64,000 nucleotides of DNA. Source: Vagococcus teuberi (GTDB taxonomy: Bacteria > Bacillota > Bacilli > Lactobacillales > Vagococcaceae). A program made the position numbers and the translations under genes. The notes beneath the pieces are model-generated. The model was not told the origin of the DNA. It saw only the letters and a program-made list of their open reading frames with translations, and did no database searches. The DNA is taken from positions 1,848,501 through 1,912,500 of the forward strand of contig NZ_CP017267.1 in NCBI RefSeq assembly GCF_001870205.1. Direction: 5' to 3'. Of the stretch, positions 1-64,000 are shown in pieces. Each line of letters opens with the position of its first letter. The first letter of the stretch is position 1.

Positions 1-319
1 CTTCTCCTTCTTTATAAGCATGTTCTGCTGAAACTTGATTAAATGGTGTCACATATACTTTAGTTGTCATAAGAATAGCCACTGGATTACCATTACCATC
101 TAATAACATATCATAGTGCTCATTAGCTTTAGGTAGAGCTTCATTGCACCATTCATATTCTATTTTGGCACTAGCAGTCGCTGTCTTCTTACCTTGTAAA
201 ACTAAATTAGCTAGCTCGTCAGGTGAGCCTCCAAACGCCCATGACTCACCAAAAACAGGTGTCTTTATCTCCGTGTCTTTTAAAAATCTTTTCCAAAAAA
301 CAATCTCTTTTTCATTCAT
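1..319 (-). CDS. ASCH domain-containing protein, C-terminus cut by window edge
   Basis: The reading frame starts at an ATG (319) with AGGAG eight bases upstream and runs off the left edge, so about 106 residues are visible. The N-terminal part has the W-x-F-G-x-x-x-D-x-L-A spacing and the GKKTATAS segment typical of ASCH proteins, a PUA-like fold thought to bind RNA or modified nucleotides. Its cellular role is not established. It lies 18 bp downstream of pncB on the same strand and is probably cotranscribed with it. Family call fairly sure; function unknown. Confidence 0.75.
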   Translation of the reverse strand, partial: MNEKEIVFWKRFLKDTEIKTPVFGESWAFGGSPDELANLVLQGKKTATASAKIEYEWCNEALPKANEHYDMLLDGNGNPVAILMTTKVYVTPFNQVSAEHAYKEGE

Positions 320-337
320 CTAGAACTCCTTTAATCA

Positions 338-1795
338 TTATTGATTGCGTGTTATATCATGAACTTTTTTAATGGTCGACATTTTATGTTCCCAACACTC
401 TGTTGATAAATCAACTGGATATTTTTGAGGGTTTAAATTACGTTTGTATTCTTCCCACAATGAGTCTTGATTGTCTTTAGATAATTTTTTGATTTCTTCT
501 AATGTGGGCAACTCATACACTCGATTACCATCTATGTAGATATCTTGTAAAACTGGACGTGCTGTAAAGTTTTTCACTGTTTTATTAATATAAGTATGAA
601 CTGGGTGGAACATGTATAACTCTTCTTGATTTCGTGGATCTTCTGTCCAAAGTGTGATGTAATCTCCTTCAGATTTCCCATCTTTACCAGTAATTCGCCA
701 AACTTGTTTTTTACCAGGAGTTGACACTTTTTCGGCATTACTTGATAACTTGATTGTATCCACCATTTTTCCATCATCATTCTCAATAGAAACTATTTTA
801 TAAACCGCACCCAGCGCTGGTTGATCGTAAGCTGTAATGAGTTTTGTTCCGATCCCCCAAACATCAATTTTTGCCCGTTGCATTTTTAAATTTAGAATGG
901 TTGATTCATCTAAATCGTTTGACGCATAGATTTTAACATCAGGATAACCTGCTTCATCAAGTTGTTTTCTTACTTTTTTAGAAATATAAGCCATGTCCCC
1001 ACTATCAATTCTCACACCAACGAAATTAATTTTATCGCCCATTTCATTAGCCACTCGGATTGCGCTTGGCACACCTGAACGTAGCGTATCATATGTATCT
1101 ACTAAAAACACGCAGTCTTTATGCGTTTGAGCATATGCTTTAAAACCGTCATAATCATTTAAGTAAGATTGTATCAAACTATGTGCATGAGTTCCTGCAA
1201 TAGGAATACCAAACATTTTACCCGCTCTAACATTACTTGTTGAATCAAAACCACCAATATACGCTGCTCTTGTCCCCCATATTGATGCGTCTAATTCTTG
1301 CGCTCTTCTTGTCCCAAATTCCATAATTAAATCATCATCACATACTGCACGAATTCTTGCAGCTTTTGTTGCGATCAATGTTTGATAATTAATAATATTT
1401 AATACAGCTGTTTCAACTAACTGACATTGAGCTAGTGGACCTTCAACTTGGAAAATAGGTTCATTATTGAAAACTAATTCTCCTTCTAAAGCTGATCTCA
1501 CTGTACATTTAAATTTAAATTCTTTCAGATAAGTCAAAAATTCTTCGGGATAGTCTGTCACCTTACGTAGATAATCAATATCTGAATCAGAAAAAGCTAG
1601 ATTATCGAAATAATCTACAATTCGTTCTAAGCCCGCAAAAATCGCATAACCATTCTTAAATGGCATATCACGGAAATAACATTCGAAAACAGCGTGTCTA
1701 TCGTCTCTACCTAATTCCCAATATGTTTTCATCATATTTAATTGATATAAATCTGTGTGTAATGCTAAACTATCGTCATGTAATCGATTAATCAT
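338..1795 (-). CDS. pncB: Nicotinate phosphoribosyltransferase
   Basis: A 485-residue cytosolic enzyme that joins nicotinate to PRPP, giving nicotinate mononucleotide for NAD salvage. The N-terminal LHTDLYQLNM segment and the following region containing FKNGYAIFAGL are typical of the long Gram-positive form, and the length fits. The reading frame is open to 1864, but the ATG at 1795 (MINRLHDD) is preceded by TTGGAGAG, so it is taken as the start. It is transcribed toward the ASCH gene. Confidence 0.93.
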   Translation of the reverse strand: MINRLHDDSLALHTDLYQLNMMKTYWELGRDDRHAVFECYFRDMPFKNGYAIFAGLERIVDYFDNLAFSDSDIDYLRKVTDYPEEFLTYLKEFKFKCTVRSALEGELVFNNEPIFQVEGPLAQCQLVETAVLNIINYQTLIATKAARIRAVCDDDLIMEFGTRRAQELDASIWGTRAAYIGGFDSTSNVRAGKMFGIPIAGTHAHSLIQSYLNDYDGFKAYAQTHKDCVFLVDTYDTLRSGVPSAIRVANEMGDKINFVGVRIDSGDMAYISKKVRKQLDEAGYPDVKIYASNDLDESTILNLKMQRAKIDVWGIGTKLITAYDQPALGAVYKIVSIENDDGKMVDTIKLSSNAEKVSTPGKKQVWRITGKDGKSEGDYITLWTEDPRNQEELYMFHPVHTYINKTVKNFTARPVLQDIYIDGNRVYELPTLEEIKKLSKDNQDSLWEEYKRNLNPQKYPVDLSTECWEHKMSTIKKVHDITRNQ

Positions 1796-1892
1796 TTTAC
1801 TCTCCAATCCTTTTTCCTTTTCTACTATCCCTTTCATTTTACGTCTTCTATACAAAATTCTCAACTCTTATCCTTATTTGATTTTAGGCAAA

Positions 1893-1920
1893 CAAAAAAG
1901 AGGAAGATTTCTCTTCCTCT
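1893..1920 (-). terminator. Intrinsic terminator after rplL
   Basis: Nine-base perfect stem AGAGGAAGA/TCTTCCTCT with a 4-base loop (1899-1920), followed on the minus strand by a T-rich tract. It lies 20 bp past the rplL stop and ends the rplJ-rplL transcript. Confidence 0.85.
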
Positions 1921-1939
1921 CTTTCATTAAAATAACTGA

Positions 1940-2311
1940 TTATTTTAATGTAATTGCAGCGCCAACTTCTTCTAATTTTGCTTTAATTTCTTCAGCTTCT
2001 TCTTTAGATGCGCCTTCTTTAAGTGGAGATGGAGCTCCATCAACTAATGCTTTAGCTTCTTTTAATCCTAATCCAGTTACTTCACGAACTGCTTTGATTA
2101 CTTTAACTTTTGAATCTCCAGCAGAAGTTAATTCTACAGTGAATTCAGTTTGTTCAGCAGCAGATCCGCCTTCAGCAGCGCCACCAGCTACAGCTACAGG
2201 AGCAGCAGCAGATACACCAAATTCTTCTTCGATAGCTTTAACTAAATCATTTAATTCTAAAATAGTTGATTCTTTTAAATCAGCAATAATTTGTTCAACA
2301 TTTAATGCCAT
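1940..2311 (-). CDS. rplL: Ribosomal protein L7/L12
   Basis: A 123-residue stalk protein of the large ribosomal subunit that recruits translation factors. It has the N-terminal dimerisation domain, an Ala/Gly/Glu-rich hinge and the conserved C-terminal domain ([18 protein letters not shown]). The ATG at 2311 is chosen because GGAGG lies just upstream; an earlier in-frame ATG would add five residues and overlap that site. It follows rplJ by 66 bp in the standard L10-L12 order. Confidence 0.97.
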
Positions 2312-2377
2312 TATTTTTTCCTCCATTTTAAATCTCTCGATTGTTTTATTTTTTATTTTTTTGATATTAAGCTGCCA

Positions 2378-2881
2378 TTACGCAACTTCTTCTTCTTTTG
2401 CTTCTGCTACTGCGTTGACTGCATAAGCCACGTTTCTGACAGGAGCTTGAAGTACAGATAGTAACATAGAAAGTAAGCCTTCGCGACTTGGTAATTTTGC
2501 CAAAGCAATAATTTCTTCTTTAGAAGAAACGTTTCCTTCGATAATACCGCCTTTAATTTCTAATGCTTCTGCTTCTTTTGCAAAATCATTCATGATTTTA
2601 GCAGGTGCTACAACGTCTTCGTTACTGAATGCTACGGCTGTTGGTCCAAAGAATACATCTTCCATACCTTCTAAGCCAGCTTTTTCAGCTGCACGACGTA
2701 AGATACCATTTTTGATAACTTTCATCTCAACGTTTGCATCACGTAATTGTTTACGTAAGTTAGTTACTTCTTCTACAGTTAAACCACGGTAATCTACAAC
2801 AACAACAGATGCAGCTTCTTTTAGTTTAGCAGAAATCACTTCAACTTCTTGTGCTTTTTTTGCAATTGATGCTTCACTCAT
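2378..2881 (-). CDS. rplJ: Ribosomal protein L10
   Basis: A 167-residue protein that anchors L7/L12 dimers to the ribosome. The N-terminal half ([20 protein letters not shown]) is typical of L10, and the C-terminal helix is the L12-binding arm. The ATG has a GGAGGTG site upstream. The 5' leader carries an L10-type autoregulatory structure, so synthesis is probably controlled by binding of the L10-(L12)4 complex to its own mRNA. Confidence 0.97.
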
Positions 2882-2904
2882 TTATTTTCACCTCCGTTAA
2901 TTAA

Positions 2905-3030
2905 TAGATGGTGGAATTTTTTATACAAAAAAACTCCATGCCACCGTTGACATAGAGGGACTATTGATTGTATTAATCATTGTCCTCGGTAGGAAATTAA
3001 GGTTCTAGAACCACCTACTGTCTTCGGCAT
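2905..3030 (-). promoter_or_regulatory. Ribosomal L10 leader (autoregulatory mRNA element)
   Basis: The untranslated region upstream of rplJ reads on the minus strand as TGCCGAAGACAGTAGGTGG, then CCTACCGAGG, then a CCTCTATG segment and an ACGGTGGCATGG segment. This order is the hallmark of the Firmicutes L10 leader, in which GTAGGTGG pairs with CCTACCGAGG next to the kink-turn bound by L10. Location directly before rplJ supports the call. Exact ends are approximate. Confidence 0.85.
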
Positions 3031-3040
3031 AATATTTTAA

Positions 3041-3073
3041 CCTAGATAACTATAACATCTACAGTTATCTAGG
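3041..3073 (-). other. Strong hairpin between rplA and the L10 leader
   Basis: Eleven-base perfect stem CCTAGATAACT/AGTTATCTAGG with an 11-base loop, 17 bp past the rplA stop. The minus strand has only a short TTAAAATATT after it, not a clean T-run. It may be a weak terminator or an RNA-processing or stability hairpin separating rplKA from rplJL. Confidence 0.6.
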
Positions 3074-3090
3074 TCAACTGTTTTTATTAA

Positions 3091-3780
3091 TTAGAATGAA
3101 AATTTATCAACTTTGACACCAGGTCCAAAAGTTGTTGTAATTGTTAAGTTTTGGATATAAGCACCTTTTGTAGCAGCTGGTTTAGCTTTTAAGATAACAT
3201 CATTTAACGCTTCAAAGTTTTCAATTAATTTAGCATCGTCGAATGATACTTTACCAATTGGAACATGAATGTTTCCTTGTTTGTCTACACGGTAAGTTAC
3301 TTTACCCGCTTTAACTTCTTCAACAGCTTTCGTTACGTCCATAGTAACAGTTCCTGTTTTAGGGTTAGGCATTAATCCTTTAGGTCCTAATACACGTCCT
3401 AATTGACCAACTTGCGCCATCATGTCTGGAGTTGCTACGACAACGTCGAAACCAAACCATCCACCTTTAATTTTTTCTACCATGTCAGCTTCACCAACAA
3501 AGTCAGCTCCAGCAGCTTCTGCTTCTTTAGCTTTTTCACCTTTAGCGAAAACTAATACAGATTGAGTTTTACCAGTTCCATTAGGTAATACCATAGCTCC
3601 ACGGATTTGTTGATCAGCTTTTTTAGGGTCTACATTTAGACGGTAAGCAACTTCTACAGTTGCGTCGAATTTAGCAATGTTTGTTTCTTTAGCTAAAGCT
3701 ACTGCTTCTGCTACAGAGTATTCTTTTGTTACATCTACTTTTTTCAATGCTTCTTGCATTTTTTTACTTTTCTTAGCCAT
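3091..3780 (-). CDS. rplA: Ribosomal protein L1
   Basis: A 229-residue protein forming the L1 stalk near the tRNA exit site. It has the conserved lysine-rich start ([14 protein letters not shown]), the [14 protein letters not shown]-type signature and full family length. The start has AAGGAGG upstream. It follows rplK by 105 bp in the standard L11-L1 operon. Confidence 0.97.
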
Positions 3781-3885
3781 TTTGTTTCCTCCTTGATTGT
3801 GGTTATAACGGTTGTACCTCCCACGTATTTATATTTTTCAATATAAATTCGACTGAGAAGCTACTTCAAGAGTCGCTGTAGAATA

Positions 3886-4308
3886 TTACTCTACAGTGAT
3901 ACCCATGCTTCGTGCAGTACCTTCTACCATGCGCATAGCTGCTTCAATATCAGCTGCGTTTAGGTCTTGCATTTTAGTTTCAGCGATTTCTTTTACTTGA
4001 TCTTTAGTAACAGTTGCTACTTTTTTAGAGTTAGGCTCTCCTGAACCTTTTTCAATGTTAGCTGCTTTTTTAAGTAAAACTGCAGCTGGTGGTGTTTTTG
4101 TAATAAATGTAAATGAACGGTCTTCATATACAGAAATTACAACTGGAATAATTAAACCAGCTTGATCTGCTGTACGAGCGTTGAATTCTTTTGTGAACCC
4201 CATAATGTTAATACCCGCTTGACCTAATGCTGGACCTACCGGTGGAGCTGGTGTTGCTTTCCCTGCAGGAATTTGTAATTTAACTAATTTTTCAACTTTC
4301 TTTGCCAC
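3886..4308 (-). CDS. rplK: Ribosomal protein L11 (GTG start)
   Basis: A 140-residue protein of the GTPase-associated centre. [20 protein letters not shown] and the following [10 protein letters not shown] segment are diagnostic. The true start is the GTG at 4308, with AAGGAGG nine bases upstream; the frame extends 20 codons further but that part is not L11-like. A 7-bp hairpin (CTGTAGA/TCTACAG) spans its stop region. The neighbouring prmA product (33.3 kb) methylates this protein. Confidence 0.96.
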
Positions 4309-4411
4309 GAGACATACCTCCTTAAGTCCGTGATGTGGTTTAATGGAGATGTAAATTTCTCCTCCCACACTGTAAATAAAAAAGAAATACGTGTATTACA
4401 CGTACCTTCAT

Positions 4412-4439
4412 ATTATACTATCATTTTTAAAATAATCAA
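4412..4439 (-). promoter_or_regulatory. Sigma-A-type promoter of rplKA
   Basis: On the minus strand TTGATT (4434-4439) and TATAAT (4412-4417) are separated by 16 bp. The predicted transcript begins near 4404, inside a 7-bp palindrome TACGTGT-att-ACACGTA (4388-4404), which would form a hairpin at the 5' end of the mRNA or an operator. Confidence 0.75.
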
Positions 4440-4541
4440 TACTCTTTTTTATATTTTTACTTTTTTGCAAGTTGCTACTATATTATACGCATGATATAGT
4501 AACTGTACTTAATTTATACCAAAAAGGAGGAACCGTACAAA

Positions 4542-5111
4542 ATGATTCGTTTTGCAGAAAAAAAAGATGCTAGTCAAGCAATTGATTTAGTTATGATTGT
4601 CTTAAAAGATATGGAGCTAGACATCTTTGATAAATTATCTGAAGATGAAGTGAAAAATTTACTCGTTACAAGTTTTATAGAAAAACCAATTCATCGTTAT
4701 GGTTACAAAAATGCACTAGTAAAAGAAATTGATGGTGAAGTCGCTGGTGTGGCTTTTGGCTACCCACATCATTTAGAAAAAAATATTGATGAAGGATTCT
4801 TTGAAATTCTTGAACAAAACAACTTACCAATAGAAAAATATCGTTTATTTACTGAAGAAGAAGCCTTTGATAATGAATGGTATTTGGATACATTAGTAAC
4901 ATCTCCTAATCATCGTGGTAAAGGTGTCGCAAAAGAGTTGCTTAACTCTCTTTCTGAATTAGCAACACAATCAAATCTTTCTATTATAGGTTTGAATTGT
5001 GATTTAGTTAATGACAATGCCAAAAGAATTTATTTGAACAATGGTTTTGAAAAATCTGGTGAAATTGATATTGCCGGTCATAGATACGAGCATTTACAAA
5101 AACATATTTAA
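4542..5111 (+). CDS. GNAT family N-acetyltransferase
   Basis: A 189-residue protein. The C-terminal two thirds carry the acetyl-CoA-binding pattern: a central strand (WYLDTLVTSP), the pyrophosphate loop HRGKGVAKELL, and the L-N-x-D-x-x-N-x-x-A-x-x-x-Y helix that ends GNAT domains. It transfers an acetyl group to an amine that cannot be predicted. AAAAGGAGG precedes the ATG. It stands alone, divergent from rplK, with its own terminator. An imperfect inverted repeat around ACTATAT/ATATAGT at about 4478-4505 lies in its promoter region. Confidence 0.85.
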   Translation: MIRFAEKKDASQAIDLVMIVLKDMELDIFDKLSEDEVKNLLVTSFIEKPIHRYGYKNALVKEIDGEVAGVAFGYPHHLEKNIDEGFFEILEQNNLPIEKYRLFTEEEAFDNEWYLDTLVTSPNHRGKGVAKELLNSLSELATQSNLSIIGLNCDLVNDNAKRIYLNNGFEKSGEIDIAGHRYEHLQKHI

Positions 5112-5120
5112 CTAACATTA

Positions 5121-5162
5121 TAAAACCTTGATTATTCAAAAAAATAATCGAGGTTTTATTTG
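5121..5162 (+). terminator. Intrinsic terminator after the GNAT gene
   Basis: Fifteen-base stem AAAACCTTGATTATT (5122-5136) with AATAATCGAGGTTTT (5143-5157), one G-T pair, followed by ATTTGCTTTTTC. Confidence 0.8.
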
Positions 5163-5188
5163 CTTTTTCTTGTATAAGGATATATAAT
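5160..5188 (+). promoter_or_regulatory. Promoter of the P1B-type ATPase gene
   Basis: TTGCTT (5160-5165), 17 bp, TATAAT (5183-5188). The palindromic operator at 5193 starts five bases after the -10, so the likely start point lies inside the operator. Confidence 0.7.
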
Positions 5189-5192
5189 TTAA

Positions 5193-5212
5193 ATATGAAT
5201 AAATGTTCATAT
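5193..5212 (+). promoter_or_regulatory. ArsR/SmtB-type operator candidate
   Basis: Perfect 7-bp inverted repeat ATATGAA-TAAATG-TTCATAT over the expected transcription start. The core TGAA-N6-TTCA closely resembles operators of zinc/cobalt-sensing ArsR/SmtB repressors such as CzrA. No repressor gene is in the window. Match to the family consensus is by eye. Confidence 0.7.
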
Positions 5213-5246
5213 GACTATTTACTTATATAAAAAGGAGATGAACCAC

Positions 5247-7175
5247 ATGTCACAATCACAACATGCCATTGAACATGATCATAAAAAATGCAGCCACGCA
5301 CACAATCACGACCATGGTAATCTACCAGTCGTTCTATTCTTTATAGGTTTAGCAACATTTCTGATTAGTTTATTTTTACCAGTTGGTACTTTGAAAACCA
5401 TTCTGTCCGTTTCAACTATTGTTCTTTCTGGATACCACATTATGATTGAAGGTTTTGAAGATACCATTAAAGAAACCAAACGACTTAAAAAATTTATGCC
5501 AAATGTCCATGTTTTAATGTCTCTTGCAGCAATCGGTGCAGCACTTATAGGAGATTATACTGAGGGGGCTCTTCTAATTCTTATCTTTGCTGCCGCTCAC
5601 TTTTTAGAACATTATGTGGAAAATAAAAGTAAAAAAGAAATTACTTCTTTAATGAAAATAAGTCCAACTAATGCTAAATTAATACTTTCAGACGGTTCTA
5701 CTAAGACAGTAGATGTTGCTCAACTAAAAATTGGCGATCATTTGAAAGTATTGAATGGGGAACAAATTCCAACTGACGGAACCATTCTAACTGGATACAC
5801 ATCAATTGATGAATCATCAATCAACGGTGAAAGCATTCCTGCTGAAAAAACAGTTGGTGACAATGTTTTTGGTAGTACAATCAATGGTGATGGAACCATT
5901 ACAATGGTTGTAACAAAAGATAGTACAGACACTGTATTTGCTAAAATTTTACAGTTAGTCAATGAATCTCAATCAAACCTATCTAAAACTGCCACAAAGA
6001 TTAAACGGTTAGAACCCAAATATGTAACGAGTGTTATGGTTCTTGTATTCTTATACATTGTATTAATGCCACTTGTTTTCAACATGGCTTGGTATGATAG
6101 TTTTTACAAAGGCATGGTCTTCTTAACAGTTTCTTCTCCTTGTGCCCTTGCTGCAAGTGATATTCCAGCGACACTATCTGCCATTTCAAACTTAGCTAAA
6201 CGCGGGGTTCTATTCAAAGGCGGATCTTACCTTTCAAACCTTTCAGAGATTAAAGCTATCGCATTTGATAAAACTGGTACATTAACCGAAGGAAAACCAA
6301 AAGTCACTGATGTTCACTTTATTGATCACATCACAAACGAAGAAACATTCTATACTGATTTAATTATAGCTATGGAAAAACAAGCCAATCATCCATTAGC
6401 TAATGCGATTGTCGAATCAATTGAAAGAGTTAATGACATTCCATTAACTATTGAAAATCAAATTGGGAAAGGACTCGTATCAACTTATAAAGGACATACA
6501 TACAAAATCGGGAGATCTTCTCAATTTACTAACGTGTCTTCTGACATTGAATCATTTGAAAGAAAATATGCTGAAGAAGGAAAAACAGTCGTACTATTTT
6601 CTGAAGATGATGTGGTCATTGGATTAATCGCCATGATGGACTTACCAAATCCAAAAGCACAACAGCTTGTTGCATATTTCAAAGAACATAATATTCACAC
6701 TACAATGATCACGGGTGATGCTGAACGTACTGGTCGTGCGGTTGCAAATACACTTAAAATTGACGAAGTTGCAGGAAATGTTCTACCTGAAAACAAATCA
6801 CAAATTGTTAGCTCACTTCAAAACAAATATGGTTTAACAGCCATGGTTGGTGATGGGGTAAACGATGCACCAGCTCTTGTAAAAGCTGATATTGGTGTTG
6901 CTATGGGTGATGGGACAGATGTTGCCATTGATGTAGCAGATGTTGTTTTAATGCAAAACGACTTAGACAAACTAGGTTACGCTTACCGTTTATCTAAAAA
7001 ATTAGATAAAGTGGTTAAACAAAACATTATTTTCTCTATGGGTGTTGTCGCATTACTTGTTGTATTAAATATTTTGGGTCAAATGAACTTACCTATTGGT
7101 ATTTTAGCCCATGAAGGATCTACATTAGTTGTCTTATTTAATGGATTAAGACTTTTAACACCACTCAAAAATTAA
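5247..7175 (+). CDS. Heavy-metal P-type ATPase, P1B-4 class
   Basis: A 642-residue membrane pump exporting a divalent metal at the cost of ATP. The N-terminus is His-rich (HDHKKCSHAHNHDH). Membrane helices, the actuator motif (TSIDESSINGES), a transmembrane SPC at about residue 297, DKTGT at about 341, HPLA, and GDGVNDAP follow. HEGST in the last helices, with SPC rather than CPC, places it in the P1B-4 class (CoaT, PfeT, FrvA), whose substrates are cobalt, iron(II) or sometimes zinc. The ATG at 5247 has AAGGAG ten bases upstream; upstream in-frame ATGs lie inside the operator or too close to that site. Probably metal-induced by derepression. Confidence 0.92.
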   Translation: MSQSQHAIEHDHKKCSHAHNHDHGNLPVVLFFIGLATFLISLFLPVGTLKTILSVSTIVLSGYHIMIEGFEDTIKETKRLKKFMPNVHVLMSLAAIGAALIGDYTEGALLILIFAAAHFLEHYVENKSKKEITSLMKISPTNAKLILSDGSTKTVDVAQLKIGDHLKVLNGEQIPTDGTILTGYTSIDESSINGESIPAEKTVGDNVFGSTINGDGTITMVVTKDSTDTVFAKILQLVNESQSNLSKTATKIKRLEPKYVTSVMVLVFLYIVLMPLVFNMAWYDSFYKGMVFLTVSSPCALAASDIPATLSAISNLAKRGVLFKGGSYLSNLSEIKAIAFDKTGTLTEGKPKVTDVHFIDHITNEETFYTDLIIAMEKQANHPLANAIVESIERVNDIPLTIENQIGKGLVSTYKGHTYKIGRSSQFTNVSSDIESFERKYAEEGKTVVLFSEDDVVIGLIAMMDLPNPKAQQLVAYFKEHNIHTTMITGDAERTGRAVANTLKIDEVAGNVLPENKSQIVSSLQNKYGLTAMVGDGVNDAPALVKADIGVAMGDGTDVAIDVADVVLMQNDLDKLGYAYRLSKKLDKVVKQNIIFSMGVVALLVVLNILGQMNLPIGILAHEGSTLVVLFNGLRLLTPLKN

Positions 7176-7191
7176 AATATATCATTATATT

Positions 7192-7227
7192 CAGGAGATA
7201 GATTAAATTCTATCTCCTGTTTTTTTG
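7192..7227 (+). terminator. Intrinsic terminator after the ATPase gene
   Basis: Eleven-base perfect stem CAGGAGATAGA/TCTATCTCCTG with a 6-base loop (7192-7219), followed by seven Ts. Confidence 0.92.
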
Positions 7228-7285
7228 TATAAATAACACAAATACTATGAATAAAAAGATGTTTTATTCAATTATTCTTATTCAA

Positions 7286-7314
7286 TTGCATAATTATTTA
7301 TTTAGTAATATAAT
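7286..7314 (+). promoter_or_regulatory. Promoter of the amino-acid ABC transporter
   Basis: TTGCAT (7286-7291), exactly 17 bp, TATAAT (7309-7314). It lies 25 bp upstream of the transporter ATG at 7340, which rules out the in-frame ATG at 7247. Confidence 0.85.
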
Positions 7315-7339
7315 ACTCTCAACCAAAAGGAGTGATTTT

Positions 7340-8797
7340 ATGAAAGAGAGCATTGTTCAAAAAACTAAGCATTTTATTTTTATTACTATTATCTTTTCTT
7401 TACTTATCCCTATTATTAGTTTAGCTGGAATACCTGATCCGTATCTCAAAAAAGTTCAAGACAAAAAGGAATTAGTCGTTGGGTTGTCGGCTTTTTATGC
7501 ACCTTATGAATTTCATGCTACGGTTGATGGAAAAGATACCATTGTCGGAACAGACATTCTAATTGCTGAAAAAATCGCAAAAGATATGAGAGTTAAACTA
7601 AAAATTGAAGAATACAGTTTTGATGCTTTACTGGGAGCTTTAAAAACTGGGAAAATTGATTTAATCATCTCAGGAATGACCCCGACTCCAGAGCGTTTAA
7701 AAGAAGTTGATTTTTCTGATTCTTATATGACCGTCCAACAGAAAATCGTGATTCGTAAAAGCGATAAAGAAAAATATACGTCTCTAGATTCTTTAAAAGG
7801 TGTCAAAGTTGGGGCACAAGTTCAAACTAAACAAGAAGAACTGGCAAATGAAGAACTACAAGCTGACACGGTGTCTTTGCAAAATGTACCCGACATTATT
7901 TTACAGCTTCAACAAAATAAAATTGATGCGGCCGTCATTGAAGAACCTGTCGCTGAAGCCTATCTAACGCAAGACCAATCTTTGATGTTTGCTGATATTG
8001 ATATTACAGATTCTGATAAAGAAACCGCTATTGCTTTACCAAAAAACTCACCTGATTTACTTAAAACAATTAATCACTCTATCCAAGAAATTAATGACAA
8101 AAGATTAATGCTAAAATACAAAAATGAAGTCACACCACTAATGTTCCCTGAAAAATCTTTCTTAAATAAATATGCTCCCTACTACATAAAAGGAACTGGC
8201 TACACGATTTTCTTAGCAATTATCGGTGTGTTGTTTGGTAGTATCTTGGGGACGCTGCTTGCATTAATGAAACAATCTAAAAATAAATTATTTAAGTGGA
8301 TTTCGGTCATCTACATCGAATACGTGCGTGGGACTCCCCTACTAGTTCAAATCTTTTTAGTGTTCTTTGGTTTAAATGTGTTAGGAATTAATTTAAGTGC
8401 ACTCGCTTCAAGTTGTGTGGCACTATCTCTAAATAGCGGTGCTTACGTGGCCGAAATTATTCGTGCTGGGTTAAACGCCGTTGATAAAGGACAAGCTGAG
8501 GCGGCACGATCTCTAGGAATGAGTCAGAAAAAGGCGATGCGATACATCATCATGCCGCAAGCGATTAAAAATATTTTACCTGCTTTAGGAAATGAGTTTG
8601 TGACAGTTATTAAAGAATCCTCTGTCGTATCAGTGATTGGGGTATCTGAATTAATGTTCCAAGCAGGAGTGGTACGTGGCGCAAGTTTCAAACCATTCTT
8701 GCCGATTTTAATTGCATCATTGATTTATTTTGTATTAACCTTTACCTTATCTCGTGCATTAGGTGTTGCTGAAAGGAGAATTGGTGCCAATGATTAA
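7340..8797 (+). CDS. Amino-acid ABC transporter, substrate-binding/permease fusion
   Basis: A 485-residue fusion of the polar amino-acid type (GlnP-like in layout). Residues about 10-30 form a signal/anchor helix. About 40-255 are a periplasmic-binding-protein type 3 domain with the signature DLIISGMTPTPER. About 270-480 are a HisM/GlnM-type permease with the ATPase-contact motif EAARSLGMS. It would bind an amino acid such as glutamine or glutamate outside the cell and carry it in with a cognate ATPase. AAGGAG precedes the ATG. Its partner ATPase gene overlaps its stop but is truncated, so import would need an ATPase encoded elsewhere. Confidence 0.92.
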   Translation: MKESIVQKTKHFIFITIIFSLLIPIISLAGIPDPYLKKVQDKKELVVGLSAFYAPYEFHATVDGKDTIVGTDILIAEKIAKDMRVKLKIEEYSFDALLGALKTGKIDLIISGMTPTPERLKEVDFSDSYMTVQQKIVIRKSDKEKYTSLDSLKGVKVGAQVQTKQEELANEELQADTVSLQNVPDIILQLQQNKIDAAVIEEPVAEAYLTQDQSLMFADIDITDSDKETAIALPKNSPDLLKTINHSIQEINDKRLMLKYKNEVTPLMFPEKSFLNKYAPYYIKGTGYTIFLAIIGVLFGSILGTLLALMKQSKNKLFKWISVIYIEYVRGTPLLVQIFLVFFGLNVLGINLSALASSCVALSLNSGAYVAEIIRAGLNAVDKGQAEAARSLGMSQKKAMRYIIMPQAIKNILPALGNEFVTVIKESSVVSVIGVSELMFQAGVVRGASFKPFLPILIASLIYFVLTFTLSRALGVAERRIGAND

Positions 8798-9029
8798 CAT
8801 ACATGATTTAAAAAAATCCTTTGGTGATAATGATGTCCTAAAAGGAATTAATTTAGATATAAAAGCCGGTGAAGTGGTTGTGGTGATTGGTCCTTCTAGT
8901 AGCGGAAAAAGTACGTTTCTACGCTGTTTAAACTTACTCGAAACACCGACAAGTGGTGTGATTGAATTTGAGGGAACCAACCTACTTGATCCAAAAATAG
9001 ACATCAATCAACTACGTCAAAAAATATGA
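8790..9029 (+). pseudogene. Truncated amino-acid ABC transporter ATPase (GlnQ-like)
   Basis: Only the first 79 residues of an approximately 245-residue ATPase remain. The A-loop region and Walker A (GPSSSGKST) are present. The frame ends at TGA right after NQLRQKI, where family members continue with G-M-V-F-Q, the Q-loop. The signature motif, Walker B and the H-loop are absent, so it cannot hydrolyse ATP. Its ATG overlaps the permease stop (ATGATTAA), as in an intact operon. Two bases past the stop begins the region of the terminator of the convergent dehydrogenase gene, suggesting a deletion or rearrangement joined the two. Confidence 0.9.
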
Positions 9030-9030
9030 A

Positions 9031-9073
9031 TAAAACAGTCGTTTAATCCCATAAAAGAGATTAAACGACTGCT
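9031..9073. terminator. Terminator between truncated ATPase and dehydrogenase gene
   Basis: Thirteen-base perfect stem CAGTCGTTTAATC (9036-9048) / GATTAAACGACTG (9059-9071). Minus-strand T-richness (TTTTATTC) follows the stem directly after the dehydrogenase stop; on the plus strand CTTTATTTG follows. Likely acts mainly for the minus-strand gene. Confidence 0.85.
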
Positions 9074-10174
9074 TTATTTGTTAATATAATCTTCTAGATC
9101 ATAAATTGCTTGTTTCAATTTTTCTTTTGTCACCTCAATCGGTAACAGGTGAACTTCATCCATCGAATAAATAATCTCAACAATATCATCTATTACCTTT
9201 ATATCGGTTGGCATCAATGACATAGTTGTTAAAGACAAAGGTAGTCCCAGTTCACTATAAAATGGCAATAAGTCGTCTATCTGTGTCCAATTTTTTTCTA
9301 AAGCTAATTGATATAAAATACCATAGGCTACTTTCTCTCCATGTAAATACGTATGACTTTTTGGAATACATTGACTAACAGCATCATGTATCGCGTGTGC
9401 TGCAGCAGATCTAGCATATTTATCACCGAATCCACCAACCATCCCTGCAATAGCAAAAACAATCTCTGACAAACGCAGAAATTCATCTGTTACTCGCTTA
9501 TTTTTCATATCCTCAATCGCTTTACTACTATTTGCCATAATTTCATCTTTACATAAAGTCGAGATGTGTTTGGCAATATTTAGAAATGGTTCTTGATTTA
9601 AAGAATCTTGTTCTAAAATAGTAATCGTTTCATACCATTTTGCAATAGTGTCAGCTAATCCTGCTATAAAAAATTCAACAGGTGCATCAATAACTAGTTC
9701 AGGGTCTGTGATAAAGAAAGCTGCTTGCCTATAATAGTATTCAAGAATACCTTCTGATTCACCACTATCTTTATACATAACTGATAGAGCAGTCCATGGT
9801 GCACAATTGCTTGCTAAAGTAGGGATAACGCCAAAATTAACATTAGCTTTATAGGCAGATACCCCAACCAAATCGACCAATTTTCCTCCACCAACACCGA
9901 TAATAAAATCAATGTCGTGTAACTCTATCTGTTCAATGACTTTTTCTATCCCATTATAACTACATTCCCCACCATATTGATGATAAAAATAGTTGAACAC
10001 GTCATTGTTTAGAAAAGTTAGCTTTGGTTTTGCTTTAATGAAAGATATCTGACCATGGACAATTAAAACATTTTTCGCCTTAAAATAACGTAACACATCG
10101 GATACATTATCAATCGCTCCAATATGATAACGATAAAACTGCGGCCCTGGTTTAACTGCTAAATCTGTTAACAT
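9074..10174 (-). CDS. Iron-containing alcohol dehydrogenase family, glycerol-dehydrogenase-like
   Basis: A 366-residue NAD-dependent dehydrogenase of the GldA superfamily. GVGGGKLVD is the dinucleotide-binding motif. Candidate metal ligands are Asp in LADTIAKWYE, His in AAAHAIHDAV and His in LHGEKVAYG. The substrate may be glycerol or a related polyol; identity is not clear. The ATG at 10174 is preceded by GGAGG seven bases upstream; an earlier in-frame start lies upstream of that site. It is monocistronic and ends at a strong hairpin. Confidence 0.8.
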   Translation of the reverse strand: MLTDLAVKPGPQFYRYHIGAIDNVSDVLRYFKAKNVLIVHGQISFIKAKPKLTFLNNDVFNYFYHQYGGECSYNGIEKVIEQIELHDIDFIIGVGGGKLVDLVGVSAYKANVNFGVIPTLASNCAPWTALSVMYKDSGESEGILEYYYRQAAFFITDPELVIDAPVEFFIAGLADTIAKWYETITILEQDSLNQEPFLNIAKHISTLCKDEIMANSSKAIEDMKNKRVTDEFLRLSEIVFAIAGMVGGFGDKYARSAAAHAIHDAVSQCIPKSHTYLHGEKVAYGILYQLALEKNWTQIDDLLPFYSELGLPLSLTTMSLMPTDIKVIDDIVEIIYSMDEVHLLPIEVTKEKLKQAIYDLEDYINK

Positions 10175-10288
10175 AATACTACCTCCACTCATTTTTATAC
10201 GTTATATTTTTGAACTATTTGTTGTGGTTCATTTTACGCTATTTTTTTATATTTGGATAGAAGAAATTTTTATATCTAACTCATTATT

Positions 10289-10669
10289 CTATGATTCATC
10301 CTCCCAAACAAAATCAGAATAAAATGTTTCGATAATATTGTCTAAGGACTTACCTGAAAAGTGACGACAATATACTTCATTAGGTAATACTATTTCTTTG
10401 ATATCATAGATTGGATCAAATACATCAATAATTTTAATAATCTACCAACTAATTTCTTCCCCAAATTCATTTTAATAACTCAAATCTATCTCTTTTTTTA
10501 GTTCTTTTCTTATATCTAGAGCTATTTCTTTTCTAGACTTTTTCTCCATCTCTAACTCTATTAAATAAATTGATTCTTCAAAAAATGGCATCTGAAGTGA
10601 ACGGATTTGATTAACTAATCTTTCTTTTAACACTACTACTGACACTAACTGTTTGGACATATCAATCAC
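10289..10669 (-). pseudogene. Small decayed gene with two in-frame stop codons
   Basis: One continuous frame of 127 codons runs from an ATG at 10669, preceded by AAAGGTG, to TAG at 10289-10291. It is interrupted by TAA (10472-10474) and TAG (10442-10444). Both stops are one C-to-T change from glutamine codons (CAA, CAG). The first 65 residues are charged and helical; the part after the stops (ending FYSDFVWEDES) still looks coding. The product is not recognised; a resemblance to a small effector-binding domain is only a guess. The intact first part could still be made as a 65-residue fragment. Confidence 0.6.
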
Positions 10670-10683
10670 CTTTCATTTAAAAA

Positions 10684-10712
10684 TAAAAAAATAGCACTTA
10701 AAAAGTACTATT
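10684..10712 (-). terminator. Terminator after yajC
   Basis: On the minus strand AATAGTACTT pairs with AAGTGCTATT (one G-U pair) and is followed by a T-tract, just past the yajC stop. Confidence 0.75.
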
Positions 10713-10718
10713 TTCTTA

Positions 10719-11084
10719 TTATTCGTTATCTTTTTTTTCGTCTTCAGTTACTGGTTCTTCAACCACTTCAACTTCAGTTACTTCAACTTCAGGTTCAGTA
10801 TTTTCAACTGGTTCGTTAGATGTTGGAGCTGTAGGAGCTTTTACGGTTTTGATTGCACCACGTTCAAATTCTAAATAAATCCCTTCACAATCAAGGGTAA
10901 CTGTTCCTTTTTCTTTATCTACCTCATGAACGATTCCGTATAATCCACCAATCGTTACAACTTCACTACCAGGTTGCATACTATCTAATAATTGTTGACG
11001 TTGAGCTTGTTGTTTCTTTTGAGAACGACTCATAAAAAACATCATCCCACCCATCACTAATATCAATGGTATCAATGTTTGCAT
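10719..11084 (-). CDS. yajC: Preprotein translocase subunit YajC
   Basis: A 121-residue accessory protein of the Sec translocon. One N-terminal membrane helix (LIPLILVMGGMMFFM) is followed by basic residues and a small soluble domain (GSEVVTIGGLYGIV), then an unusually long acidic tail of about 40 residues rich in Glu, Val and Thr. The ATG at 11084 has GAGG at good spacing; the in-frame GTG at 11096 sits too close to the same site. Last gene of the ruvA-ruvB-queA-tgt-yajC order. Confidence 0.93.
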   Translation of the reverse strand: MQTLIPLILVMGGMMFFMSRSQKKQQAQRQQLLDSMQPGSEVVTIGGLYGIVHEVDKEKGTVTLDCEGIYLEFERGAIKTVKAPTAPTSNEPVENTEPEVEVTEVEVVEEPVTEDEKKDNE

Positions 11085-11167
11085 AACTTTGTTCACCTCT
11101 TTCTTATTTCACTCAACTATAACTGTAACAAATTTTTAAATGTTTAACTACAAAAATTCAGTAAATT

Positions 11168-13365
<2,198 letters not shown>

Positions 13366-13444
13366 ATCCTCACCTATTTCCTTTCTGTTCCTTCTCCTGT
13401 TGTATTTTAACACTTTTAGTCTCAAATAAAAACAGTCTGATAGC

Positions 13445-14458
13445 TTAACTCTCTTGATTGTAAGGATAACCTAAGTGTTGATACGCATATTCTGTTACAA
13501 TTCTTCCTCGTTGTGTGCGTTTGATGAACCCTTTCTGGATAAGGTAAGGTTCATACATGTCTTCTACTGTTTCACGTTCTTCGCTGATATTTACAGCAAT
13601 CGTCGTTAACCCAACTGGTCCACCATTGTATAACTCAATCATCGCACGAAGTAATTTCTGATCGACATAATCTAGTCCTTTATCATCTACTTGAAGCATT
13701 TTTAACGCGTCATCAGCAATTTGTTTTGTGACAATTCCTTCACCTGTGACTTGTGCAAAGTCTCTCACTCGTTTTAACAAGCGGTTGGCGATACGTGGTG
13801 TGCCTCTTGAACGTCTTGCAATCTCATAAGCACCACTTTCCTCAATTATCACGTCAAAAATATCTGACGAACGAATGACAATTTCTTTCAAATCAGCTTC
13901 ATCATAGTACTCCATGTGACAAATAATCCCGAAACGATCTCTAAGAGGTGCTGATAACATACCAGCTCGTGTCGTTGCCCCTACCAAAGTAAATGGAGGC
14001 AACTCAAAATGAACTGGATGAGAGGTTGGGCCTTGACCAATCATAATATCGACATAAAAATCTTCCATAGCTGAGTATAAAAGTTCTTCCGCCACACGTG
14101 GCAAACGATGAATTTCATCAATAAATAACACGTCACCTGGTTCTAACTCATTTAGTATTGCCACTAAATCTCCTGGCTTTTCAATAGCTGGACCACTCGT
14201 TGTTTTGATGCTGACGTCCATTTCATTTGCTATCACCATAGCCATTGTTGTTTTACCTAATCCAGGTGGTCCATATAGTAAGACATGGTCAAGTGCTTCA
14301 TTTCGTTGTTTGGCTGCCTTGATGTAAATTGTCAATTCATCTTTCACTTTTTGTTGGCCAATATATTGAGATAACCGTGTTGGCCTAAGTGACTTTTCTA
14401 CCATTTCTTCCGCGTCTAATGTTTCAGAAGAGACAAGTCGTTCTTCTTGTTCTGACAT
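13445..14458 (-). CDS. ruvB: Holliday junction helicase RuvB
   Basis: A 337-residue AAA+ motor that drives branch migration with RuvA. Walker [10 protein letters not shown], Walker [11 protein letters not shown], sensor [18 protein letters not shown] and the C-terminal winged helix are all visible. The ATG at 14458 gives a usable spacing from GGGG; an ATG four codons earlier directly abuts it. It starts 15 bp after ruvA. Confidence 0.97.
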
Positions 14459-14473
14459 CTTCTTTACCATCCC

Positions 14474-15091
14474 CTACTTTTTCATTAATAATTTCAGTCC
14501 AATACGTAAGTACTCGTCTGTTGTTTTATCTTGATAACTTTCAAGCTCTTTTTTGATTTTCTTAATCTCTCTTTCAGAATAACCAAGTGCTTTGAGCGCT
14601 TCGATTGCTTCATCTAATTGTTGCGTTGGCTCTACTGTAAACAAATCTTCCTGTGTGGAAATAGTCGTTGTTTCAGATACATCTATTTCGACATCATCTA
14701 ATTTACCTTGTAAATCTAAAATCATTTGTTGTGCTGTTTTCTTTCCAACACCTGGGAATTTAGTTAGATATGTCGCGTCTTGCGCTTCGATTGCTTGAAC
14801 TAAACCTGAATGGTCATCTAATGCCATAATCGCCAAGCCACTTTTTGGTCCAATTCCTGAGACACTGATTAATTTTAAAAATAGTTGCTTTTCTTCAAGT
14901 GTGGCAAACCCGTAAAGTAAATGGGCATCATCTCGAATGACTTGATGTAAGTAAACGGTCACCTCTTGATTTAAATAAGCCGAGTAGCGAAAAGGATTCG
15001 CCACTGCAATTTGATAACCTAATCCATTTTTTTCAACGACTATATAATAAGGACTAGTAAATGTTACTGTCCCTTTGATGTATTCATACAC
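14474..15091 (-). CDS. ruvA: Holliday junction-binding protein RuvA (GTG start)
   Basis: A 205-residue protein whose tetramer holds the four-way junction and loads RuvB. An OB fold ([10 protein letters not shown]), helix-hairpin-helix motifs ([22 protein letters not shown]) and the C-terminal RuvB-binding domain are present. The GTG at 15091 has AAAGGAAG seven bases upstream; the longer frame to 15148 has no suitable site. Confidence 0.95.
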
Positions 15092-15168
15092 TTTTTTTCT
15101 TCCTTTCACGTACGCATGTTCCCTAAAATTGTACCATATCCCGAACAATTATCCTATGCTTTCCTTAT

Positions 15169-15201
15169 TAAAAAAAGCCCCCATAAACATGGGAAGCTTT
15201 C
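15169..15201 (-). terminator. Terminator after msrB
   Basis: On the minus strand AAAGC..CCCAT pairs with ATGGG..GCTTT and is followed by TTTTTTT, directly past the msrB stop. Confidence 0.85.
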
Positions 15202-15202
15202 A

Positions 15203-15628
15203 TTATTTGAAAAGAGTAGAATACTCAGCGTAACCTTCTTTTTCTAGGTCTTCAACTGGCACAAAACGTAACGCAGCACCATTAATACAATATCTTAGTC
15301 CACCTTTGTCTTGTGGTCCATCTGGAAACACATGACCTAAGTGAGAATCAGCTTGCGAACTTCTTACTTCAGTTCGCACTCTTGCAAGTGTTGTATCTTC
15401 AAGTTCTTTTAATGTCGCAATAGGTTTCGTAAATGATGGCCAGCCACATCCTGCATCGTATTTATCTGTGGAAGAAAATAGTGGTTCGCCACTCACGATA
15501 TCGACATATATTCCTTCTCTATCAAACTTGTCATACTCACTTGAAAAAGGACGTTCTGTGCCATTTTCTTGAGTCACTTGATATTGTAAAGGGGTTAATG
15601 TTTGTTTTAACTCTTCTTTATTTACCAA
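15203..15628 (-). CDS. msrB: Peptide-methionine (R)-S-oxide reductase (TTG start)
   Basis: A 141-residue repair enzyme that reduces methionine-R-sulfoxide in proteins. The signature [18 protein letters not shown] and the catalytic cysteine in [11 protein letters not shown] are present; the paired zinc-binding CxxC motifs of some MsrBs are not. The only suitable start is TTG at 15628, preceded by AGGAAGG at nine bases. It follows maf by 6 bp. Confidence 0.95.
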
Positions 15629-15634
15629 CTTGCT

Positions 15635-16186
15635 TCACCTTCCTAATTCTTTAAATAATTGGTTTAAATAACCAACTGGTAATCCAACGATAGAAAAATA
15701 ATCCCCTTTTATCTCTTTGACAAACACACTTGCTTTTCCTTGGATACCATAAGCCCCTGCTTTATCCATTGGTTCACCTGTTTTAATGTAACCAGTGATG
15801 TCTTGTTCATCCAAATCATAAAACAAAACATCCACAACTTCGATATGTTCATATATTTTTTCAGGTGTTATCACACAAACGGCTGTCATCACTTTATGTG
15901 TGGTGCCACTTAGTTTTTCTAGCATGTTGTAGGCATCTTTTTCATCTATTGGTTTTCCCATAATGTTATTATCCAACACAACTGTTGTGTCACACCCAAT
16001 CACTGTTTCATTAGGATAAAGTTTAACGATTTCTTTAGCTTTTTCTCTAGCCATACGACTAACATAATCTTTTGGTGATTCATCTACACTGACTGTTTCA
16101 TCTATGTCAGCTGGACTTATCGTAAAATGACTTGTCACAAATGACAATAATTCTTTTCTTCTAGGTGATGCTGACGCTAATATCAT
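15635..16186 (-). CDS. maf: Maf-family nucleotide pyrophosphatase
   Basis: A 183-residue house-cleaning enzyme hydrolysing non-canonical or dTTP/UTP-type nucleotides. Starts with the family signature ILASASPRRKELL, and has DTTVVLD and the GKPIDEKDA segment. AAAGGAAG precedes the ATG. It lies directly after mutL (14 bp) and before msrB; cotranscription with the mismatch-repair genes is likely. Confidence 0.94.
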   Translation of the reverse strand: MILASASPRRKELLSFVTSHFTISPADIDETVSVDESPKDYVSRMAREKAKEIVKLYPNETVIGCDTTVVLDNNIMGKPIDEKDAYNMLEKLSGTTHKVMTAVCVITPEKIYEHIEVVDVLFYDLDEQDITGYIKTGEPMDKAGAYGIQGKASVFVKEIKGDYFSIVGLPVGYLNQLFKELGR

Positions 16187-16200
16187 ATACGTCTTCCTTT

Positions 16201-18129
16201 CTAGTGTGGCTCTTGAATTCGTTTAAAGAGTTTCTCCATGTCTTGATTTGTAAAATGAATTAAGACTGGACGACCATGTGGGCAATTAAATGGATTGTCA
16301 CATGTTTTTAATTCTTCTAACAATGCTCGTGCTTGACGTTCATCTAAATGATGATTGGCTTTAATTGATTGCTTGCAACTCATCATAATCGCCGTATCTT
16401 CACGGAATGTTTTCACGTCAATTTTTCCTTCATCAAGAAAAATATCAATCATCTCACGAATCGTTGCTTCTTCTTCTTTTCCAATCGGGTACCAAGTTGG
16501 GTGTGACCGGATAATAAAACTTTGTTGTCCAAAGTCTTCTAACTCGATCCCCACTTTTTCAAATACTGATAAATTCTCTTTGATTTTTAAGTAATCATCC
16601 ACTGAGTACTCTAAAATAATCGGCACAAGGAGTTGTTGTTTGTCTTCTCCTACATCACCTATTTTTTCTCTAAAGTATTCATACTTGATACGTTCTTGGG
16701 CAGCATGTTGATCGATAATATAAAGTCCCTCATCACTTTGAGCAAACAAATAGGTGCCATGCATTTGACCAAAATACTCTAAGTGTGGAAAAGCATGTGT
16801 TGGCGTGTCTTTTGTATCAGTTTCTGGCAGATCAACCACTTCTTCAACCACTTCATGAGAAACAGTATTTGATTCTATGTCACTTTCTTGCGTGTAATCT
16901 GCATCATCTAATTTTTCTGACACACCATTTGTGTAATCTTTTGCTTCTTTAAATAACTCTTTTTCTTCATTATTTTTTAAATAAAACTCACCCGTTAAGG
17001 AATCATAGGCTAAGTTAGTATCTTTAATTTGTTGTTTGCGTTCGAGTGGTTTAGCTGAATGCTCAAAGGGGAGCTGTTGTTGCTCAACTTTTACAGTATC
17101 AACCTGTTTCATAAATGGCTTAGTCTCATTGACTCTTGGTATTAGTACTTCTTCACCTAATGCTTTAGAAATACTTGTTTCAATTAATGCTACAAGCTCT
17201 TTTTCTTTACTCAAACGAACTTCTTGTTTAGTTGGATGGACATTCACATCAACAAGCAACGGATCCATCTCAATGGATAACACCGCAATCGGAAACCGAC
17301 CAACCATCAGTTTTGAGCCATATCCTGACACAATCGCTTTATTTAAAATAAAATTTTTGATGTAGCGACCATTTATAATAAGAGAAATATAGTTACGACT
17401 TGCTCGCGTGACTTCTGGTAAAGACACATAGCCCGTTAATTTAAAATCCAAATCCTCGCCAGAAATTTTTATCATTTTTTTTGCCGTATTAACACCATAC
17501 ACGCCAGCAATCGCTTGTTTCAGATCCCCACTACCCATTGTTCGCAACATACTGTGCCCATCATTCGTCAGAGTAAACGCGATATCAGGGTGACTCATCG
17601 CCAAACGATTGACGACATCTCCAATATTTGCTAATTCGGTTTGGAGAGTCTTCACATATTTCAGTCTCGCTGGTGTATTAAAAAAGATATTTTCAACGGT
17701 AATACTTGTCCCTTTACGCAAGGAATGAGCTTTGTGCTCTTTCACTACACCACCTGATAAGAAAAGGTAACTTCCTTCCTCACCAGTTGACGTTTCAAGT
17801 GTAACTTCAGATACTGAGGCTATACTTGGTAATGCTTCACCACGAAAACCGAGTGAACGAATACGGAACAAATCTTCACGGTTATGAATCTTACTAGTTG
17901 CGTGTCGTTTAAAAGCATTTAAGACATCATCAGAAGAAATCCCTTCACCATTGTCAATCACTTGAATTCTTTTTAATCCAGATTCTTCAATAAAAATATC
18001 AATTTTCGTGCTACCGGCATCAATCGAGTTTTCCAGCAACTCTTTGACGACTGAAGCAGGACGTTCAACTACTTCACCAGCAGCAATTTGGTTTGCTAAA
18101 ATCTGTGATAATTCTTCAATTTTCGCCAT
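16201..18129 (-). CDS. mutL: DNA mismatch repair protein MutL
   Basis: A 642-residue mismatch-repair coordinator. The GHKL ATPase domain (ELLENSIDAGS, DNGEGIS, FRGEALPSI) is followed by an acidic variable linker (about 340-440) and a C-terminal endonuclease domain with DQHA-x2-E-x4-E and the CPHGRP motif. Presence of that motif means it can nick DNA, as in other bacteria without MutH. It follows mutS by 15 bp. Confidence 0.97.
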   Translation of the reverse strand: MAKIEELSQILANQIAAGEVVERPASVVKELLENSIDAGSTKIDIFIEESGLKRIQVIDNGEGISSDDVLNAFKRHATSKIHNREDLFRIRSLGFRGEALPSIASVSEVTLETSTGEEGSYLFLSGGVVKEHKAHSLRKGTSITVENIFFNTPARLKYVKTLQTELANIGDVVNRLAMSHPDIAFTLTNDGHSMLRTMGSGDLKQAIAGVYGVNTAKKMIKISGEDLDFKLTGYVSLPEVTRASRNYISLIINGRYIKNFILNKAIVSGYGSKLMVGRFPIAVLSIEMDPLLVDVNVHPTKQEVRLSKEKELVALIETSISKALGEEVLIPRVNETKPFMKQVDTVKVEQQQLPFEHSAKPLERKQQIKDTNLAYDSLTGEFYLKNNEEKELFKEAKDYTNGVSEKLDDADYTQESDIESNTVSHEVVEEVVDLPETDTKDTPTHAFPHLEYFGQMHGTYLFAQSDEGLYIIDQHAAQERIKYEYFREKIGDVGEDKQQLLVPIILEYSVDDYLKIKENLSVFEKVGIELEDFGQQSFIIRSHPTWYPIGKEEEATIREMIDIFLDEGKIDVKTFREDTAIMMSCKQSIKANHHLDERQARALLEELKTCDNPFNCPHGRPVLIHFTNQDMEKLFKRIQEPH

Positions 18130-18144
18130 GCTTCTAGCCTCCTT

Positions 18145-20733
18145 TTACTGCACTTTTTTCTGTAACTCAGATAATATATTTAATGCTTCAAGTGGTGTTA
18201 CACCTAACAGGTTTAAGTTTTTAATCTCATTTACCACTTCACTTGATTCTGATGTTTCTTCCCCAAATAACGATAGTTGACCAACATCGTCTACCTGTTT
18301 ATTTTCTTTTTCGACAACGATTTCAGTTACGTCTGTTGTGTGAACAGCTTGTGACTCAAAATTTTCTAATAAATCAGATGCTCGGTGGAGTAAATTTTCT
18401 GGTAATCCAGCTAGTTTCGCTACATGAATCCCATAACTTTTATCAGCTGGACCTTCCATCATTTTATGTAAAAATACCACTTCACCATTTTCTTCCACAG
18501 CTCCAACATGACGATTGCTGACACCTTTTAACTCATCTTCTAGCGTTGTAATTTCATGATAATGCGTAGAAAATAATGTTTTAGCACCAACATATTCATG
18601 AATGTACTCAATGATTGCCTGGGCTAATGCCATTCCGTCATAAGTAGCTGTCCCACGACCTAACTCATCAAATAAAATCAAACTGTTTGGTGTAGCGTAT
18701 CTCAACGCCTGATTAGCTTCCATCATTTCGACCATGAATGTACTTTGACCCGATATCAAATCATCTGACGCACCAATTCGAGTAAAAATTTGATCAAAAA
18801 TAGGAATGACCGCAGATTCTGCCGGCACAAAACAACCGATTTGCGCCATAATAACCGTTAATGCCAATTGTCTCATATATGTACTCTTACCAGACATGTT
18901 CGGTCCAGTGATTAGTAATATCATTGTGTCTTTATCCATCTCAATACTATTAGGCACATATTCTTGACTGCCTAGTACTTTTTCAACCACTGGGTGACGA
19001 CCATTTTCTATCTGGATAACTGATTGATTGGTGGTCATTTCTGGGCGAACATATTGATAGGTTTCACTAATATCAGCAAACCCTTGTAAAATATCAAGTG
19101 TTGCCACTGATTTTGCCAAGGACTGTAGTCGGCCTATTGATTCTTTCACCGTTTCTCTGACTTCCAAAAACAAACGATACTCCAAATCTTGAGATTTTTC
19201 TTGCGACTCTAAAATTAATGTTTCCATCTCTTTTAATTCTGGTGTGATATATCTCTCTGCATTGGCTAATGTCTGCTTTCTTTCATAACGATCAGCTGGC
19301 ACATCTTGAATATTACTTTTCGTCACTTCAATAAAGTAACCAAATACCCGGTTAAATTTAATTTTTAACGTTTTAATGCCCGTTGCTTGTCGTTCTTTCG
19401 CTTCCATTTCAGCAAGCCATTGTTTACCATTTTTCATCGCATCACGGTACGTATCTAATTCGTCATTGTATCCATCTTTAATCACATTTCCTTCTGTGAT
19501 AGATAACGGCGCCTCTTCATTAATCGACTCACGTATAACCCCAACTAAATCATCCATTGGTGTCAATTTTTCTAACAATGTTCCAAATTGCCCACTATCT
19601 AATCCTTGAATAATTGATTGAATCATCGGAATTTGTTCTAAAGATTGTTTTAATTGAAGTAAATCTCGTCCATTGACTGTTCCAAAAGCCACTCGTCCTG
19701 CCAAGCGTTCTAAATCATATACATGACGTAAATAATCTTTTAAGTCCATACGCTCAAAGTAAGCTTGTGTTAAACTTTCGACCATCTCTTGTCGCTCTTT
19801 AATCTCAGATAATTTTAATAACGGGCGATCAATCCATTGTTTTAATAATCGTCCCCCCATCGCTGTTTGTGTTTCATCAAGTAACCATAACAGCGTGCCT
19901 TTTTTATCTTTTGAGCGAATAGATTGTGTTAATTCCAAATTATATTTCGAATAATAATCCATCTTTAAAAAATGACTTGGTTCATAAACTTGTGCTTGTT
20001 GCAAGTGACTAAGTTGTCTTTTTTGAGTATCTGAAAGATAAGACAATAACGTCTGAATAGATTGTTTAGCTAGACTGTCTGACACTTTTTCCATTAGGTA
20101 GCTAAACTCCGCTTCAACATCACCAATCTTTTGTTTAGATTGAACAATAGATTGTGCCTCAAACCATGATAATAAGTCCTCTGGTAAGTCACTACCTATC
20201 ACGATTTCTTTTGTACGCAATGCACTACACTCATTTTGTACCGTTTCATCATCAGATAACGTGGCCACACTGATTTCTCCCGTACTTAAATCTGTATAGG
20301 AAAAGCCATAGTTTTTCGTTTCATCATCATAAACTATCGCTGTTAAAAAGTTATTTTGTTTTGCATCTGATTCTTGTTTTCCTAAAGCTGTTCCTGGTGT
20401 AACAAGTTGGACAACTTCACGTTTAACCATGCCCTTAGTTGTTTTTGGATCTTCTACTTGCTCACAAATAGCTACTTTATATCCTTTTTCCACTAAAATA
20501 TCAATATAATTTGCAGCCGAATGATGTGGCACCCCACACATTGGAATAGGATCTTCAGCATTTTTATTTCGACTCGTTAAAGTCAATTCTAATAGCTGTG
20601 ATACCTTTTCTGCATCCTCATAAAACATTTCATAAAAATCACCCAAACGATAGAATAAAAAAGCATCTGGATATTGAGCTTTTATCTCAAAATATTGTTG
20701 CATCATAGGTGTATGTTTTGTTTTTTGTGGCAT
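18145..20733 (-). CDS. mutS: DNA mismatch repair protein MutS
   Basis: An 862-residue mismatch-recognition ATPase. The N-terminal mismatch-binding segment [11 protein letters not shown] contains the Phe-x-Glu reading motif. Walker [10 protein letters not shown], the [11 protein letters not shown] loop and Walker [12 protein letters not shown] are intact, and family length is full. Preceded by a YlbF-family gene and followed by mutL, the same order as in Bacillus except for the missing spore gene. Confidence 0.97.
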
Positions 20734-20745
20734 ACCATCACTTCC

Positions 20746-21132
20746 CTACTCTTCTTCATTTAACTTTTGTTCTAATGTATCATTCACTTGAGTTTGTAAA
20801 ATCGAAGCCAAATGATGTAATAAATCATTTGCTTCAACTAAACACTCTCTATATTCAACTACTAATGGATGTGTATCAAACGCTTCTTGCAGTTCATCTG
20901 CTTGACGTATGGCTTCTTTTTCTGCATTAGGTTTATCATAGTGAGCAAATTTAACTGCTTCTTTTTGCAACACTTTGATCTCTTCAACCAATTGTTTTAA
21001 TCCCTCATGCTCATCAATTCGTTGTTCAATTTTTTTATAGGCTTTTATGGTGTCATGATTTTTTAAACCATCAAGCAACTCTGCCATAGACGCTTGAATA
21101 TTATCATCGTACTCTGGTCTTTTTTCTGTCAT
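20746..21132 (-). CDS. YlbF/YmcA (Ric) family protein
   Basis: A 128-residue mostly helical protein of the YlbF/YmcA family, whose Bacillus members join the Ric complex that modulates RNase Y-dependent mRNA processing. The position just upstream of mutS matches Bacillus ymcA (ricA). Only one cysteine is visible, so iron-sulfur binding as reported for the Bacillus complex is uncertain. GGAG lies five bases before the ATG at 21132. Confidence 0.82.
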   Translation of the reverse strand: MTEKRPEYDDNIQASMAELLDGLKNHDTIKAYKKIEQRIDEHEGLKQLVEEIKVLQKEAVKFAHYDKPNAEKEAIRQADELQEAFDTHPLVVEYRECLVEANDLLHHLASILQTQVNDTLEQKLNEEE

Positions 21133-21150
21133 AAAAGCTCCTTTCAAGGT

Positions 21151-21951
21151 TTACTCTCTAAATTGGTTATCCGCACTTATTGTACTTGCCTTGATTTTTG
21201 TGGCTTTTCCAGTTTTATCATCAATATCGATTACGCAATAAGATAAGATAGTACGCCCACTTGTCACAACTTCAAAGCGATGTGGTAATGCTGTACGGAA
21301 TTTTTCAATAACCGCACTTCTTTCCATTCCTAAAATACCATCATAGGGTCCTGTCATTCCAACATCAGATAAATAAGCTGTTCCTTCTGGCAAAATACGT
21401 GCATCATTGGTTTGAACGTGTGTATGTGTCCCAACAATCGCTGAAATGCGTCCATCTAAAAACCAGCCCATTGCTTGTTTTTCGCTTGTCACTTCACCAT
21501 GAAAATCAATAAATATGTGTGATGTTCGTTGCGATGCTTCTTCTACTAATTTATCTATCACATCAAATGGATCATCTATTGGTGTCATAAACGTTCTTGC
21601 TTGCAAGTTTATTACCGCCAGTTCAATCGTATTGACTTTTACATACACAATGCCTTGTCCAGGTGTTGTGTCTTTTGGAAAATTAACTGGTCGTACCATT
21701 TTTTTTGCGTCCTGTATAAACTCAAAAATATCGCGATTATCCCAAGCATGGTTACCTAAAGTCACCACATCTGCCCCGTCTTGCAAGATTTCTTTGTATA
21801 TTTTTTCTGTAATCCCACGACCTGCTGCGGCATTTTCACCATTCACAATCGTGACTTGGGGACGATATTTTTTCTTTAACTTTGGAAGATAGGTGCCTAA
21901 GATTTCTCTTCCTAATGACCCGACAACATCTCCAACAAATAATAAACGCAT
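21151..21951 (-). CDS. ymdB: YmdB-family metallophosphodiesterase
   Basis: A 266-residue calcineurin-like phosphoesterase of the YmdB type (2',3'-cyclic nucleotide phosphodiesterase in Bacillus). The metal-binding motifs FVGDVVG, VNGENAA, LGNHAWDN, DFHGEVTSEK and VGTHTHVQT are intact. It leads the ymdB-ylbF-mutS-mutL-maf-msrB run, 18 bp before the next gene. In Bacillus it influences RNase Y-dependent regulation, which agrees with the YlbF neighbour. Confidence 0.93.
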   Translation of the reverse strand: MRLLFVGDVVGSLGREILGTYLPKLKKKYRPQVTIVNGENAAAGRGITEKIYKEILQDGADVVTLGNHAWDNRDIFEFIQDAKKMVRPVNFPKDTTPGQGIVYVKVNTIELAVINLQARTFMTPIDDPFDVIDKLVEEASQRTSHIFIDFHGEVTSEKQAMGWFLDGRISAIVGTHTHVQTNDARILPEGTAYLSDVGMTGPYDGILGMERSAVIEKFRTALPHRFEVVTSGRTILSYCVIDIDDKTGKATKIKASTISADNQFRE

Positions 21952-22097
21952 TTATTTTCCTCTTTTCTAATTAGCTACCTATATATTTTAACAAGTTTCA
22001 AACCTAAATAAAAGAAATCAAAGTTTTTTCTATCTTTCATTCTGTTATTTTTATGTTAGAATGGAAAAAATAGTGTCTCTTGAAAGGGTGAAACATC

Positions 22098-22730
22098 GTG
22101 CCAAACACACTACTTATCTTTGGAGGAAGCGGTTTTATTGGACAAAAAATTTGTCAAAAAGCGATAGAACAAGGCTATCACGTTTATAGCATTTCAACGC
22201 ACGGCAAACCTAGTATAAATGAAAATTGGGTGAATCATGCGAACATGACTTGGATTGCAAGTGATGTAGTAAAACATGACACTTGGCAAAACGACATCCC
22301 AGATTCTATTCACTATTGTATTAATTTAATTGGCATTTTAAAGCAAACAACGAAACAAACCTATGTTAATAGCATTATCAGACCAAATGATATTATTAGT
22401 AATTGGGCAACAACAAAGCAGATAGCTTATCTGTTTCTCTCAGCAAAATTTGGGCCATCAGACTATATCAAAGCAAAAAAAGAAGCTGAATCTTTGATTA
22501 CCTCTCAAGACAATCAAAATACTATTGTTTATTCTGGTTTAGTAACAGATAAGAACCATCTCTTAAAACAAACACAAGGCGTTGTATTGAAACTCGGTGC
22601 TAAGATACCCGTGCTTTCTCATTGGTGTAAACAAGTTTATCCAATAGACGTCAATCATTTGGCATGCGCCATTTTAAATGTCGTCAAGTCACCTGATAAA
22701 ACAAGTAAATATGTTGATTTAACACAATAA
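22098..22730 (+). CDS. NAD(P)-binding Rossmann-fold (atypical SDR) protein, GTG start
   Basis: A 210-residue protein starting with LLIFGGSGFIGQKICQ, the dinucleotide-binding glycine motif of NmrA/epimerase-like SDRs. No clear Y-x3-K catalytic pair is seen apart from DYIKAKK, so activity is uncertain; such proteins often act as NADPH-linked reductases or assembly factors. The GTG at 22098 has GAAAGGGTG upstream. It opens the plus-strand coaB-coaC-ECF run, 14 bp before coaB, and is divergent from ymdB. Confidence 0.8.
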   Translation: MPNTLLIFGGSGFIGQKICQKAIEQGYHVYSISTHGKPSINENWVNHANMTWIASDVVKHDTWQNDIPDSIHYCINLIGILKQTTKQTYVNSIIRPNDIISNWATTKQIAYLFLSAKFGPSDYIKAKKEAESLITSQDNQNTIVYSGLVTDKNHLLKQTQGVVLKLGAKIPVLSHWCKQVYPIDVNHLACAILNVVKSPDKTSKYVDLTQ

Positions 22731-22744
22731 AGGAGCGCGTTAAC

Positions 22745-23503
22745 GTGAATATTTTAATTACGGCAGGAGGAACATCTGAAGCAATCGATTCGGTAAGAAA
22801 TTTAACCAATCATGCAACAGGTTCGTTAGGAAAAGTAATAGCAGAAACACTTGCTGAACATGTTGATACTATTTTTTATGTTCATGGACCAAAAGCAGTC
22901 CTACCAAATAATCCAGCTATCAAATTTTTTCCTATTGCTTCTGTTAGAGATTTAGAAAAAACGATGCAAGACATTTTAACTACGACACCTATCCATACTG
23001 TCATTCATAGTATGGCTGTCAGTGATTATGAGTTAGACTATACGACATCGGAAATTGACTTAGCAAAAAACTTAGCCGATATGATATCAACTAAGTCACC
23101 TTCAACTAAAGATGAACTAGAAAACTTAATAAAAACAGCTCTTACTTCTGACGCATTAGCATCAAATACTGGTGAGAAAAAAATCCGTTCAACTTCTGAA
23201 CAACTCATTATTGCATTAAAAAAAGCACCTAAAGTAATTCACTCCATAAAAAAATGGCAACCAACAACTCAATTAGTTGGGTTTAAGTTATTAGTTGGTG
23301 TGAGTGATGCTGATTTAGTAGCTGCTGCAACAGACAGTATCAAAAAAAATAAGGCTGACTACATTGTGGCTAATGACTTAGAAAATATTTCAACGGATAA
23401 ACACGAAGCCTTAATTATTAATCATCAAGGGATCAAAAAGAGATGTCATACGAAACAAGACATCTCAAACACACTACTGACATTGATTAAACAGGAGGGA
23501 TAA
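22745..23503 (+). CDS. coaB: Phosphopantothenate-cysteine ligase, stand-alone CoaB
   Basis: A 252-residue enzyme that joins 4'-phosphopantothenate to cysteine in CoA synthesis. ITAGGTSEAIDSVRNLTNHATG is its N-terminal nucleotide-binding region, and VGFKLLVGV is near the C-terminal signature. In most bacteria CoaB is fused to CoaC; here the genes are separate, as in streptococci and enterococci. GTG start with AAAGGAG upstream; 4 bp before coaC. Confidence 0.94.
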   Translation: MNILITAGGTSEAIDSVRNLTNHATGSLGKVIAETLAEHVDTIFYVHGPKAVLPNNPAIKFFPIASVRDLEKTMQDILTTTPIHTVIHSMAVSDYELDYTTSEIDLAKNLADMISTKSPSTKDELENLIKTALTSDALASNTGEKKIRSTSEQLIIALKKAPKVIHSIKKWQPTTQLVGFKLLVGVSDADLVAAATDSIKKNKADYIVANDLENISTDKHEALIINHQGIKKRCHTKQDISNTLLTLIKQEG

Positions 23504-23507
23504 GTAT

Positions 23508-24050
23508 ATGCCAAAAGTATTATTAGGTGTTTCAGCTAGTATTTCCGCCTATAAAGCAGCGGATATCATCAGTCAACTAAAAAAACAAAATATTGATGTT
23601 GAAGTGATTATGACGGACAATAGTACAAAAATCATTCCAGCTTTGACACTTCAAGTTTTATCAAAAGAAACAGTCCATACAGACGTTATGTATGAACATA
23701 AACCAAGTGATATCAATCATATAGATGTGGTCAAACGAGCGGATTTATTTTTAGTCGCACCCGCTACAGCAAACATTATTGGAAAAATAGCAAATGGCAT
23801 TGCCGATGATATGCTGTCGACAACTGCCTTAGCTGCCCATGATATACCAAAAATAATCGCACCAGCTATGAATACATATATGTATACAAACCCTGCGATG
23901 AAGCGTAATCTCACACAACTAGAAGAAGATGGGTATCAAATCATCGAACCAAAAGAAAGTTTACTGGCCTGTGGAGATTATGGTAAAGGTGCTTTAGCTG
24001 ATGTCGATGTGATCGTTAATACCGTAAAAGAAAAATTAATCAAAAAATAA
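23508..24050 (+). CDS. coaC: Phosphopantothenoylcysteine decarboxylase, stand-alone CoaC
   Basis: A 180-residue HFCD-fold flavoprotein that decarboxylates phosphopantothenoylcysteine to phosphopantetheine. Evidence: GVSASISAYKAADI, the FMN-binding VAPATANIIGKIANGIADD, and PAMNTYMYTNPA with the P-A-M-N motif. The C-terminal ACGDYGKGA loop carries the catalytic cysteine. Tightly coupled to coaB. Confidence 0.95.
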   Translation: MPKVLLGVSASISAYKAADIISQLKKQNIDVEVIMTDNSTKIIPALTLQVLSKETVHTDVMYEHKPSDINHIDVVKRADLFLVAPATANIIGKIANGIADDMLSTTALAAHDIPKIIAPAMNTYMYTNPAMKRNLTQLEEDGYQIIEPKESLLACGDYGKGALADVDVIVNTVKEKLIKK

Positions 24051-24066
24051 AAAAAGGAGTTTCATC

Positions 24067-24696
24067 GTGAAAACAAAACGTTTAACACTCACTGCTATAT
24101 TTTTAGCAATTATCATCGTCTTTTCATTTACACCACTAGGGTTTATCAACTTAGGTTTTATAAAAGCGACGTTGGTACACATTCCTGTTATTATTGGAGG
24201 AATTGTTTTAGGACCAAGAATAGGTGCTTTTCTAGGGTTATCTTTTGGACTACTTAGTATGACCATCAATACCATGACACCTTCAGCTTTATCATTTGCC
24301 TTTTCACCATTTATTCCTGTTCTTGGAACAAATAATGGTAGTTTATGGGCAATATTCATAGCACTTATTCCTAGAATTTTAACTGGGGTTGTGCCTTACT
24401 TTATTTACAAGTGGTTGAAATCCACTAATAAAGTGCCTGAAAAACTATCATTGTTTTTATCAGGTGTTGCTGCATCAATGGTCAATACACTTTTAGTAAT
24501 GAACTTAATTTATTTAGTATTCCAAGACGCATATTCTCAACTAAAAGGTGTTGCGATTGGATCTGGACTATATAAAGCCGTTTTAAGTGTTATTTTTATC
24601 AACGGTGTTCCTGAAGCTTTAATCGCAGGAATCGCAGTAAGTGCCATAACTGGTGTGTTAATAAAAATATATCAAAAAGGTGGACAATCTTCATAA
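24067..24696 (+). CDS. ECF transporter S component, probably pantothenate
   Basis: A 209-residue membrane protein with about six hydrophobic helices and the start TLTAIFLAIIIVFSFTPLGFINLG typical of ECF substrate-binding S components. It would work with a shared EcfT/EcfA energising module encoded elsewhere. Substrate is inferred from its place 16 bp after coaC; a pantothenate (PanT-like) role is likely. GTG start with AAAAGGAG upstream. Confidence 0.8.
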   Translation: MKTKRLTLTAIFLAIIIVFSFTPLGFINLGFIKATLVHIPVIIGGIVLGPRIGAFLGLSFGLLSMTINTMTPSALSFAFSPFIPVLGTNNGSLWAIFIALIPRILTGVVPYFIYKWLKSTNKVPEKLSLFLSGVAASMVNTLLVMNLIYLVFQDAYSQLKGVAIGSGLYKAVLSVIFINGVPEALIAGIAVSAITGVLIKIYQKGGQSS

Positions 24697-24738
24697 AATT
24701 ATCGTTGTTTTTTCGAACGGTTATGATAAACTATTTAT

Positions 24739-24801
24739 AGACTTAACTATAAGGCATAACCCGTATCATAATTACGCTTGCTTATGTTCTTATATTAGTC
24801 T
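24739..24801 (+). other. Possible structured leader before a decayed transporter gene
   Basis: Nested short helices can be drawn: AGACT/AGTCT (24739-24743 with 24797-24801), CATAA/TTATG inside it and CGTA/TACG at the tip. The hairpin abuts an intrinsic terminator and the remains of a transporter gene, the layout of a riboswitch or attenuator. No known riboswitch consensus was recognised, and the helices are short. Confidence 0.3.
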
Positions 24802-24832
24802 TCCCTACTTTAATAAAAGTAGGGATTTTTTT
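24802..24832 (+). terminator. Intrinsic terminator
   Basis: Nine-base perfect stem CCCTACTTT (24803-24811) / AAAGTAGGG (24816-24824), then A and seven Ts. It ends transcripts from the CoA/ECF run or belongs to the leader of the decayed gene that follows. Confidence 0.9.
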
Positions 24833-24839
24833 ACATAAG

Positions 24840-25023
24840 GGACCAATCACTATTCCAAAATGCCAACTCAGTCAATGGTGGATGTGGACTGGTGGTATTT
24901 TTAGTTTAGTGATTGTTCTAGCAACTATCATTATTCCAAGCAAAATCAGTTACACAACGTTTTTGGGTTCATTTAATCGGTATTGCTTTTTTAATAATTG
25001 GCGTGGTATTAGTAAAAAAATAG
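24840..25023 (+). pseudogene. Remnant of a DMT-family (YdcZ/DUF606-like) transporter gene
   Basis: Two coding fragments in different frames. From 24840 the frame reads GPITIPKC then QWWMWTGGIFSLVIVLA, matching the second-half start of YdcZ-type small multidrug-like proteins. From 24955, shifted by one base, it reads QRFWVHLIGIAFLIIGVVL to TAG at 25021. The N-terminal half and roughly 45 residues in the middle are missing. Not functional. Confidence 0.65.
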
Positions 25024-25087
25024 AAGCTATTACTTCTAGTCATTAGTAGCCATATCGATATTTATTACTATACAAAAAAATGTTTCA

Positions 25088-25417
25088 CTATCCTTTGTAA
25101 TTTTCTAACTTTTCGATGGTTTGTCGGACTAACTGACGAGGTGGTAAATATCGTCCAGATTCTTCACGTTGAGTGGCTTTCAAATCGAGTTGTCCCATAT
25201 TAGAAAGTTCACTCAACGTAATTATAGGAATATTTTTTTCTTTAGCTAGCTGCCACATATAGTTCAATTCTTCGTTGCGTTTAACCGAATAATACTTAGT
25301 CATACCTAACAACAATAAATATGCTATCATAAACCATATTTTCCCAGAGATTAACAATGACACACAATATATTCCTATAAGAATATATAATAAATAATAG
25401 ATTTTTTTCATTGCCAT
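25088..25417 (-). CDS. Small membrane protein, unknown function
   Basis: A 109-residue protein with two N-terminal membrane helices (about residues 5-22 and 27-42), then a cytosolic tail that contains TLSELSNMGQLDLKA and a basic, proline-containing end. No family is recognised. GGAAG precedes two close in-frame ATGs (25417 and 25411), so the start is uncertain by two codons. It is on the same strand as the NusG-II gene, with a terminator-like hairpin between them. Confidence 0.65.
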   Translation of the reverse strand: MAMKKIYYLLYILIGIYCVSLLISGKIWFMIAYLLLLGMTKYYSVKRNEELNYMWQLAKEKNIPIITLSELSNMGQLDLKATQREESGRYLPPRQLVRQTIEKLENYKG

Positions 25418-25446
25418 AACGCTTCCTATTTCTTATATAAGTATAA

Positions 25447-25478
25447 CAAAAAACTCTTACTTTTTCGTAAGAGTTTTT
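25447..25478. terminator. Bidirectional-looking terminator
   Basis: Ten-base perfect stem AAACTCTTAC/GTAAGAGTTT (25451-25476) with a TTTTTC loop. On the minus strand TTTTTTG follows, directly past the stop of the NusG-II gene. Confidence 0.85.
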
Positions 25479-25908
25479 AATACGTCATAATCATTTCATC
25501 TTCATCATTATCTGGATTTTTAGCTTTTATCTCAATCACTAACTGATGAGGCAAACAAATACTTGTTTGTCCTACTCGACTAATCCAACTTGTCATAACC
25601 GCAATTTGATCTGGACTGTTATCTTCTTTTACTCGTATGCGAGTTCCATCAACTTCAACAATATTATATTTATCCCCACCTGGGTAGTAGGTTTTCTCAA
25701 AATGTTTTGTGTTTTCATTTAAATCAAAACGGTCAACTTCTTTACCTTTTATTGTAACAATTGCAATATTTCCACTAGTATCCTCTTTATGTTTCGCTTG
25801 ATTTATACCAAATACCACATAAGGAACAAATGATAAAACTATCAAGCAGATAATTACTACACCATCCATATACCGCCATTGCTTTTTTAGTTCATGCCAT
25901 ATCTTCAT
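25477..25908 (-). CDS. NusG domain II-containing membrane protein
   Basis: A 143-residue protein. One N-terminal membrane helix (VVIICLIVLSFVPYVVFGI) is followed by an extracytoplasmic beta-rich domain of the NusG-II type, common in Firmicutes and of unknown function; it is not the transcription factor. The C-terminal region RVGQTSICLPHQLVIEI is typical. The ATG at 25908 with AAAGGAAA upstream is chosen over an in-frame TTG six codons earlier. Confidence 0.82.
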   Translation of the reverse strand: MKIWHELKKQWRYMDGVVIICLIVLSFVPYVVFGINQAKHKEDTSGNIAIVTIKGKEVDRFDLNENTKHFEKTYYPGGDKYNIVEVDGTRIRVKEDNSPDQIAVMTSWISRVGQTSICLPHQLVIEIKAKNPDNDEDEMIMTY

Positions 25909-26018
25909 CTCTTTATTTCCTTTCAAGCACTACTCTTAGTAAGATAACGTTAATTTCAAAAATCGTCAACTTATTTATTTAAATCTCTTTTTACATTCTT
26001 GTGAAAAAAATATCAATA

Positions 26019-26047
26019 TTGCTATTTTATAGACTTTTATCTATAAT
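26019..26047 (+). promoter_or_regulatory. Promoter of trhO
   Basis: TTGCTA (26019-26024), 17 bp, TATAAT (26042-26047); the GTG start lies 31 bp downstream behind AGGAGG. Confidence 0.8.
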
Positions 26048-26077
26048 TGTCTGATACAAACTCTAGGAGGAATTACA

Positions 26078-27055
26078 GTGTCAAAGTATCAAGTATTATT
26101 ATATTATTTATATGTCCCTATTGAAGATCCTGAAGAATTTGCCAAAGAGCATTTAGAATTATGTAAATCTTTTAACTTGAAAGGCCGCGTCTTAGTTGCT
26201 AAAGAAGGTATCAATGGAACTCTCTCAGGTTTAACCGAAAATACACAACGTTATATGGATTACATGCATGCTGACGAACGATTTAAAGATATTTTCTTTA
26301 AAATTGATCCCGCTGATGAGCAAGCATTCAAAAAAATGTTCGTTCGCCCTCGTCCTGAATTAGTGTCTTTAAAATTAGAAGATGATATTAACCCATTAGA
26401 ATTAACTGGAAACTATTTATCACCTCAAGAATTTAAAGAAGCTATTTTAGATGAAGATACGATTGTAATCGATGCAAGAAATGATTACGAGTATGATTTA
26501 GGTCACTTTAGAGGAGCTGTTCGTCCAGATATTCGCACATTTAGAGAACTACCTCAATGGATTCGTGATAACAAAGAAAAATTTATGGATAAACGTGTTG
26601 TGACATACTGTACTGGTGGAATTCGTTGTGAAAAATTCTCTGGTTGGTTAGTTCGTGAAGGCTTCAATGATGTTGGTCAATTACATGGTGGTATCGCTAC
26701 TTATGGTCGCGATCCTGAAGTTCAAGGTGAACTATGGGATGGAAAAATGTATGTGTTCGATGAACGTATTAGTGTTCCTATCAATCATGTTGACCCAGTT
26801 ATCGTTGGTGTTGATTGGTTTGATGGTACACCTTGTGAACGCTACGTTAACTGTGGTAACCCAGAATGTAACAGACAGATCTTGTGCTCTGAAGAAAACG
26901 AAGCAAAATATGTACGTGGGTGTTCTCATGACTGTCGTATTCATGAAAGAAATCGTTACATCACTGAAAATGACATTACACCAGAAGAATGGATTAAAAG
27001 AATTCATGACTTAGGTGAAGAATTTGACGTTGAAAGAATGGAAACTGTACAATAA
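26078..27055 (+). CDS. trhO: tRNA uridine(34) hydroxylase TrhO (rhodanese-like), GTG start
   Basis: A 325-residue protein that makes 5-hydroxyuridine at the tRNA wobble position. An N-terminal acylphosphatase-like domain (about 1-95), a central rhodanese domain with the active-site loop [10 protein letters not shown], and a C-terminal cysteine-rich segment are visible. The GTG has AGGAGG at seven bases. Monocistronic with its own promoter and terminator. Confidence 0.93.
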
Positions 27056-27064
27056 TAGTTACTT

Positions 27065-27105
27065 TAAACCTCTAACAAAGATAGTTGTTGGAGGTTTATT
27101 TTATA
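27065..27105 (+). terminator. Intrinsic terminator after trhO
   Basis: AAACCTCTAACAA (27066-27078) pairs with TTGTTGGAGGTTT (27085-27097) with one mismatch, followed by ATTTTAT. Confidence 0.8.
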
Positions 27106-27284
27106 TCTAGTGTGTATAATAGTGCAATAATTAAAACAATGATAAAGTAGATAAAGATGTGTCTACTAAAGCAAAATATATCTACCAAATTTCAATTAAT
27201 CCTATCATAGAAAACAGCGCTCTATCCTCTTTTTATGTAAAATAAAAAATAACAGCATTTGGTTTTCTCAATGATTTTTGCATT

Positions 27285-27533
27285 ATGGCTGGTATGTGTT
27301 CTTCATTAGAGCAAACAGTTGATACCATAAAAAACAGTTCTCTAGTTTCTATCACTGGATACATGGATCATACTTCTTTCTTCGAACTCAGACTAGCTGT
27401 TTCATTGGATAAACAAATTTACTATGTGACAGAACATCTAAACAATACATTCAACTTACCTTTTCCATATTCTATAGAACAAATAATCCCTATCTCATAC
27501 GATGATTTCATCAGTATAGTTGATCATTTATGA
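27285..27533 (+). CDS. Short hypothetical ORF
   Basis: An 82-codon frame with believable composition (ITGYMDHTSFFELRLAVS) but no ribosome-binding site before the ATG and no recognised family. It may be the end of a decayed gene; the 180 bp before it (27104-27284) show no other gene. It ends just before the first small-RNA unit on the opposite strand. Confidence 0.35.
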   Translation: MAGMCSSLEQTVDTIKNSSLVSITGYMDHTSFFELRLAVSLDKQIYYVTEHLNNTFNLPFPYSIEQIIPISYDDFISIVDHL

Positions 27534-27537
27534 TAAT

Positions 27538-27634
27538 AAAAAAAGTCACTAGTTCTCACTAGTGACAAAAAGGAGTTGTTTATTTACTTTGGAGGAGTAA
27601 ATAAAATGAAAAAGTTTGTTAGGGTTGTTTTGTT
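27538..27634 (-). ncRNA. Candidate sibling small RNA, copy A
   Basis: First of three homologous units. On the minus strand: promoter TTTTCA-16 bp-TATAGT (27641-27668), a 5' A/C-rich part, hairpin TTTATTTACT-CCTCCAA-AGTAAATAAA (27579-27605) with CCTCC in the loop, a linker with CTCCTTTTT, then terminator stem GTCACTAG/CTAGTGAC (27545-27566) and seven Ts. The two pyrimidine motifs are complementary to Shine-Dalgarno sequences, the layout of LhrC- and csRNA-type regulators. Start point is predicted; expression untested. Confidence 0.6.
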
Positions 27635-27700
27635 GGTATAACTATATAATAACCTCTATTTATGAAAAAACGATGTCCTTTTTTATTCTTTTTGTGACTT

Positions 27701-27720
27701 TTTACTTAAGAAAGAGTAAA
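27701..27720. promoter_or_regulatory. Palindrome upstream of small RNA copy A
   Basis: Inverted repeat TTTACTT-N6-GAGTAAA, one mismatch, 32 bp upstream of the -35. Equivalent palindromes lie at the same distance before copies B and C, suggesting a dimeric regulator site. Confidence 0.45.
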
Positions 27721-27887
27721 AATAATTTGGAATTATCTCTCTTCACTCATCTCATTTAATCATTTACTAAATGCCTTAATTTATGATTTTTTAACAAGTT
27801 ATCAAAAATAATGATTGGCCTGTTTTATTCCCTCATCATAAAAGTCATACTCATTTCATTTTTGAAAAAAGCTCAATAACATAAGAA

Positions 27888-28037
27888 AAGCGGACAAGTC
27901 CGCCTTGACCTATGAAAAAATAAGAAATTTAACCCTGAATGAGCAGCGAAGCGCGCAATGGGGCAAATTTATCTTTTTTTCACTAGGTCAGGACTTGGGA
28001 GCTAGGCATTGATGGCTGAACTTATAATCCCCTAGTC
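27888..28037. repeat. Large palindromic element between small RNA units A and B
   Basis: Three stacked structures. GCGGAC-AA-GTCCGC (27890-27903) is followed on the minus strand by TTTTCTT, a terminator form. An 85-bp imperfect palindrome (27906-27990) is bounded by TGACCTA/TAGGTCA, with AAATTT and A/T-run arms and a GC-rich centre containing GCAGCGAAGCGCGC. A further hairpin (27992-28037) is bounded by GACT/AGTC. It is much more GC-rich than its surroundings. It may be a dispersed intergenic repeat or a structured minus-strand RNA. Confidence 0.55.
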
Positions 28038-28039
28038 TA

Positions 28040-28136
28040 AAAAAAAGCCACTAGCTTTCACTAGTGGCAAAAAGGAGTTGTTTATTTACTTTGGAGGAGT
28101 AAATAAAATGAAAAAGTTTGTTAGGGTTGTTTTATT
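28040..28136 (-). ncRNA. Candidate sibling small RNA, copy B
   Basis: Same architecture as copy A. Promoter TTTTCA-16 bp-TATATT (28143-28170); hairpin with CCTCC loop (28081-28107) identical to copy A; linker CTCCTTTTT; terminator stem GCCACTAG/CTAGTGGC (28047-28068) followed by eight Ts on the minus strand. The second base pair of the terminator is C-G here but U-A in copy A, a compensatory change that supports a real RNA structure. Confidence 0.6.
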
Positions 28137-28202
28137 AGTATGAATATATAATAACCTCTATTTATGAAAAAACGATGTCCTATTTTATTCTTTTTGTGAT
28201 AT

Positions 28203-28222
28203 TTTACTTAAGAAAAAGTAAA
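28203..28222. promoter_or_regulatory. Palindrome upstream of small RNA copy B
   Basis: Perfect inverted repeat TTTACTT-N6-AAGTAAA, 32 bp upstream of the -35 of copy B. Confidence 0.45.
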
Positions 28223-28318
28223 GATATTTTTTACCTGTTTCTATTAAGCTTTTTCAACTTGATAAGAGTATACTTAACATACAAAAATGAATTAACTAAC
28301 TTGAAAGAGCGTGAAAGT

Positions 28319-28773
28319 ATGTCATTTATTTTTTCTGATTTTCTGTCCTGTTACTTATTAGTATAGGTCTCTTACATATTTATTGGGCTTTTGGTGAGAT
28401 TATTTTTGAAGAGTATGTTCTTCCAGAATATAAATATAATCTCAAACCACAATTTTTTAATCAAACAACTGGACCATTTACGTGTTCTCTAGTTTCTTTA
28501 GCCTTTTTCATATTAGCTTTTTTATAAATTACTTATTCTTATCATATTGGTAATCCTAAAATTGTCTCTATTTTACTAACAATAGCTTGTTTTGTTTTTA
28601 TAGGTAGAATTATTGGCGAGTTTAACTGTTTTGGTATATTTAAAAGAGAAAAAGATACGACCTTTTCAAAAATGGATAATATGATTTATATCCCAATATG
28701 TGTGTATCTAAACATTTCATTGGGTTGTTCAATTGGCTACTTTAAAATAAAAAAAGCCACTAGATTTCTCTAG
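28319..28773 (+). pseudogene. Decayed DUF3995-family membrane protein gene
   Basis: The frame starts MSFIFSDF at 28319 behind GAAAGAG, then needs a frameshift near 28340 to read LLISIGLLHIYWAFGE, the DUF3995 hallmark. It continues to a premature TAA at 28525-28527, after which the same frame shows GRIIGEFNCFGIFKRE and FSKMDNMIYIPICVYL, also typical. About 150 codons in all, close to family length. Its 3' end runs into the terminator hairpin of small RNA copy C on the other strand. Function of the family is unknown. Confidence 0.75.
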
Positions 28774-28845
28774 TGACAAAAAGGAGTTGTTTATTTACTT
28801 TGGAGGAGTAAATAAAATGAAAAAGTTTGTTAGGGTTGTTTCGTT
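28750..28845 (-). ncRNA. Candidate sibling small RNA, copy C
   Basis: Third unit. Promoter TTGTCA-16 bp-TATAAA (28852-28879) is the best of the three. The CCTCC hairpin (28790-28816) is identical to the others; linker CTCCTTTTT; terminator stem 28756-28777, with a G-U pair at the position that is U-A or C-G in the other copies, then a T-tract. The transcribed part is conserved while the sequence before the -35 has diverged, as expected if the RNA is what is under selection. Confidence 0.6.
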
Positions 28846-28912
28846 GGTATGTTTATATAATAGTCTCAACCCATGACAAAACCATGCTTTTTTTTATTAA
28901 TTTATCTAAACT

Positions 28913-28932
28913 TTTAGTTAAGAAAAACTAAA
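28913..28932. promoter_or_regulatory. Palindrome upstream of small RNA copy C
   Basis: Inverted repeat TTTAGTT-N6-AACTAAA, 33 bp upstream of the -35. Compared with copies A and B, both half-sites changed together (ACTT/AAGT to AGTT/AACT), so symmetry is retained. It overlaps the MFS gene terminator. Confidence 0.45.
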
Positions 28933-28953
28933 GATAGTGATGTCTTTAGTTTT
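28919..28953 (-). terminator. Terminator of the MFS gene
   Basis: On the minus strand AAAACTAAAG pairs with CTTTAGTTTT (28924-28953, 10-base loop) and is followed by TTCTT. The stop codon lies within the stem. Confidence 0.7.
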
Positions 28954-30130
28954 CTTTATATAACTTAAACCCTGGGATAGTCAACATCACACATAAACTT
29001 ACAAGGTAAATGGCTGATAGGCACACAACTACTGCTGTTAAAGAATAATTATCCATTAAAAAGCCAATCACAACCGAAGAAAAACCACCAATTGCGCGAC
29101 CTAAGTTCATAATCACATTATTAGCTGTCGCACGTATTTCAGTTGGATAAAGAGAACTGATTATGGCACCGTATCCACCATACATGCCATTAATAAAGTA
29201 GCCAACTAACATCGTTGAAAGTAGCAAACTCCATTGCCCTTTTGCTAAAACAATTAAATAGACTGACAATGATGAAAAAATTAAAAATAACCCAAATGAT
29301 AATTTCGGACCAAGTTTATCCATCACCGTTCCAAATGTCAACATTCCTAAACTCATGCCAAAAATAGTACTAATCATCCACAATGACGATCCTGATACAG
29401 ACAAGCCTAGTTGTTTTTGCATAATAGATGGTAACCAGTTCATCAAACCGAAATATCCCGCAATTTGGACTGTCACCATTAAAGTTAGTCCCACTGTTTG
29501 CCAAGTCGTTTGAACATCTTTAAATAATAAAGATAATTTTGGTTTTTCACCACTTTCTTGACGTTCTTTAAAACTTTCAGGTTCTTCTAAACCTCGTCTA
29601 ATAAATAAAACAAAAAATATTGGTAAAACACCTATAACATACAACATCTTCCAACCTAGTACAGGAATAATCAATGAGGCTAAAATAGCCGCAACAATTG
29701 CTCCTACTTGTCCACCAATCGCAACTACCGACGTTGCTCTTGCTAAGTTTTTCTTTGAAAAGGTTTCTGAGACAAGTGACATACATGCCCCATACTCTCC
29801 ACCTGCTCCCACACCTGCAATAAAACGGAATAAATAAATCAAATAAATATTTGAAGCAAAAAACATCAACAATGATGCAATTGAAAAGGTAATGACTGTA
29901 TATGAAAAGACTTTAACTCTTCCTATTTTATCGGCTAAAAGACCAAAAAAAATACCACCTGCCAACATGCCCAAATTAGTAATAGTGGAAATAAATCCCG
30001 CTTGAGCACTTGTAACCTGTAGTGATGAAATAATAGATGATAATGAAAATGCCAAAAACATGATATCCATGTTCTCTAACCCGATACCTGCCGCTGTTGA
30101 TACTAAAACTTTTCGTTGATACTTAGACAC
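28946..30130 (-). CDS. MFS transporter, metabolite:H+ symporter type
   Basis: A 394-residue 12-helix carrier. The MFS loop motif appears as GLLADKIGRVKVF; RFIAGVGAGGEYGACMSLVSE is typical of the sugar/aromatic acid/niacin symporter branch, and YPTEIRATANNVIMNLGR supports this. Substrate not predictable; NiaP- or YceI-like relatives carry niacin or aromatic acids. Start: GTG at 30130, nine bases after GGAG; an in-frame TTG two codons earlier is too close. Confidence 0.85.
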   Translation of the reverse strand: MSKYQRKVLVSTAAGIGLENMDIMFLAFSLSSIISSLQVTSAQAGFISTITNLGMLAGGIFFGLLADKIGRVKVFSYTVITFSIASLLMFFASNIYLIYLFRFIAGVGAGGEYGACMSLVSETFSKKNLARATSVVAIGGQVGAIVAAILASLIIPVLGWKMLYVIGVLPIFFVLFIRRGLEEPESFKERQESGEKPKLSLLFKDVQTTWQTVGLTLMVTVQIAGYFGLMNWLPSIMQKQLGLSVSGSSLWMISTIFGMSLGMLTFGTVMDKLGPKLSFGLFLIFSSLSVYLIVLAKGQWSLLLSTMLVGYFINGMYGGYGAIISSLYPTEIRATANNVIMNLGRAIGGFSSVVIGFLMDNYSLTAVVVCLSAIYLVSLCVMLTIPGFKLYKEN

Positions 30131-30235
30131 GAACAATCTCTCCTTCTTTTAACCATTTTTACTATTAAATCATAATTATTCACAAAAAGAAAGAAAAAAT
30201 TTCGTTTTTTTGTTATTTTGTTTTTTTATAACAAT

Positions 30236-30282
30236 TAAAAAAAGATATCAAACACCTGTTTTTAGATGTTTGATATCTTTTT
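30236..30282 (-). terminator. Intrinsic terminator after dtd
   Basis: Fourteen-base stem AAAGATATCAAACA/TGTTTGATATCTTT (30241-30280), T-run on the minus strand. Confidence 0.9.
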
Positions 30283-30284
30283 AA

Positions 30285-30722
30285 TTATTTATCATAAATA
30301 ATCGTTACTGGTCCATCATTTTTTATATCAACTAACATATCCGCTCCAAAGACACCCTCTTTTACTTCTATGCCTTCTTGACGTAGCTGCTCGTTGAAAT
30401 AATCGTATAACTTACTAGCCATATCAGGACGACCAGCTTTAGCAAAACTTGGACGATTGCCCTTTTTAGTATCAGCTAATAAGGTAAACTGTGAAATGGA
30501 TAAAATACTGCCTTCAATTTGATGGATATCTAGATTCATCTTTCCTTCTTCATCCTCAAAAACTCTTAGTTTACTTATTTTTTTTGCCAGATAATCTGCT
30601 TCTTCTTTCGTATCTTCTTCTGCAATACCAACTAAAAGCATATATCCTTTTTCAATACTCGCTACTTTTTTGTTATCTATTGAGACACTTGCTTCTGATA
30701 CACGTTGCAATACTACTCGCAT
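30285..30722 (-). CDS. dtd: D-aminoacyl-tRNA deacylase
   Basis: A 145-residue proofreading enzyme that frees D-amino acids from t[16 protein letters not shown], the [17 protein letters not shown] motif and the Gly-Pro motif near the C-terminus ([11 protein letters not shown]) are all present. GGTGAG precedes the ATG. It follows the rel gene by 11 bp, a usual arrangement in Firmicutes. Confidence 0.97.
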
Positions 30723-30733
30723 ACTGTTCTCAC

Positions 30734-32446
30734 CTACCCTTTTGTTCGCTTCACGCTATGAACGTCTGGTATATTTTTTATCTTATCAACAATTTGTTCT
30801 AAATGAGCCAAATTACGAATGCTTATTGTTAAATGGATGACACCCATTTTATTCTTAGCTGTCTTTGCTTCCACACTCATCAGTTTTTTAGTATTAGCAT
30901 TTACAACGAGTAGCACATCATTTAATAATCCTGAGCGATTGTAGCCATAAATCTCTAAATCAGCATTGTACTCCGTTTCGCTATTGACTGCTGTATCTTC
31001 CCACTCAACTTCAATTTGACGCTCTTTTACTTCAGGTGAACTATTCATATTTGGACAGTCTTGACTGGGTCCAAATGAATTTTGAGAAGTTAAAACCTCA
31101 ATGATATCGCCATTTTTTAATTTATAATCAAGTGGTACCATCTTGCCATTTACTTTTGCTCCAGTGGTTTTATTTCCCACTTCAGTATGGATATTATAAG
31201 CAAAATCAAGCGGTCCTGAGCCTTTTGGTAATTCCGTTACGTCTCCTTTTGGTGTGAACACGTACACTTTATCACTAAAGATTTCACCTTTTACATTATC
31301 CATAAACTCAGAGGCGTCATAGTTTTCATCTTGTAATTCAATAATTTCACGCAACAGACTAATCTGATTGGCATTTTTATCTGTCTGTTGATCTGTTTTT
31401 CCTTCTTTATATGCCCAGTGAGCCGCTACCCCAAATTCAGCAATTTGATGCATTTCATGGGTTCTAATTTGAATTTCAATTGGACTACCATTTGGTCCAA
31501 TGATTGTGGTATGTAGCGACTGGTACATATTTGTTTTAGGAACAGCAATATAGTCTTTAAAACGACCTGGAAGTGGCTTCCACTTGGTATGAATCGCGCC
31601 TAAAACAGCATAACAATCTTTAATTGAATCAACAATCACACGAATAGCTAATAAATCATAAATTTCAGAGAATTCTTTTTTCTTGTCATGCATTTTACAA
31701 TAAATTGAATAGATATGTTTTGGACGACCATAAATCTCACCATAAATTCCCAACTCTTCTGTCGCTTCTCTAATCTCTTCTACTGCTTGAGCGACATATT
31801 GTTCTCGTTCACCACGTTTTGATTTCATCAAGTGAACAATGCGATAATATTGACGAGGATTCAAATAATGAAGAGAGCGATCTTCAAGCTCCCACTTAAT
31901 CAAACTAATACCCAAACGATGAGCTAAGGGAGCATATATTTCCAACGTTTCCTTTGCAATACGTCGTTGCTTGTCTTCTCTTAAATGGTTTAACGTCCGC
32001 ATATTATGAACTCTATCCGCTAGTTTCACCATAATGACACGTAAGTCTTGTGACATGGCTAATAACATTTTACGATGATTTTCAGCGAGTTGTTCTTCAT
32101 GTGATTTGTATTTAATTTTTCCAAGTTTTGTCACACCATCTACTAGCATGGCAACGTCTGGACCAAATTCTTTTTCCAAGTCTTCTAACGTAACATCTGT
32201 GTCTTCCACCACATCATGTAGAAACCCTGTGGCAACAGTATGAGGATCCATATTTAATTCAGCCAAAATCCCTGCTACTTGGATGGGATGAATAATGTAT
32301 GGCTCCCCTGATTTTCTAAATTGTTCTTTATGTGCTTCTCTTGCGTAATCACTTGCTTTTTCAACAAATGCAACATGCTGAGGGTTCATATAAGTCGATA
32401 CCATTTTTATTACTTCTTCAGCGGTCAAATCTTTTTCTTTTGGCAT
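30734..32446 (-). CDS. relA: Bifunctional (p)ppGpp synthetase/hydrolase, internally deleted
   Basis: A 570-residue Rel protein; long Rel enzymes of the group are usually about 735-740 residues. The HD hydrolase domain ([18 protein letters not shown]), synthetase domain ([20 protein letters not shown]) and TGS domain ([14 protein letters not shown]) are intact. After [11 protein letters not shown] the chain passes straight into [13 protein letters not shown], normally the end of the zinc-finger/CC domain, then the C-terminal ACT domain. The helical and most of the zinc-finger regions, roughly 165 residues, are missing in frame; junction near residue 463 (31057). Strong AGGAGG precedes the ATG. 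Both enzymatic halves may work, but ribosome-dependent control should be altered. Confidence 0.9.
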
Positions 32447-32465
32447 GTTTTCCCCTCCTTATGAA

Positions 32466-32492
32466 AAAAAAGTACCACAATAGTACTTTTTA
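32466..32492 (-). terminator. Terminator between rsmE and relA
   Basis: AAAAGTAC/GTACTTTT stem (32468-32490). Transcribed from the minus strand it lies upstream of rsmE and downstream of nothing but is 20 bp before the relA ATG; it is followed by a T-run on the minus strand and ends the prmA-rsmE transcript. Confidence 0.75.
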
Positions 32493-32564
32493 ACTTAATT
32501 CTATTACTCTTATTATAACGCACTTAATTCACTATTTTCAATTTATCATGATTTTTTTATTTGT

Positions 32565-33320
32565 TTATTTTTCACATAGTTCCCATTGATAACTCATGGC
32601 TGATAACGCGTAAAGTGGTGCTGTTTCAGCTCGTAAAATACGTGGCCCTAACGCACAACTTTTAACGTCACACTCTTCTAATACCTTAATCTCATCTGGT
32701 GTTAAACCACCTTCTGGACCAAAAATAATAAGTAAAGACTCACCAGGATTACAAGCTGATAATGTGGTAGCAAACTGGCTTTTTTCACCTTGCTTACTAG
32801 ACTCTTCATAAGCTACTAAGCAATGAGTGAATTCCTTTGCTTTTTCTAATAACTCTTTAAAAGAACGATATAGTTGGACATTAGGCACAACCTGTCTGTG
32901 AGATTGTTCAGACGCTTCTTTTACGATTTTTTCCAATCGTTGCGTTTTCTTAACTCGTTTTTTTTCATCCCATTTGACGACAGACGTTTTTGAAGGAAAA
33001 CCAATCAATTCATGCATGCCAAGCTCTGTGCCTTTTTGTGCGACTAATTCTAGTTTATCGCCTTTAGTATACCCACAAGCGATCGTCACATTGACTGGCA
33101 TCTCTTTTTGCGTTTCTTCTTTTGAGACTTCACTAAATACAATCGTAGACTCTTCTATAGACACAATGATTGCTTTAATGGCCACTTGGTTTTGAAAGAC
33201 TAAAAAGCATTCATCATCTACTGTCATACGCATCACATTTTTCGCATGATGAAAATCGCTGTCTCTTAATTCAAACGTTGCTTGTTCGTCATAATCATAT
33301 GGCAAAAAATAACGTTGCAT
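32565..33320 (-). CDS. rsmE: 16S rRNA (uracil1498-N3)-methyltransferase
   Basis: A 251-residue SPOUT-class enzyme methylating U1498 of 16S rRNA. N-terminal PUA-like part (MQRYFLPYDYDEQ) and the knotted domain with IIFGPEGGLTPDEI and LGPRILRAETAPLYAL. The ATG at 33320 has GGAGG upstream. It begins 2 bp after the prmA stop, so the two are translationally close. Confidence 0.96.
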   Translation of the reverse strand: MQRYFLPYDYDEQATFELRDSDFHHAKNVMRMTVDDECFLVFQNQVAIKAIIVSIEESTIVFSEVSKEETQKEMPVNVTIACGYTKGDKLELVAQKGTELGMHELIGFPSKTSVVKWDEKKRVKKTQRLEKIVKEASEQSHRQVVPNVQLYRSFKELLEKAKEFTHCLVAYEESSKQGEKSQFATTLSACNPGESLLIIFGPEGGLTPDEIKVLEECDVKSCALGPRILRAETAPLYALSAMSYQWELCEK

Positions 33321-33322
33321 GT

Positions 33323-34270
33323 TTAATCCTCCAATTGTTTTTTTACGATGATAGCATACCAATCTTTTTGTTTGAATAATTGATCCACAACAAATGATTC
33401 TTTTTCTAATTCTTCTAAAATCATTGGTACTTTGTCTTCGATAATTCCTGAAATAATCAGTGTTCCGTCATCTTTCAGGCAACGATGCGCATCTTTTAAC
33501 ATCAGCACAATAATGTCAGCCAAAATATTCGCCACAATGACGTCCGCTTTTTTATCAACACCATTTAATAAGTCATTAGCGGAAACATGTACGTCTGTTG
33601 CGATAGGATTTAATGCCATATTTTCTTTTGCTGAATTTACCGCAACCTCATCTAAATCATAAGCATAGACGTCTTTTGCTCCTAGAAACTTACTCGCAAT
33701 ACTTAATACGCCAGAACCTGTTCCAACGTCTAACACTGTCTCTCCACCACGTAATGTCACTTCAAGTGCTTGTAAAGTCAAACGTGTGGTTGGATGTGTC
33801 CCTGTACCAAATGCCATGCCTGGATCAAGATAGATAATATGCTCATCAGGATTGTTTGGTGTATAGTCTTGCCATTCAGGGACAATCGTTAAATAACGGC
33901 TAATATTGACCGGGTGATAATATTTTTTCCAAGCAGTTGCCCAATCACTTTCTTCTACTTCAGAAGCAGTGATGCTATGTTTGCCAATGTCTAAACCGAA
34001 TGTGGTAAGTTCTTCTACTTTTAGTTGAATACTAGGAATGATTTCTGGTAAAAATAATGTTTCTGGGAAATAAGCAATCACTTCTGCCCCTTCTTTTCGA
34101 TGAGAAAACGTCTCCTTATCTAAAATCTCTCCAAAAGGGTCACTTTCAAAATTCACTAGGTCCATTGAGTCCTCAATAGCTACCCCGTTAGCTCCTGCTT
34201 CCATTAAAATACTTGATACTGCTTCTACTGCCTCACTGGAAGTAATAACAGATAATTGATTCCACTTCAT
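33323..34270 (-). CDS. prmA: Ribosomal protein L11 methyltransferase
   Basis: A 315-residue SAM-dependent enzyme that trimethylates L11. The N-terminal recognition domain is followed by LDPGMAFGTGTHPTT, the SAM-binding VLDVGTGSGVLSI and the active-site NILADI. Full length. Operon DUF3013-prmA-rsmE. Confidence 0.97.
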   Translation of the reverse strand: MKWNQLSVITSSEAVEAVSSILMEAGANGVAIEDSMDLVNFESDPFGEILDKETFSHRKEGAEVIAYFPETLFLPEIIPSIQLKVEELTTFGLDIGKHSITASEVEESDWATAWKKYYHPVNISRYLTIVPEWQDYTPNNPDEHIIYLDPGMAFGTGTHPTTRLTLQALEVTLRGGETVLDVGTGSGVLSIASKFLGAKDVYAYDLDEVAVNSAKENMALNPIATDVHVSANDLLNGVDKKADVIVANILADIIVLMLKDAHRCLKDDGTLIISGIIEDKVPMILEELEKESFVVDQLFKQKDWYAIIVKKQLED

Positions 34271-34285
34271 TGTCTAATCTCCCTT

Positions 34286-34759
34286 TTAATACTTTGGATA
34301 AGCTACCATAGCTGTCTCGTTATTATTTTTTTTCACTTCTTCAAACGCCGCATCATCCCATACTAACTCAAACGTTTCGATGGTTTCATCATTTAAGAAA
34401 TCTAGCAAATCATCTTGTCCATTAACTAATACTTCTGCTAAATAGTTTGCTAACGCTGTGATATCTCCTTTTGCCATTCCTTTTTTACGATTAAATGGAA
34501 TCACAGTTAAATATTCTAATTCATCAGGTGTTTCTTTATCATCAGCATATAAAACTAAACTATCTTCAAACTCAATCACTTTTTCTTCAGATTGCGTTCC
34601 TTCTTCATCTTCAATGACATCATTTAATTTATTTTCAGCAAATAATACTACAGATACTTCAATTCTGTGTTGCCTAACATCCCAATCAATCGCAAAATCA
34701 AAGTCTCCTAAAGATTTTTCAAGTTGTTTTTCTAATTCTGTTAACATGTTGTCTTTCAT
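34286..34759 (-). CDS. DUF3013 family protein
   Basis: A 157-residue acidic protein of a lactobacillales-specific family of unknown function. It lies directly upstream of prmA (15 bp) on the same strand. The start is not clear: ATGs at 34759 and 34747 and a GTG at 34771 share the frame and none has a strong ribosome-binding site. Cytosolic; no known motifs. Confidence 0.75.
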   Translation of the reverse strand: MKDNMLTELEKQLEKSLGDFDFAIDWDVRQHRIEVSVVLFAENKLNDVIEDEEGTQSEEKVIEFEDSLVLYADDKETPDELEYLTVIPFNRKKGMAKGDITALANYLAEVLVNGQDDLLDFLNDETIETFELVWDDAAFEEVKKNNNETAMVAYPKY

Positions 34760-34819
34760 TTTTTCACACACTTACACTTTCTTTGTATTGTCTCTCCTAT
34801 CATACAAAAGTTGCTAGCA

Positions 34820-34847
34820 TTTGTCATTACTAATCCTATGTTATAAT
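34820..34847 (+). promoter_or_regulatory. Promoter of rarA
   Basis: Extended -10 TGTTATAAT (34839-34847) with TTTGTC 16 bp upstream of the hexamer; the rarA ATG is 25 bp further on. Confidence 0.65.
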
Positions 34848-34871
34848 GAGTTTATTAAAGGGGGAAGACAG

Positions 34872-36152
34872 ATGAATAAACCTCTCGCTTATCGTATGAG
34901 ACCAAAAACGATTGATGATGTTGTTGGCCAAACCCATTTAGTTGGTGAAGGAAAAATCATTCGCCGTATGGTTGATGCCAAACAATTATCCTCTATGATT
35001 TTATATGGTCCACCTGGAACTGGAAAAACAAGTATTGCTAGTGCGATTGCAGGCTCAACTCACTATGCTTTTCGCATGTTGAATGCTGCAACAGATAGTA
35101 AAAAAGATTTACAAATTGTTGTAGAAGAAGCAAAAATGAGTGGCACCCTTATCTTATTACTAGATGAAGTCCATCGCCTTGATAAACCAAAACAAGATTT
35201 TTTATTGCCTCATTTAGAAAACGGTCGGGTGATTTTGATTGGTGCGACAACTGAAAATCCTTATATTTCAATTAACCCAGCGATTCGAAGTCGAACGCAG
35301 ATTTTTGAAGTCAAACCGCTCAATGAAGAAGATATCAAACAAGCGATTGAAAGAGCGTTAGCTGACAGTCAGGATGGATTAGGTGATTTGGATGTGACGG
35401 TCACTGATGAAGCTATGATTCATTTAACACGAGCAACCAATGGCGATTTGAGAAGTGCACTAAATGGCTTAGAACTTGCTGTTAAATCAACTAAACCTGA
35501 TACTAATGGAAAAATAATCATTGCTTTAGACATCATAGAAGAATGTGTGCAACGAAAATCACTCACTCATGACAAAGACGGCGATGCTCATTATGATGTG
35601 ATTTCTGCGTTTCAAAAAAGTATTCGTGGAAGTGACGTGGATGCTGCCTTGCATTATATGGCAAGACTCGTTGAAGCTGGGGATATGATGTCGATTTGTA
35701 GGCGATTGATGGTGATTGCGTATGAAGACATTGGTCTAGCTAATCCTGGAGCTTGTGCAAGAACTGTTTCGGCTGTTCAAGCAGCTGAAAAATTAGGCTT
35801 TCCTGAAGCACGTATTCCTTTAGCTAATGCTGTCATTGATTTGTGTTTATCACCAAAATCAAATTCAAGTATCGTCGCGATTGACAAGGCCTTAAGTGAC
35901 ATTAGACAAGGAAATACAGGAGACGTTCCTGATTATTTGAAGGACTCACATTACAACGGTGCTGAAAAATTAAATCGTGGAGTCGATTACAAATACCCAC
36001 ACAGTTTTGACAATCATTGGGTCAAACAACAGTACTTACCAAACAAAATTAAAAATGCCTCTTATTACGAACCTGTTAAAACTGGAAAATACGAAATAGC
36101 TTTAGGAAAACAGTGGGAATGGCTAATATCGCAAAAGAAAGGCCAGTCCTAA
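34872..36152 (+). CDS. rarA: Replication-associated recombination protein A
   Basis: A 426-residue AAA+ ATPase of the clamp-loader/RuvB-like family acting at stalled forks. LAYRMRPKTIDDVVGQ starts it; Walker A GPPGTGKTS, Walker B LLLDEVHRLD, sensor GATTENPY and the C-terminal tetramerisation domain (MSICRRLMVIAYEDIGLANP) are present. The ATG at 34872 follows AAGGGGG; an ORF start at 34821 precedes the promoter's -10. Confidence 0.96.
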   Translation: MNKPLAYRMRPKTIDDVVGQTHLVGEGKIIRRMVDAKQLSSMILYGPPGTGKTSIASAIAGSTHYAFRMLNAATDSKKDLQIVVEEAKMSGTLILLLDEVHRLDKPKQDFLLPHLENGRVILIGATTENPYISINPAIRSRTQIFEVKPLNEEDIKQAIERALADSQDGLGDLDVTVTDEAMIHLTRATNGDLRSALNGLELAVKSTKPDTNGKIIIALDIIEECVQRKSLTHDKDGDAHYDVISAFQKSIRGSDVDAALHYMARLVEAGDMMSICRRLMVIAYEDIGLANPGACARTVSAVQAAEKLGFPEARIPLANAVIDLCLSPKSNSSIVAIDKALSDIRQGNTGDVPDYLKDSHYNGAEKLNRGVDYKYPHSFDNHWVKQQYLPNKIKNASYYEPVKTGKYEIALGKQWEWLISQKKGQS

Positions 36153-36155
36153 CAA

Positions 36156-36184
36156 TTGAAGAATCTTAATTCCTGTGCTATTAT
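36156..36184 (+). promoter_or_regulatory. Promoter of the 6S-like RNA
   Basis: TTGAAG (36156-36161), 17 bp, TATTAT (36179-36184), partly overlapping nothing but the rarA downstream region; the predicted RNA starts about eight bases later. Confidence 0.75.
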
Positions 36185-36192
36185 ATAACTAA

Positions 36193-36384
36193 GATATCTG
36201 TGATGTACGCAGTATCCCCATTAGTGTTGACCGAACAAATCGTTTTACTTTGGGAATCAACGAGTATTTATTAAAAACAGGCCTTTTCATTTGGTAGTTT
36301 GAGGTATTTACAGCGATTCCCACCTGCATTTTTTAGCGGGTTCAACCATCAGGGATACAAAACGGCATCGACGGATATTTTTTT
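36193..36384 (+). ncRNA. ssrS: 6S RNA (Lacto-usp type)
   Basis: About 190 nt lying between rarA and usp. The ends pair as a long interrupted helix: ATATC/GGATAT, GATG/CATC and AGTATCCC/GGGATAC, enclosing a large central open region. TTTTTTT follows the 3' arm. 6S RNA imitates an open promoter and binds RNA polymerase holoenzyme in stationary phase; the same position before usp genes defines the Lacto-usp motif in Lactobacillales. Identified by position and pairing, not by alignment. Confidence 0.75.
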
Positions 36385-36414
36385 GTGCGTTTAAAAAGAA
36401 AAGGTTGTGATACG

Positions 36415-36684
36415 TTGTATAACATTATTCTATTAGTTTTTGCTTTTATTTTATGTGTTATTAGTTATTTTTTATCAAAAAAGCAAGAGGCTTTGTTAGT
36501 CGTTTTTACTAAAAAAAATCAACCCACATTAAAAGCTTTTTCAGTATCACTTCTTGTATTAGCGATTATTGGTATAGTTATTGGGTTATTTTTTGCAACA
36601 AAGTTAACTAGCTTAGCTTTCATCATTATTGTACTTTGCGTATCGGCTGTATTTAGTATAATATTATCTCAAAACATTTACTAA
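36415..36684 (+). CDS. Small membrane protein before usp (TTG start likely)
   Basis: About 89 residues with three predicted membrane helices (YNIILLVFAFILCVISYFL; AFSVSLLVLAIIGIVIGLFF; LAFIIIVLCVSAVFSIIL). The likely start is TTG at 36415 behind AAAAGG; a GTG at 36385 would lie in the terminator of the 6S-like RNA. No family recognised. It precedes usp by 17 bp and is probably cotranscribed. Confidence 0.7.
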   Translation: MYNIILLVFAFILCVISYFLSKKQEALLVVFTKKNQPTLKAFSVSLLVLAIIGIVIGLFFATKLTSLAFIIIVLCVSAVFSIILSQNIY

Positions 36685-36701
36685 GGGGAGTATGGATTAT
36701 C

Positions 36702-37157
36702 ATGCAAAAAGAATACAAAAAAATATTGGTCGCAATGGATGGATCAAAAGAATCAGAACGTGCACTAAAAAAAGCAGTGCATGTAGCCAAACGAAACGAT
36801 GCCACCCTTTATATTACTCATGTTGTTGATATGCGCGCATTTGAGACTGTTTCATCTTATGACGAGACACTTGCAACAAATGCTAAAAAAGAGGCTGATG
36901 AAGCCTTAAAACAATATATTGAATACGCTCATGAACACAAGTTTGACAAAGTAGAAACAGTGATTCGTATCGGTGTACCTAAAATCGTTCTATCTGAAGA
37001 TTTACCAAAAGAATTAGGAATTGATTTAATTATGTTAGGTGCAACTGGATTAAATACAATGGAGCGAATTTTATTAGGTTCTGTCTCTAGCTATGTTTCT
37101 GTTCATGCAAAAAGTGATGTTTTAGTCGTTCGCACAGACGTGGATAACAAACAATAA
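36702..37157 (+). CDS. Universal stress protein, UspA family
   Basis: A 151-residue cytosolic protein with the Usp fold. ILVAMDGSKESERALKKAV starts it; the ATP-binding pattern appears as LGATGLNTMERILLGSVSSYV. It may bind ATP and helps survival under stress; direct function unclear. AGGGGAG precedes the ATG. Its shared region with 6S-like RNA recalls the arrangement in other lactobacilli. Confidence 0.92.
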   Translation: MQKEYKKILVAMDGSKESERALKKAVHVAKRNDATLYITHVVDMRAFETVSSYDETLATNAKKEADEALKQYIEYAHEHKFDKVETVIRIGVPKIVLSEDLPKELGIDLIMLGATGLNTMERILLGSVSSYVSVHAKSDVLVVRTDVDNKQ

Positions 37158-37175
37158 AACAAACCTTAAAAATCA

Positions 37176-37216
37176 AAAAAGACGAGAAACCAATCATTTG
37201 GCTCTCGTCTTTTTAT
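37176..37216. terminator. Bidirectional terminator between usp and ackA
   Basis: AAAGACGAGA..TCTCGTCTTT with an inner CCAA/TTGG helix (37178-37212), A-run on one side and T-run on the other, serving both convergent genes. Confidence 0.9.
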
Positions 37217-37224
37217 CTATCTAA

Positions 37225-38409
37225 TTATTTTTTTAATGCTTCAACGTCTCTAGCAATCATTAATTCTTCATCAGTTGGAACTAATAATACTTTTACTTTT
37301 GAATCATCAGTTGAAATAATGCGTTCTTCTCCACGAACATTGTTTTTATCAGCGTCCATTTCACAACCGAAGAAGCTTAAACCATCAATAATATTTTTAC
37401 GGATATCTACTGCGTTTTCACCAATTCCTGCTGTAAAGACAATCGCATCTACACCATTCATTGTTGCAACGTAGCTACCGATGTATTTACGTACACGGTC
37501 TTCAAAGATTTCTAAAGCAATTTTTGCTGCTTCTGTATCAGAGTTTTGTAAGTCACGCATGTCACTTGAAATACCTGATAAACCTAATAAACCAGATTTT
37601 TTGTTTAAGATATCAATCATATCTTTAATGTTAGTTAATTCTAATTTACCCATTAAGTATTGTAATAATGATGCATCAATATCACCAGAACGAGTTCCCA
37701 TTGTAACACCTGCTAGTGGTGTGAATCCCATTGATGTATCAATTGACTTTCCACCTTCAACAGCTGTAATAGAAGCGCCATTACCTAAATGACATGTAAT
37801 GATTTTTAACTCTTCGATTGGTTTACCTAACATATCAGCTGCGCGTTCTGCAACGTAACGATGACTTGTTCCATGTGCACCATATTTTCTAGCACCATAT
37901 TTTTCATAGTACTCCGTTGGAATACTGTATAAGTAATTTACTTTTGGCATTGTTGTATGGAATGATGTATCAAATACTCCAACGTTTAATGTGTTTGGTA
38001 ATAATTTTTGGAATACACGGATAACTTTTGCTTCTGCTGGGTTATGTAATGGTGCAAATTCTGCTAATTCATCAACTAAAGCAAGTGCTTTATCATCAAT
38101 AATAGCTGATTCTTTGAAATGTTCCCCACCAGCTACAATACGGTGTCCAGCTCCTGTGATTTCATCAAATGAGTCAATGATGTTTAATGTTGTTAATTGT
38201 TCTAATAACATGTTAATAGCAATTTCATGATCTTCGATGTCTTTGATTACTTCATATTTTTCATCTTCGCCATATTTAATAGTAAAGATTGAATCATTTA
38301 AACCAATTCTTTCTACAATTCCTTTAGCGACTACTGTTTCTTCTGGCATTGTATATAATTGCCATTTTAAACTTGAACTTCCAGCGTTAATTGCGATTGT
38401 TTTTGACAT
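37225..38409 (-). CDS. ackA: Acetate kinase
   Basis: A 394-residue enzyme making ATP and acetate from acetyl phosphate. [38 protein letters not shown] and [13 protein letters not shown] are conserved signatures. AGAGGAG precedes the ATG. It follows a methyltransferase gene by 13 bp, the usual neighbour at the end of comG operons in this order. Confidence 0.97.
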
Positions 38410-38422
38410 TTTATTTTCTCCT

Positions 38423-39445
38423 CTATTTTATATTCGATTCGCACCATTGACGAAACTGATTGACAAAATTTAATACATTTTGATTCTCTTTCAAAGATGG
38501 CAATTCTGCAAGCAATACTTCTTTTGATTGCGAGGATTCTCCACCTTTATTTTGAACCAGGACGATTGATTTTCCTAAACCTTTTTGACTAAAAAGAGTT
38601 TTTGGTAATTGTAATATGCCTTGTAAGTAAACTTCTTCCACTAACCATTTTTTTAGGACATCTGCTTGCTCTGTTTCCAAAAAGTTATTTGGTAATAAAA
38701 ATAAACCAAATCCTCCTTCTTTAACATATCGCATGCTTTGTTCCATGATTAAATGATGAGCATAACTATGTTCAGTAGGAAAAGATGTCATGAAGTCTTT
38801 TGCTACTTCGTCTTTAGGATAATACCCTATCGGTAAATCAGCTATTGCCACATCAAGTGGTTCGATAAGAAGTGGCTCTAAAGAATCCTGGTGAAATAAT
38901 TCAACCTCTAATCCTAACCAATTCTTGTTTACTGCAGCTACTTGTAATAGCAAGTCATCAGCATCAACGCCAACGCCTCGAATATCTTTGTAACCAGCTA
39001 AATCCAAATTACTCAAAATTGTATAGAGTAAGTTACCCATACCAACTGACAAGTCCCCAACAACCATATTGCTTTTTTCATGTTTGGTTAGTTGTTCAAT
39101 CATATAAACAAATAAAAAACCAATACTATCTGGTGTTAGTTGATGATTTGCTTGAAGTGGTTCCACTTTTAAGCCACTAAGTAATGTTAACTGGGTGATT
39201 TTTCGTTTTTCTTCAACTGACAAGTCCATATTTAATAATTCTTGATAATATGTTTCAAGTTGTGTCACCTCTGACTGACTTGGCACATTATCAATCACAC
39301 GAACACTGCCACCATCCAATAAATTTTCACCGTTTTCAACATAGGCATCAAAAAAAGACGTGTCCAATGTCTTCTGTAGCAATTTCACAGATTCATTCAA
39401 ATCTTGAAAGCCTATCTCAACATTCGTTTGAGACAAATGTGTCAC
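38423..39445 (-). CDS. Class I SAM-dependent methyltransferase (N6-adenine type fold)
   Basis: A 340-residue protein resembling the methyltransferase domain of type I restriction M subunits and Bacillus YtxK. Segment [15 protein letters not shown] corresponds to the SAM-binding motif, and [12 protein letters not shown] occupies the catalytic N/D-P-P-Y position. Here it reads D-L-P-I, so DNA methylation is doubtful. Start is GTG (39445) or TTG (39436); AAGGAAGAGG serves either. Sits between the comG operon and ackA. Confidence 0.82.
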
Positions 39446-39562
39446 CTCTTCCTTGTCTTATTCACAAATCTCTTACTTTCCTATTCTATCGAAAGAATTT
39501 GGATATTTCAAGGCATTCAAACTGAAAATGATAGGGTTTTTTTCGTCTGATGATAGCCTTTA

Positions 39563-39889
39563 CTAATTATTTACAAAAACATGTCGTTTAAAACCACTGT
39601 GAAGTTCTATTTTTAATTTCACTAAACTACCAAATCTGCTTTTCTCCAGTGTCACTTGCCCCACAGAATAATTGACAATTTTCGTTTCATTATTTTCCAT
39701 TATTAAAATATCTGCTTGAGATTTTTCTTCAAGTATATCTGCTAAATAAGAGTCTGTTGCTTGCTTCATCAACAACTGCTTTTGCTGGTAATCATCAATA
39801 AAATATAAGGTGCTAATCGTAAAAAGTGCCAATAAACACAAAAAAGGGATCGCTATCCCTCCTTCATTATTTTTGTAAAAAGTAGACAT
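39563..39889 (-). CDS. comGG: Competence protein ComGG
   Basis: A 108-residue minor pseudopilin-like protein of the DNA-uptake machinery. NNEGGIAIPFLCLLALFTISTLYFI is the N-terminal pilin-type helix without a standard cleavage site, as usual for ComGG. GGGGAG lies before the ATG. It overlaps comGF by 23 bp and is the last comG gene. Confidence 0.82.
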   Translation of the reverse strand: MSTFYKNNEGGIAIPFLCLLALFTISTLYFIDDYQQKQLLMKQATDSYLADILEEKSQADILIMENNETKIVNYSVGQVTLEKSRFGSLVKLKIELHSGFKRHVFVNN

Positions 39890-40280
39890 ATCTCTCCCCT
39901 TTTTCCGTTTCTAAATTCATCTCAATCATACGGTCGTGCTCAATAAAGTTCGCTGTTTTAAGACCTACAATAATTGGGTGAAATCCAGGTTGCTTCCTCA
40001 ATGTGTCTTTGTATAAGTCAAAAATGATTTTATCCTCTTTATCTGCACCTATTTTTTTGTAAATCAATTGACTAGGTTGTACCTCAACAAGTGTCAGTTC
40101 TTTTATTTCATACTCTAATTGTTGTTTTCCAATCTGTATTTCCAGATAAGATGCGTCTTTTTGTACTTGCCATATGCCATTGACCTGCTTGATAAATGGT
40201 GTCACAAATAATAATAATCCCATCGTTAAACTAAGTGCCACAAGACACTCGAACAGTGTAAAACCACTTTGTGATGTCAG
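39867..40280 (-). CDS. comGF: Competence pseudopilin ComGF, apparent CTG start
   Basis: The pilin signal SQSGFTLFECLVALSL lies upstream of the first conventional start (GTG 40241), so the true start must be earlier. In the 50 or so codons back to the preceding in-frame TGA there is no ATG, GTG or TTG; a CTG at 40280 overlaps the comGE stop as CTGA. Predicted 137 residues from there. It is a minor pseudopilin, cleaved before the Phe of GFTL. The start may be CTG or the strain may have lost its start codon. Confidence 0.75.
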   Translation of the reverse strand: MTSQSGFTLFECLVALSLTMGLLLFVTPFIKQVNGIWQVQKDASYLEIQIGKQQLEYEIKELTLVEVQPSQLIYKKIGADKEDKIIFDLYKDTLRKQPGFHPIIVGLKTANFIEHDRMIEMNLETEKGERYVYFLQK

Positions 40281-40579
40281 CCATCTCTGCTGATATCTAA
40301 CACGCGACCATTTTTCTTTAAAACAATCTGTTGATCACTCCCATCAATTATCACTATCTTTTCTTTTTCTGCTTTTTTGCGTAAGGCTTCCTTATCTTTT
40401 TGTGTGGTAGCATACTGCCATTCTTTGGCAAAAATCGCTAGCTCTAAATCATGCTGACTTTTCTCCTGTTCATATCTGATAAAAACGAAGGTTTCACACA
40501 TAAAAAGGATTCCCACTGTTAAGGCAAGCATAGCTAAAAGACTTTCTAATAATAAATACCCATCATTTTTTCTCAACAT
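40277..40579 (-). CDS. comGE: Competence pseudopilin ComGE
   Basis: A 100-residue minor pseudopilin. NDGYLLLESLLAMLALTVGILF is a pilin-type N-terminus in which Tyr replaces Phe after Gly and Glu is at position 5. The rest is charged and short. Overlaps comGD by 17 bp and comGF by the CTGA junction. Confidence 0.82.
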   Translation of the reverse strand: MLRKNDGYLLLESLLAMLALTVGILFMCETFVFIRYEQEKSQHDLELAIFAKEWQYATTQKDKEALRKKAEKEKIVIIDGSDQQIVLKKNGRVLDISRDG

Positions 40580-41006
40580 ATTTAAACACCTTACTACTAC
40601 CTAACTGAACCACATATCGAATGCTCGTTTGAGTTGAGTCATCATAAAACTCAAAGGTTTCTAAAACACTTGGACTAGCTGATCCACTCTGTAGCGTTAC
40701 TTCACTGTCTTTTTGAATATATAAAGGCCTGTTTATTTCAATCTTCTCTTCTATTTTTTCTCCCTTAAAGGTGTAACTAAAGAAGAGACACTGTGAGGAG
40801 CTTATTGCTTTAACTTTGCTCTGTTCTTGTTCAACAACGGCACTATGCTGACTTCTTTCATATAATCGTTCAAACAAAATGAGTTGAGAAGCAGCAGTTT
40901 GTTTTTCCCGCCACTTCTCTATTTTTAAAATTGGCATGATAGCTAAAATACTAATAACAAGTAACACACATAAACATTCCCAGAGTGTAAAACCTTCATC
41001 ATTCAA
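40563..41006 (-). CDS. comGD: Competence pseudopilin ComGD
   Basis: A 147-residue minor pseudopilin starting MNDEGFTLWECLCVLLV, with the prepilin peptidase site before Phe. Overlaps comGC by 8 bp (ATGAATGA). Later part is beta-rich and poorly conserved, as in the family. Confidence 0.88.
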   Translation of the reverse strand: MNDEGFTLWECLCVLLVISILAIMPILKIEKWREKQTAASQLILFERLYERSQHSAVVEQEQSKVKAISSSQCLFFSYTFKGEKIEEKIEINRPLYIQKDSEVTLQSGSASPSVLETFEFYDDSTQTSIRYVVQLGSSKVFKYVEKK

Positions 41007-41298
41007 TCACAATGCCTATTTTCTCGGCTTTGTCTTTTTGTTCTTTTGAAATATATCCTCCCTGAACTAATTCATCTAAATCTTTTGGTCGTTCAGAATG
41101 ATCTAAATAGTACATTTCAGTTTGCGTTTGGATGACCTTACCTAGCGCTTCATCTCCTTGTTTGTTAATACCGGCTTGTTGTTTCGTCAAATTTGGTACA
41201 AACAAAATAATCAAAACAGCAATAACTAATAACACAATCAGCATTTCAAGCAACGTAAAACCGTCATGTTTTTTTCTTAACTTCTTTAACGTATTCAA
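40999..41298 (-). CDS. comGC: Major competence pseudopilin ComGC (TTG start)
   Basis: A 99-residue major pseudopilin. HDGFTLLEMLIVLLVIAVL is a textbook class III signal cleaved between Gly and Phe. The start is TTG at 41298, whose last two bases overlap the comGB stop (TTGA); GGGGG lies upstream. The extended frame further upstream lies wholly inside comGB. Confidence 0.92.
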   Translation of the reverse strand: MNTLKKLRKKHDGFTLLEMLIVLLVIAVLIILFVPNLTKQQAGINKQGDEALGKVIQTQTEMYYLDHSERPKDLDELVQGGYISKEQKDKAEKIGIVIE

Positions 41299-42344
41299 TA
41301 GAAATCCCCCATTCCACTGTATATTGGTAATAATAAAGAGCCATAAACTGATACAATCAACACAGCAATTAATAAAAATGTGATTGGCTGTAGCCACTGA
41401 ATTTTCTTCTCACATTCGGCAATAAATACTTCCCACTCTCGTTGTCCAAATACCACTAGCTCTTGACCTAATTTGCCGTGAACCTCTCCTTGTCTTATAA
41501 TCCAGGTTAGTTCTGGTTTTAAGAACGACCACTGACTGATTGGCTCATCAATAAAAATACCCTCTTCTAATTTTATTTTAATTTTTTTTGACATCTCTTG
41601 CATCAAGTCAGAATAGCCTTTTTGTTGCATAATTAAAACGACTTCTTTAAATTCCATTCCTTGGGATAATAAATTTCCCCATTCTGTTGCGAATAGAGAC
41701 GTGTAATAACTTGTTAATAATTTTCCGACAAGCGGTATTTTACAATACAACTGTAATTTTTTGATTTGTGATTCTCGGTTTAATCGTTTATTTATCAAAT
41801 AACAACTAGCAAAAATCAGAATCAAACCAATACCACCATACTTCAGCCCATTATCCAATAAAGTAAACATACTAGGTTGTGAATCATCTTGGGATAAATC
41901 AGACAACTGAGGTAAAATGAACCACTTCATTCCGACTATCATTGCAAGTAAAAATAACAACAATAAAACTGGATAACTTAGTACTTTTATCATGTCTTTT
42001 CGTTGTTTTTCCCTTTCTTTCATTTGGGTGGACATTCGCTTTAACGTTCCTACTAAGTCTCCATGTACTTCAGAAAACTTGATTGGCGCTAATTGTTCTT
42101 TAGAAAAACCTACACCCATCAAACAATTAGCAAACCTCTCTCCTTTCAACAACTTCTTTTCAATGTATTTAAATTGTTTATCCTGTTTGATAGAGATTGT
42201 CCGCATAAATTTGATGCTTTGTTCTAAACTAAAACCATTTTCTAAAAGGTTCCCTAATAGGTATACAAATTCATATTGCTCTTGACGTGATAAAGCCTTA
42301 ATTTTGGTAGGTTTGGTAAGTTTTTTGTGTAATTCTTTTTTCAT
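41295..42344 (-). CDS. comGB: Competence pilus membrane protein ComGB
   Basis: A 349-residue polytopic GspF/PilC-type protein; the platform of the pseudopilus. Two homologous halves with FVYLLGNLLENGFSLEQSI and FATEWGNLLSQGMEFKEVV, and three membrane segments. Start chosen at the ATG 42344 inside the end of comGA; ATGs at 42416 and 42404 are possible but would give a longer overlap. Confidence 0.88.
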   Translation of the reverse strand: MKKELHKKLTKPTKIKALSRQEQYEFVYLLGNLLENGFSLEQSIKFMRTISIKQDKQFKYIEKKLLKGERFANCLMGVGFSKEQLAPIKFSEVHGDLVGTLKRMSTQMKEREKQRKDMIKVLSYPVLLLLFLLAMIVGMKWFILPQLSDLSQDDSQPSMFTLLDNGLKYGGIGLILIFASCYLINKRLNRESQIKKLQLYCKIPLVGKLLTSYYTSLFATEWGNLLSQGMEFKEVVLIMQQKGYSDLMQEMSKKIKIKLEEGIFIDEPISQWSFLKPELTWIIRQGEVHGKLGQELVVFGQREWEVFIAECEKKIQWLQPITFLLIAVLIVSVYGSLLLPIYSGMGDFY

Positions 42345-43245
42345 AGTAGGCTTTCTGCAAGCTTTTTTCCCAGCTGTTTTTATTTTCTTTGTCTGATATA
42401 TCATATAGCACACCATATTTTCCTTTTGTCGTCAGTGGAATCATCTCTTGATAGATAATTCCTTGTACACTTTGATTGATTTCCTCTTTAGGAATCCCTA
42501 ATTCGATTAATCGTGCTTCAACTCCTTTCCTATTTTTTGCATGAATAGTCGAAAAAACTAAATGTCCAGTTAAAGCCGCTCGCATAGCCATCTGAGCTGT
42601 CTCCCCATCTCTTATTTCGCCAATCATCAAACAATCTGGGCGATGTCTTAAACATACTTTAATTAATTCTTGATATGTCAGCCCAATCTTTTCATTCACT
42701 TGAAATTGCATAAGATGGCTGTCTTCAATTTCAACAGGATCTTCAATCGTAATAATATGTTTATTTTGTTTATGAATCAGGTGCTGCATCAAAGTATGCA
42801 TGGTCGTTGATTTTCCAGAACCAGTCGGACCAGAAAATAAAAACAAGCCATTACGCGTGACTTGTTGGTTAATGCTATCTAACTGTTTTGGGTTGATGAA
42901 ATGAAGCGTCTTTGAAGACATCGGGTATAAAAAACGAATCACCAATGTCTCCCTATTTAGAAAATCTCCTACCACAGATAAACGTATTCTGACGTTTCCT
43001 TGTTTGCGTTTTATTGTCGTTCCACCCATTTGTACTTTTCGTTTTTCTGCAATATCCATTCCAGCTAGATATTTAAAATATAAAATCAATTGCTCTGCCG
43101 TTTTATGAGAGAGCTGACTGTAACGATGAATGTCATGATGGTGCCTAAATGATAATTCATAATGTGATGATTTTGGTAAGACATACAAATCACTCATTTG
43201 ATTGGAAAAACCATAATCTAATAATGTCATAGCAAGTTTTTTCAT
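42298..43245 (-). CDS. comGA: Competence pilus ATPase ComGA
   Basis: A 315-residue secretion ATPase of the GspE/PilB type that powers pseudopilus assembly. Walker A GPTGSGKSTTM, Asp box (IITIEDPVE), Walker B (CLMIGEIRDGETA) and His box (STIHAKN) are intact. The ATG at 43245 lies seven bases after AAAGGA. It heads the seven-gene operon. TCGCAAATA about 35 bp upstream vaguely resembles a ComX box, but the match is poor. Confidence 0.94.
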   Translation of the reverse strand: MKKLAMTLLDYGFSNQMSDLYVLPKSSHYELSFRHHHDIHRYSQLSHKTAEQLILYFKYLAGMDIAEKRKVQMGGTTIKRKQGNVRIRLSVVGDFLNRETLVIRFLYPMSSKTLHFINPKQLDSINQQVTRNGLFLFSGPTGSGKSTTMHTLMQHLIHKQNKHIITIEDPVEIEDSHLMQFQVNEKIGLTYQELIKVCLRHRPDCLMIGEIRDGETAQMAMRAALTGHLVFSTIHAKNRKGVEARLIELGIPKEEINQSVQGIIYQEMIPLTTKGKYGVLYDISDKENKNSWEKSLQKAYYEKRITQKTYQTYQN

Positions 43246-43305
43246 TGTCATTTCCTTTCTCATAACTTATATTTGCGATTTTTTTGAAATTGACCTAAAA
43301 AACAC

Positions 43306-43338
43306 AAAAAAACCAACTAGACGTTATCTAGTTGGTCA
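43306..43338 (-). terminator. Intrinsic terminator after yebC
   Basis: Ten-base stem ACCAACTAGA/TCTAGTTGGT (43312-43336), followed on the minus strand by seven Ts. It separates yebC from comGA. Confidence 0.9.
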
Positions 43339-43343
43339 TTTAT

Positions 43344-44066
43344 TTACATGTCAGCTGATGTGAAGACTTCTGACACGTCATCATCGTCTTCTAACGTATC
43401 AACGATTTTCTCTAATTTTTCTTTGTCACTATCACTCAATTCAACCAGTGTTTGTGGCACCATTGTTAATTCTGCTTGCGCTAATGTGTAATCTTTCTCT
43501 AACGCATCTCGCACCGCTGTAAATTCACTTGGATCCGTGTAGATTTCAAATACTTCATCAGACACCTCGATGTCGTCTCCACCTGCTTCAAGCACACTTA
43601 ATGTCATCGTATCTTCATCCACATCTAGTCCCTCACGTTCAATCACAATATATCCTTTACGATCAAACATATACGCTACCGAACCTGATTCTCCTAAAGA
43701 ACCACCATTTTTATTAAACGCCACACGCACATTAGTCGATGTACGATTACGATTATCTGTTAAAGTATGAACCAAAATGGCAACACCTGCTGGGCCGTAT
43801 CCTTCATATACTACTTCATCATAGTTTTCACCTTCACCAGCACTTGTTGCTTTTTTGATTGCACGCTGGATATTATCATTAGGCATATTGGCTGTTCTTG
43901 CTTTATCTAATACTAATCTTAATGAAGGGTTAGAAGACAGATCGGGACCACCACTTTTTGCTGCCATATAAATCTCGCGTGATAATTTTTGAAACACTTT
44001 ACCACGTTTAGCATCTTGTGCTCCTTTTCTATTCTTAATGTTATTCCACTTTGAATGTCCTGCCAT
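43344..44066 (-). CDS. YebC/PmpR-type protein
   Basis: A 240-residue protein of the TACO1/YebC family. [25 protein letters not shown] starts it, with [18 protein letters not shown] and [12 protein letters not shown] following. Members act as transcription regulators or, as shown recently for some, relieve ribosome stalling. GAGGGGAA precedes the ATG. Sits just upstream of the comG operon. Confidence 0.95.
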
Positions 44067-44141
44067 TTCAATTCCCCTCTTTCTAAAATAATATAAAATA
44101 CATAACTTTAGTTTAACATAAGTTGTTCTATAATGAGACCT

Positions 44142-44654
44142 TTATCTAACCTTCTTTGACCTATTGCGAATAAATCCAAAATAAATCACTAGCATCACAC
44201 ATGCTGTTAACGCCCCAACACTATCAAGCATCACATCTTGAAAAAGTGGTGTTCTATCACCTGTTAGCATTTGATGATATTCATCCATCGCTGCATAACC
44301 TGTCGCACTAAACCACGCAAAAAACAAACTCCAGATTGATTGCTTTAATTTAGAATGTAACACTAAAAACAAACTTCCCCCTAGAATAAAAAATGTAAAA
44401 AAATGAGCGGCTTTTCGGATAAAAAATTCAACAAATTTAAAATAACCCATTGCTCGAATACTGACTTCACTGTCACCATAATTAAACATTATTCCTTGAA
44501 GTTTTGATGCAAATGGCTCACTTTGCAACCACTTTTGAAGTAGTGGAACAGAATTTTGCTCTGTATAGGTTTTTGATGAACTATAAAATAAAATAACCAT
44601 AATCACAATCGCGATTGCAGTATACACTTTAGGTTGACTTAATTTACTTTTCAT
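44142..44654 (-). CDS. VanZ family membrane protein
   Basis: A 170-residue protein with four predicted membrane helices and the VanZ-like signature RKAAHFFTFFILGGSLF followed by GYAAMDEYHQMLTGDRTPLFQDVMLDSVGA. VanZ relatives lower teicoplanin sensitivity in some strains; most have no known role. The ATG at 44654 has GGAG upstream. Divergent from pepF. Confidence 0.88.
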   Translation of the reverse strand: MKSKLSQPKVYTAIAIVIMVILFYSSSKTYTEQNSVPLLQKWLQSEPFASKLQGIMFNYGDSEVSIRAMGYFKFVEFFIRKAAHFFTFFILGGSLFLVLHSKLKQSIWSLFFAWFSATGYAAMDEYHQMLTGDRTPLFQDVMLDSVGALTACVMLVIYFGFIRNRSKKVR

Positions 44655-44750
44655 AATGAACTTCTCCAATCTTAAATTTTTTTGCTTTTTTATCATTGTT
44701 TTTTAATAGTATAGGGTATAATATAACCATAATGAAAGGAGTCAGATAAA

Positions 44751-46565
44751 ATGACATATTCAATAACATGGGATTTAGATTCAATTTTTAACGGAGGTAT
44801 CGACTCAAAAGAGTTAGAACAACGCCTATTATTACTAGATGACGAGATTACAGAATACCAATCACTTGTCACAGACTGGAATCCAGAAACAGATGCGCCT
44901 GATTTCCAAACATTTGAGGCAATCATGACTGTTCAAGAAAAACTATCTAAAGGATTTGGTCAAACAATTAGTTTTGTCAATGCCATTCAATCTGCAGATG
45001 TAAACAATAAAAAAGCTGGTAGTGTATTAGCTGGTTTATTTACTAAATTGACTGGTTTTAAAAACGCTAATGTCTTATTTAATAAAAAACTAACTAACCT
45101 TTCAACTGATACTTGGAACACACTTCTTCATTCTGACTTTGCCAAAAAACAAGGTGTGGCTTTTAATTTAACAGAAGCTCGTGAACAAAGCAAACGCTTA
45201 TTAAGTGAAAATGAAGAGTCCGTTATTAACCAATTATCAACAGATGGATTCAATGCTTGGAGCTCTCACTACGATACAATCGTAGCAAACATCCAATTTC
45301 CATTTGAAGAAGATGGTAAAACAACGTATCTTTCAGCCGGTCAAGCTTTTAACCGTATGATGGGAGACGCTGATAAAGATGTTAGACAACGTTTGTTTGA
45401 TACATGGGAAAAAACTTGGGCAAATTATGCACCACTTTTTGCAGACACCCTAAATCATTTAGATGGATTTCGATTAACAAATAACAAACTACATGGTATC
45501 ACTGATCATTTGGAAATTCCATTAGAGTATAACCGTATGAAAAAAGAAACATTGGATGCTATGTGGGGAACAATCGCCGCAAACAAACAACCATTCGTTG
45601 ATTTCTTAACTCGTAAAGCACAATTATTTGGTAAAGAAAAAATGGATTGGCAAGATCAAGATGCACCTGTTATTTTAGGTGAGTTTGAAGAAAAACGTTA
45701 CACATTCAATGAAGCAGCTGATTTTATTATTGAAAATTTCAATAAATTTAGTCCTAAAATGGCTGACTTTGCTAAAATGGCCTTTGAAAAAAGTTGGATT
45801 GAAGCAGAAGATAGACCAGGTAAACGTCCAGGTGGTTATTGTACTGGATTACCAGAAAATGAAGAATCTCGTATCTTCATGACATACGGTGAATCAATCA
45901 ACGAAGTCTCTACATTAGCTCATGAATTAGGACATGCTTTCCATTCACACGTGATGTGGGATTTACCATCCGTTAGTCAAGATTACGCCATGAACGTAGC
46001 CGAAACAGCTAGTACTTTTGCCGAACTGATTGTCGCTGACGCAACGCTTAAACAAGCTAAATCAGCCGAAGAAAAAATCAATTTACTTGATATTAAAATG
46101 CAAAACGCCACAGCGATGTTTATGAACATTCACGCACGTTTCATTTTTGAAAATAATTTCTATACTGAACGAAAAGAAAAAGTCTTAACAGATACAGAAA
46201 TCACTGATTTAATGGTCGCTGCTCAAAAAGAAAGCTACTGTGATTCATTGAATTCTTATCATCCACATTTCTGGGCAAGTAAACTGCACTTCTATATTGA
46301 TGATGTGCCATTCTACAACTTCCCATACACATTTGGTTACCTGTTCAGCTTAGGTATTTATGCCTTCGCTCAAAAACAAGGAACATCATTTGAAGATGAC
46401 TATATCGCTTTATTACGTGATACAGCGTCAATGACAACTGAAGAATTAGCCAAAAAACATTTAGGTGTTGACTTAACATCAAGTGAATTCTGGCAAGCTG
46501 GAATTGATATGATGATTCAAGACGTTAATACTTTCTTAGAATTAACAGAAGACTACGTTAAATAA
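44751..46565 (+). CDS. pepF: M3-family oligoendopeptidase F
   Basis: A 604-residue zinc metallopeptidase cleaving peptides of intermediate length. N-terminal helical lid region, then catalytic HELGHAFHSHV near residue 392 with a downstream Glu in NVAETASTFAELI. AAAGGAG is just before the ATG, and TATAAT lies 30 bp upstream (44718-44723). Ends in a strong shared terminator. Confidence 0.94.
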   Translation: MTYSITWDLDSIFNGGIDSKELEQRLLLLDDEITEYQSLVTDWNPETDAPDFQTFEAIMTVQEKLSKGFGQTISFVNAIQSADVNNKKAGSVLAGLFTKLTGFKNANVLFNKKLTNLSTDTWNTLLHSDFAKKQGVAFNLTEAREQSKRLLSENEESVINQLSTDGFNAWSSHYDTIVANIQFPFEEDGKTTYLSAGQAFNRMMGDADKDVRQRLFDTWEKTWANYAPLFADTLNHLDGFRLTNNKLHGITDHLEIPLEYNRMKKETLDAMWGTIAANKQPFVDFLTRKAQLFGKEKMDWQDQDAPVILGEFEEKRYTFNEAADFIIENFNKFSPKMADFAKMAFEKSWIEAEDRPGKRPGGYCTGLPENEESRIFMTYGESINEVSTLAHELGHAFHSHVMWDLPSVSQDYAMNVAETASTFAELIVADATLKQAKSAEEKINLLDIKMQNATAMFMNIHARFIFENNFYTERKEKVLTDTEITDLMVAAQKESYCDSLNSYHPHFWASKLHFYIDDVPFYNFPYTFGYLFSLGIYAFAQKQGTSFEDDYIALLRDTASMTTEELAKKHLGVDLTSSEFWQAGIDMMIQDVNTFLELTEDYVK

Positions 46566-46568
46566 ATT

Positions 46569-46610
46569 AAAAACCTCTATGATTGAGCAATATCAATCAT
46601 AGAGGTTTGT
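46569..46610. terminator. Bidirectional terminator between pepF and queT
   Basis: Sixteen-base perfect stem AAACCTCTATGATTGA/TCAATCATAGAGGTTT (46571-46608) between convergent genes. Confidence 0.92.
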
Positions 46611-47123
46611 TTATTTAGTAAAATCAATTTTTTTACTCATCCAGTATATCATAACCCCACCAACTATCATCGAAAATAGTTCTCCTAAGCCAATAATTAG
46701 CCAGTTATAGAAAAATGGTAAATTATATAATACTGTGAGTTGTCCTGCAACAGTAAACATAGATATCGCAAACGTCATAGCTGTTACAACCATTTTTATT
46801 TTCATATTGTTGATACGTTTCGTGATGGCATAATTGATGACCAATACTAGAAACGTACTAATACTTCCAACCAATACATCAATAATTCCTAATGGTGAAA
46901 AAGCATTGGCTATCGCCACACCTAATGTCACAGCAACTATATAGCGTTTGTTATAAAGTGACAAATAATTAAACATTTCAGATAATCTTAACTGAATCAC
47001 ACCAAAACTAATGACCGATAACACTAACGTCACTGCAACATACAATCCTGCCACAATGGCCATTTTTGCTGTATCTTGTGTTGTCCAAGACGCCACAACA
47101 GATTGTTCTTTTTTATTTTCCAT
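46611..47123 (-). CDS. queT: QueT-type ECF transporter S component (queuosine precursor)
   Basis: A 170-residue membrane protein with about five or six helices. DTAKMAIVAGLYVAVTLVL, IQLRLSEMFNYLSLYNKRYI and FSPLGIIDVLVGS are typical of QueT, the S component for preQ1 or preQ0. It would feed Tgt and QueA, encoded in this window. AAAGGAG is eight bases before the ATG and lies within a candidate preQ1-II riboswitch. Confidence 0.9.
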   Translation of the reverse strand: MENKKEQSVVASWTTQDTAKMAIVAGLYVAVTLVLSVISFGVIQLRLSEMFNYLSLYNKRYIVAVTLGVAIANAFSPLGIIDVLVGSISTFLVLVINYAITKRINNMKIKMVVTAMTFAISMFTVAGQLTVLYNLPFFYNWLIIGLGELFSMIVGGVMIYWMSKKIDFTK

Positions 47124-47129
47124 TTACAT

Positions 47130-47208
47130 TTCTCCTTTACAAGGAATTACCTTGCTAATAACTACAACCAAAGGATGTGAGAAATATTTCCCAACGAAGT
47201 GTTGTAGT
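47130..47208 (-). promoter_or_regulatory. Candidate preQ1-II riboswitch before queT
   Basis: Reading the minus strand: an 8-bp stem ACTACAAC/GTTGTAGT (47201-47208 with 47161-47168) closes a loop that contains TCCTTT (47170-47175), then TATTAG, then a hairpin CAAGG-TAATT-CCTTG (47140-47154), then AAAGGAGAA. TCCTTT can pair with AAAGGA, sequestering the ribosome-binding site as a pseudoknot. This stem, pseudoknot and hairpin order is that of preQ1-II (COG4708) riboswitches of Lactobacillales. Loop sizes differ from the Lactococcus example I recall. Confidence 0.55.
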
Positions 47209-47258
47209 GCGAAAACTCGCTAATTAATAGGATACACTTTTTCTACAAAAAAACAATC

Positions 47259-48008
47259 CTATTTTGTCATCCATCCACCATCAATTGGAACTATACTTCC
47301 TTGTATATAAGATGATGCTTGACTTGCTAAAAAAAGGGTTAATTGAGCCACTTCTTCAGGCGATGCCCAACGTTTACAAGGCGTTTCATCTGCTACCCAT
47401 TTAGCCATGTGTCCATCTCCTGAAAAATCAGCTGCATTCATTGGCGTTTTGATTGCTCCTGGTGCAATCCCAACCACATGAATCCCTTGTTCAGCATAAT
47501 CTAAAGCCAATTGTTTTGTAAATCCGACAACAGCATGTTTTGACATGGTGTAACTAACACCACCCCCACCACCAATCAACCCTGCGATAGACGCCATATT
47601 GATAATCGTACCACCTTGTTGTTTTAACATCATCGGTAATATTAATTTAGTCAATCGAAAGTAACTTTTCACGTTCGTTTCATAGATAACATCCCATAGT
47701 TCCTCAGATATTTCATTCAATGGCTTAAACTCATCCAATTTACCAGCAGTATTTAATAATATATCTATTTTACGATACTTCGCTAAGCACTCACTAACTG
47801 CTTGTTCCAAATCATCTTTTTTAGTGACATCACCTTTAAAAAAAGTAAATGATTCTGAGTATTGTTTTTCTATTTCTTCTTTATCAAAACCAAACACATA
47901 TGCCCCTTGCTCTAAAAACAAACAAGCTTGTTCTTTGCCTATACCAGACGCCACTCCTGTGACAAAGACTACTTTCCCTTTAAACTCTGTATAATTAATA
48001 GAATTCAT
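47259..48008 (-). CDS. SDR family oxidoreductase
   Basis: A 249-residue classical short-chain dehydrogenase. TGVASGIG is the cofactor-binding motif, NTAG follows, and the catalytic Ser-Tyr-Lys are in NMASIAG/ VSYTMSKHA. Resembles 3-oxoacyl-ACP reductase-like enzymes; substrate unknown. The ATG at 48008 overlaps the preceding gene's stop (TAATG). Confidence 0.88.
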   Translation of the reverse strand: MNSINYTEFKGKVVFVTGVASGIGKEQACLFLEQGAYVFGFDKEEIEKQYSESFTFFKGDVTKKDDLEQAVSECLAKYRKIDILLNTAGKLDEFKPLNEISEELWDVIYETNVKSYFRLTKLILPMMLKQQGGTIINMASIAGLIGGGGGVSYTMSKHAVVGFTKQLALDYAEQGIHVVGIAPGAIKTPMNAADFSGDGHMAKWVADETPCKRWASPEEVAQLTLFLASQASSYIQGSIVPIDGGWMTK

Positions 48009-48229
48009 TAATCTACTATCTCCCAATCATCTGCTAAGATATCGCACACAGTTGGCGCAAAACTTGAAAAACCTTCATCACTTGTTTTAATTAAAAAATA
48101 ATCAGTCACGGGACAATCGTCATATGTTTTACCTGACACAAGTGTGACATACAACTCAAAACCACCCCAGCCTTTTCTAATTACTTTTTTCCCTGCTTTT
48201 AATTCTGGTAGTATTTTTTCAAATGTCAT
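48008..48229 (-). CDS. DUF2829 domain protein (Tad2-like family)
   Basis: A 73-residue protein that is almost wholly a DUF2829 domain. FEKILPELKAGKKVIRKGWGG and the final DILADDWEI are the family's marks. Some phage members (Tad2) bind the signal molecule of Thoeris defence and block it; most cellular members are uncharacterised. It forms a pair with the SDR gene. GGAG stands seven bases before the ATG. Confidence 0.85.
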   Translation of the reverse strand: MTFEKILPELKAGKKVIRKGWGGFELYVTLVSGKTYDDCPVTDYFLIKTSDEGFSSFAPTVCDILADDWEIVD

Positions 48230-48239
48230 ATTGTTCTCC

Positions 48240-48989
48240 TTATTTATTTACTATTGATAATATACGTTGTAATTCACTGATTGCATCTGTATCTTCTGAA
48301 TAACTAAACTCTTTTACGTTAATTTGACTTTTTGGAATAGTTCCTTCATCACTTGCTTCATTAAAACCAGTTGATAATGATACATCACTTTTTAACTCAT
48401 AAATCATACCATTATCACATAGAATATACTTAACAATTGGTTTAGTGGTATCAGCTACTTCACTAAATCCAGCTGCAAATGAACTTTGTTGACGCTCATT
48501 TGTGGCTCCAAGAGTACCATTTATCGAATAATAAAATGTTACACCACCTACGACATGAAGTGGGAAAAAATCATAGCCAGGATTTTCCAGATCTTGTGCC
48601 ATTGCTAGTCCATCTGGTGTTACAGCAAACCAATCTCCCCGACCTGCTGCTCCGTGATCAAAAAACTCAGATGTAACAGCCATGCCTCCAACCTTCGCTC
48701 TATCACTTGCCCAGTTTAAAAATTGCTGATTTATGTTTTGTAACACGCCAGTTTGATAAAACATCTCTTTTGATAGAGTTGTTTCACCAGAACCATTTTG
48801 GTTTGTCTCTTCAGATGTAGTTGAACTTTGTTCGGATGTTTCTGTCGTTGAACTTTGTTTTGTTGTTGATTGACTAGCTTCTTCACTAGAACTAGTTTGA
48901 CTAATTTCCGTCTCATCATTATTTGAGTTTTGACTACAACCAACCAACACTAAAGATAATAACAATAATACTACCCATTTTTTCATCAT
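48240..48989 (-). CDS. Lipoprotein with Ser/Thr-rich linker, unknown function
   Basis: A 249-residue lipoprotein. The signal WVVLLLLSLVLVGC ends in the lipobox LVGC (Cys at about 18); then a 50-residue low-complexity Ser/Thr/Glu/Gln stretch acts as a cell-wall spacer, followed by an about 180-residue globular domain. I do not recognise that domain securely; it faintly resembles DUF4767. It would sit on the outer face of the membrane. Two adjacent ATGs could start it. Confidence 0.8.
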   Translation of the reverse strand: MMKKWVVLLLLSLVLVGCSQNSNNDETEISQTSSSEEASQSTTKQSSTTETSEQSSTTSEETNQNGSGETTLSKEMFYQTGVLQNINQQFLNWASDRAKVGGMAVTSEFFDHGAAGRGDWFAVTPDGLAMAQDLENPGYDFFPLHVVGGVTFYYSINGTLGATNERQQSSFAAGFSEVADTTKPIVKYILCDNGMIYELKSDVSLSTGFNEASDEGTIPKSQINVKEFSYSEDTDAISELQRILSIVNK

Positions 48990-49052
48990 ACTCGCCTCAT
49001 TTTTTATTTTGATAAACTAAGTTTAACACGAAATGATAACCGACTCGATAAA

Positions 49053-49089
49053 AAAACTAGCATAAGTCTATTCGACTTATGCTAGTTCT
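49053..49089 (-). terminator. Terminator of rpoBC
   Basis: Fourteen-base perfect stem AACTAGCATAAGTC/GACTTATGCTAGTT (49055-49087), with seven Ts after it on the minus strand. Confidence 0.95.
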
Positions 49090-49094
49090 AAAAT

Positions 49095-52000
49095 TTATTC
49101 TTGATTTTTTAACGCTTCTGCAGCAGCCATTTGTGCTTCAATATCACTGATACTATATACATTTTCACTTGCTACGCCCACTTCTTTTGGTTCCATGTTA
49201 CGGTATTTAGCCATACCAGTACCAGCTGGAATGATTTTACCAATGATAACATTTTCTTTCAATCCAAGTAAGTGGTCTTTTTTACCTCTAATTGCAGCAT
49301 CTGTCAAGACACGAGTTGTTTCCTGGAATGATGCAGCAGATAAGAAACTGTTTGTTTCAAGTGAGGCCTTAGTGATACCTAACAAGACTGGACGACCAGT
49401 TGCTGGTGTTCCACCAGAAACAAGTGTGTTGTAGTTACGGTCTTTAAATTCACTAATATCAACTAGTGTACCTGGTAAGATATCTGAATCACCTGGATCC
49501 ATAACTCTTACTTTACGTAACATTTGACGAACCATAACCTCAACGTGTTTATCTCCGATTTCTACCCCTTGCATACGGTAAACTTTTTGTACTTCTTTAA
49601 GCAGGTAATTTTCAACAGCTAATACATCTTTAACAGTTAACAATTGTTTTGGATCAATTGATCCTTCTGTTAATGGAGTACCACGGTCAATAATATCACC
49701 TTCAGCAACTTTCATACGAGAAGTATAAGGCACAGAATATGTTCTTGTATCTGTTGTTCCTTTTACTATCACTTCTTTTGTACGATCTGCTTGATCTTCT
49801 GTAATTTCAATAACTTCACCAGCTACTTCAGAAATAACAGCTTGTCCTTTAGGATTACGTGCTTCAAAAATCTCTTGGATACGAGGTAAACCTTGAGTAA
49901 TATCGTCTCCGGCAACCCCACCCGTATGGAATGTACGCATGGTTAACTGAGTACCAGGCTCACCGATTGATTGGGCAGCAATTGTACCAACTGCTTCTCC
50001 AACTTCAACTTCAGAACCAGTCGCTAAGTTACGGCCATAACAATGTTTACATACACCATGTTTTGTATTACATGTGAAGACTGAACGAATCGTAATTTGT
50101 TCAATACCTGCATCAACTATTTGTTTTGCAATGTCTTCTGTAATGATTTCATTAGCGCCAACAATCACTTCTTTTGTTTCAGGATGAATCACTGATTTAC
50201 GTGTGTAACGACCTAACATACGCTCTTCAAGAGTTTCAATGATTTCATTTCCTTCTTTCATCACTGAAATATCTAAACCACGGTCAGTTCCACAGTCAGT
50301 TTCACGAATGATAACATCTTGGGCCACGTCAACTAAACGACGAGTTAAGTAACCTGAATCGGCTGTCTTAAGGGCTGTATCGGTCATACCTTTACGAGCA
50401 CCGTGAGTCGAGATAAACATTTCTAAGACAGTTAACCCTTCACGGAAGTTAGATACGATAGGTAACTCCATGATACGACCATTAGGAGCGGCCATAAGTC
50501 CACGCATACCAGCTAACTGAGTAAAGTTGGAGATGTTACCACGAGCTCCAGAATCACTCATCATGAAGATTGGGTTACGTGCGTCTAAACTTTCCATCAG
50601 TTTTTCTTGGATAGCATCTTTGGTTGCATTCCAAATACCAATAACTCGTTCATAACGCTCGTCATCTGTTATTAAACCACGACGGAATTGTTTTGTTACT
50701 TTTTCTACTTGGTCATGTGCTTCTTCAATCATTGCTTGTTTTTCATGTAAAACAACGATATCGGCAATCCCTACAGTCATACCTGCATAAGTAGAATGTT
50801 TGTAACCTAAGTCTTTCATTCTATCTAACATTTTAGATGTTTCAGTAATTTTGAAACGTTTGAAGACTTCAGCGATAATATTACCAAGATTTTTCTTCTT
50901 GAATGGTCCAACTTCTGGTTGTTCTTTGATGAATGCAGGAATGTCTGATCCAGCTTCAACAAAGTATTTATCAGGTGTTTGAACTGTCAAGTTATAATCA
51001 GTTGGTTCATTTAAGTAAGGGAATTCTGGTGGCATAATCTCATTAAAGATTGCTTTACCAACAGTTGTTGTTAAAATGCGTTCACGTTGCCACTCTGTAA
51101 ATGGTTTCTCAGGCATTGAGCTTGTTTGTAAACCAATACGAGTATGTAAGTGGACACAACCGTTTCTCCATGCTAGAACAACTTCGTCTAAGTCACGGAA
51201 AATCATTCCTTCACCAATTTGTCCTGGTTCTTCCATTGTTAAGTAGTAGTTACCAAGGACCATATCTTGAGATGGTGTAACAACTGGTTTACCATCTTTT
51301 GGATTAAGGATGTTTTGAGCAGCAAGCATTAACATACGTGCTTCAGCTTGAGCTTCTTCGTTTAATGGAACGTGAACCGCCATTTGGTCCCCATCGAAAT
51401 CGGCATTATACGCCTCACATACTAATGGGTGAAGACGAATCGCGCGTCCTTCAACTAAAACTGGCTCAAACGCTTGGATACCAAGTCTATGTAGAGTCGG
51501 TGCTCGGTTAAGTAATACAGGGTGTTCTTTGATCACATCTTCTAATACATCCCAAACAGCGTCTTCTTGACGTTCGATTTGGCGTTTTGCATTTTTAATG
51601 TTGCTTGCAATTTCACGTTTAACTAATTCATGCATCACAAATGGTTTGAATAATTCAATTGCCATTTCTTTTGGCAACCCACATTGGTACATTTTTAAGA
51701 AAGGTCCAACAACGATAACTGAACGACCTGAGTAGTCAACACGTTTACCTAATAAGTTTTGACGGAAACGACCTTGTTTCCCTTTCAACATATGAGATAA
51801 CGATTTAAGTGGACGGTTACCTGGTCCAGTTACTGGACGGCCACGACGACCATTATCAATTAACGCATCTACCGCTTCTTGAAGCATACGTTTTTCATTT
51901 TGAACAATAATTCCTGGTGCATTTAAGTCTAATAAACGTTTCAAACGGTTATTACGGTTAATGACACGACGGTATAAGTCATTCAAATCACTTGTTGCAA

Positions 52001-52745
52001 AACGTCCACCTTCTAATTGAACCATCGGACGTAAATCTGGCGGAATAATTGGTACAACGTCCATTACCATCCAGTCAGGATCATTTCCTGATGTACGGAA
52101 TGCTTCTAAGATATCTAAACGACGAATAGCACGCGTTCTTTTTTGCCCAGACGCTTTTTTCAATTCTTCTTTTAATTCAGCGACTTCTTTTTCTAAATCA
52201 ACTTGTTCTAATAAACGTTTGATTGCTTCAGCACCCATACCAGCTTTAAATGCTTGGCCATATTGCTGACGTTTTTCACGGTATTCACGTTCAGTTAGAA
52301 GTTGTTTTAATTCCAAGTTAGTGTCACCTGGATCTGTGACTACATAAGAAGCAAAATAAATGATTTCTTCTAATGCTCTAGGACTCATATCTAATACAAG
52401 ACCCATACGACTAGGAATTCCTTTAAAATACCAAATATGTGTTACTGGAGCTGCAAGTTCGATATGACCCATACGTTCACGACGAACTTTAGAACGTGTT
52501 ACCTCAACCCCACAGCGGTCACAAACGATTCCCTTATAACGGATACGTTTATATTTACCACAAGCACATTCCCAGTCCTTAGTAGGACCGAAAATACGCT
52601 CGCAGAAAAGACCATCACGTTCTGGTTTTAAAGTACGGTAGTTTATTGTCTCTGGTTTTTTCACTTCACCATATGACCAGCTTCTAATTTTTTCAGAAGA
52701 AGCTAGTCCAATTTGCATACTTTCAAATTTATTTACATCGATCAA
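49095..52745 (-). CDS. rpoC: RNA polymerase beta' subunit (TTG start)
   Basis: A 1216-residue catalytic subunit. The N-terminal zinc site [19 protein letters not shown], active-site [12 protein letters not shown], trigger-loop region and second zinc site ([11 protein letters not shown]) are intact. The TTG at 52745 is preceded by GGAGGG. It follows rpoB by 45 bp. Confidence 0.98.
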
Positions 52746-52790
52746 AAGATGTCCCTCCGTTTCTTTGTCTGTCAGAATAATTCAGCTGGA

Positions 52791-55700
52791 TTATTCTTGG
52801 TTTTCTTGTGCATCTTTCAACGATTTTTCTGCTAATGCTTTTTCTTCTTGCTCTTTAGCATATTTTGCTAAGGCATCAACAGTAATCAAATCATCGTCCT
52901 CATCATCCATATCACGTAATTCAATCTCTTGATCGTCTGCATCTAATACTCGCATGTCTAATCCTAAAGCTTGTAACTCTTTAACAAGTACGCGGAATGA
53001 TTCAGGAACACCTGGTTTTTGAATTGGTTCACCTTTAACGATAGATTCGTAAGTTTTCACACGACCTACAACGTCATCTGATTTATAAGTCAAGATTTCT
53101 TGTAAAGTGTAAGCTGCTCCGTATGCTTCAAGAGCCCAAACTTCCATCTCTCCAAAACGTTGTCCACCAAATTGTGCTTTACCACCAAGTGGTTGTTGTG
53201 TAACTAGTGAGTAAGGTCCAATAGAACGAGCATGTAACTTATCGTCAACCATGTGAGCAAGTTTCAGCATGTACATTACACCTACAGAAATACGGTTATC
53301 AAATGGTTCACCTGTACGTCCATCATAAAGAACAGTCTTAGCGTCGCGAGCAAGTCCTGCTTCTTCAACAGTACTCCATACATCTTCTTCATTTGCCCCA
53401 TCAAATACTGGTGTTGCAACATGGATGTTTAACGAGCGAGCAGCCATACCTAAATGCAACTCTAATACTTGTCCAATGTTCATACGAGAAGGTACCCCTA
53501 ATGGGTTTAACATGATATCAACTGGTGTACCATCTGGTAAGAATGGCATATCTTCTTCTGGCATAATACGAGATACTACCCCTTTATTACCATGACGACC
53601 GGCCATCTTATCTCCTTCATGAATTTTACGTTTTTGAACGATGTACACACGAACTAACATGTTAACACCTGGAGATAACTCATCTCCGCCTTCACGAGTA
53701 AAGATTTTAACATCATGAACAATACCGCCTCCACCATGTGGAACACGTAGAGAGGTGTCACGAACTTCACGAGCTTTTTCTCCGAAGATTGCATGTAATA
53801 GACGTTCTTCTGCTGATAATTCTGTTACCCCTTTAGGAGTGACTTTACCAACAAGTAAATCACCATCTTTTACTTCAGCACCGATACGGATAATACCCAT
53901 TTCGTCTAAGTTTTTAAGTGCATCTTCCCCAACGTTTGGTAACTCACGAGTAATTTCTTCAGGCCCTAATTTTGTGTCACGTGCTTCTGATTCGTATTCT
54001 TCAATATGAATAGATGTGTACACATCATCTTTAACTAATCGGCGACTCATAATAATCGCATCTTCATAGTTGTAACCTTCCCAAGTCATGAATGCTACTA
54101 AAACGTTTTGTCCTAATGCCATTTCCCCTTCTTCCATAGAAGAACCGTCAGCTAGTGTATCGCCTTTTTCAACGATTTCACCTTTTCTAACGATAGGGCG
54201 TTGGTTATAACTTGTACCAGCATTTGAACGGTGGAATTTAATCACATTATATTTATCTAAAGCACCGTCATTACGACGAACACGTACTTCACGTGCATCA
54301 ACGTATTCAACGACACCATCATGTTTACATAAAAGTGCTGCTCCTGAGTCATGGGCAGCTTTGTATTCCATACCAGTTCCAACAAGTGGAGAACGTGGTT
54401 GAATCAGAGGTACTGCCTGACGTTGCATGTTCGCTCCCATAAGTGCACGGTTAGAGTCATCGTTTTCCAAGAAAGGAATACATGCTGTCGCTACCGCAAC
54501 TACTTGTTTAGGTGAAACGTCCATGTAGTCAACTTTATCAACTGATACTTCTAAGTTCTCACTTTGAATACGAGCCATAACTAAGTCTTCTGCAAACGTA
54601 CCATCTTCATTTAATGGAGAGTTCGCTTGCGCTACCATGTAATGGTCTTCCTCGTCAGCTGTTAAGTAATCAATATGTTCTGTAACACGTTTTGTTTCAC
54701 GGTCAACACGACGATATGGTGTTTCGATGAAACCATATTTATTTACTTTCGCATAACTTGATAAACTATTGATTAACCCGATGTTTGGTCCCTCAGGTGT
54801 TTCAATCGGACACATACGACCATAATGTGAGTAATGCACGTCACGTACTTCATATCCAGCACGGTCACGTGTTAAACCACCAGGTCCTAAAGCTGATAGA
54901 CGACGTTTATGCGTTAACTCACCTAATGGATTAGTTTGATCCATGAATTGTGATAACTGAGAAGAACCAAAGAATTCTTTCATAGATGCCACAACTGGAC
55001 GAATGTTAATCAATTGTTGTGGTGTTAGTGTTTCAGTGTCTTGGATAGACATTCTTTCACGAACCACACGTTCCATACGAGATAACCCGATACGGAATTG
55101 ATTTTGTAATAACTCACCAACCGAACGAATACGACGGTTTCCTAAATGGTCAATATCGTCTACTTTTCCAATATCTTCCATTAAGTTTAAGAAGTAACTG
55201 ATCGTAGCCACAATATCAGCAGGACGAATTGTTCTTACATCTGCATCAAGTTGACCGTTACCAATGACGTTTACAACACGTTCAGGGTCTTTTGGTGACA
55301 CAACTTTAATGACTTGAACAGTCATTGGTTCAGTTACAACACCATCTTCACTTGGATAGTATGTTTCGTTGTTTAAACCATTATCTAAATGTTTTTCTAA
55401 TTCATCCATCACTGTATGCGTGATAACTGTTCCTTTTTCTACAAGGATTTCTCCAGTTTCAGGATCAACTAATGTTTCAGCTAACGTTTGGTTTAACAAA
55501 CGTGTTTTAAGGCTTAATTTTTTATTTACTTTGTAACGACCAACTGCTGCTAAGTCGTAACGTTTTGGATCAAAGAAACGAGAGTTCAATAAGTTTCTTG
55601 AACTTTCAGCAGTCTTTGGCTCGCCTGGACGAAGTCTTTCATAAACATCTTTTAACGCTTCTTCCGTACGAGAATCGCTAGAATTTTTATGAATATCTTT

Positions 55701-56366
55701 TTCAATTGTTAATTGTAAACTTTCGCTTTCACCAAAAATTTCTGTAATAGTCGTATCTGAACCAAATCCTAATGCTCTAACTAATACTGTTAAAGGAATT
55801 TTTCTTGTTCTATCAATACGAGCATAAGAAAGGTTTTTCGCGTCTGTTTCAAGCTCTAACCATGCACCACGGTTAGGAATAACAGTTGTTCCAAATCCCT
55901 CATGTCCATTTTTTTCTTTCTTCTCATTGAAATAAACTCCGGGTGATCTTACTAACTGTGATACCACTACACGCTCAGCACCATTGATAATAAATGTTCC
56001 CATCTCTGTCATTAGTGGGAAATCTCCAAAGAACACTTCTTGCGACTTGATTTCTCCTGTCACTTGATTATCCAAACGTAATGTTACGTGGATAGGAGCT
56101 GAGTAGTTAGCATCATGTGCGCGAGCTTCCTCAACTGTATACTTTGGTTCTTTCATTTCGTAATCGACAAATTCTAATGATAATTTATCGCTAAAATCTG
56201 TAATTGGCATAATGTCCTCAAACATTTCGCGTAAACCTTCATCTAAAAACCACTTATAAGAATCAGTTTGAATTTCAATTAAGTTTGGCAATTCTAGTAC
56301 TTCACTAATCCTAGAATAGCTACGTCTTTCTCGGTGTTTTCCGTATTTCACTACGTGTCCAACCAA
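52791..56366 (-). CDS. rpoB: RNA polymerase beta subunit (TTG start)
   Basis: A 1191-residue subunit carrying the rifampicin pocket ([22 protein letters not shown], usual residues) and [17 protein letters not shown]. The chain begins (M)[15 protein letters not shown] as in enterococci, so TTG at 56366 with AGGGGTG upstream is the start; a frame to 56393 is longer but less likely. The 220-nt leader contains an attenuator-like terminator. Confidence 0.97.
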
Positions 56367-56456
56367 ATTAGTCACCCCTCTGAGTTTTTTCAAAAATACC
56401 TTATGTTACAAATGTTAAAAAAATATAACAATTTCATTACTTATGTGTTTTAAAGT

Positions 56457-56585
56457 AAAAAAAAACCAAAAATAGACGTTGAACATATCTTGATATGGTC
56501 GTTCTATTTTTGTTTTCCTATAAAATAAAGGCATATGGACAATATTTCATCGCCTTCAACATTCAAAACATAAAGGTTTCTGCAA
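56457..56585 (-). promoter_or_regulatory. rpoB leader with internal terminator (Lacto-rpoB-like)
   Basis: Between the promoter and rpoB the leader RNA contains a hairpin CAAAAATAG..CTATTTTTG (56468-56512) with an inner CATATC/GATATG helix and then nine Ts on the minus strand. It lies about 100 bp before the rpoB start, so it can end transcription early. Upstream in the leader is a region (GAAGGCGATG) that could pair otherwise. A conserved Lacto-rpoB leader motif is known in this position in Lactobacillales; identity is by place only. Confidence 0.6.
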
Positions 56586-56591
56586 CTAACC

Positions 56592-56620
56592 ATTCTAGCG
56601 TAAAAAAACTTATTTGTCAA
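56592..56620 (-). promoter_or_regulatory. Promoter of rpoBC
   Basis: Consensus TTGACA (56615-56620), 17 bp, TAGAAT (56592-56597) on the minus strand. The -35 touches the insertion-sequence target duplication, which begins at 56620. Confidence 0.9.
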
Positions 56621-56648
56621 CATTTTCCAATAAAAAAAAAGCTAGAAT
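56620..56648. repeat. Target-site duplication, left copy
   Basis: Twenty-nine bases identical to 58236-58264 (ACATTTTCC, AAT, nine As, GCTAGAAT). Length matches the 24-29 bp duplications made by IS1202-type elements. It holds half of the upstream terminator and the base next to the rpoBC -35. Confidence 0.92.
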
Positions 56649-58235
56649 ATCACTCGAAAGTGATAATGTCCTAAGTAGGTCGAAAGACAAAATGTCCCAA
56701 AATGATAGAATAACTTTATGAAAAGGATAAACCTAACAATGAATGAAACCAAAAAGTATCAAGTTATTAAAGCTGTTGCTGAAAATAAAAAACAAAAAAA
56801 GAGAGCTAGTGTTGAACTTAATTTATCTATACGACAAATTAACCGTTTAGTGAAATCATACAGGGAAAATGGTAAATCAGCATTTGTCCATAAAAATCGA
56901 GGGAGAAAAAATAAGCACTCTGTGCCTGAAAAAATAAAACAACAAATAATCACTAGTTATCAATCGTTTAGTATTAAACCGAATATTAAGCATTTTACTG
57001 AAATACTAAAAAACGACCATCATATCTGCTATACAGATACTACAATTAGAAGTATCCTATACAAAGCAAAAATACTTTCACCAAAGGCTCAAAAAAAGAC
57101 AAAAAGAAGACTCAAACAATTAATAAAGCAAGAAAGTCAACAAACCAAACAATCAGAGAACCTATTGGTTCCAAGAGCTGAAGACTACCTAGAACTCCCT
57201 GAAAAGACCCATCCTAGTCGACCTAGAAAAAAATACAAAGGAGAATTAATTCAATTAGATGCTAGTTCATATAATTGGTTTGGAAATCAAATAACTCATC
57301 TTCATTTAGCTATTGATGACGCATCAGGTAATATTGTTGGCGCTTATTTCGACCAACAGGAAACGCTCAATGGTTATTACCATGTTCTTCATCAAATTCT
57401 GACAAAACAAGGGATTCCTGTCACTTTTCTAACAGATAAACGAACCGTCTTTGAGTACAACAGAAAATCAACGAAAGCTGTAGAAGAAGATACGTTCACG
57501 CAGTTTGGGTTTGCTTGTCATCAATTAGGTATTGACATAAAAACATCCTCTATTCCTCAAGCGAAAGGTCGTGTAGAACGTTTAAATGGGACAGTGCAAT
57601 CAAGATTGCCTGTTGATCTTGAGATAGCAAACATACATTCTATAGAGGAGGCTAATCAATTTCTATCTGTATGGATTCGAAAGTTTAATCGACAATTTGG
57701 TCACAAAACTGCAGAAAGTGTTTATGAAACTTCTCCTACAACAGCTGAAATTAATTTATTACTAGCTACTGTCTCTCATCGTATAGTCGATAATGGCCAT
57801 CATATTAAGTATCAAAATAAATTTTATCTTCCAACGGAAGGTGGTAGCGACAAATATTTTACAAGGAAAACGAAAGCATTAATTATAAAAGCTTTTAACG
57901 GAGAGATTTATGTTAATATAGCAGAAAAAATTTATCTTACTAGACGATTAAAAACCCACGAGACCTATTCAAAAGAGTTTGATGGGGTTTCTTCAGATAT
58001 AAAAAAAGAAAGACGCAAGTACATTCCACCACAGTCACATCCGTGGAAACTTGAGTCTTTCAAAAGGTATCTTCAAAGTATTGACCGTACTATCGAAGAA
58101 TATGAGGCTGAAAAAACAGCCTGAAACAAAAAGTACCCTATTTTACCAATAATGGTCACATTAGTGCAAATTTTACGCAGTAAAGATTGCGCTAATGTGA
58201 TCCCTCATTTTGGGACATTTTTATTTTCGATTGAC
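56649..58235 (+). mobile_element. IS1202-type (ISNCY) insertion sequence
   Basis: A 1587-bp element with imperfect 23-bp terminal inverted repeats (56649-56671 and 58213-58235, 18 of 23 matching; shared core TCGAAA and AATGTCC). It carries one transposase gene and is flanked by a 29-bp direct duplication. It is intact in structure. Placed directly upstream of the rpoBC promoter, pointing away from rpoB. Confidence 0.9.
56739..58124 (+). CDS. IS1202-type (ISNCY) DDE transposase
   Basis: A 461-residue transposase. N-terminal helix-turn-helix (LNLSIRQINRLVKSY), then the DDE core starting QLDASSYNWFG with LAIDDASGNIVGAYFD, FLTDKRTVFEY and PQAKGRVERLNGT, giving the D-D-E triad. The ATG at 56739 has AAAAGG ten bases upstream; an ATG at 56718 is also possible. 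No frameshift is seen, so it may be active. Confidence 0.92.
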   Translation: MNETKKYQVIKAVAENKKQKKRASVELNLSIRQINRLVKSYRENGKSAFVHKNRGRKNKHSVPEKIKQQIITSYQSFSIKPNIKHFTEILKNDHHICYTDTTIRSILYKAKILSPKAQKKTKRRLKQLIKQESQQTKQSENLLVPRAEDYLELPEKTHPSRPRKKYKGELIQLDASSYNWFGNQITHLHLAIDDASGNIVGAYFDQQETLNGYYHVLHQILTKQGIPVTFLTDKRTVFEYNRKSTKAVEEDTFTQFGFACHQLGIDIKTSSIPQAKGRVERLNGTVQSRLPVDLEIANIHSIEEANQFLSVWIRKFNRQFGHKTAESVYETSPTTAEINLLLATVSHRIVDNGHHIKYQNKFYLPTEGGSDKYFTRKTKALIIKAFNGEIYVNIAEKIYLTRRLKTHETYSKEFDGVSSDIKKERRKYIPPQSHPWKLESFKRYLQSIDRTIEEYEAEKTA

Positions 58236-58264
58236 ACATTTTCCAATAAAAAAAAAGCTAGAAT
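58236..58264. repeat. Target-site duplication, right copy
   Basis: Identical 29 bp to the left copy. It continues into the intact terminator hairpin that the element split. Confidence 0.92.
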
Positions 58265-58276
58265 CTCTTCTAGCTC
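58248..58276 (-). terminator. Terminator of the gene upstream of rpoB
   Basis: Stem GCTAGAA-TCTC-TTCTAGC (58257-58274) with nine Ts on the minus strand. Ends transcripts coming from the direction of the RsmC-like gene before the original rpoB promoter. Confidence 0.85.
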
Positions 58277-58688
58277 ATCCCCCATAAAACAATCCCTCAT
58301 AACAAACTTACCCGTAACTATTTTTCCCCTACAAAAAATAGTTACATGAGTCAATTAATCAAGACTGGCGTTCCCTGCTTACCTAATCCTATTCCCCTAG
58401 ATAAGTCATTAGATAAACAACTAAATGTTCTTTTCTTTTCATTATATCGGAACCTGTTGTTCATATGCCCTTACTCATACTAAAACAGTGTGTTAAACAC
58501 GCGTTCTGACTTATAGACACAAAACGAAGTATAAGTCTCATAACAAACCATCTCTAAACGGAACTGCTATTTCATTATAATGATTTTCACTGATTTTTTT
58601 ATCCCACTTTTTTCCTATCCATACGCAATACGTTCGTTAAATCTTTTTTTGAATAGCTTCCTATGTATTAAATCGTTCGGATTTAACG
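58277..58688. other. Intergenic region, possible gene remains
   Basis: About 410 bp with no open gene. On the minus strand, short stretches in shifting frames look coding, for example KKISENHYNEIAVPFRDGLL ended by TGA near 58540, but no family is recognised. It may be a decayed gene. No tRNA, riboswitch or clear promoter was seen. Confidence 0.4.
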
Positions 58689-59291
58689 TTATATTTTATA
58701 ACTTTTAAAAATGTAATATCCTTTTGAACTTGTAATTACCTCAACTTGTCCAAAGACTTCTTCCATTTTTTTCTTCGCGCTCGGTGCACCTTGTTTTTTC
58801 TGAATAACAATCGTTAAGGTACCATTTGGTTGTAAATGTTCTTTCGCGCCTTCTATAATTCTATGCACAATTTTTTTTCCTGCTCGTATTGGAGGGTTAC
58901 TTACAACAGCTGAAAAATCTTGTTTTGTCACTGAATCATAGACACTTGATTCATACACTTCCGTATTTGTTATTCCATTTAATTCAGCGTTTTCTCTTGC
59001 TAATTCCATCGCACGCTCGTTTACATCAACCATATGCACATGGCGTTTAGTTGAATCTGCTAAAGATAAACCAATAGGACCATAACCACAGCCGACATCT
59101 AATATGTCCCCCTCTGGTAAATCATCATCTGAAAAAGCTTCTATTAAAACGCGTGAACCAAAATCCACTTTATCTCTTGAAAAAACATTGCTGTCGGTAA
59201 TAAACTGATATGTTTTTCCTAATAATGGGTACGTCAACGTTTTCCTGTCATGAGCCGTTTCAGGTTTGTTTGTATAATAATGTGCTGTCAT
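58689..59291 (-). CDS. RsmC-like class I methyltransferase (YbxB-type)
   Basis: A 200-residue SAM-dependent methyltransferase. ILDVGCGYGPIGL is the SAM motif; SNPPIRAG is the catalytic NPP motif of MTS-domain rRNA guanine-N2 methylases such as RsmC. In Bacillus the homologous gene ybxB also lies next to rpoB. Follows an SGNH hydrolase gene by 3 bp. Confidence 0.9.
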   Translation of the reverse strand: MTAHYYTNKPETAHDRKTLTYPLLGKTYQFITDSNVFSRDKVDFGSRVLIEAFSDDDLPEGDILDVGCGYGPIGLSLADSTKRHVHMVDVNERAMELARENAELNGITNTEVYESSVYDSVTKQDFSAVVSNPPIRAGKKIVHRIIEGAKEHLQPNGTLTIVIQKKQGAPSAKKKMEEVFGQVEVITSSKGYYIFKSYKI

Positions 59292-59294
59292 TTT

Positions 59295-59858
59295 TCACAC
59301 TCTTTCTTTAATTGTGTCTACTATTAATTTTGCTAATAAATTATACCCATCCTCTGAAAAATGTAATCCATCAGATTGTAAATAACTTGTTGGGGTTTCA
59401 GAGGCAATCATTTCTCCCAATAAATCAATGTAGCTTATGTTAAATAATTTAGCAACTCGTTGGGCCGCATTATTGTATTGCATCAAATCAACTAATGGGC
59501 GTTCATTTCGATACATCATTTGATGAGCATAAGGTGGGCCAATCAACACGACCTTTTTTGCACCAATCTGTTCCACTAAGTAAGTTAAATTCTCTTCATA
59601 TTGTAATAATGAAATACCTGAAAGTTTTTCAGCATCATTTGCCCCAAAGAAAATCGTCACAATATCTGGCTCATAAGACATGACATGATCTTGATAACGA
59701 CTAATCGCACCCTTAGAGGTATCACCAGGAATTCCCGCATTTATAATCGTAACTTTTTTATTTAACAACTGTTCGATCTTTGTATTTAAAACAATGTCAA
59801 TTTCACCATTTTTATAACCTGCAGTTATACTATCACCGAATAATATTATTTTTTTCAT
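59295..59858 (-). CDS. SGNH/GDSL hydrolase
   Basis: A 187-residue esterase-fold protein. Block I FGDSITAG (Ser), block II Gly in IPGDTS, block III GAND, and block V DGLHFS with Asp and His complete the catalytic set. No signal peptide, so cytosolic. Substrate unknown; probably a lipase or deacetylase-type enzyme. Upstream of the methyltransferase gene, probably same operon. Confidence 0.9.
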   Translation of the reverse strand: MKKIILFGDSITAGYKNGEIDIVLNTKIEQLLNKKVTIINAGIPGDTSKGAISRYQDHVMSYEPDIVTIFFGANDAEKLSGISLLQYEENLTYLVEQIGAKKVVLIGPPYAHQMMYRNERPLVDLMQYNNAAQRVAKLFNISYIDLLGEMIASETPTSYLQSDGLHFSEDGYNLLAKLIVDTIKERV

Positions 59859-59950
59859 CTTTCAAACCTCATTTCATTATCTCAGCGTTTATCTATGATA
59901 TAATCAGTTAGACTTTATAATATCATACCACGAAAAAAGGAGTTTTTAAC

Positions 59951-60493
59951 GTGTTTGTATCACTACCAAATGAAAAAAAATGCAAGGAATCTTACGCTAT
60001 TCAAACTCATCGCGTATTTCCTAATGATCTTAACTCATTCGGTGCCTTATTTGGAGGAAAACTAATGTCTTTAATCGATGACACAGCTTCTATTGCTGTT
60101 TCTCGCCACTGCCGTATTCCGACAATGACAGCATCAACTGATAGTTTAGATTTTTTACATCCTATCTATGAAAATGATGCTGTAACGGTTGAAGCATATG
60201 TTTCAGGTACTGGTAAAAAATCAATGGAAGTTTTTGTCAAAGTAACTGGCGAAAACTTAAAAACAGGACAACATTATTTAGCCGCAACCTGTTTTATGAC
60301 ATTTGTTGTCGTAAAAGTGGATGAGACATTTACAAGCGTTCCTGCAATCATACCTGAATCAGTCGAAGAGAAAATGATTCATAAAGGATACAAAAAGCGA
60401 CGAGAAAATAGACTAAGAGAACTATCATTTAATAAAGAATTAGGTCAATATATCTCTCAACAATTACCTAATCTGATTGAAGATGATAAGTAG
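59951..60493 (+). CDS. Acyl-CoA thioesterase, hotdog fold (GTG start)
   Basis: A 180-residue YkhA/YciA-type thioesterase. NSFGALFGGKLMSLIDDTASIAVSRH is the hotdog helix with the catalytic Asp in the D-D pair. It hydrolyses acyl-CoA to free fatty acid and CoA. GTG start behind AAAAAGGAG. It precedes coaA by 12 bp, so it may be cotranscribed with CoA synthesis. Confidence 0.9.
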   Translation: MFVSLPNEKKCKESYAIQTHRVFPNDLNSFGALFGGKLMSLIDDTASIAVSRHCRIPTMTASTDSLDFLHPIYENDAVTVEAYVSGTGKKSMEVFVKVTGENLKTGQHYLAATCFMTFVVVKVDETFTSVPAIIPESVEEKMIHKGYKKRRENRLRELSFNKELGQYISQQLPNLIEDDK

Positions 60494-60505
60494 AGGAATC
60501 GACTC

Positions 60506-61429
60506 ATGGATGAAAAAACAAATTTCTATCATTTAACTCGTGATGAGTGGCAAGGTTTTTATCGTAATGGTACTGCACCATTAACGGATGAAGAACTGCA
60601 ACAAATTAAAAGTTACAACGATACTATTTCCTTACAAGACGTACAGGACATTTATATTCCACTGACTCATTTAATCAATATATATATGAAGGAATATGAA
60701 TCACTGCATCTAAGTAAGGGGTTATTCATGCAGAAGTTTTTACCTCCTTCTCCATTTATCATTGGGGTTGCTGGTAGTGTGGCCGTTGGAAAAAGCACGA
60801 CAGCTCGTTTACTGCAAATGATGCTCTCTCGTATTTTTAAACGACGTCATGTCCAACTCATCACAACGGATGGTTTTTTATATTCTACTGATGAATTAAC
60901 CAAACGAGGTATTTTAAATAAAAAAGGATTCCCTGAAAGTTATGATATGGAAAAATTATTATCTTTTTTAAATGCTGTTAAAAACGGTGGAGATAATTTA
61001 AAAATTCCTACCTATTCTCATGAAGTTTATGACATTATTCCCGGGGAATTTGAAACAATTTCGCAACCTGATATCTTGATAGTTGAAGGGATTAACGTCC
61101 TACAACTTCCAGCGAACCAACACATTTATATCAGTGATTTCTTCGACTTTTCAGTCTATGTCGATGCTGATCCACAACTGATTGAAAGTTGGTATTTAAA
61201 ACGCTTCGAAGATTTATTGGTTCTTGCAAAAAATGATAAAACTAATTATTATTATGAATATGCTAATGGTCCGCGTGAAGAAGCATTAGCGATGGCTCGT
61301 CGTGTGTGGAAAGATGTCAATCTAAAAAACCTCAATGAGTTCATTTTGCCAACTCGTAGCCGTGCAGATGTTATCTTGCACAAAGCACAAAATCACGAGA
61401 TTGATGAAATTTATTTACGTAAGTTTTAA
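60506..61429 (+). CDS. coaA: Type I pantothenate kinase
   Basis: A 307-residue enzyme phosphorylating pantothenate, the first step to CoA. P-loop GVAGSVAVGKSTTARLL, TTDGFLYST and the YDIIPGEFE segment identify the bacterial type I form, inhibited by CoA. It complements coaB and coaC at 22.7-24.1 kb. Confidence 0.96.
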   Translation: MDEKTNFYHLTRDEWQGFYRNGTAPLTDEELQQIKSYNDTISLQDVQDIYIPLTHLINIYMKEYESLHLSKGLFMQKFLPPSPFIIGVAGSVAVGKSTTARLLQMMLSRIFKRRHVQLITTDGFLYSTDELTKRGILNKKGFPESYDMEKLLSFLNAVKNGGDNLKIPTYSHEVYDIIPGEFETISQPDILIVEGINVLQLPANQHIYISDFFDFSVYVDADPQLIESWYLKRFEDLLVLAKNDKTNYYYEYANGPREEALAMARRVWKDVNLKNLNEFILPTRSRADVILHKAQNHEIDEIYLRKF

Positions 61430-61463
61430 TAATATTAATATATAGAAAGAAAAGGTGAAGTAA

Positions 61464-63017
61464 GTGACGAAAGTATCTGAACTTAAAGATATGGAAAAGA
61501 TTATAGTGTTAGATTTTGGTAGCCAGTACAACCAGTTAATCACACGACGTATTCGTGAATTGGGCGTATTCTCAGAATTATTGAGCCACAAAATTACTGC
61601 TGAAGAAATCAAAGAAATTGCTCCTAAAGGAATTATTTTCTCTGGTGGACCAAACAGTGTGTATGATGATGGAAGTTTTAATATTGACCCAGAAATATTT
61701 GAATTAGGCATTCCTATTTTAGGTATTTGTTACGGTATGCAATTAATGACGCACAAATTAGGTGGCGTTGTTTCTGAAGCTGATAGCCGCGAATATGGTA
61801 AAGCTGTATTATCTCTAACAAACGAATCAACTTTATTTGATTCTCTACCGGAAGAACAACAAGTTTGGATGAGCCATGGTGACTTAGTTACTGAAGTGCC
61901 GGAAGGATTCACTGTTACAGCAACAAGTGAAAACTGTCCAATCTCTGCTATGGAAAATCATGCGAAAAAAATGTATGCTGTTCAATTCCATCCAGAAGTT
62001 CGTCATTCAATCAATGGTAATGATATGCTACGTCAGTTTGCTTTTGACATCTGTGGATGTAAAGGTGATTGGTCAATGGATAGCTTTATTGATATCGAAA
62101 TCGCTAAAATCCGCGAACAAGTTGGAGACAAAAAAGTCTTACTTGCTTTATCAGGTGGGGTTGACTCAAGTGTCGTTGGGGTATTATTACAACGTGCGAT
62201 TGGGGATCAATTAACTTGTATCTTCGTTGACCATGGTTTATTGCGTAAAGGTGAAGCTGACCAAGTTATGGAAAGTTTAGGTGGGAAATTTGGCTTAAAC
62301 ATCATTAAAGTGGACGCAAAAGATCGTTTCTTAGATAAACTAAAAGGTGTATCTGATCCTGAACAAAAACGTAAAATCATTGGTAATGAGTTTATCTACT
62401 TATTTGATGATGAAGCAGCCAAACTTGATGGTATTGAATTCTTAGCGCAAGGAACACTTTACACAGATGTTATCGAAAGTGGAACTGATACAGCTGAAGT
62501 GATCAAATCACATCATAACGTTGGTGGACTTCCTGAAGATATGGCGTTCAAATTAATTGAACCATTAAACACATTATTTAAAGACGAAGTTCGTGCGTTA
62601 GGTACTGAACTTGGCATGCCAGACTCAATAGTATGGCGTCAACCATTCCCAGGTCCTGGATTAGGTATCCGTGTCTTAGGCGAAATTACTGAAGAAAAAT
62701 TAGAAATCGTGCGTGAAAGTGACGCTATCTTACGTGAAGAAATCGCAAACGCTGGTTTAGATCGTGACATTTGGCAATACTTTACTGTTTTACCAGGTAT
62801 CCGTTCTGTTGGGGTTATGGGAGACGGTCGTACTTATGACTACACTATCGGTATTCGTGCGATTACATCAATCGACGGTATGACTGCTGACTTTGCTCGT
62901 ATTGATTGGGACTTACTACAAAAAATCTCAGTTCGTATCGTAAATGAAGTCGATCACGTTAACCGTATCGTGTATGATATTACAAGTAAACCACCTGCAA
63001 CTGTAGAGTGGGAATAA
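61464..63017 (+). CDS. guaA: GMP synthase (glutamine-hydrolysing), GTG start
   Basis: A 517-residue enzyme making GMP from XMP. The glutaminase part has GICYGMQLM (nucleophile Cys) and FHPEVRHS; the ATP pyrophosphatase part has [11 protein letters not shown]. The C-terminal dimerisation region ends [11 protein letters not shown] at 61464 with AAAGGTG upstream. The 3' end contains GAGTGGGAATAA, a sequence used by integrative elements in several Firmicutes. Confidence 0.97.
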
Positions 63018-63023
63018 GAGAAA

Positions 63024-63070
63024 AGAGTCTAGAATCCTTTATTTATAAGGGGTCTAGGCTCTTTTTTTTA
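63024..63070 (+). terminator. Terminator after guaA
   Basis: AGAGTCTAGA..TCTAGGCTCT with an inner TCCTT/AAGGG helix (63024-63062), then seven Ts. Confidence 0.85.
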
Positions 63071-63102
63071 TATTATGCAACCATTTTGCAACCAATAATC
63101 TT

Positions 63103-64000
63103 TTAATTCTGAACTAACTTAATTCCTTCTATTAATTCAATAGTTTCCATACCATCTATTCTATTATCTCTGTATTCAGGAGTTATAAACGAATCTTGCC
63201 AAAATGCAAATAATTCGTTATTCTCATTTCTTATTTCTACTACATTAGGGTACTTCTCTCTTTGATTAATCACGCCCGTATATTTATTGCGTCCCAATAT
63301 GGCGTCACTAACAATGGATATTAAAATCTCATTTGATATATTTTCTATATTTATTTTTATATAAATACGGTTTCCTCCAATAGCGGATAGTTCTTTAGCT
63401 TCCTTTATAGAATTAGATAAAACAGGATAAATATCTTTATATTTTCGAAATTTTATTTTTTTCACTAGCATTTGAAACCAATATATAAAATAACTATATA
63501 TCCTATTTTTATGGTCACTGAAGATAACTTTTTTTTCTATGTAAATCATCTCTCTAGCTAGATAAATTACAGGAATATTTAATACCCATACCAAAGGCTC
63601 TATTCCAAAGGAAATCCAAAAATCTAACGAAAAAATATCTTTCACATTTTTAAAAAATTGATCTAGTGACGTGTATATCATAAATAAACCTATACCTATC
63701 AAGAAAAAATTAAAAAACTTAGAGACAATTTTCGTATCTTCCTTTTGATTTGCGACTGCTATAAATATAGAAAGAAACGTTACAACAAATACTAATACCA
63801 TTTCCCAAACAACGGGCAAAGTATACGTTGAATTTATAAAGAGAGGAATCGTTGCTAGACTGAACAGTTCAGTTTTTTTCTCATGAAATATTTCACTAAA
63901 TTTCAATCTTTTTAAATACTCAACAATTGGAAATACTGAAAAAAGTAAAACAATTAAGTAGTCTTTTATATACCATAAAGAAATTTGCAAATCATCTTTA
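63103..64000 (-). CDS. Unrecognised membrane protein, N-terminus cut by window edge
   Basis: At least 299 codons; the frame is open through the right edge, so the start may lie outside. Four or five hydrophobic segments in the first 160 residues (VLLFSVFPIVEYL; VVWEMVLVFVVTFLSIFIAV; FFLIGIGLFMIY; PLVWVLNIPVIYLA) precede a cytosolic part of about 120 residues (GGNRIYIKINIENISNEILISIV). No family recognised. AT-rich and different in style from the housekeeping genes, next to the guaA 3' end, which suggests accessory DNA. Confidence 0.6.
   Translation of the reverse strand, partial: KDDLQISLWYIKDYLIVLLFSVFPIVEYLKRLKFSEIFHEKKTELFSLATIPLFINSTYTLPVVWEMVLVFVVTFLSIFIAVANQKEDTKIVSKFFNFFLIGIGLFMIYTSLDQFFKNVKDIFSLDFWISFGIEPLVWVLNIPVIYLAREMIYIEKKVIFSDHKNRIYSYFIYWFQMLVKKIKFRKYKDIYPVLSNSIKEAKELSAIGGNRIYIKINIENISNEILISIVSDAILGRNKYTGVINQREKYPNVVEIRNENNELFAFWQDSFITPEYRDNRIDGMETIELIEGIKLVQN

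Follow-up and report, generated by a model that had tools for sequence, protein, structure and literature searches.

Three similar stretches on the minus strand of the Vagococcus teuberi DNA analysed here (64,000 nucleotides of NZ_CP017267.1, hereafter the window) raise the question of whether they are sibling small RNA (sRNA) genes and, if so, how they relate to known multicopy sRNAs such as LhrC of Listeria and the csRNAs of streptococci. These direct repeats, located at 27538-27720, 28040-28222 and 28749-28932, each encode a predicted RNA of ~100 nt. Copies 2 and 3 are 90% and 74% identical to copy 1 over 206 nt, or 93% and 84% identical in BLAST alignments of 183 nt. The position of the U-run and of the -10 sequence points to minus-strand transcription, and from the sequence we infer that the units are transcribed as sRNA genes. 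Their predicted parts and the two features that lie between them are as follows.

27538-27638, minus strand: sRNA copy 1, predicted transcript of ~101 nt with the 5' end UACCAACAAAACAACCCUAACAAAC, its start set by homology to the 5' end of Rfam Ref84, UACCAAC (covariance model R1, 111.8 bits; fold z -5.4)
27579-27605, minus strand: copy 1 anti-Shine-Dalgarno (anti-SD) hairpin, 10 bp, loop CCUCCAA at 27589-27595 (fold; covariation in the family)
27567-27578, minus strand: copy 1 single-stranded linker with a second anti-SD motif, CUCC, at 27572-27575 (fold; CTCCTT nearly invariant in alignments)
27538-27566, minus strand: copy 1 intrinsic terminator (fold; paired changes)
27646-27677, minus strand: copy 1 predicted promoter, with GACATC at 27672-27677, TTCATA at 27661-27666 (11 bp apart) and the -10 sequence TATTAT at 27646-27651
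27703-27716, minus strand: copy 1 conserved CTTTCTTAAG element, a putative further regulator half-site region, about -67 to -78
28040-28140, minus strand: sRNA copy 2 (R1, 111.4 bits; fold z -4.9)
28081-28107, minus strand: copy 2 anti-SD hairpin (fold)
28040-28068, minus strand: copy 2 intrinsic terminator (fold)
28148-28179, minus strand: copy 2 promoter half-sites and -10 (promoter alignment)
28750-28849, minus strand: sRNA copy 3, the most diverged (R1, 111.0 bits; fold z -5.2)
28790-28816, minus strand: copy 3 anti-SD hairpin (fold)
28750-28777, minus strand: copy 3 intrinsic terminator (fold)
28857-28888, minus strand: copy 3 promoter, GTCATG half-site and -10 TATTAT (promoter alignment)
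27881-28036, no strand assigned: long imperfect palindromic insertion between copies 1 and 2, outside the sRNA unit (DNA fold z -4.0)
28330-28740, plus strand: DUF3995 pseudogene with an in-frame stop, between copies 2 and 3, outside the unit (Pfam PF13160, E 1.8e-14)

Each predicted RNA contains the same parts in the same order: an unstructured A/C-rich 5' tail, a hairpin, a single-stranded CUCC linker and an intrinsic terminator. The unpaired tail is UACCAACAAAACAACCCUAACAAACUUUUUCAU, and an unpaired CAU lies immediately 5' of the hairpin, which in all three copies consists of 10 bp and a 7-nt loop, CCUCCAA. The linker of 12 nt, CAACUCCUUUUU, includes CUCC, and the terminator has a 9-bp stem with a 4-nt loop, followed by U6-7. 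The minus-strand folds have energies between -19.0 and -21.5 kcal/mol and z-scores between -4.9 and -5.4; none of 200 shuffles was equally stable, and the MFE and centroid structures agree on this fold for every copy. The preliminary description of this DNA had drawn three minus-strand units with a 10-bp CCTCC hairpin, a second CTCC and an intrinsic terminator, and the folds of all three match it.

That description had also read compensatory changes in the terminators as selection on RNA structure, and a wider comparison bears this out: among 24 Vagococcaceae copies, 8 of the 8 modelled terminator pairs have changed on both sides. The CCUCC hairpin is almost invariant within Vagococcus in the same set of copies and covaries across the order. 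Among 52 distinct hairpins of the family, pair 7 occurs as A-T (25), T-A (16), C-G (6) or G-C (2), and pairs 4-10 are formed in 85% of cases, compared to 70%, with a maximum of 75.5%, when the arms are permuted; these hairpin counts are inflated by kinship of the sequences and are supportive, carrying no formal probability. The 5' tail, AACAACCCUAACAAA, is nearly invariant in Vagococcaceae.

Using one unit as a BLAST query, matches were obtained in 66 of 100 related genomes. A covariance model built on the 24 Vagococcaceae copies identified 2-13 members per genome in each of 14 Vagococcus genomes and five in the genome of the window itself, namely the three window copies and two further loci (G000:C1:2033010-2033110 and 2047485-2047584). 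The "three siblings" first described are thus three in the window but five in the genome, and belong to a family found in several Lactobacillales families. Among the 120 matches listed for the exact 19-nt hairpin core, a few of which are chance occurrences in unrelated bacteria (L185, L191, L197), are loci from Vagococcus, Trichococcus, Carnobacterium, Isobaculum, Desemzia and Enterococcus, as well as from Lacticaseibacillus, Secundilactobacillus, Loigolactobacillus, Levilactobacillus, Latilactobacillus and Agrilactobacillus. Window-type genes are present in E. faecalis (L254, with TCACA-N5-TTCACA ahead of the -10, and L256). Judged by such matches, the family appears to span several families of Lactobacillales and to be mostly uncatalogued. 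Three records of small Vagococcus fluvialis plasmids also carry family RNA genes, and the one in L255 (NZ_CP122525.1) is of the window type at 111.8 bits. Some Lactobacillaceae members (L098, L104, L231) are longer RNAs with extra hairpins and the loops CCACCC, ACCCCAT or TCCCCC, a pattern that looks like a multiplication of C-rich loops.

The nearest catalogued family, and the single relative in Rfam, is Ref84 (RF02846), an sRNA of E. faecalis. An Rfam scan at the gathering threshold gave no match at the window sRNA locus; the three copies score 40.5, 37.4 and 37.4 bits against Ref84 (E 0.0025-0.009; gathering score 52 bits), and in each case the match is full-length (1-87). Ref84 and the window RNAs have in common, in the same order, the 5' sequence UACCAACAACAACC, a CTCC hairpin, the linker CTCCTTTTT (CTCCTT) and a terminator. 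In contrast to the window units with their TTCAYA half-sites, good Ref84 matches (L038-L053) mostly have a -35-like TGGACA or TAGACA upstream and no TTCAYA repeats, and they usually occur once per genome beside separate window-type paralogues. For Vagococcus, Lacticaseibacillus and Carnobacterium, a search of open-access papers yielded no description of the family, nor any use of the name Ref84; the family is also unnamed in the passages searched of open-access papers on Enterococcus sRNAs, which leaves room for an earlier description elsewhere. The initial impression that the RNAs were undescribed has to be qualified by this sub-threshold relative.

The promoters differ from what had been supposed. 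The preliminary description gave them a 16-bp spacer, whereas in an alignment of 97 Vagococcaceae-type promoters no -35 sequence is conserved; instead, the -10 sequence TATTAT is preceded by TTCAYA-type half-sites at -15, -26 and -48 from its first base, in an 11-bp register, and a T-rich block resembling TTCTTAA lies near -59. A sharper consensus, TTCACACTTTCTTCACA, emerged from 69 promoters of other Lactobacillales that had been chosen by their TTCAYA half-site. From its sequence, the promoter looks activator-dependent rather than plain sigma-70. The pattern TCAYA-N5-TTCAYA-N9-TATWAT has 17 matches in 14 Vagococcus genomes, compared to one for a reversed control, and all 17 are accounted for: 10 lie before family RNAs and seven before one FtsX/ABC-like operon. 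A second family (Lactobacillaceae, judged by the related RNAs) was covered by 121 genomes, in which TTCACANTTTCTTCACA plus a -10 has 10 matches, nearly all directly 5' of a C-rich hairpin RNA. The strict promoter pattern matches one of the five copies in the genome of the window and none in the window itself, a result of half-site degeneracy (in the window, GACATC is the upstream half-site). The operon that carries the sRNA promoter motif comprises two genes, for an FtsX-like permease and an ABC-ATPase-like protein (weak family matches), and was found with the motif in seven Vagococcus genomes (L209, L211, L215, L218, L220-L222). On the strength of the shared motif, the operon likely belongs to the sRNA regulon; no two-component gene adjoins it in the Vagococcus loci examined.

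Promoters under activation by OmpR-family response regulators have this layout. CiaR, a regulator of that family, activates csRNA promoters through direct repeats spaced N5 apart beside the -10 (PMC3091779), a LisR-responsive element lies upstream of -53 at lhrC5 (PMC4132741), and in E. faecalis the CroR motif of pbp4(5) occupies -78 to -63 (PMC9426447). The position of TTTCTTAAG in the window units is close to that of the CroR motif of pbp4(5) and comparable to that of the LisR element of lhrC5 (PMC9426447, PMC4132741). Taken together, the promoter layout and the element distances make a regulator of the LisR/CroR type plausible.

In their overall plan, the window RNAs share much with both of the known systems. 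Like them, LhrC1-5 (Listeria, RF00616) are multicopy, partly tandem, about 110 nt long and equipped with C-rich loop and linker motifs, and both have an AACAACA-rich 5' tail and promoter half-sites every 11 bp (LhrC promoters were taken from Rfam matches). However, the LhrC loop is UCCC/CCCC rather than CCUCC, LhrC has three C-rich motifs, one of them in the terminator loop, whereas the window RNAs have two and terminator loops that lack CUCCC, and the LhrC half-sites (TCTCA/TCTAA/TCACA) differ from those of the window; with respect to LisRK control, the comparison concerns promoter layout alone. The window covariance model locates LhrC genes at their exact places, but with only 20-27 bits, and in the reverse direction the window RNAs reach 22.8 bits against Rfam LhrC (E 1.2; gathering score 110 bits). 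The csRNAs of Streptococcus are characterized by an N5 direct repeat at the -10, unpaired anti-SD and anti-AUG (CAU) sequences, several paralogues and a terminator (PMC3091779, PMC8186281). The window RNAs follow this plan with their CCUCC loop, CUCC linker, CAU 5' of the stem and rho-independent terminator. The CiaR motif TTTAAG-N5-TTTAAG, with CiaRH reported in streptococci only, is absent from the window promoters, which read GACATC/GTCATG-type and TTCATA. The window model had no match in two Streptococcus-like genomes, and a CiaR-type pattern had one match in ten such genomes, ahead of a csRNA-like sequence. Judged by their features, the window RNAs would fall into the functional class of TCS-type multicopy anti-SD sRNAs, having paralogues, a regulator-type promoter and exposed CU-rich motifs; they resemble the LhrC/csRNA plan closely, yet by sequence they fail membership in either. 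The original proposal, sibling sRNA genes of the LhrC/csRNA plan with exposed anti-SD motifs, has strong support from the structure, from covariation, from promoter conservation and from the breadth of the family.

We consider it likely that the window units are paralogous, redundant genes for OmpR-type-regulated, trans-acting sRNAs that block the start of translation by anti-SD pairing. More generally, the family is probably switched on jointly by a stress-sensing regulator and probably covers the ribosome-binding sites of mRNAs. Envelope or other stress would activate an OmpR-family response regulator, plausibly of the LisR/CroR type, which would bind the tandem TTCAYA half-sites upstream of the -10 and induce all copies simultaneously. 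Each gene would yield an RNA of ~100 nt with its 3' end at the gene's own terminator. Its CCUCC loop and CUCC linker would pair with the SD of a target, and CAU with AUG where possible, and such pairing at the ribosome-binding site would reduce translation of the target mRNAs. Several copies would provide higher dosage and redundancy. Both target pairing and a stress signal are inferred for the window RNAs. LhrC and the csRNAs are described as driven by TCS and as complementary to, or contacting, ribosome-binding sites (PMC4132741, PMC3091779). In duplex-energy calculations on translation-initiation regions versus intragenic DNA of the window, the means were -9.3 versus -5.5 kcal/mol for the loop and -8.8 versus -5.0 kcal/mol for the linker, in a weak test, as its 43 window genes were chosen for having an SD; this preference is partly expected of any CCUCC, and at least one shuffled linker equalled it. 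The 5' tail showed no preference for initiation regions of the window.

This combination of an invariant tail and a tail indifferent to initiation regions is what would be expected if the sRNAs acted mainly by protein sequestration or RNA titration through the A/C-rich tail, with the CCUCC loop secondary, and for the csRNAs it has been suggested that a conserved stretch serves as a site for a protein (PMC3091779). We regard this as unlikely: in Lactobacillaceae members, at loci selected by their CTCCTCC hairpin, other hairpins replace the tail while that hairpin stays and its loop is the more constant part. A much less probable alternative places the function on the plus strand, where a perfect SD-ATG in all three units, GGAGGAGTAAATAAAATG, could serve as RBS and start for the peptide MKKFVRVVLLV, the minus-strand RNA then being an antisense antitoxin; type I modules with convergent transcripts do occur in enterococci (PMC3166299). 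The plus-strand GGAGGAG and ATG are, however, the mere complement of anti-SD and CAU, and the peptide is not conserved, being frameshifted or stopped in relatives, with others reading MKKFC, MKRLFCW, MKSLLGLFCW or MKI because the length of the 5' tail changes. Most copies also lack any ORF in the sense orientation of the RNA, covariation preserves the hairpin rather than codons, the plus-strand fold is less specific (z -2.5), and neither a promoter nor a terminator is conserved on the plus strand, the single U-run being 3' of the hairpin on the minus strand. A plus-strand peptide gene was rejected, as its reading frame is not conserved among the copies.

Least probable of all is that the units are a dispersed, MITE-like mobile repeat whose terminator and promoter-like parts are incidental, even though there are several copies per genome, some on the three V. 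fluvialis plasmid records, and a genuine palindromic repeat lies between copies 1 and 2. Similarity among the units ends at the promoter region and the terminator, terminator sequences vary while their pairing stays, no end repeats were seen in the units, and the promoter half-sites are conserved across families. The preliminary description had allowed for a mobile repeat scattered at random; instead, promoter, loop and terminator are kept in many unrelated contexts with differing flanks, and at this locus the array is syntenic. In related genomes it adjoins trhO on one side and an MFS transporter gene on the other, and in two of these genomes the units follow one another in tandem every 195 bp. 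A mobile origin of the units was therefore rejected, while the palindromic insertion is nevertheless present as a separate, MITE-like element; its sole other copy found is at G000:C1:1144677-1144832 (97% identity), and a search of nine other Vagococcus genomes did not find it. Together with the DUF3995 pseudogene, it opened the array, resulting in irregular spacings of 502 and 709 bp.

Favouring the sRNA reading, we tentatively extend it to an order-wide, largely uncatalogued family of TCS-driven anti-SD RNAs in non-streptococcal Lactobacillales, with a nearly dedicated TTCAYA/11-bp promoter code, a possibility in which we place limited confidence. If true, a single ancient RNA system for envelope stress would have LhrC, the csRNAs and Ref84 as its local branches, and its regulator and binding code would have been exchanged from one lineage to another. 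Little of post-transcriptional control has been mapped in enterococci, vagococci or lactobacilli. The hfq gene is said to be missing from enterococci and lactobacilli (PMC3091779). Multicopy RNAs that share a regulator-type promoter would give lactic acid bacteria of food, gut and clinic a general route from stress to translation, and would allow LhrC of Listeria, the csRNAs of streptococci and Ref84 of E. faecalis to be brought together in one testable comparison. The promoter motif and the covariance model are directly applicable to existing RNA-seq data from E. faecalis and lactobacilli.

Upstream of the array, an 82-aa ORF (27285-27533) without a Pfam or NCBIfam match is 85-90% conserved in two related Vagococcus loci. 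Elsewhere in the window, 6S RNA (36192-36381) and a ribosomal protein L10 leader (2918-3045) both exceed their Rfam gathering scores.
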